Source: Steroidobacter sp.
Lineage (GTDB): Bacteria > Pseudomonadota > Gammaproteobacteria > Steroidobacterales > Steroidobacteraceae
Direction: 5' to 3'
DNA length: 40,025 nt
Assembly (NCBI RefSeq): GCF_016790065.1
Contig: NZ_JAEUPY010000309.1
Span: 1-40,025, forward strand
The translations under genes and the position numbers were made by a program. The first letter of the stretch is position 1. Each line of letters starts with the position of its first letter. This document shows, in pieces, positions 1-40,025 of this stretch. The notes under the pieces were generated by a model. That model was not told the DNA's origin. It made no database searches and saw only the letters and a program-made list of their open reading frames with translations.

Positions 1-135
1 AAGGCCGCCGGCACTGCGCAGCTGATGCAGCTGAAGACCATGCAGACCAAGAAACACAACGCCGCCATCGACGAACTGCAGGCCAAGGCCAAGCTGTTCA
101 ACGAGCAGGTGCGTGTCTTTAAGGCGCGCGGCTAA
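1..135 (+). CDS. C-terminal 44 residues of an unidentified protein (cut by window edge)
   Basis: Frame 1 is open from the first base to a TAA at 133-135. The visible residues are rich in Lys, Gln, Ala and Leu with no Pro, and end in LFNEQVRVFKARG, which suggests an amphipathic or coiled-coil helical tail. The start and most of the protein lie outside the window, so no family can be named. The absence of stops, the biased codon use and the hairpin shortly after the stop support a real gene end. It need not belong to the moeA operon, since a 195-base gap with two hairpins separates them. Confidence 0.6.
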   Translation, partial: KAAGTAQLMQLKTMQTKKHNAAIDELQAKAKLFNEQVRVFKARG

Positions 136-150
136 GCGAGATTTCGAAGC

Positions 151-175
151 GCCGCCGGATTGATGTGCCGGCGGC
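151..175. other. Inverted repeat (8-bp GC stem) after the first gene
   Basis: GCCGCCGG at 151-158 pairs perfectly with CCGGCGGC at 168-175 around a 9-base loop. It lies 15 bases after the preceding stop codon, so it could end that transcript. No T-run follows, so it is not a classical intrinsic terminator. Confidence 0.45.
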
Positions 176-197
176 AAAGCAGGCCCAAGGCCAGGGA

Positions 198-221
198 ATG
201 GAGCGTTATCAGCCGCTCCAT
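198..221. other. Inverted repeat (8-bp stem) in the moeA leader
   Basis: ATGGAGCG at 198-205 pairs with CGCTCCAT at 214-221 around an 8-base loop, about 110 bases upstream of moeA. Together with the hairpin at 151-175 it makes the leader structured. Some Moco operons carry a Moco-responsive RNA upstream, but I could not match this leader to that motif. Function unassigned. Confidence 0.4.
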
Positions 222-330
222 GGGGAAGCTACGGATCAGATTCCCTGCTTACGCGCGGATGTGGAGCCAAGGAATAGGCGCCCAATCCGGCGTTTTTGCG
301 CCGCCCGGTGGCTCGTGACACACTTTCGCG

Positions 331-1542
331 GTGTCCAGCCGCCTCCTCACCCCTGCCGAAGCTGAAGCCGCGATTCGCCAACATGCGACGCAGCTGCCGA
401 CGGTCCATTTGCCGCTGTTCGAGCTGTCGGGCACGGTGCTGCGCGAGTCCATCATTTCCAGCCGCGATCAGCCGCCGTTCGACCGGGTCACCATGGACGG
501 CATCGGCTTCTCGTTCGCCGCCTGGCAAGCCGGACGCAATAGTTTTCGGATCGCCGGCACACAAGGCGCCGGCGCCCCGCCGCTCACTCTTCGCGAGTCC
601 AGCGACTGTATCGAAGTGATGACCGGCGCCATGCTGCCGGTGGGCTGCGACTGTGTGGTGCCCGTCGAGAACATCGAAGTGAAGGACGGCGTCGCTCAAC
701 TGCGCGACGACGCACCCGCCCCGGTGCGCAACTTCAACGTGCACGCCAGCGGCATCGACTCTCGCAAAGGCGACTTATTGTTGCCGTCGGGCTATCGACT
801 CGGCCCCGCCGAAGTCGCTGTCATTGCTTCCAACGGCCAGACGCACGCAGCGGTCGCTCGTCCGCCGCGCATCGTGGTGATCTCCACCGGCGATGAACTC
901 GTCGAGCCGGGCCAGCCGCTGGAACCCTGGCAAATCTCTCGCTCCAATGTTTATGGCGTGCTCGCTTCGCTACGTCAGCACGGCTACACGGCGTTGAGTC
1001 ACGATCACGTCCCTGACGACCTGCCGGCCTTGCGCGCCCGTTTGCAGACTCATCTGCAAAGCAACGACGTACTGATCCTGAGCGGCGGCGTGTCCATGGG
1101 CCGCTTCGATTACGTGCCGCAGGTGTTGCAGGAACTCGGCGTGCGCATGATTTTTCACAAGGTGGCGCAACGCCCCGGCAAGCCGATTTGGTTTGGCGTA
1201 GGCGCTGGCGGACAAACGGTGTACGCGCTGCCTGGCAATCCGGTGTCGACACTGGTTTGCCTGACTCGTTACGTGCTGCCAGGCTTGCAGGCAGCTCAAG
1301 GCGGCACGGCGCACGAGGTTGAAACCGTCAACCTCGCCCAAAGCTACGATGTGAAAGCATCGTTGGCGGTGTTCCTGCCCGTGCGTTTGACACAAACCGC
1401 GGCGGGCCAGGCCGCCATCCCGCAGCCCACGGGTGGCTCCGGCGACTTCACTTCGCTGATCGGCACTCACGGTTTCGTGGAACTGCTGCCCGGCCCGCGA
1501 GTCGTTCTGGAAGACCAGCCCGTAGCGCTGTTTCGTTGGTAG
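331..1542 (+). CDS. moeA: Molybdopterin molybdenumtransferase MoeA
   Basis: MoeA inserts molybdate into adenylylated molybdopterin, the last step in making Moco, in the cytoplasm. The 403-residue product has the family's usual length. It shows a MDG segment near residue 55 (as MDGIG rather than the common MDGYA), the MoCF-fold stretch SGGVSMGRFDYV, the KVAQRPGKP loop and the ALPGNPVST motif. A C-terminal beta-barrel domain (MoeA domain IV) follows. The start is the GTG at 331. No good Shine-Dalgarno precedes it, so the exact start is less certain than the identity. It heads a same-strand Moco operon, with moaA 18 bases downstream. No mogA/moaB, which makes the adenylylated substrate, is seen in this window. 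Confidence 0.93.
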   Translation: MSSRLLTPAEAEAAIRQHATQLPTVHLPLFELSGTVLRESIISSRDQPPFDRVTMDGIGFSFAAWQAGRNSFRIAGTQGAGAPPLTLRESSDCIEVMTGAMLPVGCDCVVPVENIEVKDGVAQLRDDAPAPVRNFNVHASGIDSRKGDLLLPSGYRLGPAEVAVIASNGQTHAAVARPPRIVVISTGDELVEPGQPLEPWQISRSNVYGVLASLRQHGYTALSHDHVPDDLPALRARLQTHLQSNDVLILSGGVSMGRFDYVPQVLQELGVRMIFHKVAQRPGKPIWFGVGAGGQTVYALPGNPVSTLVCLTRYVLPGLQAAQGGTAHEVETVNLAQSYDVKASLAVFLPVRLTQTAAGQAAIPQPTGGSGDFTSLIGTHGFVELLPGPRVVLEDQPVALFRW

Positions 1543-1560
1543 CAACCTGCCGGTAGCCGC

Positions 1561-2610
1561 ATGTCCTCATCCGTCACAGCCCTGCCCGTGAAGCACCGCC
1601 CGAAAGATACCTTGGGCCGGCCGCTGCACGACCTGCGCATCTCGGTGATGGATCGCTGCAATTTCCGTTGCCCGTATTGCATGCCCAAGGAAACGTTTCA
1701 TGAGAACTATCGTTTCCTGAAATCTCACGAGCGACTGTCGTTCGAAGAAATCGTGCGGCTGACGCGGCTGTTCGTCGATCTGGGCGTGAAGAAGGTGCGG
1801 CTCACCGGCGGCGAACCGCTGCTGCGTTCCAATCTGTCCGACTTGATCGGCGACCTGACGGCCATCGACGGCGTGCAGGATGTGGCGTTGACCACCAACG
1901 GCGTGCTGCTCGCTCAGCATGCCGTCGAATTGAAAGCCAACGGCTTGAATCGAATCACCGTCAGCCTCGATACGCTCGACCCCGCCATCTTCAAACAAAT
2001 GAGCGGCGGCATGGGCGACCTGGAGCGCGTGCTCGACGGCATTCGCGCTGCTCGGGAAGCGGGACTCGCGCCCATCAAGATCAACTCGGTGATAGAGCGC
2101 GGCCTGAACGATCACACAGCGCTCGATCTCATCGAACACTTCCGGGGCACCGGCGTCATCGTGCGCTTCATCGAATATATGGACGTTGGCAATCGCAATC
2201 ACTGGATGATGGATCGAGTGGTGCCGTCGCGCGAGCTGGTGGCCCGCATCGGCGAGCGCTGGCCGCTGCATCCGGTGGATGCGAACTATCGCGGCGAAGT
2301 GGCCGAGCGTTACGCGTTCGACGACGGCGTCGGCGAGGTCGGGTTCATATCGTCCATCACCAATCCGTTCTGTGGCGATTGCACGCGCGCGCGGTTGTCT
2401 TCGGAAGGTGTGTTCTACACTTGTTTGTTCGCCCGCTCTGGCGTGGATCTGCGGGCTCCTTTGCGCGCCGGCGCGACGGATGAGGAGCTCAGTACACTGA
2501 TCTCCGATACCTGGCTGAAGCGTGGCGATCGTTACAGTGAAATTCGATCTACGCTCAAGGACGGCGAGCAGCCGTTGCGTAAGATCGAGATGTATTACAT
2601 CGGTGGCTGA
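1561..2610 (+). CDS. moaA: GTP 3',8-cyclase MoaA
   Basis: This radical-SAM enzyme starts Moco synthesis by rearranging GTP to 3',8-cyclo-GTP, which MoaC then converts to cyclic pyranopterin monophosphate. The CX3CX2C motif of the N-terminal [4Fe-4S] cluster is Cys33, Cys37 and Cys40. LTGGEP (about residues 81-86) is the SAM-binding GGE motif. The second, substrate-binding cluster is Cys271, Cys274 and Cys288. The protein ends in Tyr-Ile-Gly-Gly, matching the conserved Gly-Gly tail that reaches into the MoaA active site. Length 349 is normal. The ATG lies 18 bases after moeA, and moaC begins 4 bases after its stop, so the genes are probably co-transcribed. Confidence 0.96.
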
Positions 2611-2614
2611 TCGA

Positions 2615-3082
2615 ATGGCGACTTTCACTCATGTCGACTCGAACGCCCGACCGACCATGGTCGACGTGGGCGATAAGGTCGTCACCAAGCGCACGGCAAC
2701 GGCGCAGACCCGGGTGCGCTTTCCAGCGGATGTCGCTGAGGCCTTGCGTTCGAAGCAGTTCAATACTTCGAAGGGGCCGGTGTTTCAGACAGCCATCATC
2801 GCCGGCACCATGGCGGCAAAGAAAACTCACGAGTTGATTCCGTTTTGTCATCCGCTCGGCATCGAGAAGTGCAAGCTCGAGATCGACATGGAGGGCGACG
2901 ATGCGGTCATTGTTTGCACGGTGTCCGTGCATCACAAGACCGGCGTCGAGATGGAGGCGCTGACTGGCGCCAGTGTCGCGGCGCTAACTGTTTATGACAT
3001 GTGTAAAGCGCTCTCGCATGACATCGTGATTGCTGAGACCAAGTTGATCGAGAAGCGCGGAGGTAAGAGTGATGTCGGCTGA
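2615..3082 (+). CDS. moaC: Cyclic pyranopterin monophosphate synthase MoaC
   Basis: MoaC converts the MoaA product 3',8-cyclo-GTP into cyclic pyranopterin monophosphate. The 155-residue protein matches the family from its first residues (MVDVGDK). It has the [12 protein letters not shown] segment, the [10 protein letters not shown] active-site strand, [11 protein letters not shown], and the conserved C-terminal stretch [10 protein letters not shown] to [15 protein letters not shown] chose the ATG at 2615 because homology begins there. A longer reading from 2522 would run inside moaA and add residues foreign to the family. The 3' end overlaps the mobA-moaD start by 11 bases, which suggests translational coupling. 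Confidence 0.95.
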
Positions 3083-3920
3083 AGCACCCTTGTTCGGCCT
3101 GGTGCTGGCCGGCGGGGCCAGCACGCGGATGCAGCGAGATAAGGCGGCGATCGAGTATCACGGTCAGTCGCAGCTGCATTGGACGTTTCATTTGTTGTCG
3201 CACGTGTGTGCGGCGACGTTTGTTTCTGTGCGGCCGGATCAGCGGGAGGATCCAACGCGCGTTGGCTTTCCGCAGATCGTCGATCGTCAGCCTGGAATTG
3301 GGCCTATTGCGGGTATCTCCGCGGCTCTCGCCGCTCATCCCAAGGCGGCTTGGTTGGTGGTTGCCTGTGACCTGCCGTTTTTGAATGAACACACACTGCG
3401 GCATTTGGTTGAGCATCGCGATGTTCGCAAGCTCGCTACTGCTTATAAGAGCAGCCATGATGGTTTGCCTGAGCCTCTTTGCGCGATCTGGGAACCGGCG
3501 TCTCGCGAACCCCTGCTCGCTCACCTCGCCGCCGGCAAACAATGCCCCCGGAAGTTTTTGATCAACGCCGAGTCGTTGCTCCTCGACCTGCCCGACGCTC
3601 GGGCGCTCGACAATGTGAACACCACCGACGAATACCGCGCGACCGTCGCCGCCTTCGGCGGCTCGGCCGCCAGCCCTCAGCGCACGCTGAAAATCCAGTA
3701 CTACGCCATCCTCCGCGAACAAGCCGGGCGCAGCGAAGAAACATTGGACACGACAGCGGCCACTCCGGCCGAGTTATACAACGAGCTGAGCAAACGCCAT
3801 CCCTTCCAGCTCAGCCCAGCGCAGCTGAAAGTGGCGCTCAACTCCGAATTCAGCGACTGGCACACGCCGTTGCGTCACGGCGATACGGTCGTGTTCATAC
3901 CCCCGGTGGCAGGCGGATGA
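3072..3920 (+). CDS. MobA-MoaD fusion: molybdenum cofactor guanylyltransferase joined to molybdopterin synthase small subunit
   Basis: The 282-residue protein carries two Moco functions. Residues about 5-190 are a MobA-type nucleotidyltransferase, which makes the guanine-dinucleotide form of the cofactor. It has LAGGASTRM at 12-20 followed by Asp23-Lys24, the PGIGPIAGI loop, and Asp100 in VACDLPF as the metal-binding Asp. After a short Ala/Gly/Ser-rich linker (about 194-203), residues 205-282 are a MoaD ubiquitin-like sulfur carrier ending in the obligatory Gly281-Gly282. No stop or frameshift lies between the halves. ATG 3072 follows a GGAGGT with 7-base spacing; a GTG sits one codon upstream. 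The stop overlaps moaE by four bases (ATGA). The fused carrier would have to be activated by MoeB and work with MoaE while tethered to MobA. Confidence 0.9.
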
Positions 3921-4390
3921 AAGCTTTCTTCTTCAGCACTACGACTCTGACCCCAGACACTTACCGCCAAGAACTGGCGGACAAAGCCGCGGGCGGCTAT
4001 GCATCCTTCGAAGGCTGGGTGCGCGACCACAACGAAGGTCAATCAGTCACGCAGCTGGAATACGAAGCCTTCGAAGCGTTAGCCAACAAAGAAGGCGAAC
4101 GCATCGTCACCGAAGCCATCGCTAAATTCGGCGTATTGAAAGCCGCCTGCGTCCATCGGGTCGGCTCGCTGGCCATCGGCGATCTGGCGGTGTGGGTGGG
4201 AGTCAGCTCAAAGCATCGGGCGGAGGCATTCGCTGCGTGCCGCTACATCATCGACGAAGTGAAGCACCGCGTGCCCATTTGGAAGAAGGAGCACTACGTC
4301 AACGGCGACTCAGGCTGGGTGAATTGCGAGCGCTGCGCGGTGCCGGGGCACGATCATGCGCATGAGCATCCTCATGCGCACGACCACTAA
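3917..4390 (+). CDS. moaE: Molybdopterin synthase catalytic subunit MoaE
   Basis: MoaE transfers sulfur from thiocarboxylated MoaD to cyclic pyranopterin monophosphate, giving the dithiolene of molybdopterin. The family features seen are EGWVRDHN near residue 32, LEYEAFEALA, HRVGSLAIGD at 80-89, and VPIWKKEHY at 119-127, which holds the catalytic lysines. Length is 157. Unusually, after Cys137/Cys140 the tail (145-157) is almost entirely His, Asp, Ala and Glu with seven histidines, which suggests metal binding. The ATG at 3917 overlaps the stop of the MobA-MoaD gene, so the carrier and its partner are translationally coupled. moaE ends six bases before a convergent gene, with no room for a separate terminator. 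Confidence 0.94.
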   Translation: MKAFFFSTTTLTPDTYRQELADKAAGGYASFEGWVRDHNEGQSVTQLEYEAFEALANKEGERIVTEAIAKFGVLKAACVHRVGSLAIGDLAVWVGVSSKHRAEAFAACRYIIDEVKHRVPIWKKEHYVNGDSGWVNCERCAVPGHDHAHEHPHAHDH

Positions 4391-4396
4391 AGCGAA

Positions 4397-5854
4397 TTAG
4401 CCAGTGCCTTGCAGATGAATGACCAGGTCGATGCGCCGATTGCGCGCACGACCGGCGGCGGTCTCGTTGGTCGCGACCGGCCGGGCCTCGCCATAACCGA
4501 TGGAGCTGACCTTCTCAGCATCAGCCCCCAACTGACTCACCAGATACTGCTTCACCGCGTCCGCACGATCCTGCGACAGGATCAGATTCGCTGAGTCGCT
4601 GCCGTTGGCATCGGTGTGACCTTCAATCAACACAGACGCGCCAGGAAACCGCGCCAGCGCCTGTTGCACCTTCCGCATCAAAGCCGCGCTGCTGCCGTCG
4701 ATGGTGCTGCGACCGGACGGGAAGCTGATGCCCATCAATGAGACCACCACATCTTCACCCTGGCGATAAACCCGAGCCTCGTCGGCCGTGAACGATGCTT
4801 CGATGGCCGCAATGTTCGCACGCAGCTGAGCCTGCGCATCGACCTGACGCTGTAAGGCAATGCGTTCCTGCGACTCACCACCGAGCCGCGACTCGACACG
4901 CTTCACCTGATTGTTCAGCGACGCGATCTGCTCGTCGCGATCCTGCAGTTCTTGTTTCAAGCGACGCACTTCCTGCACCTGCTGCTGGGCCTGCTCGCCG
5001 ACTTCTTTCATCGGGCCCTGATGGCCTTCGTCGAAGCGCACGTCCAACTCCATGTCGGTGGCAATGCGCTGCAGCGGCTCTTCCCAGGACAGGATCAACG
5101 CCTCGACGCCGGCCTGATTGTCCTTCTCCTGTTGCATGACGCGCTGGGCCTGCTGGGCCAGGTAAGTCGCATGCTTGGCGTCGTAACGAGCCTGGGCCGC
5201 GAGCTTGCGCGGCTGAGCAACGTCGTAACGATTGCGCTGAATCTCCTGCTCGGCCTCGGCGAGATGACGCTTGGCCGACTGCAGCGTGCGAGGTGCAAAA
5301 CGCTCGACCTTGGCGGCATCGGCTTGCGCGATCAGATTGCGCGCTTCGTTGAGAACGCCGCCCTTGATGCCGATCAACTCAGCGTCGCGCAACAGCACTT
5401 CGGCCTCGGCCGCCCGCTTCTGCGCGTTGGCCAAATCGCCGCTTTCGTTTTCGCGCATGGCTTGCTGGAAACGATCCGCGGCCTTGGCCCAGGCCTCGGG
5501 GGCGAATTTTGGCGCTTCGGCAACCAATGCATCCTGGCGAGTCTTGATGACGCCGGACAACACCTGCTGGGCATTCGCCGCGACAGTACGGGCCTTCTGT
5601 AACGCCGCCTCGCCTTCCTGCACGCGAGCTGCAATTTTTTCAGTGCCGCGGCCGCGTTCAGCTTCCTTGGTGGCGTTCTGACTGGCTTGTAACGCAGCGG
5701 CAAACGCCTTCGGCGCCAGTGCGTCGATCTGATCGGCCCGAGCCTTCTCGACGGCAGCGGCTAACGCGGCGGCATCGGTATTAGCGGCCGCCAACGCCGG
5801 CGCAGCGGCCAGACTGACAGCGGCAACCACCAGCAACACAAAAGATTGGAACAT
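4397..5854 (-). CDS. OmpA-family envelope protein with long coiled coil
   Basis: The 485-residue product has an N-terminal signal peptide (hydrophobic residues 4-20, Ala-rich cleavage region near APALAAA). About 330 residues of Ala/Glu/Gln/Arg-rich helix follow, strongly coiled-coil in character, resembling DUF4398-type proteins. The C-terminal OmpA/MotB peptidoglycan-binding domain (about 360-480) shows LIEGHTDANGS, the NLILSQDRADAV helix, GYGEARPVATNET and GRARNRRIDL. It probably bridges the outer membrane or periplasm and the cell wall. No lipobox or beta-barrel is evident, so it is more likely a periplasmic rod with a peptidoglycan anchor than a porin. It is convergent with moaE and downstream of proA on the same strand, 87 bases away. 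Confidence 0.85.
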   Translation of the reverse strand: MFQSFVLLVVAAVSLAAAPALAAANTDAAALAAAVEKARADQIDALAPKAFAAALQASQNATKEAERGRGTEKIAARVQEGEAALQKARTVAANAQQVLSGVIKTRQDALVAEAPKFAPEAWAKAADRFQQAMRENESGDLANAQKRAAEAEVLLRDAELIGIKGGVLNEARNLIAQADAAKVERFAPRTLQSAKRHLAEAEQEIQRNRYDVAQPRKLAAQARYDAKHATYLAQQAQRVMQQEKDNQAGVEALILSWEEPLQRIATDMELDVRFDEGHQGPMKEVGEQAQQQVQEVRRLKQELQDRDEQIASLNNQVKRVESRLGGESQERIALQRQVDAQAQLRANIAAIEASFTADEARVYRQGEDVVVSLMGISFPSGRSTIDGSSAALMRKVQQALARFPGASVLIEGHTDANGSDSANLILSQDRADAVKQYLVSQLGADAEKVSSIGYGEARPVATNETAAGRARNRRIDLVIHLQGTG

Positions 5855-5941
5855 ACGAACGGGCCCGGAATCGAAACTGGACGGGAGTATACGTCGCTTC
5901 GAGCGCGCGGGCCTTCGGCCATTGGCCGGTTTGTGAGCCGT

Positions 5942-7231
5942 TCAGGGCCGGATTTGCCCAGTGCCGCGCACGACGTACTTGTAACTGGTGAGCTGCTCGA
6001 CGCCCACCGGGCCACGGGCATGGAATTTATCGGTGGAGATGCCGATCTCCGCGCCCATGCCGAACTCGCCGCCGTCGGCGAACTGGGTCGATGCGTTATG
6101 CAAAACGATGGCGCTGTCGACACCGCTCAGAAAGCGCTCGGCCGTGGCCGGGTTGGCAGTGACGATGGACTCGGTGTGCGCCGATCCATAGCGGGCGATA
6201 TGCGCGATGGCCTCATCGACGCCGTCGACCGTGCGGGCCGCGATGATGGGTTCGAGATATTCGGTGCTCCAATCCACCTCGGTGGCGGGCACGATGCGCG
6301 TATCGAGACGCTGTAACGTTTCGTCGCCGCGGACTTCACAACCTGCATCCAGCAACGCCTTGAGCACCGTTGAGGCGGCATTGCCGTTGCGATCGAACAG
6401 CACCGTCTCGGCCGCTCCGCAAACACCGGTGCGTCGAAGCTTGGCGTTCAGCACGACGTCGCGAGCCATGTTCACCTCGGCATCGCGATCCACATACACA
6501 TGACAGTTGCCGTCGAGATGACCGATGACCGGCACGCGAGCTTCCTTCTGCACTCGCTCGACCAAACTGCGGCCGCCGCGAGGCACGACGACGTTGATGA
6601 ACTCAGTCATGCTCGAGAGCATGTAACCGACTGCCGCGCGATCGGTCGTCGGCACGACTTGAATCGCCGCTTCGGGCAAGCCGGCAGCGCGCAGCCCGTC
6701 GACCAGACAGGCATGAATCGCTTTGATCGAACGACTGCTTTCACTGCCGCCGCGAAGGATCACCGCGTTGCCTGACTTCAAACAAAGCGCACCCGCATCG
6801 GCAGTCACGTTCGGACGGCTCTCATAAATGATGCCGACCACGCCGAGCGGCACGCGCACTCGCTCGATCTTCAAGCCATTGGGCCGAGTCCAGCCAGCAA
6901 TCACACTGCCGATGGGATCCGGCAGCGCCACGATGTCCTCGATGCCGCGTGCCATGGCTTCGACGCGTTGCTCATTCAAGACCAGCCGATCCAGCAACGA
7001 CGACGAAATGCCACGCGCTTTGGCCTGCTCCACATCCTGAGCATTGGCCGCCAGCACTTCCGCCCGGCGCTCACGAATCGCAGCGGCAGCCGCTCGCAAG
7101 GCCGCGTTCTTGGCGTCGGTGTTTGCCTGGGCCAACACCTGCGCCGCAGCTTTGCCCGCACGACCGAGGGCCTGCATCGGGCCGGCGACGGCGTTCACAT
7201 CGCCTTCGGGCTTGGAGATTTGAGCGTTCAT
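5942..7231 (-). CDS. proA: Gamma-glutamyl phosphate reductase ProA
   Basis: ProA reduces gamma-glutamyl phosphate with NADPH to glutamate-5-semialdehyde, the second step of proline synthesis. The 429-residue protein matches the aldehyde-dehydrogenase-fold family throughout: [47 protein letters not shown], the catalytic cysteine in [10 protein letters not shown], and the C-terminal [17 protein letters not shown]. The family is usually about 415-420 residues, so the ATG at 7231 may include a few extra. Its partner proB is encoded about 8.7 kb away on the same strand rather than beside it. Confidence 0.96.
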
Positions 7232-7406
7232 GACTTCATTCTAGCGGCAGCCGGGCCAGGTAAAGAAGCGCGGCTCTTCTACAGTGCAAAACTGGCGGCG
7301 CGCGCCGTGCCAGTCTTGGTCGTTTCTTCACTGGAAGGACCGGCTGCGCGGTTGCAAACGACCTTTGCGATGACACAATGCGCCGACATTGCGACAGGGG
7401 GATGGC

Positions 7407-8795
7407 ATGGCAGTAGAGGCACGTTCGGTCGGGGACCGAGCCGTCAGCGCGAACGGCACCGACGCGAGCACCGGATTCAGTGCCAGCAATGCCTATCGCA
7501 ACTATGTGGTCTGGTTGTTGTTCGTCATCTACGTGTTCAACTACGTCGATCGCCAGATCCTGTCCATCGTGCTCGAGCCCATCAAGCAGGAATTCGGCCT
7601 GCACGACTGGCAACTCGGCTTGCTCAGCGGACTCGCCTTCGCCGCCTTCTATTCGACGCTCGGCATTCCCATCGCCCGCCTTGCCGACACACGCAATCGA
7701 GTCAACATCATCACAGCGTCCATCGTGGTGTGGAGTGCGTTCACCGTCGTGTCCGGCATGGCCAAGAACTTCTGGCATCTGCTGTTCGCACGCATCGGCG
7801 TCGGCATCGGTGAAGCCGGCTGCAGTCCGTCGGCGTATTCCATCATCAGCGACTACGTCGAACCGAAGAAACGTGCCACGGCTTTGTCCATCTACTCGAT
7901 GGGCGTGTACGGCGGCAGCGCGCTCGGCTTTCTAGTCGGCGGTTTGGTAGCGCATGAATATGGCTGGCGAGCCGCTTTCTATACCGTCGGTCTACCGGGC
8001 CTGATCGTCGCAATCATTTTGAAACTGACGGTGAAGGAACCGCCGCGCGGCTTCTCCGATCCTGGCACGGTGGTCAGTACTGAGCCGCCGCCGTTCCGCG
8101 AAGTGATGGGCAATCTGTGGGCCAAGCGATCGTTTCGTCATCTATCGATAGCCGCGGGCCTGCACGCATTTGTCAGCTACGGCTTGAGTTCGTTCTATTC
8201 GCCGTTCTTCATGCGCACTCATGGCATGACGCTGGGTGATGTGGGCGCATGGCTCGCGTTGGTGGTCGCACTCGGCGGATTGACGGGAACCTACCTTGGC
8301 GGTTTGTGGTGCGATCGTTACTACGCACGCACTCAAGACCCGCGTTGGTACGTGTGGATTCCGGCGATCACGTTGCTGATGGTCGTACCGTTCGGCCAGG
8401 TCGTGTACGCGCTCGACAACACCGTGGCCGCGATGATGCTACTCGTGTTGTACATCGCGCTGGCCGCGGCGTACCTTGGACCGAGCATCGCAACCACTCA
8501 TCGCTTGGTCGGCTTGCGTGAGCGCGCGCTCGCGTCTGCGTTCCTGTTACTGATCCTGAACTTCATCGGCCTAGGGTTGGGCCCGATGTTTACCGGCGCC
8601 ATGAGCGATCTGTTCAAGGAATATTTCGTGTCGCAAGGCGTGGCTGAGAAGTTGGCGCTGGCCGACGGTCTACGTTGGTCGATCCGCCTGACCTTGCTGA
8701 TCAATCTGTGGTCGGCGCTGCACTACTTCCTGGCAGCGAAGACGCTGCGCCAAGACATCGAAGTCGGCAATCAAGCACGCGCGGCTGCCGCCTGA
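7407..8795 (+). CDS. MFS transporter, Spinster-like
   Basis: The 462-residue integral membrane protein has about twelve hydrophobic segments. Conserved MFS features are NYVDRQILSIVLEPI in helix 1, GIPIARLADTRNR as the helix 2-3 loop (motif A), and RIGVGIGEAGCSPSAYSIISDY in helices 4-5, a signature of the Spinster-type branch often annotated as hexuronate or lipid permeases. The substrate cannot be read from sequence. I chose ATG 7407 because AGGGGG lies 5 bases upstream; a TTG at 7389 would add six residues. It is divergent from proA, with 175 bases between them that could hold both promoters, and convergent with the DUF924 gene. Confidence 0.88.
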   Translation: MAVEARSVGDRAVSANGTDASTGFSASNAYRNYVVWLLFVIYVFNYVDRQILSIVLEPIKQEFGLHDWQLGLLSGLAFAAFYSTLGIPIARLADTRNRVNIITASIVVWSAFTVVSGMAKNFWHLLFARIGVGIGEAGCSPSAYSIISDYVEPKKRATALSIYSMGVYGGSALGFLVGGLVAHEYGWRAAFYTVGLPGLIVAIILKLTVKEPPRGFSDPGTVVSTEPPPFREVMGNLWAKRSFRHLSIAAGLHAFVSYGLSSFYSPFFMRTHGMTLGDVGAWLALVVALGGLTGTYLGGLWCDRYYARTQDPRWYVWIPAITLLMVVPFGQVVYALDNTVAAMMLLVLYIALAAAYLGPSIATTHRLVGLRERALASAFLLLILNFIGLGLGPMFTGAMSDLFKEYFVSQGVAEKLALADGLRWSIRLTLLINLWSALHYFLAAKTLRQDIEVGNQARAAAA

Positions 8796-8829
8796 ATTAC
8801 TAGACCAGCGGCATTACTAGACCAGCGGC
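8796..8829. repeat. Perfect 17-bp tandem duplication between convergent genes
   Basis: ATTACTAGACCAGCGGC occurs at 8796-8812 and again immediately at 8813-8829. The second copy contains the stop codon and last codons of the minus-strand DUF924 gene; the first is non-coding and begins right after the permease stop codon. It looks like a recent slippage duplication. Confidence 0.9.
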
Positions 8830-9380
8830 GGCTCGGTCTTCAGAAACTCCAGTTCCTCGGGCGTCGACTGACGCCCGAGAATGGCATTGCGATGAGGAAA
8901 GCGCCCGAAGCGCGCCACCACGTCATGATGATGACGCGCGTATTTCACGCCTGCCTCAATCCCAAGCTCGCTGAACAAGCGCACTGACTCGACCTGCGCA
9001 GCCAAGTCTTCACTGTGCATGAACGGGATATAAAGGAAATGCCGTTGTCGTGGCGGCAGGGCGCCATCCTTGCCGCTTGCCACCGCATGCTTCGCCAACG
9101 ACAAAGCCTTGCCGTCGGTCGCGTACGCAGCCGGCGTCTTGCGATGAATGTTGCGTGGAAATTGATCGAACACGATCACGGCCGCGAGCAACTCGCGCGG
9201 ACTCAGCTGGTCCGCTGCCGGCAAATGGTCCGTTAACGTGACGTACAGCTCGCCGAACCGATGCTTGCATTGCTCGTCGATTCGCTGGCTGCCGCGGAAC
9301 CAATCTTGCTCGCTGAGTTCTTCGAACCAGAAGTGCAAAACGTCGTCGGCCCAAGCGTCCGGTAAATTTTTCGCTGACAT
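8817..9380 (-). CDS. DUF924 family protein
   Basis: The 187-residue protein matches DUF924, a TPR-like all-helical soluble family of unknown function. It shows VLHFWFEELSEQDWF near the start, the LSPRELLAAVIVFDQFPRNIHRKTPAAYATD block, HFLYIPFMHSED, and the C-terminal HHHDVVARFGRFPHRNAILGR. The DQFPRN and GRFPHRN motifs are family hallmarks. I chose ATG 9380; a GTG at 9416 would add 12 residues without homology. Neither start has a strong ribosome site. The gene is convergent with the MFS permease and divergent from the lipoprotein hydrolase. Its role is unknown. Confidence 0.85.
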   Translation of the reverse strand: MSAKNLPDAWADDVLHFWFEELSEQDWFRGSQRIDEQCKHRFGELYVTLTDHLPAADQLSPRELLAAVIVFDQFPRNIHRKTPAAYATDGKALSLAKHAVASGKDGALPPRQRHFLYIPFMHSEDLAAQVESVRLFSELGIEAGVKYARHHHDVVARFGRFPHRNAILGRQSTPEELEFLKTEPPLV

Positions 9381-9539
9381 GCTGAAGAGTATCGAGGTCC
9401 GGAGTACGAAAGTCACCCCGCGGCGGAATGTTCCCGCGCTGTCGCACTTCAGCTACGACCGTACAAATTTTCCGTAAGTCAGCGATCCAAGTTCCTCGCT
9501 CAGGCATTAGTACGTACGAGAGATAGAGGACTGCAGTGA

Positions 9540-11126
9540 ATGTCGACCGGCCTGAAATCGTTGAGCTTGAAAGCGTTCGCCCTGGTGGGCTCCATCGCAC
9601 TGCTGGCGGGTTGCAGTAACAATGACGACGACGATCGCGACTCCGAGGCTGCCGAGCCACCACCAGTAGCGCCGGCCCCCACTGCGGGTACGCTGATCGA
9701 ATCGCCGCCGACGCGGCTCGCATCGTTCTCCATCGATCAGTTGCTTGCCGTAGTGAACGCCAGCTCCACAGCGACTGAAATACTGGATCTGATCGTCGAT
9801 CCGGAATGCGGCGTCGATGTGCACCAGATTCGTTACAACACCCTCGATCCCGCCGGCCAGGCAACGACCGCGTCTGGCGCGCTGATGATTCCGACCGGCA
9901 CCAACGCTGCTTGCCAAGGCGCACGCCCCATCGTCGTGTACGCGCACGGCACAGCTGCTGAGAAGAGCTACAACATCGCCAATCTTTCCAACCCGGACAA
10001 CGCCGAAGGTTTGCTGATTGCCGCTGCGTTCGCCGCGCAAGGTTATATCGTGGTGGCGCCGAATTACGCTGGCTACGACACGTCGACGCTGGCCTATCAT
10101 CCGTATCTGCATGCCGAACAACAGGCCAAAGACACATCGGATGCGCTGACCGCTGCGCGTACCGCACTACCGACGAGCACGGCCCCGACAGTCACCGATG
10201 GTGGCAAGCTGTTCATCACCGGCTATTCGCAAGGCGGTTACGTCGCCATGGCCACGCATCGTTTGCTACAGGCGAACGGCGCGACAGTGACAGCTTCAGC
10301 GCCGATGTCCGGACCGTATGCGCTGGGTGCTTTCGGTGACGCTGTGTTCCAAGGCCAGGTCATCAACAGCGCGCCGTTGCTGGTGAGCTGGCTGATGACG
10401 GCGTATCAACGCGCTTACGACAACATCTATGCGGCTCCGACCGATGCATTCGAAGCCCGTTATGCCACCGGCATCGATGCGTTGCTGCCGACCACTGGCA
10501 CTCGCGGTCAGCTCTTCGATCAAGGATTGTTGCCACGTGAGCAGCTGTTCAGCAGCACGCCGCCCGATCCAAGTTACGCCGCTTATACGCCGGCAACGAC
10601 GCCCGCCGATTTAGCGCCTGTGTTCGCTCGCGGCTTCGGCACTGAAGCGTTGATCACGAATTCGTTCCGAGCGAGCTTTCTACAAGACTCACTCGCTCAT
10701 CCGGACGGCGGCTTTCCAACGGTGACTGACGGCTTGCCGGCAGCAGCGCCGGCCAATCCGCTACGTGTCGCGTTCAAAGCAAATGATTTGCGCAACTGGA
10801 GCCCGACGGCATCGGTGCTGTTATGTGCCGGTCATGACGATCCGACGGTGCTGTACTTCAACACTGAGTTGATGCAGAGATATTGGACGGGCGCCGGTGT
10901 CACCGCACCGATTCGGGTGCTCGACGTGGATGACGATCCGTCCCTCGGCGACGACGAAGCGACCATCAAGCTCGGCTTCAACACCGCGAAGGCGTCGATC
11001 GCTGCCGCTGCCATTGCTGGCGGCGCCACTGACGGCGGAGCTGCCGCCGTGGCCGACGCGTACCACAGCTCGCTAGTGCCGCCGTTCTGTCTGGCAGCGG
11101 TGCAGTCGTTCTTCGACGGTCTCTAA
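9540..11126 (+). CDS. Lipoprotein alpha/beta hydrolase, secreted-lipase type
   Basis: The 528-residue protein has a lipoprotein signal (positive N-terminus, hydrophobic 12-23, lipobox LLAG-Cys25) followed by an acidic, Pro-rich linker, so it should sit lipidated in the outer envelope. The catalytic domain shows VVYAHGT (oxyanion region), GYSQGG with nucleophile Ser230, CAGHDDP with the likely acid at Asp433 or Asp434, and DAYHSS with His509. This layout resembles secretory lipases/esterases. The substrate is unknown; a lipid or polyester is plausible next to an acyl-CoA synthetase. ATG 9540 follows AGAGGA by about 9 bases. Its stop overlaps the convergent synthetase stop by four bases (11123-11126). 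Confidence 0.82.
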   Translation: MSTGLKSLSLKAFALVGSIALLAGCSNNDDDDRDSEAAEPPPVAPAPTAGTLIESPPTRLASFSIDQLLAVVNASSTATEILDLIVDPECGVDVHQIRYNTLDPAGQATTASGALMIPTGTNAACQGARPIVVYAHGTAAEKSYNIANLSNPDNAEGLLIAAAFAAQGYIVVAPNYAGYDTSTLAYHPYLHAEQQAKDTSDALTAARTALPTSTAPTVTDGGKLFITGYSQGGYVAMATHRLLQANGATVTASAPMSGPYALGAFGDAVFQGQVINSAPLLVSWLMTAYQRAYDNIYAAPTDAFEARYATGIDALLPTTGTRGQLFDQGLLPREQLFSSTPPDPSYAAYTPATTPADLAPVFARGFGTEALITNSFRASFLQDSLAHPDGGFPTVTDGLPAAAPANPLRVAFKANDLRNWSPTASVLLCAGHDDPTVLYFNTELMQRYWTGAGVTAPIRVLDVDDDPSLGDDEATIKLGFNTAKASIAAAAIAGGATDGGAAAVADAYHSSLVPPFCLAAVQSFFDGL

Positions 11127-12679
11127 GCCGCGACGAACTGATCTCTTAACTCACGCTTCAACACTTTGCCGATGGCGTTGCGCGGCAGCTCTGCCGTCAA
11201 CTCCACGGCCGAGAGGCGCTGCGTCTTGCCGACACGCTCATTGACCCATTGTTTAATGTCTGCAGCTGTCGCTGCCGACTCAGCCTTTATCACGACGAAC
11301 GCCACCGGCGTTTCACCCCACTCCCTGGACGGCACGCCGACGACGGCGGCGTCCCGCACAGCGGGATTCTGCAACAGCACGGCTTCCAGATCGCTGGGAT
11401 AAATATTGAAGCCGCCGGAAATGATCATGTCCTTGCGGCGGTCCATCAGCGTCAAAAAGCCTTCCGCGTCGAAGCGGCCGACATCGCCGGTGCGAATGAA
11501 GCGGTTGCCGTCGCCATCGAACCACTCGGCTTCGGCGGTCTTGCCCGGCTGATTGAAATATTCTTTCATCATGGCCGGCGACCGGCCGACCACTTCGCCG
11601 ATCTCGCCGCGCGCCACTTCCTTGCCCTGCTCGTCGATCAAACGAATGTCGTGACCCGGCACCGGCTGACCGACGGTATGCAACTTATCCGGGAATTGAT
11701 GAGCGAGCAGCATGCAGGTGCCGCCGCCCTCGGTCATCCCGTAGTACTCGATCAAGCCGCCCGGCCAGCGTTTCAGAATGTTGGCCTTGAGCGCGGGGGC
11801 GAACGGCGCGCTGGTACAAAACTTCATCCGGTAGCTGCCGAGGTCATAACTATCGAAGTCGGCACGATCCATCAGGCGCTGATATTGAACCGGCACCAAC
11901 ATCGCATGGCTGACCCGATGACGCTGCGACATCTCCAGGAACTTGCCGCCGTCGAACTTGGCCATCAACACCACTGCGCCGCCGCCGGCAAGCGCCGGGA
12001 AGAAACTCACCAGCGTGGTATTCGAATACAGCGGTGTCGAACAAATTGTCACTGCTTCGCGGTCGTAAGCGAAGTTGCGAGCGCGGCGCACGTGCGACCA
12101 GCGCATGCTATGCGGCTGCACGATGCCTTTGGGCGCGCCGGTGGTGCCAGAGGAATAAATGATGTTGAAAGGAGCATCGGGCGCAATCGATACCGGCGTC
12201 GGCACACCGCCCGCCGGCGCGAGCCACGCTTCGAGCGAACGCACACCCGGCGCCGCGTCCAGCCGCACGAGCTGTAGCCCCGAAGGCAAAGCCACTGTAG
12301 CCAATGCCGACGCGATGGCTTCATCCAGAAACAGGATTCTGGCGCCGCTATCGGCCAACATGGTCACCAACGCTGCGGCGGTCGACGACGGCGACAACGG
12401 CGCCACCGCGACGCCGGCACGCAATGCTCCGAGAAATACCACCGCATAATCGACGCAGGACGCGGCACAGATGGCAATGGCTGCACCGCTGCCGACGTTG
12501 TCCCGCTGCAGCGACAATGCGACTTGATCCATGCGCTGATCGAGCTCGCCATAATCGATGGCGCGTTGCTCGTCGATCAACGCCGGTTGGCGCGGACGCT
12601 CGCGAGCATAGGCATGAACCAATTCGGCGATCAGACCGAAGTCCTGATCGAGCAAGGTCTCAGGGCTGCTGCTATTCAT
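11123..12679 (-). CDS. AMP-forming acyl-CoA synthetase/ligase
   Basis: This ANL-superfamily enzyme of about 518 residues should activate a carboxylic acid with ATP and join it to CoA. Motifs are the P-loop SSGTTGAPKG (about residues 176-185), EYYGMTEGG, RTGDVGRFDAEGF, the hinge DRRKDMIISGGFNIYPSDLE, and the C-terminal lysine motif PRNAIGKVLKREL. Substrate is uncertain: a medium- or long-chain fatty acid or an aromatic acid would fit. I chose ATG 12679; reading back to 12733 adds a Cys/Ala-rich stretch with no family match. It is divergent from an SDR gene, with about 150 bases between, and tail-to-tail with the lipase-like gene, so these three may serve one lipid- or acid-degrading route. Confidence 0.87.
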   Translation of the reverse strand: MNSSSPETLLDQDFGLIAELVHAYARERPRQPALIDEQRAIDYGELDQRMDQVALSLQRDNVGSGAAIAICAASCVDYAVVFLGALRAGVAVAPLSPSSTAAALVTMLADSGARILFLDEAIASALATVALPSGLQLVRLDAAPGVRSLEAWLAPAGGVPTPVSIAPDAPFNIIYSSGTTGAPKGIVQPHSMRWSHVRRARNFAYDREAVTICSTPLYSNTTLVSFFPALAGGGAVVLMAKFDGGKFLEMSQRHRVSHAMLVPVQYQRLMDRADFDSYDLGSYRMKFCTSAPFAPALKANILKRWPGGLIEYYGMTEGGGTCMLLAHQFPDKLHTVGQPVPGHDIRLIDEQGKEVARGEIGEVVGRSPAMMKEYFNQPGKTAEAEWFDGDGNRFIRTGDVGRFDAEGFLTLMDRRKDMIISGGFNIYPSDLEAVLLQNPAVRDAAVVGVPSREWGETPVAFVVIKAESAATAADIKQWVNERVGKTQRLSAVELTAELPRNAIGKVLKRELRDQFVAA

Positions 12680-12830
12680 CGACGCACAATGCCACAGCGC
12701 TGCGCACGCCAACAGCGGGCAAAGTGGCGCCATTGCATTAATTCATGGTCGCGGACACACTGCGGCGGTCGAGCGGCCGGTCCTATGCCAAATTAATTCC
12801 GATCTGCAAAAGACACAGCGGTAGGCCCTT

Positions 12831-13643
12831 ATGCAAATTCCCGATCCGGCCGTTGAAGGTCAACTCAAAGGCAAGGTCGCGCTGGTCACTGGTGCCGCAA
12901 GCGGCATCGGCCGCGCCAGTGCGCTGGTGTTCGCCCAAGCGGGCGCCGCGGTGGTCGCTTTGGATCGCGCCCCGGAAGTGGAAGATACGGTCGCCGCCAT
13001 TCGCAAAGACAATGGCCGCGCCACCGCCATCGTCAGCGACTCGTCGCAAGAAGCGAACATTGCCGATGCCATCGACGCCGCGGTGCGTGAGTTCGGTGCA
13101 CTCGATGTTTGTTTCGCCAACGCCGGCATCAGCGGCGGCTTGGTGCCGTTGCATGAGCAGACGCCGGAGCAATGGACCCAAGTGCTGAGCATCAACTTGA
13201 TCGGCACTTTTCTGGCCGTGAAGCATGCCGCAAGAGTCATGACTCCTCGCAAACGCGGTTCGATCATTTGCACAGCATCGGTGGCCGGCCTGCGCTCGGG
13301 CGCGGGTGGCTCGCCGTATAGCGCCAGCAAAGCTGGCGTCATCAGTCTGGTGCAAACCACGGCGTATCACCTATCCGGGAGCGGCGTGCGCATCAACGCG
13401 ATTTGTCCGGGATTGATCGAGACCGGCATGACCAAACCGATTTTCGAACAAGCACGCGCCCGCGGTACTGACAACAAGATCGGCCAGCTCAATCCGCTGC
13501 GCCGCGCCGGTGCCCCCATCGAAATTGCCCGCATGGCGCTGTTCCTGGCGTCGGATGCGGCTTCTTATGTGAATGGTCAGGCCTTTCCGGTCGACGGCGG
13601 CCTGTCCAGCTCGCATCCCATCGTGCCGCCCCGAGTTCCCTGA
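12831..13643 (+). CDS. Short-chain dehydrogenase/reductase (classical SDR)
   Basis: The 270-residue NAD(P)-dependent oxidoreductase has the classical SDR motifs: TGAASGIG at 20-27 for the cofactor, NAG at 97-99, Asn122, catalytic Ser150, and Tyr163 with Lys167 in YSASK. The C-terminus has the usual PVDGGLS ending of FabG-like enzymes. An acidic residue at the end of strand 2 (ALDR, Asp45) favours NAD(H) over NADP(H). The substrate is not readable. It is divergent from the acyl-CoA synthetase and may act on a hydroxyacyl or alcohol intermediate of the same pathway. The intergenic region 12680-12830 carries ATTAATTC twice, a weak candidate operator. Confidence 0.88.
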
Positions 13644-13699
13644 TTACGGAACTGAGTCCGCCGGCGGAGCGTCTCGTGAAGACACAACGGAGAACGCTC

Positions 13700-13975
13700 A
13701 TGCGCGATTACGAGCGCGACCAAGACGATATGGACGATTACGAGCTGCTGCCCCGCCATCGTTCGTCGGGCGGGGGCATTCTGGAATCCATCGTGCTGCT
13801 AGGCGCGCTGGCTCTGATCGCGACGCCGGCCATCAAAGGTATCGCGCGGCGTTATCGTGTCCGCCATCCGCTCGCGGCGGGTGATGAGCAGGTCGACGAG
13901 TCGTTGAAAGAGACTTTTCCTGCCAGCGATCCGCCGGCAGCGCGCTACGTCGACATTCCTGCCAATCGGCGCTGA
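13700..13975 (+). CDS. Small single-pass membrane protein with FPASDPPA motif
   Basis: The 91-residue protein begins with a very acidic, Asp/Tyr/Arg-rich stretch. One hydrophobic helix follows (about residues 25-46, GILESIVLLGALALIATPAI), then a basic stretch, and it ends with VDESLKETFPASDPPA. That Ser/Phe-Pro-Ala-Ser-Asp-Pro-Pro block recurs at the tails of many small uncharacterised proteobacterial proteins (family recollection, not searched). I chose ATG 13700, which has GGAG seven bases upstream; a GTG at 13676 would add eight residues. The gene ends inside a hairpin shared with the convergent receiver gene. Function unknown. Confidence 0.7.
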   Translation: MRDYERDQDDMDDYELLPRHRSSGGGILESIVLLGALALIATPAIKGIARRYRVRHPLAAGDEQVDESLKETFPASDPPAARYVDIPANRR

Positions 13976-13988
13976 GTTCGCTCAGCGC
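13969..13988. terminator. Perfect 8-bp hairpin spanning both stop codons of a convergent gene pair
   Basis: GCGCTGAG at 13969-13976 pairs with CTCAGCGC at 13981-13988 around a TTCG loop (CGAA on the other strand). The plus-strand stop (13973-13975) and the minus-strand stop (13982-13984) both lie inside the stem. No T-run follows on either strand, so it may act as a 3'-end stabiliser or a weak bidirectional terminator. Confidence 0.5.
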
Positions 13989-14338
13989 TTCAAGCGCATC
14001 AACTGGGCGATCAGCACATTGGGCAGCACTGGCTTGGCCAGGCGCGGTGCGCTTCGAGTGGTTTGCGGAAACAGCTTGTCGTTGTCGGCGTAAGCGGTCG
14101 CGAAAACGAACGGCACATCCTTGGCGAGCAACGCATCGGCCAGCGGAAATACATATTCGCCGCCCAGATTGACGTCCAACACGGCCAGCGTCGGCTGTTC
14201 CTTCGCCAATAACTCTTGAGCTTCACGCAGGCTGGTCGCCGGGCCGAGCACGCGCGCGCCCTGCTCTTCCAGCATGGTCTGCATGTCATACGCGACGATG
14301 AAGTCGTCCTCCACCACCAACACCGTCATGCCGCTCAT
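13982..14338 (-). CDS. Single-domain response regulator (receiver only)
   Basis: This 118-residue CheY-like receiver has the acidic pocket Glu10-Asp11-Asp12, phospho-acceptor Asp55 in AVLDVNLGG, Thr81 in FATAY and Lys102 in LAKPV. The FATAY and KPV pattern resembles the receivers that partner HWE/HisKA_2 kinases. There is no output domain, so it should act through protein contacts or a phosphorelay. I chose ATG 14338, just ahead of the first beta strand, with AAAGG four to five bases upstream. Upstream starts at 14452 and 14491 would add a Pro/Arg-rich extension, and the latter would overlap the kinase gene; these cannot be excluded. It lies directly downstream of its likely cognate kinase. 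Confidence 0.8.
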   Translation of the reverse strand: MSGMTVLVVEDDFIVAYDMQTMLEEQGARVLGPATSLREAQELLAKEQPTLAVLDVNLGGEYVFPLADALLAKDVPFVFATAYADNDKLFPQTTRSAPRLAKPVLPNVLIAQLMRLKR

Positions 14339-14480
14339 CGGGCCTTTGATGGTTTGCTGCGTGCCGGTGCCATCGCCGCCTTCACGATGCGGAGCGCGCC
14401 GTGCCGGAAACAACAAGACTCGCGGATCGCGAATGACCGGCGGCCGCGTCATCGGCGCAATGCCGCCGGTACGAACTGCC

Positions 14481-15890
14481 TCAGGTGGCATGCATGATCT
14501 GCAGCTTGGCGAGACTGACGCGGATGCGCGTCCCCGGCCGCTGGCCTGACGCAGCAGTGCCGTCGTGAAATCGAGCAGAGCGTTCCGGCCGGCCGCCGAA
14601 TTGGCGCGCGACCATATCGATGATCTTGGCGCCCAAGCCGCCCGTTTCTTGTGAATGCTTGTCATGCCAGCCCACTCCGTCATCAACCACTTCCAAGACT
14701 GGAATCGAGTTCGAGCCATGCGACAGCACGACGCTCACCTCACCCGATTCCCCCGGCGCGAACGCGTGCTTGACGGCGTTCATCACCAGCTCACTGGTCA
14801 ACACGCCCAGAGACACCGCGTCGCGCGCGTTGATCTCCAAAGGTTCGACCTGACATTGAATTCGGATCAAATCGCCCGGCGGCAAGCCAGCGCTGATGTC
14901 TTCCAGCACCGCGCCGAGCACCTCGTTCACCTTGACCGTCGCGAAGTCGGCACCGAGCCGTAACTTGCGATGCGCCGACGCGATGGCTTGCACGCGCATC
15001 CGGGCCGCGTTCAATGCTCGAGCCGCATCGGGATTCTTGACCGCACGCTGTTGCATGGTCAGGAACGACGACACCAGTGCCAAATTGTTACCGACGCGAT
15101 GATTGACGTCGGTCAGCAACGACTCGGCACGCGCACGCTCTCGATTCGCTTCTTCGGCTGCCTTGGCTAGTTCTTCGGTGCGCGCCTGCACCCGCTGCTC
15201 CAGCTCAGCATTGAGAAAGGAGAGCCGCAACCTACTTTCGTGAACTGTCGCCACATACCGGCGCACGCTGACCAGCGCGAACACGGCCAGCACGCCGCAA
15301 GCAAACAACATCACGACTACCGCGCTGGTGAACCGATCACGCAAATCGGCCGCCGAGTTCTGGCGCTCGATGAGCAGCGCCTGCTCCTGTTGGGTAGCGG
15401 ATTCGATGCGCGCACGGATGTCGTTCAACTTCGGCAGGCCGGAACGTTGAAGCGCGGCGATGGCCTGCTCGCGCTGCCCGGCGCGATGCGCAGCCAATGC
15501 CATATCGATGCCGGCCAATCGCTGTTCGATCAGCGGGGCGAACGCCTCGACGTTGGCGACCTGTGCCGGATTGTCCGAGACCAACTCGCGCAACCTGGCC
15601 AATTGTCGGGGCAGCAGTTCGGCCGCTTCTTGATGCGGGATCAGGAACGCTTCGCTGCTAGTGAGTAGAAAGCCGCGCAGTCCCGACTCCGCGCCGCCGA
15701 GCGTCACCAATGTCTCGTTGAGCGCCCGCTGCACTTCCATCGTGTGCACCACCAATTCATCGGCAGCCACACCTTGTCGCGAGACATGGAAAGTCAGCCC
15801 CGCCGAGCACAGCAGCAGTAAAAAGCTGAGCGCAATGGTAGCGACCAGCGCCCGGTTCCGGCGCAGGGAGGGGGGTTGTAAGACTTGCAT
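14481..15890 (-). CDS. CHASE3-type sensor histidine kinase (HisKA_2/HWE class)
   Basis: The 469-residue inner-membrane sensor has TM1 at about 15-36, a helical periplasmic CHASE3-like domain (about 40-185, with the hallmark LVTLGGAESGLRGFLLTS), and TM2 at about 188-209. A coiled coil (215-258) leads to the dimerisation and phospho-acceptor box DVNHRVGNNL with His264, followed by a HATPase_c domain (SELVMNAVKHAF N-box, VVDDGVGW, GGLGAKIIDM). The H-box type points to the HisKA_2/HWE group, which often signals to stand-alone receivers, and one is encoded next. The signal is unknown. It starts 16 bases after proB, so it may be co-transcribed with proline synthesis. Confidence 0.88.
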   Translation of the reverse strand: MQVLQPPSLRRNRALVATIALSFLLLLCSAGLTFHVSRQGVAADELVVHTMEVQRALNETLVTLGGAESGLRGFLLTSSEAFLIPHQEAAELLPRQLARLRELVSDNPAQVANVEAFAPLIEQRLAGIDMALAAHRAGQREQAIAALQRSGLPKLNDIRARIESATQQEQALLIERQNSAADLRDRFTSAVVVMLFACGVLAVFALVSVRRYVATVHESRLRLSFLNAELEQRVQARTEELAKAAEEANRERARAESLLTDVNHRVGNNLALVSSFLTMQQRAVKNPDAARALNAARMRVQAIASAHRKLRLGADFATVKVNEVLGAVLEDISAGLPPGDLIRIQCQVEPLEINARDAVSLGVLTSELVMNAVKHAFAPGESGEVSVVLSHGSNSIPVLEVVDDGVGWHDKHSQETGGLGAKIIDMVARQFGGRPERSARFHDGTAASGQRPGTRIRVSLAKLQIMHAT

Positions 15891-15906
15891 ATCCGCTGAG
15901 GCCGAA

Positions 15907-17058
15907 TCAGTGGGTCAGCACCAGATCGTCGCGATGGATCATTTCGTCACGTCCATGAAAACCGAGCAGGGCCTCGATCTCACTCGACTTGCGTCCGCAC
16001 AGTCGTTCGGCATCGACGCTCGAATATGCGACCAGTCCACGCGCGATTTCGTTCCCGGCACTGTCGCGCACGATCAGCGCGTCGCCCCGCTGAAACGGTC
16101 CGACGATCCGAGTCACACCGGCCGGCAACAGGCTCTTACCGCGCCCCAGGGCCGCGGCGGCGCCGATGTCCACATACAGCTCGCCGGCCGGCTGCAAAGT
16201 CCCGGCGATCCATTGCTTGCGCCGGGTCGCGGGACTGGCCGAGGGATAGAACCAGCTGCAGCGTGCGCCCTCTTCGATTCTGCGCACGGGGTGCAACTCG
16301 CGACCCAACGCCACACACATATGACAACCTGCACCGACCGCGATTTTCGCCGCGGCGATCTTGGTCGCCATGCCGCCAGTGCCGACCGCGGACGCCGAGC
16401 CGCCGGCCATTGCTTGGATATCGGCAGTGATGGCGCGCACCTCGGGAATGAACTGCGCATTCGGATCGCGCGTCGGGTCGGCTGTGTACAGACCATCGAC
16501 ATCCGATAAGAGAATCAGGCAATCCGCGCTGATCATTTGCGCGACGCGCGCCGCCAGGCGGTCGTTATCGCCGTAACGAATCTCGGCGGTGGCGACAGTA
16601 TCGTTCTCATTGATGACCGGCACCGAACCCAGCTTCAGCAAAGTGCGCAGGGTGTTGCGCGCATTCAGGTACCGGCGGCGCTGCTCGGTGTCGCCTGGCG
16701 TGAGCAGGATCTGCGCGACACTCACGTCATGCTGTTCGAGGATTTCGGTCCATGCATGCGCCAGGCGGATCTGCCCCACGGCCGCGGCCGCCTGTTTCTC
16801 CTCCAGCTTGAGCGGGCCGGGCGGCAAACCCAATTGCCGGCGCCCCAGCGCCACCGCGCCGGAGGACACCAACAGCACTTCCTGACCGCGCCGACGCAAG
16901 CTGTCGATGTCCGCCGCCAGGGTTGCCAGCCAATCGCGCTTCACCGCGCCGCTGGCGCCATCGACCAACAAGGCCGAACCGACCTTGATGACGACGCGCC
17001 GAGCCTGCAACAGCGGCTGGGCGGAAGGATGTACGTGTGACGTGGACGTCATTGGCAT
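15907..17058 (-). CDS. proB: Glutamate 5-kinase ProB (with PUA domain)
   Basis: ProB phosphorylates glutamate to gamma-glutamyl phosphate, the committed and proline-inhibited step of proline synthesis. The 383-residue protein has the amino-acid-kinase domain ([73 protein letters not shown]) and a C-terminal PUA domain (about 295-375) as in E. coli ProB. ATG 17058 is the longest start; ATG 17052 is also possible. proA lies about 8.7 kb away. A histidine kinase gene follows 16 bases downstream on the same strand. Confidence 0.95.
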
Positions 17059-17224
17059 GAAGCATGTAAGGGCGCGGCAGTGTAGGCAGGCGCCGAATCG
17101 TCGTCCATCCGCCCCACCGGAAACCGCATCGGGCCTGTTTCGCTCTCTTGGCAGTCTTGGAGAATGCCCCTAATATTCCGCCGCCGGTGAACACACCGGT
17201 TTCGTCGTCGTTTGAGGTGTTTGC

Positions 17225-17569
17225 GTGGCCAGAGATTACGACCCGGTCCAGGGAAAATGGTATGAGGATCTCGAAGAGAACGAGGTCTTCAAGGTCCTGT
17301 CCGTGGATCCCGACCAGGAGTTGGTCGAAGTCCAGTACGAGAACGGCGATATCGAGGAAATCGACCTCGATACCTGGCACGAGCTCGACCTGGAACAGGC
17401 CGAGGAGCCGGAAGGCTGGGCCTCGGACACTGAAGCAGAGGATGACGAGGAAGAAGAAGAGGAAGATGAGGACGAGGACGACTGGGACGAGGACGATGAC
17501 GATTGGGATGACGACGAGGACGAAGACCTCGACGAAGATGACGATTACAACGATCGGGACGACGCCTGA
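17225..17569 (+). CDS. Small acidic protein, DUF6763-like, with long Asp/Glu tail
   Basis: The 114-residue protein has a compact N-terminal half (about 1-70: WYEDLEENEVFKVLSVD, VQYENGDIEEIDLDTWHELD, EPEGWAS) that fits the short family I know as DUF6763, found in Gammaproteobacteria. From about residue 71 the tail is almost only Asp and Glu, with scattered Trp and Tyr. The pI must be extremely low. The GTG start at 17225 follows GAGGTG by five bases. It is cytoplasmic, with no signal or membrane segment. It lies 69 bases ahead of the photolyase gene on the same strand. Function unknown; the acidic tail could mimic DNA or bind cations or basic proteins. Confidence 0.8.
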   Translation: MARDYDPVQGKWYEDLEENEVFKVLSVDPDQELVEVQYENGDIEEIDLDTWHELDLEQAEEPEGWASDTEAEDDEEEEEEDEDEDDWDEDDDDWDDDEDEDLDEDDDYNDRDDA

Positions 17570-17638
17570 GCGTCCCGTTTTAGCCCGCCGTTCCCATCGC
17601 CCAGCGCTAGCCGCCCCCGCCAATCTGGCTGAGGCGGC

Positions 17639-19075
17639 ATGAAGACTCATCGGACCGCCCTGGTCTGGTTCCGGCGCGACCTGCGCCTCACCGACAATCC
17701 AGCACTACTGCACGCCCTCGCCAATGCCGAACGCGTGGTGCCGTTGTTCGTGTTCGCTCCCGAAGAGGAACAGCAATGGGCACCGGGTGCCGCCAGCCTC
17801 TGGTGGCTGCATCACAGCCTCGCCGCGCTGAACGGCAGTTTACGCAAGCTCGGTAGCGCGCTGGTCTTGCAGACCGGCCCGTCGCTCACCGCCCTGCGCC
17901 GAGCGCTCCGCGAAACCGACGCAACCCTGGTTTGTTGGAACAAACTCTATGAACCGGCGGCATTGAAACGCGATGCCGAGGTCGCCGCCGCGCTGGATGC
18001 GGACGGCGTCAGCGTCGAACAAACCAACGGCACGCTGCTGTTCGAACCCGGCAGCATCTTGAACGGCTCGAAGTTGCCGTATCGAGTGTTCACGCCCTTC
18101 TGGCGCACCTTGGATAAAGAACTGGTGACCTTGCCGGCCCCGCTGCGGGCGCCACGCCAGCTGCCGGCGATTCCACGTAATGTTTCGCGTGTCGAACTGG
18201 ATACGCTGGAACTCCTGCCCAAGATCGCGTGGGACCAGGGCTTGGCCGATACCTGGACGCCCGGCGAAGCCGGCGCGCTGAAGCAGCTCAAAGACTTCGG
18301 CAAACATGTCGCCGCCTATCCCACCGGGCGGGATCGGCCGGATCGTGAAGAGACCTCGCGGCTGGCGCCCCATTTACATTTCGGTGAGCTCGGACCGCGG
18401 CAAGTGGTCGCGACACTCCGCCATGCCCACCCCGGAGCGGCGGAATCCAGGGGCACCGAGAGCTATCTGCGCCAGGTCGGTTGGCGCGAATTCGCGCATC
18501 ACTTGCTGTTTCATTTTCCAGCCACCACCGATGCGCCCTTGAACCCGATGTTCGCCAAACAAAAATGGCGACGTAGCCGTGCCGACCTGCGAGCCTGGCA
18601 ACGGGGCGCGACCGGCATCCCGTTGGTCGACGCCGGCATGCGCGAACTGTGGCGCACCGGTTGGATGCACAACCGTGTCCGGATGATCGTGGCGTCGCTG
18701 CTGACCAAGAACCTGCAGATTCATTGGCTGGAGGGCGCGCACTGGTTCTGGGACACCCTGGTCGATGCCGACCTGGCCAACAACACGCTGGGCTGGCAAT
18801 GGGTTGCAGGCTGCGGCGCCGACGCGGCTCCCTATTACAGAATTTTCAATCCGGTGCTCCAGGCCAAGCGCTTCGACCCGCTGCGCGGCTACATCCGGCA
18901 GTGGTTGCCGGAGCTGGCCCGCTTGCCGGATCGATGGATTCACCAGCCGTGGACTGCACCCGACGCGGTGCTAAAGCACGCCGGCGTCGAGCTGGGGGTC
19001 ACCTACCCGCGTCCGGTAGTCGATTTGGGGGAATCCCGCAACCGGGCGCTTCAGGTTTATTCCGAGCTGCGTTAA
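17639..19075 (+). CDS. phrB: Deoxyribodipyrimidine photolyase (class I CPD type)
   Basis: This light-driven flavoenzyme reverses cyclobutane pyrimidine dimers. The 478-residue protein has the Rossmann antenna domain (LVWFRRDLRLTDNPAL at the N-terminus) and the FAD domain: GRDRPDREETSRLAPHLHFGE, TGIPLVDAGMRELWRTGWMHNRVRM, LTKNLQIHW, and DADLANNTLGWQWVAGCGADAAPYYRIFNP. The Asn in NNTLGWQW next to the flavin N5 and the WQW-type Trp chain support true photolyase rather than cryptochrome. It precedes a desaturase and a Cfa lipid-modification gene set, an arrangement known from light/singlet-oxygen stress regions such as those under RpoE-ChrR. No rpoE or chrR is seen in this window. Confidence 0.94.
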   Translation: MKTHRTALVWFRRDLRLTDNPALLHALANAERVVPLFVFAPEEEQQWAPGAASLWWLHHSLAALNGSLRKLGSALVLQTGPSLTALRRALRETDATLVCWNKLYEPAALKRDAEVAAALDADGVSVEQTNGTLLFEPGSILNGSKLPYRVFTPFWRTLDKELVTLPAPLRAPRQLPAIPRNVSRVELDTLELLPKIAWDQGLADTWTPGEAGALKQLKDFGKHVAAYPTGRDRPDREETSRLAPHLHFGELGPRQVVATLRHAHPGAAESRGTESYLRQVGWREFAHHLLFHFPATTDAPLNPMFAKQKWRRSRADLRAWQRGATGIPLVDAGMRELWRTGWMHNRVRMIVASLLTKNLQIHWLEGAHWFWDTLVDADLANNTLGWQWVAGCGADAAPYYRIFNPVLQAKRFDPLRGYIRQWLPELARLPDRWIHQPWTAPDAVLKHAGVELGVTYPRPVVDLGESRNRALQVYSELR

Positions 19076-19140
19076 TGACATAGGTTGTGAATCCGTAGCT
19101 TGCCGCCCGTGCGAAGTCCTTGTTTGAGGAACGCACGCGC

Positions 19141-20109
19141 ATGACCAACCCCACTGAAGCCGCCCCCCGTCGCTCGCTCTTTACCAGCCTGACCAGCTGG
19201 CTGGACGCCGGCGCTGGCCTAGCCAAGTTCGACACCAGCAAAATCGACCGCGTCGATTGGATGCGTGTCATTCCCTTTTTGGGGATGCACGTGACCTGCG
19301 TCGCCGTGTTCTTCGTTGGCTATAGCCACATTGCGTTGGCAGTGGCCATTGCGATGTACGTGGTCCGGATGTTCGCCATCACCGGCTTCTACCACCGCTA
19401 CTTTTCACATCGCTCTTTCAAGACTTCGCGCGCCGGCCAGTTCGTGTTCGCTCTGCTCGGCGCGTCAGCCGTGCAGCGCGGCCCGATCTGGTGGGCTGCG
19501 CACCACCGCCATCATCACGCCTTCTCCGATACCGAACACGACGTGCACTCGCCGGTGCAACGGGGCTTCGCGTGGAGTCACATGGGTTGGTTCCTGTCGC
19601 GCCGTCATTTCGAACCCGACCTGTCCCGCGTGCGCGACTTGCTCAAGTTCCCCGAACTGAAGCTGCTGGATCGTTTCGACATCCTGGTGCCGGTGGCCCT
19701 CGCGGTCGCGCTGTTCGGACTCGGCGCCGCGCTGGAACATTACGCGCCGGGGCTCGGCACCAATCGCTGGCAAATGCTGGTGTGGGGCTTCTTCGTCTCG
19801 ACGGTGGTGACCTATCACGCCACCTACACCATCAACTCACTGTGTCATCGCTTCGGCAAACGTCGCTACGAAACCGGCGACGACAGCCGTAACAACGTGT
19901 GGCTGGCCCTGCTGACTTTCGGCGAAGGCTGGCACAACAACCATCATCACTATCCCGTGTCGACGCGACAGGGGTTTTATTGGTGGGAGATCGACCTGAC
20001 GTACTACGGGCTGCGCTTGCTGGCGCTGTTCGGCATCGTCTGGGATCTCAAGCCAGTGCCTCGCGAGGTGCGTGAAGCGCGCACTCGCGTGCGCTCGCAG
20101 ACTCTCTGA
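19141..20109 (+). CDS. Membrane fatty-acid (acyl-CoA/acyl-lipid) desaturase
   Basis: The 322-residue integral membrane di-iron enzyme has the three histidine boxes of delta-9-type desaturases: HRYFSH at 85-90, HHRHHH at 121-126, and HNNHH at 265-269. Hydrophobic segments lie near 44-80, 100-115, 182-197 and 212-230. It introduces a cis double bond into a saturated acyl chain with O2. I chose ATG 19141; a TTG at 19120 would add seven residues. GAGGA lies about 10 bases upstream. It sits 65 bases after the photolyase gene and upstream of the Cfa cluster, where its product could be the unsaturated substrate for methylation. The electron donor is not encoded nearby. Confidence 0.92.
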   Translation: MTNPTEAAPRRSLFTSLTSWLDAGAGLAKFDTSKIDRVDWMRVIPFLGMHVTCVAVFFVGYSHIALAVAIAMYVVRMFAITGFYHRYFSHRSFKTSRAGQFVFALLGASAVQRGPIWWAAHHRHHHAFSDTEHDVHSPVQRGFAWSHMGWFLSRRHFEPDLSRVRDLLKFPELKLLDRFDILVPVALAVALFGLGAALEHYAPGLGTNRWQMLVWGFFVSTVVTYHATYTINSLCHRFGKRRYETGDDSRNNVWLALLTFGEGWHNNHHHYPVSTRQGFYWWEIDLTYYGLRLLALFGIVWDLKPVPREVREARTRVRSQTL

Positions 20110-20151
20110 CTCTCTAAATATAAGCATCGACAACTTACCGGGCAGGTTCAT

Positions 20152-21447
20152 ATGCGCATCGCAGTCATCGGCGCCGGCATTGCAGGGCTCTATGCAGCCT
20201 GGCGGCTGAGCCGCCAGCACGACGTCACCGTGTTCGAAGCTGGCAACTATGCCGGCGGTCACACCAACACCGTCGATGTCGACTGGCAAGGCCAGCACTA
20301 CGCCATCGATACCGGCTTCATCGTGTTCAACGACTGGACCTATCCGAACTTCATTGCCACGTTGCGCGAGTTGGACGTGGCCTGGCAGCCATCGAACATG
20401 AGCTTCAGCTTGCGCTGTGAACGCACCGGCTTGGAGTACAACGGCACGTCGCTCAATGCCTTGTTCGCACAGCGCTCCAACATCGTCAGCCCGTCGTTCC
20501 TGCGCATGATCTACGACATCCTGCGTTTCAATCGCGAGGCGCGCGCACTGCTCAAGACCAACGACGACAAGCTCACGCTCAGCGAATACCTGCGCAACAA
20601 CGGTTACTCCGACTCGTTCGCCGAGCGCTACATCCTGCCCATGGGCCGCGCAATCTGGTCGGCCGAGGCCGATGCGATGCTGTCGTTCCCTGCCCGCTTC
20701 TTCGTCGACTTCTTCGAACGTCACGGTTTCTTGAACATCGACAACCGACCGCAGTGGCAGGCCGTCAAAGGCGGCTCGCGCGAGTACGTGCGCAAGCTGC
20801 TCGCCGCGATGAAAGCGGATGTGAAGTTGTCGACGCCCATCGAAAGCGTGCGACGCCGGCCCAACGAAGTCGAGGTGTGTACTCGCAAAGGCGAAGTGCA
20901 TCGCTTCGATCACATCTTCATCGCCTGTCACAGCGACCAAGCGCTGGATATGCTGAGCGATCCCTCGCCGGTCGAGCTGGAAGTGCTGAAAGCCTTTCCG
21001 TACGCGGCCAACGAAGCCATTCTGCATACGGACAGCTCGCTGCTGCCGAAACGCCCGCTGGCTCGCGCCGCCTGGAACTATCACGCGCTCAAGAGTCCGC
21101 AGCAGCCCGTTGCACTCACCTACGACATGAACATCTTGCAGACGCTGGCTGCGCCCACCAAGTTTCTAGTCACGCTGAATCACGCCGACGCCATCGACGA
21201 GCGCAAGATCATCCAGCGCATCGCCTATCACCATCCGGTGTATCTGCCGGCGGGCGTTGCCGCTCAAGCCCGTCATCGCGAAGTGAATGGCGAGCGCCGC
21301 ACGTACTATTGTGGCGCCTATTGGCGTTACGGCTTCCATGAAGACGGTGTGGTGACGGCCATGCGTGCGCTGGAACATTTCCAATGGGATCTCACCTCTG
21401 GCGGCGCAGTGACCGATCCGCACTCACTGCCGGGCGCAGCTGCGTAA
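20152..21447 (+). CDS. FAD-dependent oxidoreductase of the Cfa/DUF1365 cluster (amine-oxidase fold)
   Basis: The 431-residue flavoprotein begins with the dinucleotide-binding motif GAGIAGLYAAWRLS and then the FAD-ribose Glu in VFEAGNYAGGHTNT. The family annotation is NAD(P)/FAD-dependent oxidoreductase or amine oxidase, but genes in this setting act on lipids. In Rhodobacter sphaeroides a flavoprotein desaturase (UfaD) encoded with a Cfa-like methylase takes part in furan fatty-acid synthesis; orthology here is an inference. The body includes DTGFIVFNDWTYPNF, GRAIWSAEAD and VKGGSREYV. It lies 42 bases after the desaturase gene, and DUF1365 begins eight bases after its stop. Confidence 0.85.
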   Translation: MRIAVIGAGIAGLYAAWRLSRQHDVTVFEAGNYAGGHTNTVDVDWQGQHYAIDTGFIVFNDWTYPNFIATLRELDVAWQPSNMSFSLRCERTGLEYNGTSLNALFAQRSNIVSPSFLRMIYDILRFNREARALLKTNDDKLTLSEYLRNNGYSDSFAERYILPMGRAIWSAEADAMLSFPARFFVDFFERHGFLNIDNRPQWQAVKGGSREYVRKLLAAMKADVKLSTPIESVRRRPNEVEVCTRKGEVHRFDHIFIACHSDQALDMLSDPSPVELEVLKAFPYAANEAILHTDSSLLPKRPLARAAWNYHALKSPQQPVALTYDMNILQTLAAPTKFLVTLNHADAIDERKIIQRIAYHHPVYLPAGVAAQARHREVNGERRTYYCGAYWRYGFHEDGVVTAMRALEHFQWDLTSGGAVTDPHSLPGAAA

Positions 21448-21455
21448 CACACGCC

Positions 21456-22253
21456 ATGGAAAGCTGTATCTACAACGGTTGGGTACGACACCGCCGACAC
21501 GAACCGGCCGGCCATCAGTTCCGCTACGAACTGTTCATGATGTACCTGGACCTGGCCGAGCTGCCGCAGCTGTTCGATCCCCATTGGGGCTGGTCGGCCC
21601 GCGGCCCGGCGCTGGCCCGTTTCAAACGTTCCGACTACCACCACACGCTCAACGATGGCGACGACGGCCACGACGAGTTGAGTTTGGATGAAGCCGTGCG
21701 CCGCACCGTGACCGCGCAAACCGGTCGCCGACCGGATGGCCCGATCCGCATGCTCAGTCATCTGCGCTACTTCGGTTACGTCTTCAATCCCGTCACGTTC
21801 TATTACTGCTTCGACAGCGCCGGCAGCAAGGTACAAACCATCCTGGCCGAGATCACCAACACGCCGTGGAAAGAACGCCACGCGTATGTGTTGCCGACCT
21901 CCGCTGCGAGCAGCGACGAATCGGTCATGCGCTTCGAGTTCGGCAAGGAATTTCATGTGTCACCGTTCTGGCCCATGGACATGCGTTACGACTGGCGCCT
22001 GAGCACGCCGGGCGAGCAATTGCGCATTCACATGGACAACCTGCAAGACAAAGACGGCGCCACGCGCCGCGTCTTCGACGCAACCCTGGTTCTCGAACGA
22101 GAGCAGATTTCCAGCGCCGCCCTGACGCGCGCGCTGCTGAAGTATCCGCTGATGACGACCAAAGTTGCCGGTGCGATCTATTGGCAGGCGCTGCGCCTGT
22201 GGTTCCGACGCACGCCGTTTTTCACTCATCCGAAATGGACCGCGACGCCATGA
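21456..22253 (+). CDS. DUF1365 family protein
   Basis: The 265-residue protein matches DUF1365, which is nearly always encoded between a flavoprotein and a Cfa-like methyltransferase. Recognisable family stretches are the opening YNGWVRHRRHEPAGHQFRY, the LSHLRYFGYVFNPVTFYYCFD block, EITNTPWKERHAYVL, and KEFHVSPFWPMDMRYDW. The biochemical role is unknown; association with the lipid methylase is conserved. The start is ATG 21456, where homology begins; an in-frame reading from 21384 would overlap the flavoprotein gene. Its stop overlaps the cfa start as ATGA, so the two are translationally coupled. Confidence 0.88.
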   Translation: MESCIYNGWVRHRRHEPAGHQFRYELFMMYLDLAELPQLFDPHWGWSARGPALARFKRSDYHHTLNDGDDGHDELSLDEAVRRTVTAQTGRRPDGPIRMLSHLRYFGYVFNPVTFYYCFDSAGSKVQTILAEITNTPWKERHAYVLPTSAASSDESVMRFEFGKEFHVSPFWPMDMRYDWRLSTPGEQLRIHMDNLQDKDGATRRVFDATLVLEREQISSAALTRALLKYPLMTTKVAGAIYWQALRLWFRRTPFFTHPKWTATP

Positions 22254-23509
22254 CAACAGCAAGACCGTCGATCCTGCCCAACACCCCCGCGCTAGTCGCC
22301 AACGACTCGTGGCTACAACGCACGGGACGTAACACGCTGCTGGGTCAGCTAAAACTTTTGAAGCACGGCGAGATTGCCGTGGTCGAAGCCGGCCAAGTTC
22401 ATCGCTTCGGCCAACACACATCGGAATGCTCGCTATCCGCCACGGTGGACGTCGTGCATCCGCAGTTCTGGGCGGACGCTGCATTCGGCGGCACCACTGG
22501 CGCTGGCGAAGCCTACATCCATGGGCATTGGCGTAGCGACGACCTCACGGCGCTGGTTCGGATCATGGTGCTGAATCGAGAGATCATGCAGAACATGGAA
22601 GGCGGATTCGCCTTTCTCACTTCGCCGCTGCGCCGGATCTTTCATTGGTTGAATCGCAACTCCAAGGACGGCAGCCGCAAGAACATCGCCGCTCATTACG
22701 ACCTGGGCAACGACTTCTTCCAGCTGTTCCTGGACGACACCATGGCGTACTCGTGCGGCATTTTCGAAGCGCCCGAAGCGACCTTGAAAGAAGCTTCGCT
22801 GGCCAAGTTCGACGCCGTGTGCCGCAAGCTGCAGCTCAAGCCGTCGGATCATCTGGTCGAGATCGGCACCGGCTGGGGCGGGCTCGCCATTCATGCCGCC
22901 AAGAAATATGGCTGCCGCGTGACCACGACCACCATTTCCAAGGAACAGTACGCGCTCGCCAAAGAACGCGTGCTCGCCGAAGGGTTGGGTGATCGCATCG
23001 ACTTGCGCCTGGACGACTATCGCGATCTCACCGGCCATTACGACAAGCTGGTGTCCATCGAAATGATCGAAGCGGTCGGCCACCAATACCTGGACACCTA
23101 CATCGCCAAGTGCGCCTCGCTGCTCAAGCCCAATGGCGCCATGCTGATCCAGGCCATCACCATTCAAGATCAGATCTATGAGGCTGCATTGAAGAGCGTG
23201 GATTTCATTCAACGCTTCGTGTTCCCCGGCAGCTTCATTCCGTGCGTCACCGCCATAACCGATGCAGTGACCCGCTCTACGGACATGAAGGTTTATCACC
23301 TGGAAGACATCGGTCCGCACTACGCCACCACGTTACGCATGTGGCGCGAGAACTTCTTCGCCAACATCGGACGCGTGCGTGCGTTGGGTTACCCGGAGGA
23401 GTTCATCCGGCTCTGGGACTATTACCTGTGCTACTGCGAAGGCGGCTTTGCCGAAAGGCAGCTCGGCGACGTGCACATGTTGATGGTGAAGCCGGGCTGG
23501 CGCGGGTAG
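22250..23509 (+). CDS. Cyclopropane-fatty-acid synthase family SAM-dependent methyltransferase
   Basis: The 419-residue enzyme transfers a methyl group from SAM to the double bond of an acyl chain in membrane lipid. The SAM-binding motif LVEIGTGWGG is at 202-211, preceded by the lipid-site segment AAHYDLGNDFFQLFLDDTMAYSCG. Compared with E. coli Cfa, the bicarbonate-site residues Cys139, Glu239, Ile268 and Tyr317 appear as Cys169, Glu274, Ile303 and Tyr358, but His266 is replaced by Gln301 (LIQAITI instead of LLHTIG). This may mark a branch that makes a methylated alkene rather than a cyclopropane. ATG 22250 overlaps the DUF1365 stop. A reading from 21866 would run across DUF1365 and is rejected. 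Confidence 0.9.
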   Translation: MTTARPSILPNTPALVANDSWLQRTGRNTLLGQLKLLKHGEIAVVEAGQVHRFGQHTSECSLSATVDVVHPQFWADAAFGGTTGAGEAYIHGHWRSDDLTALVRIMVLNREIMQNMEGGFAFLTSPLRRIFHWLNRNSKDGSRKNIAAHYDLGNDFFQLFLDDTMAYSCGIFEAPEATLKEASLAKFDAVCRKLQLKPSDHLVEIGTGWGGLAIHAAKKYGCRVTTTTISKEQYALAKERVLAEGLGDRIDLRLDDYRDLTGHYDKLVSIEMIEAVGHQYLDTYIAKCASLLKPNGAMLIQAITIQDQIYEAALKSVDFIQRFVFPGSFIPCVTAITDAVTRSTDMKVYHLEDIGPHYATTLRMWRENFFANIGRVRALGYPEEFIRLWDYYLCYCEGGFAERQLGDVHMLMVKPGWRG

Positions 23510-23522
23510 AGTTGGCGGCAGC

Positions 23523-23975
23523 ATGCTGCCGCTGCGCTTTGCCATCTTTGCCGCCGTTTTTGGGATCGCTTTGTCCGGGCTGTTCTGGCTGCTCGGCAAT
23601 TTGAGCGAGCCGGAACTGTTGCGTTCCAAGAAGGCGGTGGTGGTGAAGGGCTGCGATGCCGAGTCGTTAAAGAGTGAGAACGCGGCACGACTTTGTCCGC
23701 AGCTGTTCTGCCAGAAGTTCTTGCTGGATAGCCGCGAGTTCGAGCTGCGACATCGCTTTGAAGTGACCATCGATAAAACCGTCGATGGACGACAGCTGAT
23801 CGGCGGTCTCGCCAAACCCTTCGTCGCGAAGCCGAGCGACGGCCCGGTGCGCGCCTTCGCGTGCGTGCTAGAAGGGACTCAAGTTGCCGCCGGCCGCGCG
23901 ATGACGCCGGCGGACTTGAGTCAGCTGATCAAGCAGAGCGACTGGTTGTCGTCGCTCACTAATATCAAAAATTGA
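23523..23975 (+). CDS. Small membrane-anchored or exported protein, unidentified
   Basis: The 150-residue product starts with a hydrophobic helix (about 4-26, ending WLLGNLSEP) that is either a signal anchor or a signal peptide. A soluble domain follows with four cysteines (Cys44, Cys58, Cys63 and one near 113), suggesting periplasmic disulfides. I do not recognise the family. ATG 23523 lies 13 bases after the cfa stop, so it is probably the last gene of the lipid operon. Other Cfa clusters end with small genes such as DUF2878 or DUF3833; this one cannot be assigned to either by eye. Confidence 0.65.
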   Translation: MLPLRFAIFAAVFGIALSGLFWLLGNLSEPELLRSKKAVVVKGCDAESLKSENAARLCPQLFCQKFLLDSREFELRHRFEVTIDKTVDGRQLIGGLAKPFVAKPSDGPVRAFACVLEGTQVAAGRAMTPADLSQLIKQSDWLSSLTNIKN

Positions 23976-23996
23976 ACGCCGCTGGGTAGCCGGCGT
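23976..23996 (-). terminator. Candidate intrinsic terminator between convergent genes
   Basis: ACGCCG (23976-23981) and CGGCGT (23991-23996) form a 6-bp stem with a 9-base loop, directly after the plus-strand stop and just beyond the minus-strand stop. Read on the minus strand it is followed by TCAATTTTT, which favours termination of the aldolase-like operon. The short stem keeps confidence moderate. Confidence 0.45.
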
Positions 23997-23997
23997 A

Positions 23998-25134
23998 TTA
24001 GCGGGAGCGGCCCCGAGCCGACACCGGCCAGATAGCCACGAGCGTGTCGCCGCTCACGACGTGATACGAGTCGTAGAGATTCACCGTCGGATCGATGTGA
24101 GGCGCAGCCAGACGGATGCTCTGGCAGATGGCCCACACGTGCTTCTTCTCCGGATCCGTCACTATGCCGTGCTCATCGCCCTTGAACTGATAAGTGCTGC
24201 CGGCCGGCGCACCGCTCAGCACGACTGCCGGACCACCGTCAGTGGCGAAGGCTTTGTAACCTGCATCGATGGTTGCCATGCCCGTGGCGTTGGCACTCAC
24301 GACTGTCGTATCGACAAACAAAGCGTACTCGAACGGCGAGTCAGGTTGGTTCGCCAAGTCGCATTCTTTGTATTGGCGATCCATGAATACATACGAACCC
24401 GGCTGCAGTTCGGTAAGAACACCCAAGCTCATGTCGATCGCATGCGATCCGGTACCGCCGCCGGTGACGACTTGCGGCGCGCCGCCGTTCGCCGTCAGCT
24501 CGGCAATGACGGACTTCAGATACGTCATGCGATCTCGGATCGCCTCGAGTCGTTCCTGGTAACTGGCGATGTGCTGCTGAACACTGCAGTACAACTGCAC
24601 GCCACGATAGTTGAGGTTCTTGTGTCGCTTGATGGCGTTGAGCAACTCGACAGCGGCAGCTGCTGACGGCACACCCGTGCGCTTGACGCCCGGGTCAATG
24701 TCGATCAACACAGTCAGCGGTCGCGTGACCGCAGCGGCAAGGGCATCCACATTGGTGACGTTGTCGACCACCACGGCCAAATCTTTGATGCGCTCGTTCA
24801 ACGCACTCAAGCGCGCGATGCCGGGCCGAGACACGACCGGCGACGTCAGCAGGATCGACTCGATGCCGCCTTCGGCCAATGCCTCCGCCTCGCCGAGCTT
24901 GGCGCAGCAGTTGCCAACCGCACCGGCCGCGATCTGCAGCTTGGCGACGTCGGCGCTCTTGTGAGTCTTGGAATGCGGCCGCAACGTCACGCCGTGGGCG
25001 CGCGCGAGTTCGGCCATTTTCTTGATGTTCCGTTCCAGCGCATCACGATCCACGACCAACGCCGGCGTATTCAACTCCGCCCGCGAGCCGGGCCGACCGA
25101 TCAACCCTTGATGTAACCGAATATCGTCCAACAT
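23998..25134 (-). CDS. PLP-dependent D-threonine aldolase/D-serine dehydratase-like enzyme
   Basis: This fold-type III (alanine-racemase-like) enzyme of about 378 residues has the PLP lysine in LRPHSKTHKS (Lys56 from this start). The C-terminal metal site reads PHIDPTVNLYD, that is His346-x-Asp348. In this family His-x-Asp is the metal pair of D-threonine aldolase, while D-serine dehydratase has His-x-Cys, so an aldolase acting on a beta-hydroxy-D-amino acid is the better guess. I chose ATG 25134 because AGGTGAG lies seven bases upstream; a GTG at 25146 would overlap the preceding stop and add four residues. It is co-directional with, and eight bases after, the flavoprotein gene. Confidence 0.82.
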   Translation of the reverse strand: MLDDIRLHQGLIGRPGSRAELNTPALVVDRDALERNIKKMAELARAHGVTLRPHSKTHKSADVAKLQIAAGAVGNCCAKLGEAEALAEGGIESILLTSPVVSRPGIARLSALNERIKDLAVVVDNVTNVDALAAAVTRPLTVLIDIDPGVKRTGVPSAAAAVELLNAIKRHKNLNYRGVQLYCSVQQHIASYQERLEAIRDRMTYLKSVIAELTANGGAPQVVTGGGTGSHAIDMSLGVLTELQPGSYVFMDRQYKECDLANQPDSPFEYALFVDTTVVSANATGMATIDAGYKAFATDGGPAVVLSGAPAGSTYQFKGDEHGIVTDPEKKHVWAICQSIRLAAPHIDPTVNLYDSYHVVSGDTLVAIWPVSARGRSR

Positions 25135-25142
25135 GCTGTCAC

Positions 25143-26411
25143 TCACCTGATCTCAAACAACTGCGCCAGCGGCGCATTGATAAACTTGCCTTCCGGATCG
25201 ACCTCGCGACGGATGGCGTTGAACGCTGCCAGCTTCGGGTACAGCGCCCGAACGTCCTCGGCGCTGAGCGTGTGCCGCTTCGCCCAGTGCGGCCGACCGC
25301 CAGCAGCGCGAAAGATCGGCTCAGCCTGCGCGAACAGCTGCTGCCAGGGCAGCTTGGCGTACTGACGCATCGAGATCGACGCACACGGGCCCCGATTGAA
25401 CGGGCTCAGCCAGATATCGTCGCCGGCCACCCACCGAAACTCCAAAGGAAACGTCACCGGCAAGCGTCGTTTGCGAACCCACGCGAGCGCTTTCAGCAAC
25501 GTCTCCAGGCCCATGTCACGAGGCACCTGGTACTCCATCGTTTCGAACGGCACCGTCCGAGTCGATGGAAAGATCCGATGCGCCGGCCCGCTACGATGCG
25601 TCGGCTTGATCGACCGCGTCATCAAGCGCTGAAACGGCCCAGTCAGCCAGGGCAACCGCGCCGACCAGTCGCAGCCCCGACCAAGCAGACGTTCGTCGCC
25701 CTCTCTCTGCGGCGGTGACGTGGTCGTATCTTCGTCCGGATGCAGCGTCTTGACGACGGCCTCATTGGCATACGGAAAGATATAAAACTCTGCGTGTCGA
25801 TGCTTAGCCGCGAGCGAGCCGAACTGTTCCACCAGCACAGTCAACGGCATCCGATAAACGCGCTCTTCCAGATGCAACGCCGGAATCACCGCGACCCGAA
25901 TCTGTAACACAATTCCAACCAGCCCCAACGACAGCCGTGCGGCCTGATACAACTCGGGACGCTGCTCGGGACTGCATTCGACCGTCGAGCCGTCGGCCAG
26001 CATCAAGCGAAAGCCCAACGCGAACGTCGACAGGCTGCCGAGCTCAGCGCCGGTGCCATGCGTGCCGGTGGCCAGCGCACCGGCCAGCGACTGCACATTG
26101 ATGTCGTCTTGATTGGGTAACGAACAGCCCAGGCCCCACAGCGCCTGACTGAGCTTGGCCAAACTCCATCCGGCCGGCGCCCAAACGCTACGACCATCGC
26201 CCGCCGGCGTAATCCGGCCTTCGAGTTCATCCAGCTGCAGCAGGGTTCCCGACGTTTCACACAGGGGCATGAACGAATGCCCGGCGCCGACGGCACGCAC
26301 TTGCGCAGCGCTACGAACCAGCGCCGCCAACTCCGATTCGGTGCGCGGACGGGCGATCCGTTCCGGACGGGCCCGAACACTGCCCGACCAGTTGCTCCAA
26401 GACTCGCTCAT
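25143..26411 (-). CDS. FAD-linked oxidase, D-arabinono-1,4-lactone/L-gulonolactone oxidase-like
   Basis: The 422-residue VAO/PCMH-fold flavoprotein has the PP-loop GAGHSF with His45, the likely covalent FAD attachment site, and GALATGTHGTG as a second FAD contact. The C-terminal aldonolactone-oxidase signature GRPHWAKRH includes Glu/His/Trp/Lys residues at about 375-379 typical of sugar-lactone or polyol oxidases. It would oxidise a sugar lactone or alditol with O2 or another acceptor. The partner enzyme is not evident; the gene precedes the D-threonine-aldolase-like gene by eight bases. It is divergent from the GlcD-type dehydrogenase, with an 88-base shared control region (26412-26499). No signal peptide or membrane segment is seen. 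Confidence 0.85.
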   Translation of the reverse strand: MSESWSNWSGSVRARPERIARPRTESELAALVRSAAQVRAVGAGHSFMPLCETSGTLLQLDELEGRITPAGDGRSVWAPAGWSLAKLSQALWGLGCSLPNQDDINVQSLAGALATGTHGTGAELGSLSTFALGFRLMLADGSTVECSPEQRPELYQAARLSLGLVGIVLQIRVAVIPALHLEERVYRMPLTVLVEQFGSLAAKHRHAEFYIFPYANEAVVKTLHPDEDTTTSPPQREGDERLLGRGCDWSARLPWLTGPFQRLMTRSIKPTHRSGPAHRIFPSTRTVPFETMEYQVPRDMGLETLLKALAWVRKRRLPVTFPLEFRWVAGDDIWLSPFNRGPCASISMRQYAKLPWQQLFAQAEPIFRAAGGRPHWAKRHTLSAEDVRALYPKLAAFNAIRREVDPEGKFINAPLAQLFEIR

Positions 26412-26499
26412 GGTTGTTCTTTGATCCCGTCACCGCGCTCGCGCCAAGACCCTTTACGCTTGCGTCGCGAGGAAGGCAAGCACGCGCTAAGCTTGCCGC

Positions 26500-27915
26500 A
26501 TGAGCATCAACCCTTCCCTGCTCGCCGAACTGCGCCGTGTCGTCGGGCCTCAGGGCTATCTGGACCAGGCGGCGGACGTCGAGCCGTACCTGGTCGATCA
26601 CCGCAAACTGTATCGGGGCGCGACTCCGCTGGTGCTGCGCCCGGACAGCACCGAGCAAGTGTCGGCCATCATGCGCTTATGTAACGAGGCACGCGTCGGC
26701 GTCGTCCCGGTCGGCGGTAACACCAGTTACTGCGGAGGCGCGACGCCGAGCGAAGACGGCTCGCAGATCGTGCTGTCCCTGGCGCGCATGCGACGCGTCC
26801 GCTCGGTCGATCCTTTGAACTACACCATGATTGCCGAAGCCGGCTGTGTGCTCGCTGAAGTACAAGCCGCTGCAGCGTCAGCAGATCGACTGTTCCCGAT
26901 GAGCCTGGGCTCGGAAGGTTCGTGTCAGCTCGGCGGCAATCTCTCCACCAACGCCGGCGGTACTGCCGTACTCCGCTACGGCATGATGCGCGATCTGATT
27001 CTCGGCCTCGAAGTCGTGCTACCGGACGGTCGAGTGCTCGACGGTTTAAAGCCGCTTCGCAAAGACAACACTGGCTACGACCTGCGCGACCTGTTCATGG
27101 GCGCTGAAGGCACGCTCGGCGTAATTACCGCCGCGGCCTGCAAGTTGTTTTCGCGGCCGGCGTCGTCGGTCACAGCGCTGGTCGGCATCACCGATCCCAA
27201 ACATGCGGTCTCGCTGCTGTCTCGATTGCGTAGTTTCACCGGCGATGCTGTGTCCACGTTCGAGCTGATCCCGCGACTGGCGCTCGAGTTGGTGCTCGAA
27301 TTCGTGCCCAACACGGCCAACCCGCTCGATGGGCGCCATGACTGGTATGTGCTGCTGGAAATCGGCATGGGCCGGCAAGATGAATCGCTCCGCGGCGCCA
27401 TCGAAGCAGAGCTGGCGAATGCGCTGGAAGAAGGCCAGATTGTCGACGCCGCCATTGCGGCCAGCGAATCGCAACGTGAAATGTTCTGGCGGCTGCGGGA
27501 GACCATTCCCGAGGCGCAACGTCGCATCGGTGCCAGCATCAAACACGACGTTTCGGTGACTACCAGCGAGCTGCCGCAATTCATTATCGAAGCCTCCCAG
27601 CTGGTGCGCTCGATTTCACCCACCGGGCGCATCGTTTCCTATGGCCACCTGGGCGACGGCAACCTGCATTTCAACGTCAGCCGGCCGGTGGACCAGGACG
27701 ATGAATCGTTTTTACGACTGGCACCGAACATTAACCGGGCGGTGCACGATCTGATCGCGCGGTATGGCGGCAGCATCAGCGCCGAGCACGGCATTGGCAG
27801 ACTCAAGCGCGAGGAACTGGTTCGCTACAAACAACCGGTGGCGCTGGACGTCATGCGCGCCATCAAACAGGCGCTGGACCCGAACGGCATCATGAATCCT
27901 GGCAAGGTGCTGTAG
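26500..27915 (+). CDS. GlcD-type FAD-binding D-2-hydroxyacid dehydrogenase
   Basis: The 471-residue flavoprotein has an N-terminal PCMH FAD domain (VPVGGNTSYCGGATP, GSEGSCQLGGNLSTNAGGTAVLRYG, LFMGAEGTLGVIT) and a C-terminal FAD-oxidase domain with GDGNLH (385-390) and SAEHGIGRLK (Glu429-His430), the metal and substrate ligands of D-lactate and D-2-hydroxyglutarate dehydrogenases. D-2-hydroxyglutarate or D-lactate are the likely substrates. In Gammaproteobacteria a D-2-hydroxyglutarate dehydrogenase recycles the side product of SerA, but serA is not in the window. ATG 26500 is the first start. The gene is convergent with phoX-like, 29 bases away. Confidence 0.88.
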   Translation: MSINPSLLAELRRVVGPQGYLDQAADVEPYLVDHRKLYRGATPLVLRPDSTEQVSAIMRLCNEARVGVVPVGGNTSYCGGATPSEDGSQIVLSLARMRRVRSVDPLNYTMIAEAGCVLAEVQAAAASADRLFPMSLGSEGSCQLGGNLSTNAGGTAVLRYGMMRDLILGLEVVLPDGRVLDGLKPLRKDNTGYDLRDLFMGAEGTLGVITAAACKLFSRPASSVTALVGITDPKHAVSLLSRLRSFTGDAVSTFELIPRLALELVLEFVPNTANPLDGRHDWYVLLEIGMGRQDESLRGAIEAELANALEEGQIVDAAIAASESQREMFWRLRETIPEAQRRIGASIKHDVSVTTSELPQFIIEASQLVRSISPTGRIVSYGHLGDGNLHFNVSRPVDQDDESFLRLAPNINRAVHDLIARYGGSISAEHGIGRLKREELVRYKQPVALDVMRAIKQALDPNGIMNPGKVL

Positions 27916-27944
27916 GGCTGGCCTATCTAGCCGTTGGACGCAGA

Positions 27945-29969
27945 TCAGCTGCCAACGACGCCACCGCCTTCTTTGCGAATGGCGATGACGCTGGCACGCG
28001 GCTGACTCTTGCCGCCGTCCGGCCAATGACTGCGCGGCTCAGCTGGCGAGCCACCTGCGCCCGGATGCTGAATACTGATGAACAGTGTTTCATCATCGGG
28101 TGAGAACTGACAGCCACAGACTTCACAACCGGTCGGCCCGCTCATGAACTGCTGCAACCGGCCGCGATTGGGCCCAACGGTGGGGGTGACCCAGCAACCG
28201 TCGTTGCTGCCGTCGGGTTGCGCGCCGTCAGTAACTATCCAAAGATTGCCCGCGCGATCGAAGCCGACATTGTCGGGCGAGCCGATGGGACTCAGCTCCG
28301 CAGCGTTGCCGTAACCGGCGTAATACGCGCTGTCGGTCTTCACTTGCTTCATATCTGTGATCAAGCGTCCGCCGGCGGGATCGCCGCCCATCAGGAACAC
28401 TTCCCACGAAAATTCCAGCGACGTGTGATCGTCGCCGGCTTCGGTGATCTCGATGATGTGACCGAACGCATTCGACGCTCGCGGATTGGCCGCGTTCGGC
28501 GCTGAGTCGATTTCACGACCGCCATAGGTGACCGTGCCAGGCTCGGCGGTGCGATTCTCGTTACGCGTGCAGGCGATGTAGATGCGGCCTGTGGTTGGAT
28601 TCGCCTCCACGTCTTCCGGACGATCCATGGGTGTCGCGCCGAGCAGATACGCCGCCATGCGCGCTTTGATCAACACGTCGGCCTGGTCACGAAAGCCTGC
28701 GGCGGCATTGAGCGGACCTTTGGGATCGAACACCAGCGGCAACCACTGCCCTTTGCCGCTCGCATCGAAGCGCGCCACGTGCAACGTGCCTCGATCCAAA
28801 AGATTGCGATTGGCCGCGCGATCCTTGGCGTCGAAGCGTGCGGTGGAGATGAACTTATAAACGTATTCGAACTTGTCATCGTCGCCCATGTACACGGCGA
28901 TTCGCCCGTCGCGCGCAATGATGGGGCTCGCGCCTTCATGAGCGAAGCGGCCGAGAGCCGTGCGCTTGATGGGCGTGCTTTTCGGATCCAGCGGATCAAT
29001 CTCGACGATCCAACCGAAACGGAACGGCTCCGTCGGCGCCACCGGCAAATTGAAGCGCGCATCGGCGATGTCCCAGTTGTACAGCGACTGCGCCTTCCAC
29101 ATTCGAAAGCGTCGATGTGACTCGATGATGAACGGATCGACGTCCTTGCGCGCCTTGAGCTGTTCCAGGTTGGCGAAGTAGTCCTGGATGTTTTCTTCCG
29201 CCGTCAGGTAAGTGCCCCACGGCGTCTCGCCGCCGGCGCAGTTGGCGAATGTGCCGAATACGCGTTCGCCCGCAGGATCGTCCTTGGTTTTCATCAGCGA
29301 CGCGCCGCGCGCCGGGCCGCCGATATCGATGGGCGTGTCTGCGGTGATTCGGCGATTGAAGCGCGAGTCCTTCACGAATCGCCAGCGACCCCGCTCGCGT
29401 TTGATCTCGACGATGGAGACACCTTGCGCCGCCTTGGAGACATGCGCGACTTGCGGATGCTCTTTCACGAACGCACGACTGGCACCGTTGCCGACGCCCC
29501 TGAATCCCGGATGACCAGGAAACATCGTTCCATCGTCGGTGTACTCGTTGTTCACGCACAGCACGCCGTGATCGCTGCGCCCGTTCAACGGAAAGAAATG
29601 AATGGCATCGCAGTTCTCGCCGAACTGACCGCGCTGATACTCGGCAGCCTTGGCCCCGAGCAGCACGCCAGCTTCGAGTTTGGATGTATCCAGGTCCGGG
29701 ACGGACGAGCTCAGACTGTCGCCCCAGCGGATCAACACGTCGTGCGTGTAGCCCGGCGGCAGCACGATGGCGTCGGCTTTGCTGCCCGCGATGGGCTTGA
29801 ACCCTAGCTGCGCCGGCTTCGACGCATTGGCGTGCGCCGGTGCGAACAACGCCGAACCCGCCATCGCGGCCGGCGCCACAGCGACACCTGCGCGAAGCAC
29901 ATCGCGACGACTCAAGCGTCGGTCCAGAAGCGTTGCAAAGGCGGGCGCGTCGGGGATTCGGCGTGTCAT
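27945..29969 (-). CDS. PhoX/DUF839-family secreted phosphatase
   Basis: The 674-residue protein carries a Tat signal (SRRDVLR at 20-26, then a hydrophobic stretch ending PAHA near residue 48), so it is exported folded. The body is the PhoX beta-propeller: FFPLNGRSDHGVLCVNNEYTDD, CAGGETPWGTYLTAEEN, GRFAHEGASPIIARDGRIAVYMGDDD, DRPEDVEANPTTGRIYIACTRN, and near the end SPDNVGFDRAGNLWIVTDG and FSPDDETLFISIQHPG. PhoX enzymes use iron and calcium and release phosphate from organic esters. The usual regulator is PhoB; I found only one half-like Pho-box match upstream. The gene lies 107 bases downstream of an alpha/beta hydrolase gene on the same strand. Confidence 0.9.
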   Translation of the reverse strand: MTRRIPDAPAFATLLDRRLSRRDVLRAGVAVAPAAMAGSALFAPAHANASKPAQLGFKPIAGSKADAIVLPPGYTHDVLIRWGDSLSSSVPDLDTSKLEAGVLLGAKAAEYQRGQFGENCDAIHFFPLNGRSDHGVLCVNNEYTDDGTMFPGHPGFRGVGNGASRAFVKEHPQVAHVSKAAQGVSIVEIKRERGRWRFVKDSRFNRRITADTPIDIGGPARGASLMKTKDDPAGERVFGTFANCAGGETPWGTYLTAEENIQDYFANLEQLKARKDVDPFIIESHRRFRMWKAQSLYNWDIADARFNLPVAPTEPFRFGWIVEIDPLDPKSTPIKRTALGRFAHEGASPIIARDGRIAVYMGDDDKFEYVYKFISTARFDAKDRAANRNLLDRGTLHVARFDASGKGQWLPLVFDPKGPLNAAAGFRDQADVLIKARMAAYLLGATPMDRPEDVEANPTTGRIYIACTRNENRTAEPGTVTYGGREIDSAPNAANPRASNAFGHIIEITEAGDDHTSLEFSWEVFLMGGDPAGGRLITDMKQVKTDSAYYAGYGNAAELSPIGSPDNVGFDRAGNLWIVTDGAQPDGSNDGCWVTPTVGPNRGRLQQFMSGPTGCEVCGCQFSPDDETLFISIQHPGAGGSPAEPRSHWPDGGKSQPRASVIAIRKEGGGVVGS

Positions 29970-30076
29970 GGGTTGAACGTCAGCGGCTGCGTCTGTGAGA
30001 GCGCAGCCTACCGCAATTCAACGCTGCGAACGATTGTGCGAACTATTACAGGCGCGCCGAGACAACTGCGCCATGC

Positions 30077-31468
30077 CTACCGTCCCGCTGACGATCCCGC
30101 CGGGTCGGACAAGCCACTTTGTTTGCGGAACCAGTCGACCTGCTGCTGAAAGTAGCCGTCTTCGTAACCCAGCGTGACGCGCTCGCCGTTCTCTTCCTTG
30201 AAGCGGGTGATGCCGTGCTCGGCGTCCGGATAGATGAAATATTCGATAGGTCTGCCGGATGCCTGCAACTTGTTCAGCACCTCGACACTCCAGGGCGTCG
30301 GCGCGCTCGAATCCTTGCCAGCGAAAATCCAAAAGCTGGGCGTGTCGAGCTTGGCTAGCGTTTCCGCCGGATCGTACAAGCGATCGATGAACGGCGGCTG
30401 CATGCGACCGTACTTCCACCAGATATAAGGCCGCACCACCCACAACGGCATGTCCGCCCCGACGATCATGCCGAAGATGGAATCGCTGTGTTTGGCGGTC
30501 TCGAACCAAGGCTTATCTCGCGACGCCTTCAGCGCTTTGGAGAAGTCACCCCAACGGTTCTGGCCGCGATCGAAGATGTCACCGAGGATGGCGGCGACAC
30601 TGTCCATCTCCGCGATTTCCTTGTCGCCGAAGCCGTGTTGCTGAAAGGCGTAAACATAGCCCCATCGGTCTTCGCCCAACACCGGCACGGCCACGCCGAA
30701 GCCAACCAGTACGCTGCGGATGTTGCCGTCCTTCAATGCCGCCAGCGGCGCGATCCAGCCGCCTTGGCTGTAGCCCGCTAGATGAACTTTGTCGCCGTCG
30801 ATTTCTTTGCGGTTCCGCAGGTATTGGACTGCTGCGACGGTGTCGTCCGAGAGCACGTCGAAGTTCGCTGTGTATGTTCCTTCTGAACCGCCGGTGCCGC
30901 GTTTGTCATAAACAAATGCAGCGACTCCGCTGGCGGCGTGGATGTATGGATCGGAGTAGTGGACGACTGCGCTGTAGTCTTCCGAGCCGTGCACCGGGAT
31001 CATCACTGGGAACGGACCTTGGCCTTCCGGCAGGATCAGTTTTCCTCTTAACGTCAGCTCGCCGCTTTTGAAGCTGACTATTTCTTCTTTGAGAGGGAGG
31101 CGGCTGGCTTTGTTCGTCTTGTCGGCTTTGCCATTGACGATGTGCTGCCAGGTGAGACCCTTGAGATTGCCGTTGTCGTCGCGCTTGAAATGCACGCGAT
31201 TGATTATCGGCTGTCGCTCGGCCCAACCTGGGCCGCCTTCGTAACTACCATCCTTTTCGTTCGGCCACAGAGCGCCGGTTTCGCCGTTCAGCTTTTTGTA
31301 ACGCAGGTCAGTGGTGTCTCGCGGGGCGATCACCACCAGTGTGCCGTCGTCGAATCTATATGCGCCGGAATAGCGGGTATCGGGGGGTTGTTCTTTGTTC
31401 GTAGCAAGGAATGCCACGCCGGCGATGACGATGAGCGCCGCTACGGTCCACAGTGTTTTCTTTCGCAT
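30077..31468 (-). CDS. Secreted alpha/beta hydrolase (dienelactone hydrolase/prolyl-oligopeptidase-like)
   Basis: The 463-residue protein has an N-terminal signal or anchor helix (6-22). A beta-rich N-terminal region of about 110 residues follows, then an alpha/beta-hydrolase domain with VHGSEDYS (oxyanion loop), VYDKRGTGGSEG, nucleophile Ser234 in GYSQGG, likely acid Asp386 in AGKDSSAP, and His418 in DAEHG. The architecture matches exported esterase/acyl-hydrolase proteins of unknown substrate. The start ATG 31468 has no obvious strong ribosome site. Its promoter must lie in the unusual repeat-bearing region upstream. Confidence 0.82.
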   Translation of the reverse strand: MRKKTLWTVAALIVIAGVAFLATNKEQPPDTRYSGAYRFDDGTLVVIAPRDTTDLRYKKLNGETGALWPNEKDGSYEGGPGWAERQPIINRVHFKRDDNGNLKGLTWQHIVNGKADKTNKASRLPLKEEIVSFKSGELTLRGKLILPEGQGPFPVMIPVHGSEDYSAVVHYSDPYIHAASGVAAFVYDKRGTGGSEGTYTANFDVLSDDTVAAVQYLRNRKEIDGDKVHLAGYSQGGWIAPLAALKDGNIRSVLVGFGVAVPVLGEDRWGYVYAFQQHGFGDKEIAEMDSVAAILGDIFDRGQNRWGDFSKALKASRDKPWFETAKHSDSIFGMIVGADMPLWVVRPYIWWKYGRMQPPFIDRLYDPAETLAKLDTPSFWIFAGKDSSAPTPWSVEVLNKLQASGRPIEYFIYPDAEHGITRFKEENGERVTLGYEDGYFQQQVDWFRKQSGLSDPAGSSAGR

Positions 31469-31598
31469 GCTTGCCCGCGTTTCCGTGCCGCCCGAGGTGG
31501 GCTGTCATGGGTTGGACGCAGCTCAGGGCTTTAAGGTTGCTACAAACCGTTTCTACCAACTCAGCGGCGCGGTTGTTAGGAGGTTTGGGTAGGTGGCT

Positions 31599-31750
31599 GG
31601 CGGCGGCTGTCGGGGGGAAGTGTTCTCTCGGCACCGGCACGGTCGCAGCGCCACTGCGCCGCTCCGCGCACGTCCCTGATGAGCCTGTGGGAAAACACGT
31701 CCCTGTATTTCCAACTGCCGAGAGAACACTTCCCCCCGACATCCACCGCC
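31599..31750. repeat. Palindromic repeat element, copy A
   Basis: A perfect 26-bp inverted repeat (31608-31633 with 31716-31741) extends with two mismatches to 31599 and 31750, and encloses an 82-base loop. The arms begin TGTCGGGGGG and end CGGCA. The loop is the reverse complement of that in copy B over about 85 bases, with one substitution and one short gap/substitution cluster. Inside the loop CACGTCCCTG occurs twice, at 31669-31678 and 31696-31705. Confidence 0.9.
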
Positions 31751-31770
31751 GAAACGTCGGTGACAGCAGA
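31726..31770. repeat. 45-bp direct repeat, first copy (right arm and flank of element A)
   Basis: This stretch matches 31808-31852 at 39 of 45 positions by my count. It covers most of the right arm of copy A and about 20 bases beyond it, including ACGTCGGTGAC. It shows that the repeated unit extends past the stem. Confidence 0.8.
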
Positions 31771-31807
31771 CCGCTCCACTGATGCCTCTATTCCTCGCGG
31801 CGAGGGG

Positions 31808-31852
31808 ACACTTCCCTCCGACAGCTACCGCCAGAACGTCGGTGACGGCAGA
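31808..31852. repeat. Truncated third copy of the palindromic element (right arm and flank only)
   Basis: Homologous to 31726-31770 (39 of 45 identical). No matching left arm or loop precedes it; instead a short GC hairpin (CCTCGC/GCGAGG, about 31793-31805) abuts it. Its arm resembles that of copy A (AAGTGT-type on the reverse strand) rather than copy B. Confidence 0.75.
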
Positions 31853-32078
31853 TGCCATCCGTTGAGTCCTCCCACCGATATGTTTGTGGCCGCCAGATAC
31901 TGTCGGTTGATGCCTCCCTGCGATACGTCTGATTGATTTGTTCATTTCATGCCAAACCTCTTCGGGCGGTCGGCTGTCGCTGATATGTTCGCGCCGTATT
32001 CTCCGCTGCAAAGACATTCTGCAGGGCTGAGCCAACGAGTGCAGGCATCGCGGCCGCGCGGACACTACCAACGTATAG

Positions 32079-32227
32079 GCGGTGGCTGTCGGGGGGATGG
32101 GCCCTTCCGGCAGTTGGAAATACAGGGACGTGTTTTCCTACAGGCTCATCAGGGACGTGCGCGGAGCGGCGCGAGGCGCTGCGACCGTGCCGGTGCCGGA
32201 AGGGCCCATCCCCCCGACAGCCACCGC
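32079..32227. repeat. Palindromic repeat element, copy B (inverted relative to A)
   Basis: A perfect 34-bp inverted repeat (32079-32112 with 32194-32227) encloses an 81-base loop. The loop is nearly the exact reverse complement of the loop of copy A. The arms share the outer TGTCGGGGGG and the inner CGGCA with A but differ in the middle (ATGGGCCCTTC against AAGTGTTCTCT), each remaining perfectly self-complementary. It ends 40 bases beyond the stop of the lipoprotein gene, where it could act in 3'-end formation. Confidence 0.9.
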
Positions 32228-32267
32228 GAACCACCGACGCTCCGACTCCGACTCCGAACCCGAAAAC

Positions 32268-32627
32268 TCAGGGCCCGCGATCAAGCGGCCGAGCCGTGAC
32301 CATCATCCACTCAACACCAGTGGGCACAAGCTGCCCCGGCGGCGCGTATTTGAATGTACGAACCCAAGCAGTCAACGCCTGTTGTATACACACCGGTCCA
32401 GGCGGAGCCTGGATCTCGCCGGTTCTGCCATCACTCAACACTTTGAACTCAACAAAGTAACTGCCACTCGCCTGGCAGTCCTCCGCCACGGTCAGTGGCT
32501 GCGACTCGAGCAGCTGAAGATCCGGTGCTCTGGGTGAAGAAACAGGCGTGGTTTGGCAACCGCCCAAAGCCAACAACAAAATCCCAAGCCCCAGGCGCAC
32601 TCGTCGGCGAATGTGGTACAGCGACAT
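32268..32627 (-). CDS. Small lipoprotein with TonB-C-like domain
   Basis: The 119-residue product has a basic N-terminus (HIRRRVR), a hydrophobic stretch and a lipobox LALGG-Cys24. The rest (about 50-119) resembles a TonB C-terminal-type beta-alpha-beta fold: YFVEFKVLSDGRTGEIQ, then an alpha stretch ALTAWVRTFKYAPPGQ and a final strand GVEWMMVTARPL. Two cysteines (about Cys53 and Cys82) could form a disulfide. ATG 32627 is preferred because the lipoprotein signal begins there; the frame reads back to 32663. Role unknown. There is no ExbB/ExbD or receptor nearby, so it is not a normal TonB. Confidence 0.72.
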   Translation of the reverse strand: MSLYHIRRRVRLGLGILLLALGGCQTTPVSSPRAPDLQLLESQPLTVAEDCQASGSYFVEFKVLSDGRTGEIQAPPGPVCIQQALTAWVRTFKYAPPGQLVPTGVEWMMVTARPLDRGP

Positions 32628-32797
32628 GATCAACGACCCTGCATCGACCCAGCTCGAGCCCAAGAGTACACCCGCTGTCGCAGGAAACGTCGAGATGTCC
32701 GCTCGCCCTTCCCTCCCGACCGTTCGCCAAGTATTTTCAGCACCCTGCGCGACCGAGAGTAGAAAACGCAGTCAACATTTATAAAGGTGAGTCCAGC

Positions 32798-33910
32798 ATG
32801 GATCGACGCCACTTTATCGCCGCCGCCTCGGCTGCCAGCCTCGCGGCCAGCGCTCCGGGATGGGCTGCTACCAAAGCCCGCCAACCTCTGAAGATCGTGC
32901 TGCTCGGTGGCACGCGCTTCATCGGCGTCCACATGACCGAACTCGCGCTCGCGCGGGGGCACACGGTAACGTTCTTCAATCGCGGTAAAACGAAGAGCGA
33001 CCTGTTCCCGCAAGTGGAAAAGTTGCACGGTGACCGAGACGCTCAGCTGGACGCGCTCAAAGGTCGCAAGTGGGATGCAGTCATCGACACGTCCGGCTAC
33101 GTGCCTCGTCACGTGCGCCTCTCCGCCGAGTTGCTCGCTCCGAACGTCGCTCAGTATCTGTTCATCTCGACCATCGGTCTGTACGCCGACTTCACCAAAG
33201 CGAACGATGAAAACTCTGCGGTCGCAACGGTCGAAGACGAGAAGCGTGAAGACTGGCAGAACGCCTACGGCCCACTGAAAGCCCTCTGCGAAAAAGCCGT
33301 CAACGCGGCCATGCCCGGTCGAACCACCATGGTCCGTCCCGGCTTGATCGTCGGCCCTGAGGACAGCACCGATCGCTTCACCTTCTGGCCAGCTCGCGCC
33401 GCTCAAGGCGGCGAGATGATTGGTCCTGGTGACGCTGCCGTGCCTTTTCAGATCATCGATGCCCGCGATCTCGCGGCGTTCTGTATCGACGCGCTCGAGA
33501 ATCGCACCTTCGGCGTGTTCAATGTCACTTCGCCGACCGACAAGTTCAATGTCGGTGACGTGGTCAAAGAGAGTATCGCCGCCGGCATCGCGCTCGCCAA
33601 ACCGAATCCGCCACCGCACGCGACCTGGGTACCTGTCGAATTTCTCACCGAGCAGAAAGTGACTCCGTTCGCCGACTTGCCCGGTTGGCTGCCGGCCGGC
33701 GGCGAGATGGGCGGCCTGCATCGCACGAAGGTTGATCGCGCGTTGAAAGCGGGCCTCAAGATTTCACCGCTACAGCGAACTGCTCGCGACACTTTAGCGT
33801 GGCATCTCGCTCGACCCGAAGCCGAGCGTGAGAAATTGAAAGCCGGTCTCACCATCGAGCGTCAACGAGAAGTGCTTGCTGCGTGGCATGCAAAGCAGAA
33901 AGGCGCTTGA
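32798..33910 (+). CDS. Exported NAD-dependent epimerase/dehydratase-like protein (extended SDR)
   Basis: The 370-residue protein starts MDRRHFIAAASAASLAASA, a twin-arginine-like signal with an Ala-rich core and a likely cleavage after GWA (about residue 23). The mature part is an extended-SDR Rossmann fold with the modified nucleotide motif LLGGTRFIG and the segments DTSGYVPRHVRLSAELL, FISTIGLYADF, YGPLKALCEKAV (the YxxxK-like pair) and VRPGLIVGPEDSTDRF. Members of this group are usually cytoplasmic; export of a folded, cofactor-loaded enzyme by Tat would explain the signal. AAGGTGAG lies about seven bases before ATG 32798. A strong terminator follows the gene. Substrate unknown, probably a sugar nucleotide or related compound. 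Confidence 0.82.
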   Translation: MDRRHFIAAASAASLAASAPGWAATKARQPLKIVLLGGTRFIGVHMTELALARGHTVTFFNRGKTKSDLFPQVEKLHGDRDAQLDALKGRKWDAVIDTSGYVPRHVRLSAELLAPNVAQYLFISTIGLYADFTKANDENSAVATVEDEKREDWQNAYGPLKALCEKAVNAAMPGRTTMVRPGLIVGPEDSTDRFTFWPARAAQGGEMIGPGDAAVPFQIIDARDLAAFCIDALENRTFGVFNVTSPTDKFNVGDVVKESIAAGIALAKPNPPPHATWVPVEFLTEQKVTPFADLPGWLPAGGEMGGLHRTKVDRALKAGLKISPLQRTARDTLAWHLARPEAEREKLKAGLTIERQREVLAAWHAKQKGA

Positions 33911-33957
33911 CGCGAGTCAGTGACTATCCGATTGCGCGCGTGAGCCAGATCTAGGAT

Positions 33958-33990
33958 AAAGGGCGCCTTGACCGGCGCCCTTTTTTCTTT
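33958..33990 (+). terminator. Intrinsic terminator of the epimerase-like gene
   Basis: GGGCGCC (33961-33967) pairs with GGCGCCC (33974-33980) around TTGACC. A-rich sequence precedes the stem, and TTTTTTCTTTT follows from 33981. This is a textbook rho-independent terminator 48 bases after the stop codon. Confidence 0.93.
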
Positions 33991-34005
33991 TGGTGATTTT
34001 AGTTC

Positions 34006-34074
34006 GATGCCACTGACGATTCGCAGACCCTTTTTCTTCGTCGCACTCTCAGGCGACCGCCTTCGCGATGCTTG
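34006..34074 (+). CDS. Possible 22-residue leader ORF overlapping the next gene
   Basis: ATG 34006 opens a 22-codon frame (MPLTIRRPFFFVALSGDRLRDA) that ends with TGA at 34072-34074, overlapping the start codon region of the TonB-like gene. GGTGA lies nine bases upstream. It could couple translation, since the downstream gene has no good ribosome site of its own. Such short frames also arise by chance. Confidence 0.3.
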
Positions 34075-34697
34075 AAGCTGCCACCGAGTCCCCGCCAGAG
34101 ACTCCGACCCCCGGTCGGCTGATCATCCGCATCGATCTGACCCCTGCCGAACCGCCACCGCCTCCTGCTCCACCGCGCTTTAGCAAGAGCGCGCTGTTGG
34201 TGATTGTTGGCGTGGTCGCGGCGCTGATCGCTTGGCTGGGTTTCAGCGTCTTCAAATCGGCCCCAACACCGCCTGCAGCCAGCATCGCTGCAAGCCCCGC
34301 CTCGTCTACTTCCTCAGCAGCGTCGAAGCCCACTGCTGAGACAACTGCAGCGCCGTCGATTGCGACACCACCTGCTGCAGCTCGCACCGTCGCGCCACCT
34401 CCCGACGCGCCAACAACCGCCGTCAACGAAGTCCTTCCGACCGTCTCGCAAAGCTCGCTCAACACCATCCGCGGCACCATCCGAGTCTCGGTCCGCGTGA
34501 CCCTCGACAAGCAAGGCAGCGTCACTAACGCCACAGCCACCGATGCCGGCCCCAGCCGCTACTTCGCCCGCCTCGCGGTCAACGCCTCAAAGCAATGGAC
34601 CTTCACTCCCGCCACTGCCGAAGCGCAGCGGACAATGCTGGTGCAATTCAACTTCACTCGATTTGGAATCACCGCGGAATCAAATTCAGCGGGATAA
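34068..34697 (+). CDS. TonB-family protein
   Basis: The 209-residue protein has a short cytoplasmic N-terminus with a poly-Pro run (29-36), one membrane helix (41-61), an Ala/Pro/Thr/Ser-rich periplasmic spacer (about 65-130), and a C-terminal TonB-like domain (about 138-205: TIRGTIRVSVRVTLDKQGSVTNAT, FARLAVNASKQWTFTPA, MLVQFNFTRFGI). The poly-Pro stretch before, rather than after, the helix is unlike classical TonB. No exbB/exbD lies nearby. The ATG at 34068 lacks a clear Shine-Dalgarno. The C-terminal pattern is shared in type with the small lipoprotein at 32268-32627. Confidence 0.78.
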   Translation: MLEAATESPPETPTPGRLIIRIDLTPAEPPPPPAPPRFSKSALLVIVGVVAALIAWLGFSVFKSAPTPPAASIAASPASSTSSAASKPTAETTAAPSIATPPAAARTVAPPPDAPTTAVNEVLPTVSQSSLNTIRGTIRVSVRVTLDKQGSVTNATATDAGPSRYFARLAVNASKQWTFTPATAEAQRTMLVQFNFTRFGITAESNSAG

Positions 34698-34714
34698 GCT
34701 GGCGAACGCCGCGG

Positions 34715-35026
34715 TCACACCGCCATGACTTCGCGAAGCACTTCCGGATGCCGCGCGACGATTTTCAGCAAGGTGTCGGCCGCACCGGAAGGTTGTCGCC
34801 GCCCCTGTTCCCACTGCTGCAAAGTTCGCGGTGAAATTTGTAGCGCTTCCGCGAACTGACTCTGCGACAGGCCGCACCTCAAGCGCGTAGTCACGACCTC
34901 GTTCGCAGTCACCTGATACTTAGCGCCATGCTTGCCACTTTTCACCGCGCGAATGGCTTGCAGCAACTCACGACCGATATCGCGTTTGGCATCTCGCGCC
35001 AGTAGATCCTTTTCACGACGTGGCAT
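34715..35026 (-). CDS. XRE-family antitoxin (HigA/RelB-like)
   Basis: The 103-residue protein has a basic N-terminal region and a helix-turn-helix at about 46-80 (TTRLRCGLSQSQFAEALQISPRTLQQWEQGRRQPSGAA), the common form of HigA-type antitoxins and NadS-like regulators. It should neutralise the toxin encoded just upstream and repress the shared promoter. Its ATG lies inside the toxin gene (14-base overlap), so translation is coupled. The toxin-first order is typical of higBA-type modules. It is convergent with the TonB-like gene, 17 bases away. Confidence 0.88.
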   Translation of the reverse strand: MPRREKDLLARDAKRDIGRELLQAIRAVKSGKHGAKYQVTANEVVTTRLRCGLSQSQFAEALQISPRTLQQWEQGRRQPSGAADTLLKIVARHPEVLREVMAV

Positions 35027-35333
35027 GACCCATCTCCTCCGCGATCTGTCTCAAGCGATGAGCCGGGATGTTGTCTCTCGCGCTCTTCGAATAAATGACG
35101 AGCAGCACTACGGCGCCTGCGAGCAGCTGCGTGGTGTATATGACTCTGACGCCACCACGCTTCCCCAAGCCGGCGCGCGCCCACCGTATCTTGCGACAAC
35201 CGCGCGATCCGGGAATGCAGTCGCCATCCAATGGGTGCTTCGCAATAAACGCCGCAAATTCGCCGCGCTCATCTTCGGTCCAGTATTCCGGCCAAAGATC
35301 AGTGAATACAGGCGACTCGATGATGGTGAGCAT
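35013..35333 (-). CDS. RelE/HigB-superfamily toxin
   Basis: The 106-residue protein matches RelE/HigB-type mRNA interferases. It opens MLTIIESPVFTDLWPEYWTEDE, followed by FAAFIAKHPLDGDCIPGS, the core GCRKIRWARAGLGKRGGVRVIYT, and VVLLVIYSKSARDNIP near the end, as in the NadS/HigB group. It is expected to cleave mRNA on the ribosome. I chose ATG 35333 because homology begins there; a reading from 35366 would cross the promoter. The mRNA start predicted from the promoter falls at or next to this ATG, so the transcript may be leaderless. Confidence 0.86.
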   Translation of the reverse strand: MLTIIESPVFTDLWPEYWTEDERGEFAAFIAKHPLDGDCIPGSRGCRKIRWARAGLGKRGGVRVIYTTQLLAGAVVLLVIYSKSARDNIPAHRLRQIAEEMGHATS

Positions 35334-35337
35334 GGCC

Positions 35338-35366
35338 GTTATACTCCAATGGCGTATAGCTGGCAA
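35338..35366 (-). promoter_or_regulatory. Sigma70-type promoter of the toxin-antitoxin operon with operator palindrome in the spacer
   Basis: Read on the minus strand, TTGCCA (35366-35361) and TATAAC (35343-35338) are separated by exactly 17 bases. The imperfect palindrome ATACGCCA-T-TGGAGTAT (35357-35341; 7 of 8 half-site positions match) fills the spacer and enters the -10 box, the expected place for an XRE antitoxin operator. Confidence 0.72.
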
Positions 35367-35503
35367 CCTCTTCAGCGTGACTAGATCGCCAGCGCTGGAT
35401 CATCGAGAAAGGGACGCCAATCGAGCGTCGATGTAACTGCTCAAACCAGTAGAAATTGAGGAACCGGCAACAACGAATCAGTGGTAGGAGCGAAGCTGCT
35501 GCG

Positions 35504-35547
35504 CCCAAACGAAAACGGCCGCAGGCTCCAAGAACCTGCGGCCGTTT
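35504..35547 (-). terminator. Intrinsic terminator of the cysHGK operon
   Basis: AAACGGCCGCAGG (35513-35525) and its complement at 35535-35547 form a perfect 13-bp stem with a 9-base loop, 24 bases past the cysK stop. On the minus strand the stem is followed by TTTTCGTTT. Confidence 0.9.
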
Positions 35548-35570
35548 GCTACCGACAATCGAGGCTAAGC

Positions 35571-36668
35571 TTATGCGCGCAAGCGTTGAGCGAAGCCGTC
35601 GACGTTAGAAGCGCTCTGCACGGCATCGTTGATGGCAACGGGTTGCACAGAGGCGAAGCCGGCGGCGTCGAGGAAGCCTTTTTCGGCGAGCCATTTCTTG
35701 TTGAACAAGCGCGACTGATACTTCGCACCGTTGTCACAGAGGATGGTGACGATGGTGTGGCCAGGGCCGAGTTGCTTGGCGATCTGAACGGCGGCAGCGA
35801 CGTTCACGCCGCTGGTGCTGCCGAGGAACAAACCTTCATCGCGCAGCAATTGATAAACAGTTTTCACGCAGTCGATATCGGTGATGTGCAGAGCATCGTC
35901 GATGGGCGAGCCATCCAGGTTCGCGGTGACGCGACCGATGCCGATGCCTTCGGTGATGGAGCCAGGGCCGGTGGCCTTGAGTTCGCCGTTACGAATCCAG
36001 TGATACAGCGAGCTGCCCTGAGGATCGGCCAACGACACCCGCACCTGGGGATTTTGTTTCTTCAGGTAACGCGAAATACCGCCGAGCGTGCCGCCGGTGC
36101 CGGTGGCGGAAACGAACGCATCGATCTTGCCGCCGGTCTGGGCCCAGATCTCCGGACCAGTGGTCTGTTCGTGAGCATCGCGATTGGCGGTGTTGTCGAA
36201 CTGATTGCCCCACACGGCACCCGGAATCTCGCCCGCCAAGCGGCCAGCGATTTTCTGGTAATGATTCGGGTCGCTGTACGGCACCGTCTTCACGCGCAGC
36301 ACTTCGGCGCCGAGCGTTTCGATCATCTGGTATTTCTCGTTCGACTGGTTGTCCGGCATCACGATGACGCAGCGATAACCGCGCGCGTTACACACGTGTG
36401 CGAAGCCGATGCCAGTGTTGCCAGCCGTGCCTTCGACCAGCGTGCCGCCGGGCTTCAGCGCACCGCTGCGTTCAGCGGCTTCGACGATGGCGCGAGCAGC
36501 GCGATCTTTCACCGAGCCGCCGGGATTCATGAACTCGGCTTTGCCCAGGATTTCGCAGCCAGTGAGCTCGCTGAAACGGTTCAGACGGATCAGCGGAGTG
36601 TTGCCGATGGCATCGGCAAAGCCCTGTCGAATCGACACAGGACGGATAATTTCGTTTGAGCTGCTCAT
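35571..36668 (-). CDS. Cysteine synthase A-type (O-acetylserine sulfhydrylase)
   Basis: This PLP enzyme joins sulfide to O-acetylserine (or a related activated serine) to make cysteine. The 365-residue protein has the PLP lysine Lys54 in NPGGSVKDRAA, the substrate loop as GTAGNTG (80-86) instead of the common TSGNTG, and the phosphate-binding GTGGT segment. It is longer than E. coli CysK (about 323 residues), with a C-terminal extension ending in DAVQSASNVDGFAQRL. A cystathionine beta-synthase-like or other specificity cannot be excluded, but the cys operon context favours cysteine synthase. ATG 36668 overlaps the cysG stop by four bases. Confidence 0.9.
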   Translation of the reverse strand: MSSSNEIIRPVSIRQGFADAIGNTPLIRLNRFSELTGCEILGKAEFMNPGGSVKDRAARAIVEAAERSGALKPGGTLVEGTAGNTGIGFAHVCNARGYRCVIVMPDNQSNEKYQMIETLGAEVLRVKTVPYSDPNHYQKIAGRLAGEIPGAVWGNQFDNTANRDAHEQTTGPEIWAQTGGKIDAFVSATGTGGTLGGISRYLKKQNPQVRVSLADPQGSSLYHWIRNGELKATGPGSITEGIGIGRVTANLDGSPIDDALHITDIDCVKTVYQLLRDEGLFLGSTSGVNVAAAVQIAKQLGPGHTIVTILCDNGAKYQSRLFNKKWLAEKGFLDAAGFASVQPVAINDAVQSASNVDGFAQRLRA

Positions 36669-38119
36669 GCGGACAGCCTTCCTTCGTCAGTAGATGCGAC
36701 CTCGACGGAGCGCGCGTTGAACCAGTGCAAAGCTTCATGCAAGCGAGTCACCTCACCCACGATCAGCAATGCCGGCGATTCCACTTGCGCCTCGGCGGCC
36801 TTGGAAACCAGATCTTGCAGCGTGGCAGTCACCACTCGCTGCGTCGGACGCGTTCCATGCTCAATCAAAGCAGCAGCGCGCGTTTCCGGCACGCCATGCT
36901 CACGTAAACGAGCGACGATGTTATCGAGCTGGTTGAGCCCCATATAAAACACCGTCGTATGACCGGCACGCCCAAGCGCGGCCCAATCGACATTCTCGGC
37001 GATATTGTCGGCCTCGCCTTTGCAATGACCGGTAACGAACGTCAGTGACTGCGCGTGATCGCGATGTGTGAGCGGGATACCCGCATACGCCGCGCAACCT
37101 GCAGCAGCTGTCACACCAGGCACGACTTCGAAACGAATGTGCTCGGCGACCAACGCTTCCAACTCTTCGCCGCCGCGCCCGAAAATAAACGGATCGCCGC
37201 CTTTGAGCCGGCACACACGCTTGCCTTCTTTGGCGAGCCGAACCAGCAACGCATTCGTATCTTCCTGCGACACGTGATGATTGCCCGCCGCCTTGCCGAC
37301 GTAGATGCGCTCGGCATCGCGACGCGCGAGATCCAGCACTTCCAGCGACACCAAGCGGTCGTAAACAATCACATCGGCATTCTGCAAAGCGCGCAGCGCG
37401 CGCAACGTCAGCAATCCCGGATCGCCCGGGCCGGCACCGACCAACGCCACTTCGCCGGCGAACTTGGATTGCTTGGCGAAGCGAGTGAGCGACGTGCCGA
37501 TACGATCCAACACGCCCTGTCCCGCCGCGTCCTCGCGACCGGACAACACATCGGCAGCGATGGCGCCGTCGAAAAAGTTCTCCCAGAAACGACGCCGCGT
37601 GCCGGCATGTTCCAACTGCGTCTTCACTGCGGGCCGCAGCTTGCCGGCCAGCTTGGCGAGATCGCCCAGCCGCTGCGGCAGGAACGATTCCAATTTCTCG
37701 CGCAGGCGACGAGTCAACACCGGTGCGTCGCCGCTGCTACCGACGGCGACCACCACCGGCGAGCGATCCACGATGGCCGGCATGATGAAGCGCGACAGCT
37801 CGCGATCATCGACCACGTTCACCGGAATGTTCCGGCGCTCGCACTGATGCGCCACCCAGGCGTTGACCGATTGTTTATCGGTGGCCGCAATGGCGAGCCG
37901 CATGCCATCCAACAGCTCCGGCTGAAACTCGCCAGGCACGTAAGCGATGACGCCAGCCGCAGCTTTCGCCGCCAGCGACTCGATCAGCTCGGGAGCAACG
38001 ACGGTTACTTTCGCCTGTGTGCGCAGAAGCAGATCGATCTTGCGCGCAGCGACTTCCCCGCCGCCGACGACCAGCACCGGTTCGTTCGCGAGCCGCAGAA
38101 AGATGGGAAAGTAATCCAT
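36665..38119 (-). CDS. cysG: Siroheme synthase CysG (trifunctional)
   Basis: CysG makes siroheme, the prosthetic group of sulfite and nitrite reductases, from uroporphyrinogen III by two SAM methylations, NAD oxidation and iron chelation. The 484-residue protein has the dehydrogenase/ferrochelatase module (1-205: VLVVGGGEVAARKIDLLL, NVVDDRELSRFIMPAIVDRSP, SSGDAPVLTRRLREKLE) and the methyltransferase module (about 220-460: VGAGPGDPGLLTLRAL, VYDRLVS, GDPFIFGRGGEE, VPGVTAAAGCAAYAGIPLTHR, YMGL). It lies between cysH (37 bases upstream) and cysK (overlapping). No sulfite reductase gene is in the window. Confidence 0.96.
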   Translation of the reverse strand: MDYFPIFLRLANEPVLVVGGGEVAARKIDLLLRTQAKVTVVAPELIESLAAKAAAGVIAYVPGEFQPELLDGMRLAIAATDKQSVNAWVAHQCERRNIPVNVVDDRELSRFIMPAIVDRSPVVVAVGSSGDAPVLTRRLREKLESFLPQRLGDLAKLAGKLRPAVKTQLEHAGTRRRFWENFFDGAIAADVLSGREDAAGQGVLDRIGTSLTRFAKQSKFAGEVALVGAGPGDPGLLTLRALRALQNADVIVYDRLVSLEVLDLARRDAERIYVGKAAGNHHVSQEDTNALLVRLAKEGKRVCRLKGGDPFIFGRGGEELEALVAEHIRFEVVPGVTAAAGCAAYAGIPLTHRDHAQSLTFVTGHCKGEADNIAENVDWAALGRAGHTTVFYMGLNQLDNIVARLREHGVPETRAAALIEHGTRPTQRVVTATLQDLVSKAAEAQVESPALLIVGEVTRLHEALHWFNARSVEVASTDEGRLSA

Positions 38120-38156
38120 GAGAGTGCGTCGTCCTGCGACGCGCTGGCGTCGCGAG

Positions 38157-38900
38157 CTATTGGCCAGCCGCGCGGCGCGGCTCGACCTTCAGCGGGATGA
38201 CTCGACGGCGCGGCTGCAGGCCGCACTCGCGAGACTCGGGATTCTCCCACCACCAACGGCCGGAGCGCGGATCGGCACCGGGCTCCACTGCCCGGGTGCA
38301 AGGCGCGCAGCCGATGCTGGGGAAGCCTTTGTCGTGCAGGGCGTTGTAAGGCAGGTTGCGAGCCTTGATATACGCCGACACGTCAGCCTCGGTCCAGTCG
38401 AGCATCGGGCTGATCTTCCACAAATCGTAGCGGTCGTCCCAAGACACCGGCTCGCCGTGCGCACGCTCGGCGGACTGTTCACGACGCACGCCCGTTACCC
38501 AGGCCTTGCGGCCGGCGATAGCACGCTTGAACGGCTCGACCTTGCGGATACCGCAGCAGGACTGGCGTTCCTCGGTGCCGAGATAGAAACCGTTGATACC
38601 ATTGTCACGCACGTACTGCTCGATGGCTTCGGCCTGCGGATAGAACACCTGAATGCGGCGCTGATAACGGCGTTCCAGGCGATCCAGCAGCGACAGGGTT
38701 TCATCGTGCAAGCGGCCGGTGTCGAGCGTAAACATCTCGATTTCCGGCGTGTAGCTGTTGATGATGTCGGTCAACACCATGGCCTCGAGCCCGAGGCTAT
38801 TGGAATAGACCACGTCCTGGTGCTCGCGCACGGCCTGCTCCAGCAGGGCGCGAGTACCCTCGACGAGGGTTTGCAGACGGGGTGACAGTGCATCGGTCAT
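38157..38900 (-). CDS. cysH: Phosphoadenosine/adenosine phosphosulfate reductase CysH, [4Fe-4S] APS type
   Basis: This thioredoxin-dependent enzyme reduces activated sulfate to sulfite. The 247-residue protein has the nucleotide loop YSNSLGLEAM (usually SFSGED-like; here SNSLG) and the ECGL catalytic tail with Cys226. It also has the iron-sulfur ligands Cys115-Cys116 and Cys198/Cys201 (GCAPCTR), which mark the APS-reducing, cluster-containing branch rather than the E. coli-type PAPS enzyme. ATG 38900 is preferred (AAGGA ten bases upstream); a TTG at 38906 is possible. It heads the minus-strand cys operon, divergent from cysB. Confidence 0.93.
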   Translation of the reverse strand: MTDALSPRLQTLVEGTRALLEQAVREHQDVVYSNSLGLEAMVLTDIINSYTPEIEMFTLDTGRLHDETLSLLDRLERRYQRRIQVFYPQAEAIEQYVRDNGINGFYLGTEERQSCCGIRKVEPFKRAIAGRKAWVTGVRREQSAERAHGEPVSWDDRYDLWKISPMLDWTEADVSAYIKARNLPYNALHDKGFPSIGCAPCTRAVEPGADPRSGRWWWENPESRECGLQPRRRVIPLKVEPRRAAGQ

Positions 38901-39031
38901 GAGCAAGCGATCCTTATTCTCTGGCGTGCACTGTAGCTAACCGCCTTATAACCAGGGAAAGACTGGTTTGTTCTGTCATGATGCGGGCCCGTTATGACTT
39001 TGGCCGCCGCTTTCGCGTTATAGTTAAGTGC
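38901..39031. promoter_or_regulatory. Divergent control region between cysH and cysB
   Basis: These 131 bases must carry the promoters of both the cys operon and cysB. An AT-rich TTATAACC lies at about 38946-38953, and TATAGT (39019-39024) could be a -10 for cysB, 8 bases ahead of its ATG. A CysB activator site upstream of cysH would be expected from the family, but its consensus is loose and I could not place it. Confidence 0.4.
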
Positions 39032-40009
39032 ATGAAACTACAACAATTACGGTACCTCGCCGCCATTGTCGAGAATGACCTGAACATCACCGCGGCGGCG
39101 GAACGGCTCCATACCTCGCAGCCAGGCGTCAGCAAACAGCTGAAGCAGCTCGAGGATGAGCTCGGTTTTCCGATTTTCCTGCGCCAGGGCCGCACCCTGA
39201 CGCGGGTCACGCCGGCCGGTAAACGGGTCATCGACCGGGCGCAGAAAATCCTCAAGGAAGTCCAGAGCATCAAGCGTCTGGCGGACGAGCAGAAGGGCGA
39301 CGGCAAGGGCTCGCTGGCCATCGGCACCACCCATACCCAGGCCCGCTATGTGCTGCCGCAGGTGATCCGCCGTTTCCGCGAGCGCTATCCGGACGTGGAG
39401 CTGCACCTTCATCAGGGCACTTCCGAGCAGATCGCCGACATGGCGTCGCGGGACCGGATCGATTTCGCCATCAACACCGGTTCGCAGGAGCTGTTCACCA
39501 ATTTGGTGCTGCTGCCGTGCTATCGGTGGCATCGGCGCATCGTGGTTCCGCAGGGCCATCCGCTGGCCAGCGAAGGCAAGGTGACCATCGAGACGCTGGG
39601 CAAATACCCGATCGTTACCTACGTGTTCGGGTTCTCGGGCCCGTCGTCGCTACAGCAGATTTTCGCGCGTCATGGCATCACGCCTCATGTCGCTCTGACG
39701 GCTCGCGATGCTGACGTCATCAAGACCTACGTGCGCTTGGGAATGGGCGTCGGCATCGTCGCCAGCATGGCGATGGATCCGCGTGAGGACTCGGACCTGG
39801 TGTCCATCGACGCGTCGCATCTGTTCCCGGCGCATTCCACTTGGGTCGGGTTCCATCAGGGCGCCCTGCTCCGCAGTTACATGTATGACTTCCTGCAGCT
39901 GCTGGCGCCGCATTTGACGCGCCGACTGGTCGATCGCGCCGGCAATGCAGCCACGCCCCAGGACGTTGAAGGCCTGTTCACGGATGTCGAGCTGCCGGTC
40001 TATCGCTAG
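39032..40009 (+). CDS. cysB: CysB-type LysR transcriptional regulator of sulfur assimilation
   Basis: The 325-residue protein has the CysB length. Its N-terminal winged HTH (1-60: MKLQQLRYLAAIVENDLNITAAAERLHTSQPGVSKQLKQLE) matches CysB/Cbl closely. The inducer domain holds GTTHTQARYVLP, whose threonines and glutamine bind sulfate or N-acetylserine in CysB, and NTGSQELF, PQGHPL and TARDADVIKTYVRLGMGVGI. It should activate cysH-cysG-cysK transcription when cysteine is scarce. I chose ATG 39032 where homology starts; the frame reads back to 38978 in the divergent promoter region. The gene ends 16 bases before the window edge. Confidence 0.94.
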   Translation: MKLQQLRYLAAIVENDLNITAAAERLHTSQPGVSKQLKQLEDELGFPIFLRQGRTLTRVTPAGKRVIDRAQKILKEVQSIKRLADEQKGDGKGSLAIGTTHTQARYVLPQVIRRFRERYPDVELHLHQGTSEQIADMASRDRIDFAINTGSQELFTNLVLLPCYRWHRRIVVPQGHPLASEGKVTIETLGKYPIVTYVFGFSGPSSLQQIFARHGITPHVALTARDADVIKTYVRLGMGVGIVASMAMDPREDSDLVSIDASHLFPAHSTWVGFHQGALLRSYMYDFLQLLAPHLTRRLVDRAGNAATPQDVEGLFTDVELPVYR

Positions 40010-40025
40010 CTCGATGCTCCGTTTC

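Follow-up and report, generated by a model that had tools for sequence, protein, structure and literature searches.

What are the two palindromic elements, each roughly 150 bases long, that lie back to back in an intergenic gap of a Steroidobacter sp. genome, and why do their stems differ in sequence while remaining paired? We approached this from the window, the whole stretch of 40,025 nucleotides that was analyzed, and from copies of the elements in other genomes.

The two elements and their surroundings

A repeat search of the window recovered the inverted arms of both elements, in the opposite orientation that a first-pass annotation had described. Element A (31599..31750, minus as motif or RNA strand) has arms at 31599-31633 and 31716-31750 around a head at 31634-31715; its 35-nt arms are 94% complementary, with 82 nt between them. 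Element B (32079..32227, plus as motif strand) has arms at 32079-32112 and 32194-32227 around a head at 32113-32193, and its 34-nt arms (34 bp) are 100% complementary and 81 nt apart. These distances agree with the loops of 81 to 82 bases given earlier, and the perfect arms then reported, 26 bp in A and 34 bp in B, were recovered as the inner 26 bp of A and the full 34 bp of B; the A stem continues for 9 further positions, 2 of which are non-Watson-Crick. Requiring perfectly paired arms, at least 16 bp long and within 200 nt, we counted 2 places in the window and 0 in 20 shuffles. The near identity of the loops after reverse complementation also held, the heads differing at few positions on the motif strand, and of the 26 arm positions that A and B share, 6 differ, each with a compensating change across the stem. 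In A and B we apparently see separate stems, each specific to its site, under similar heads, and not a single copy whose stem covaried afterwards.

The head of B contains two short hairpins on the plus strand. Hairpin 1 (32116..32138), supported by sequence, fold, and covariation, presents the hexaloop AGGGAC (32124-32129) in a CsrA-type ACA-GGA-GU context. Hairpin 2 (32145..32162), supported by sequence and covariation, presents the same hexaloop (32151-32156) 27 nt after the first and comes out differently in a single-sequence fold. Two AGGGAC hexaloops were likewise recognized by sequence on the minus strand of A (31672..31704; at 31704-31699 and 31677-31672). The spacer of the divergent pair (31751..32078, no strand) yielded no promoter-like match in a weak test. 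A direct-repeat search placed a solo, decayed copy of the A left arm without a head at 31798..31831 (minus strand), which is included in an 82-nt direct repeat (31719-31770 / 31801-31852); across 31719-31852, this repeat amounts to a second A arm that lacks a head. The right outer flank of B (32228..32243, plus strand) reads GAACCACCGACGCTCC and is similar to the right-flank consensus of 78 copies, the outer flanks of copies being conserved.

The upstream neighbor of the pair is a small, conserved lipoprotein-like open reading frame (ORF) (32268..32663, minus strand; start probably inside) with tblastx matches in six relatives and no Pfam match, and the downstream neighbor is an alpha/beta hydrolase (Peptidase_S9-like) gene (30077..31468, minus strand).

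Copies in the genus, covariation, and strand asymmetry

In a plain similarity search, B retrieved further copies from the genome that contains the window and from four congeneric genomes; two weak matches outside the genus but within the family (L015 and L016) are apparently due to chance. The 19 copies recovered by similarity served to build model R1, which covers the head together with the inner stem. R1 gave 34 matches in the window's genome (G000), 22 in Steroidobacter agaridevorans (G001), 29 in Peristeroidobacter soli (G003), 21 in S. gossypii (G010), and 17 in P. agariperforans (G011); nine further congeneric genomes had no match. A long-hairpin scan of 100 fetched loci and the window resolved 102 distinct elements in these five Steroidobacter/Peristeroidobacter genomes, 78 of them with arms of 31 to 36 bp. 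The first-pass annotation had held that its reading would fall if no further copies existed and that many copies with covarying stems would mark a structured family; the genus holds more than 100 copies. Contigs start or end at copies in the window's genome (C544 and C56), and several do so in G003 and G200. Given that assemblies break at the elements, these copy numbers are probably too low. Tandem repeats with a period of 20 or more lie beside copies, upstream in 22/101 and downstream in 18/102.

Stem pairs are 94.5% Watson-Crick in the 91 copies with arms of at least 30 bp. In the stem middle, 96.4% of pairs are Watson-Crick when a copy's own arms are used versus 49.1% when arms are swapped between copies of equal length. 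The terminal arms thus vary from copy to copy (49% paired when swapped), unlike the conserved terminal inverted repeats expected of MITEs. The head consists of two ANGGAY hexaloop hairpins; 84/102 copies have exactly two motifs, 23 to 30 nt apart from start to start, and the other 18 have one, three, or four. Among the 99 copies in which both hairpins could be placed (the two motifs were not placeable in 3/102), we counted 44 distinct sequences of hairpin 1 and 42 of hairpin 2. Inclusion of other families raised the counts of distinct sequences to 72 and 71, respectively, and the enlarged set had more pairing and more both-side changes than any of 500 shuffles; both-side changes numbered 119 versus 42.5 in shuffles for hairpin 1 and 24 versus 4.3 for hairpin 2. 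With its 3 pairs, hairpin 2 is short, and it is also less regular: the second and third pairs are Watson-Crick in only 53 to 55 of the 99 copies in a simple register. The second hexaloop position is G in 44/72 distinct hairpin 1 sequences and 35/71 distinct hairpin 2 sequences. The GGA core is invariant in the 19 copies obtained by plain similarity; elsewhere its invariance is partly by construction, since the core was built into the search patterns and into the later model R2. Conserved sequence is carried by the loops rather than by the stem, and the element has an RNA structure.

Of 3,320 stem pairs, 177 are non-Watson-Crick: 96 G-U on the motif strand, 13 A-C (equivalent to G-U on the opposite strand), and 68 other mismatches, in counts that include related, nonindependent copies, so that binomial values computed from them exaggerate the significance. 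The direction is the same in each of the five carriers (G-U to A-C, 21:4, 21:1, 13:0, 23:3, and 18:5) and persists at 35 to 7 when the count is restricted to the 25 innermost positions in 78 copies, which avoids recurrent outer positions. Other families together with Izhakiella gave 49 to 13, with one element counted twice (L231/L247), and loci fetched with R2 gave 11 to 4; G371 alone gave 3 to 3. This excess of G-U on the motif strand points to selection on the RNA of that strand. With stems and both head hairpins covarying and the G-U excess strand specific, the first-pass reading of a selected RNA or single-stranded DNA hairpin is supported.

Pairs, genomic sites, and wider distribution

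In the five genus genomes, all 15 neighboring pairs less than 1.5 kb apart are divergent, as are 5 of 7 pairs in other families (L232, L256, L259, L261, and L262); the 2 same-strand pairs are from Izhakiella (L168 and L206). By eye, the two heads look like different types in 14 of the 15 divergent pairs, the window's pair alone being of one type. Whole pairs are present twice per genome in three comparisons, at 89 to 93% identity, with homology ending 16 to 71 nt beyond the outer elements; based on these sequence comparisons, some pairs are evidently duplicated as units. The lipoprotein-hydrolase gap of four relatives measures ∼100 nt and contains no element, so that ∼700 bp, approximately 31545..32285 (no strand; ends not exact), was either gained in the window or lost repeatedly. 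A and B were apparently gained here as a whole pair, and insertion polymorphism between relatives is a feature shared with MITEs. No target-site duplication was recognized at this block, whose ends are inexact. The first-pass annotation had suggested a RAYT/IS200-like transposase as the mobilizing enzyme, an idea that went unsupported: in a search limited to Y1 transposases, none of the five carrier genomes had a Y1_Tnp match. Among the genus genomes searched (G000 to G012), a Y1 transposase scored above the cutoff in 6 of the 8 others and in 0 of the 5 R1 carriers.

According to our home-made gene calls, which overlooked the lipoprotein-like ORF at the window, 0/102 copies overlap a predicted gene; 42 are flanked by convergent genes, 27 and 26 by genes running in one or the other direction, and 4 by divergent genes, with 3 at edges. 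Copies between divergent genes (4/99) compare with 26/129 background gaps longer than 200 nt. In these calls the upstream gene is codirectional with the element in 69/99 cases, and the downstream gene faces the element in 68/99. With orientation this close to symmetric, transcription of many copies would require a dedicated promoter or extended read-through. A strict sigma-70 promoter (TTGAC[AT]-N16-19-TA[TC]AAT) was found in none of the 102 upstream regions, and T-runs after the stem are rare (5/102 downstream regions).

Flank comparison showed that many elements occupy orthologous places (4 of 37 flank pairs, L109/L082, L128/L074, L160/L098, and L145/L152, were dropped as short or nonsyntenic, and 9/102 copies that could not be anchored were left out). 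For 23 orthologous same-orientation pairs, stem identity was 0.793 versus 0.661 for random partners, a value reached in 0 of 2,000 draws, whereas head identity was 0.701 versus 0.694, reached in 606 of 2,000. Stem identity exceeds the random level and head identity does not: a stem is passed on together with its site, and the head is swapped for another type. Within its genome, the orthologous partner ranked first by stem in only 11/23 cases and by head in 3/23, and a head was kept at an identity of at least 0.85 in 4/23 pairs, all G001/G011 or G003/G011. The 14 opposite-orientation combinations had unremarkable averages (0.668 and 0.668), with L086/L120 sharing its stem at 0.92. We also considered insertion of a head into a preexisting palindrome and rejected it: an empty CTYCCGGCA-(0-28)-TGCCGGRAG palindrome, a pattern that represents only the commonest inner-stem sequence, was absent from the five carriers and occurred once in G013.

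Beyond the genus, among 369 genomes sampled from the class, a twin CANGGAYGT pattern matched 52, versus 26 for a reversed control pattern, which gave one or two matches per genome except for one genome with eight. The outer stem score reached at least 15 at 9 of 30 loci (one per genome), compared with at most 11 in 600 shuffles. Copies fetched from several families share the design, most with a compact head of ∼52 nt. Stems inside one genome are mostly unrelated, those of G448 being alike and those of Izhakiella near-identical; no outer stem was found at two G298 loci. A cross-family alignment of 12 gap-poor copies had both-side changes in 19/20 outer pairs and a covariation score of 0.847, versus 0.200 when shuffled and at most 0.160 when slid.

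After 17 of 29 aligned compact copies had been excluded from the alignment (A4) because of their register, we built a covariance model of the compact form (R2). At an E value of 0.001, R2 matched 75/369 gamma-proteobacterial genomes and 68/271 genera, often at 11 or more places per genome. Twin CANGGA motifs were present in 30/30 loci fetched from this search versus 22/300 shuffles, and a stem score of at least 14 was present in 25/30, both partly expected, since R2 itself holds the twin motif and the stem. Among 34 chosen loci, R2 matched G013, of the window's genus and missed by R1, at 6e-14, Izhakiella at 4.6e-10, and a locus of the window's genome (L126) at 1.2e-6. It gave no match to A or B at E values up to 1 and matched the same head type in L086 at 0.04. 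From these model scores, it is only probable that the large Steroidobacter form and the compact form share an ancestor. Searches with R1 across the order (117 genomes) and the class (369 genomes) matched nothing beyond its own genome but were weak, with 33 and 10 candidates, respectively, scored per genome.

In Izhakiella australiensis (Enterobacterales), the stem is shorter and the copies, of which there are at least eight, are nearly identical (L168, L178, L191, L201, L206, and L208); some lie on the same strand and a few hundred bases apart. Four loci of other gamma-proteobacteria (L234, L236, L239, and L241) have tandem ANGGAY hairpins at which the long outer stem was not found; in L234 and L241, these directly follow a terminator-like hairpin with a T-run. 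In a distant family, divergent pairs combine two different element types, with both orders present (L261 and L262). Spread by phages was considered and set aside: viral contigs gave 0 matches to the Steroidobacter head pattern and 2 to the compact-head pattern, one of which, an IMG/VR contig that could be host DNA (L323), folds with a long stem. Plasmid spread was likewise set aside, with one compact element lacking a plasmid match.

CsrA, related families, and competing explanations

At the gathering score, Rfam 15 returned nothing for the window and only tRNAs in 20 related loci; relaxed E values brought up microRNA and sRNA models as well as TwoAYGGAY, at 25.3 bits. We found no description of this repeat in the open-licence literature searched. 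The nearest catalogued family is TwoAYGGAY RNA (RF01731), which has been proposed to sequester CsrA (PMC4333381) and is given in a table row as occurring in the human gut, gamma-Proteobacteria, and Clostridiales (PMC2864571). At its cutoff of 43 bits, the RF01731 model matched 0 of 14 genus genomes and none of 14 control genomes, and the one score that it gave, the 25.3 bits in Izhakiella, is below that cutoff. TwoAYGGAY likewise has two hairpins, but here the second loop position is mostly G, which departs from AYGGAY, and the elements differ further in their ∼33-bp site-specific stems, their dozens of copies per genome, and their frequent arrangement in divergent pairs. The CsrB, CsrC, and RsmX/Y/Z sRNAs are the products of a single dedicated gene or a few, each rich in GGA sites. 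Their GGA hairpins, which titrate the CsrA/RsmA dimer, resemble the heads, whereas the present elements have two sites each, a long stem, and many dispersed copies.

The head motif fits the SELEX consensus given for CsrA, RUACARGGAUGU, and the 23- to 30-nt spacing falls within the reported range of dimer bridging, 10 to 63 nt with an optimum above 18 (PMC7652899). GGA lies in a hairpin loop in the ACANGGAYGU context, with the flanking AC/GU kept in many, not all, copies. CsrA (PF02599) is encoded in 5/5 carriers, which is not specific, since 18/21 genomes searched have PF02599. Based on motif, spacing, and hairpin context, CsrA binding by the head is likely. Because the head is of CsrA type and the RF01731 model does not match, we propose that the family is a mobile RNA element whose head clamps CsrA, and we put the probability of this reading at roughly 0.7; its transcription, CsrA binding, effect on CsrA, and mode of spread we infer. 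A and B would be two copies of a dispersed structured RNA element whose motif-strand transcript (minus for A, plus for B) would fold into a ∼34-bp stem bearing a head with two short hairpins, each presenting an ANGGAY hexaloop and so placed that one CsrA/RsmA dimer could clamp both. The head would be the constrained part, replaced between copies within a genome, and, with the stem sequence largely free as long as pairing holds, each genomic site would have its own stem. The element would most likely act on the Csr/Rsm system, as a multicopy CsrA decoy or as a CsrA-binding structure that protects RNA at transcript 3′ ends; of two or three conceivable roles, that of decoy is a guess.

We consider it unlikely that the family is a noncoding mobile DNA element, MITE-like or composite with hairpin ends, in which a transposase or recombinase reads the head hairpins as DNA and the RNA appearance is secondary. 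The pair in the window opposite an empty gap in four relatives, the duplication of composite pairs as units with ends 16 to 71 nt outside, the conserved outer flanks, and the termination of contigs at copies would all suit such an element, and MITEs are similarly short, noncoding, polymorphic between relatives, and duplicated as units. The arms, however, differ per copy, and the G-U excess has the asymmetry of RNA, tracking each element's motif strand and thus opposite DNA strands in a divergent pair; the missing Y1 transposase in the carriers (only Y1 was searched) and the unrecognized target-site duplication at inexact block ends also count against it. REP/BIME sequences are dispersed intergenic palindromes at gene ends, arranged in inverted pairs. 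The present elements share the dispersed palindromes and inverted pairs with REP/BIME and RAYT systems, but no Y1 transposase matched in the five carriers, and here the loop is conserved and not the palindrome.

A REP/BIME-like terminator or mRNA-stabilizing 3′ structure, with GGA loops that are incidental or serve another protein, is a very unlikely reading. The conserved sequence of the loops equals the CsrA consensus in its hairpin context, and T-runs follow so few stems; in favor are the lack of gene overlap, the scarcity of copies between divergent genes relative to background gaps, and the general knowledge that long RNA stems block 3′ exonucleases, as the stem here would. Neutral palindromes, in which template switching keeps the arms identical and covariation is mutational rather than selected, would account for the many perfect or near-perfect stems, for G371 without a G-U excess, and for the tandem repeats, a sign of replication trouble, that flank about one fifth of copies. 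Arm correction should remove G-U and A-C equally, so that the first-pass alternative of arm homogenization would not alone yield the overall strand-specific excess, nor two short head hairpins that covary separately round an invariant hexaloop; the same design moreover recurs in many families. We regard neutral origin as extremely improbable.

Going beyond the proposed CsrA-clamping RNA element, we offer one further idea, possible but doubtful: the head may be a homing RNA cassette that replaces heads within old site-specific stems, perhaps by an RNA-templated or hairpin-guided route. Stems would then be inherited sockets and heads exchangeable modules, and heads with CsrA sites would undergo concerted evolution, forming a distributed, tunable CsrA buffer in a large part of the gamma-proteobacteria. 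Inherited stems with exchanged heads would be an unusual mode of repeat evolution, open to genome comparison, and the family offers a ready test of RNA-level versus DNA-level selection on long bacterial hairpins. If the CsrA reading is right, the RNA family library searched lacks a common gamma-proteobacterial family, tens of paired CsrA-type sites lie beyond the known sRNAs in many of these genomes, and the modeling of CsrA/RsmA titration would change.
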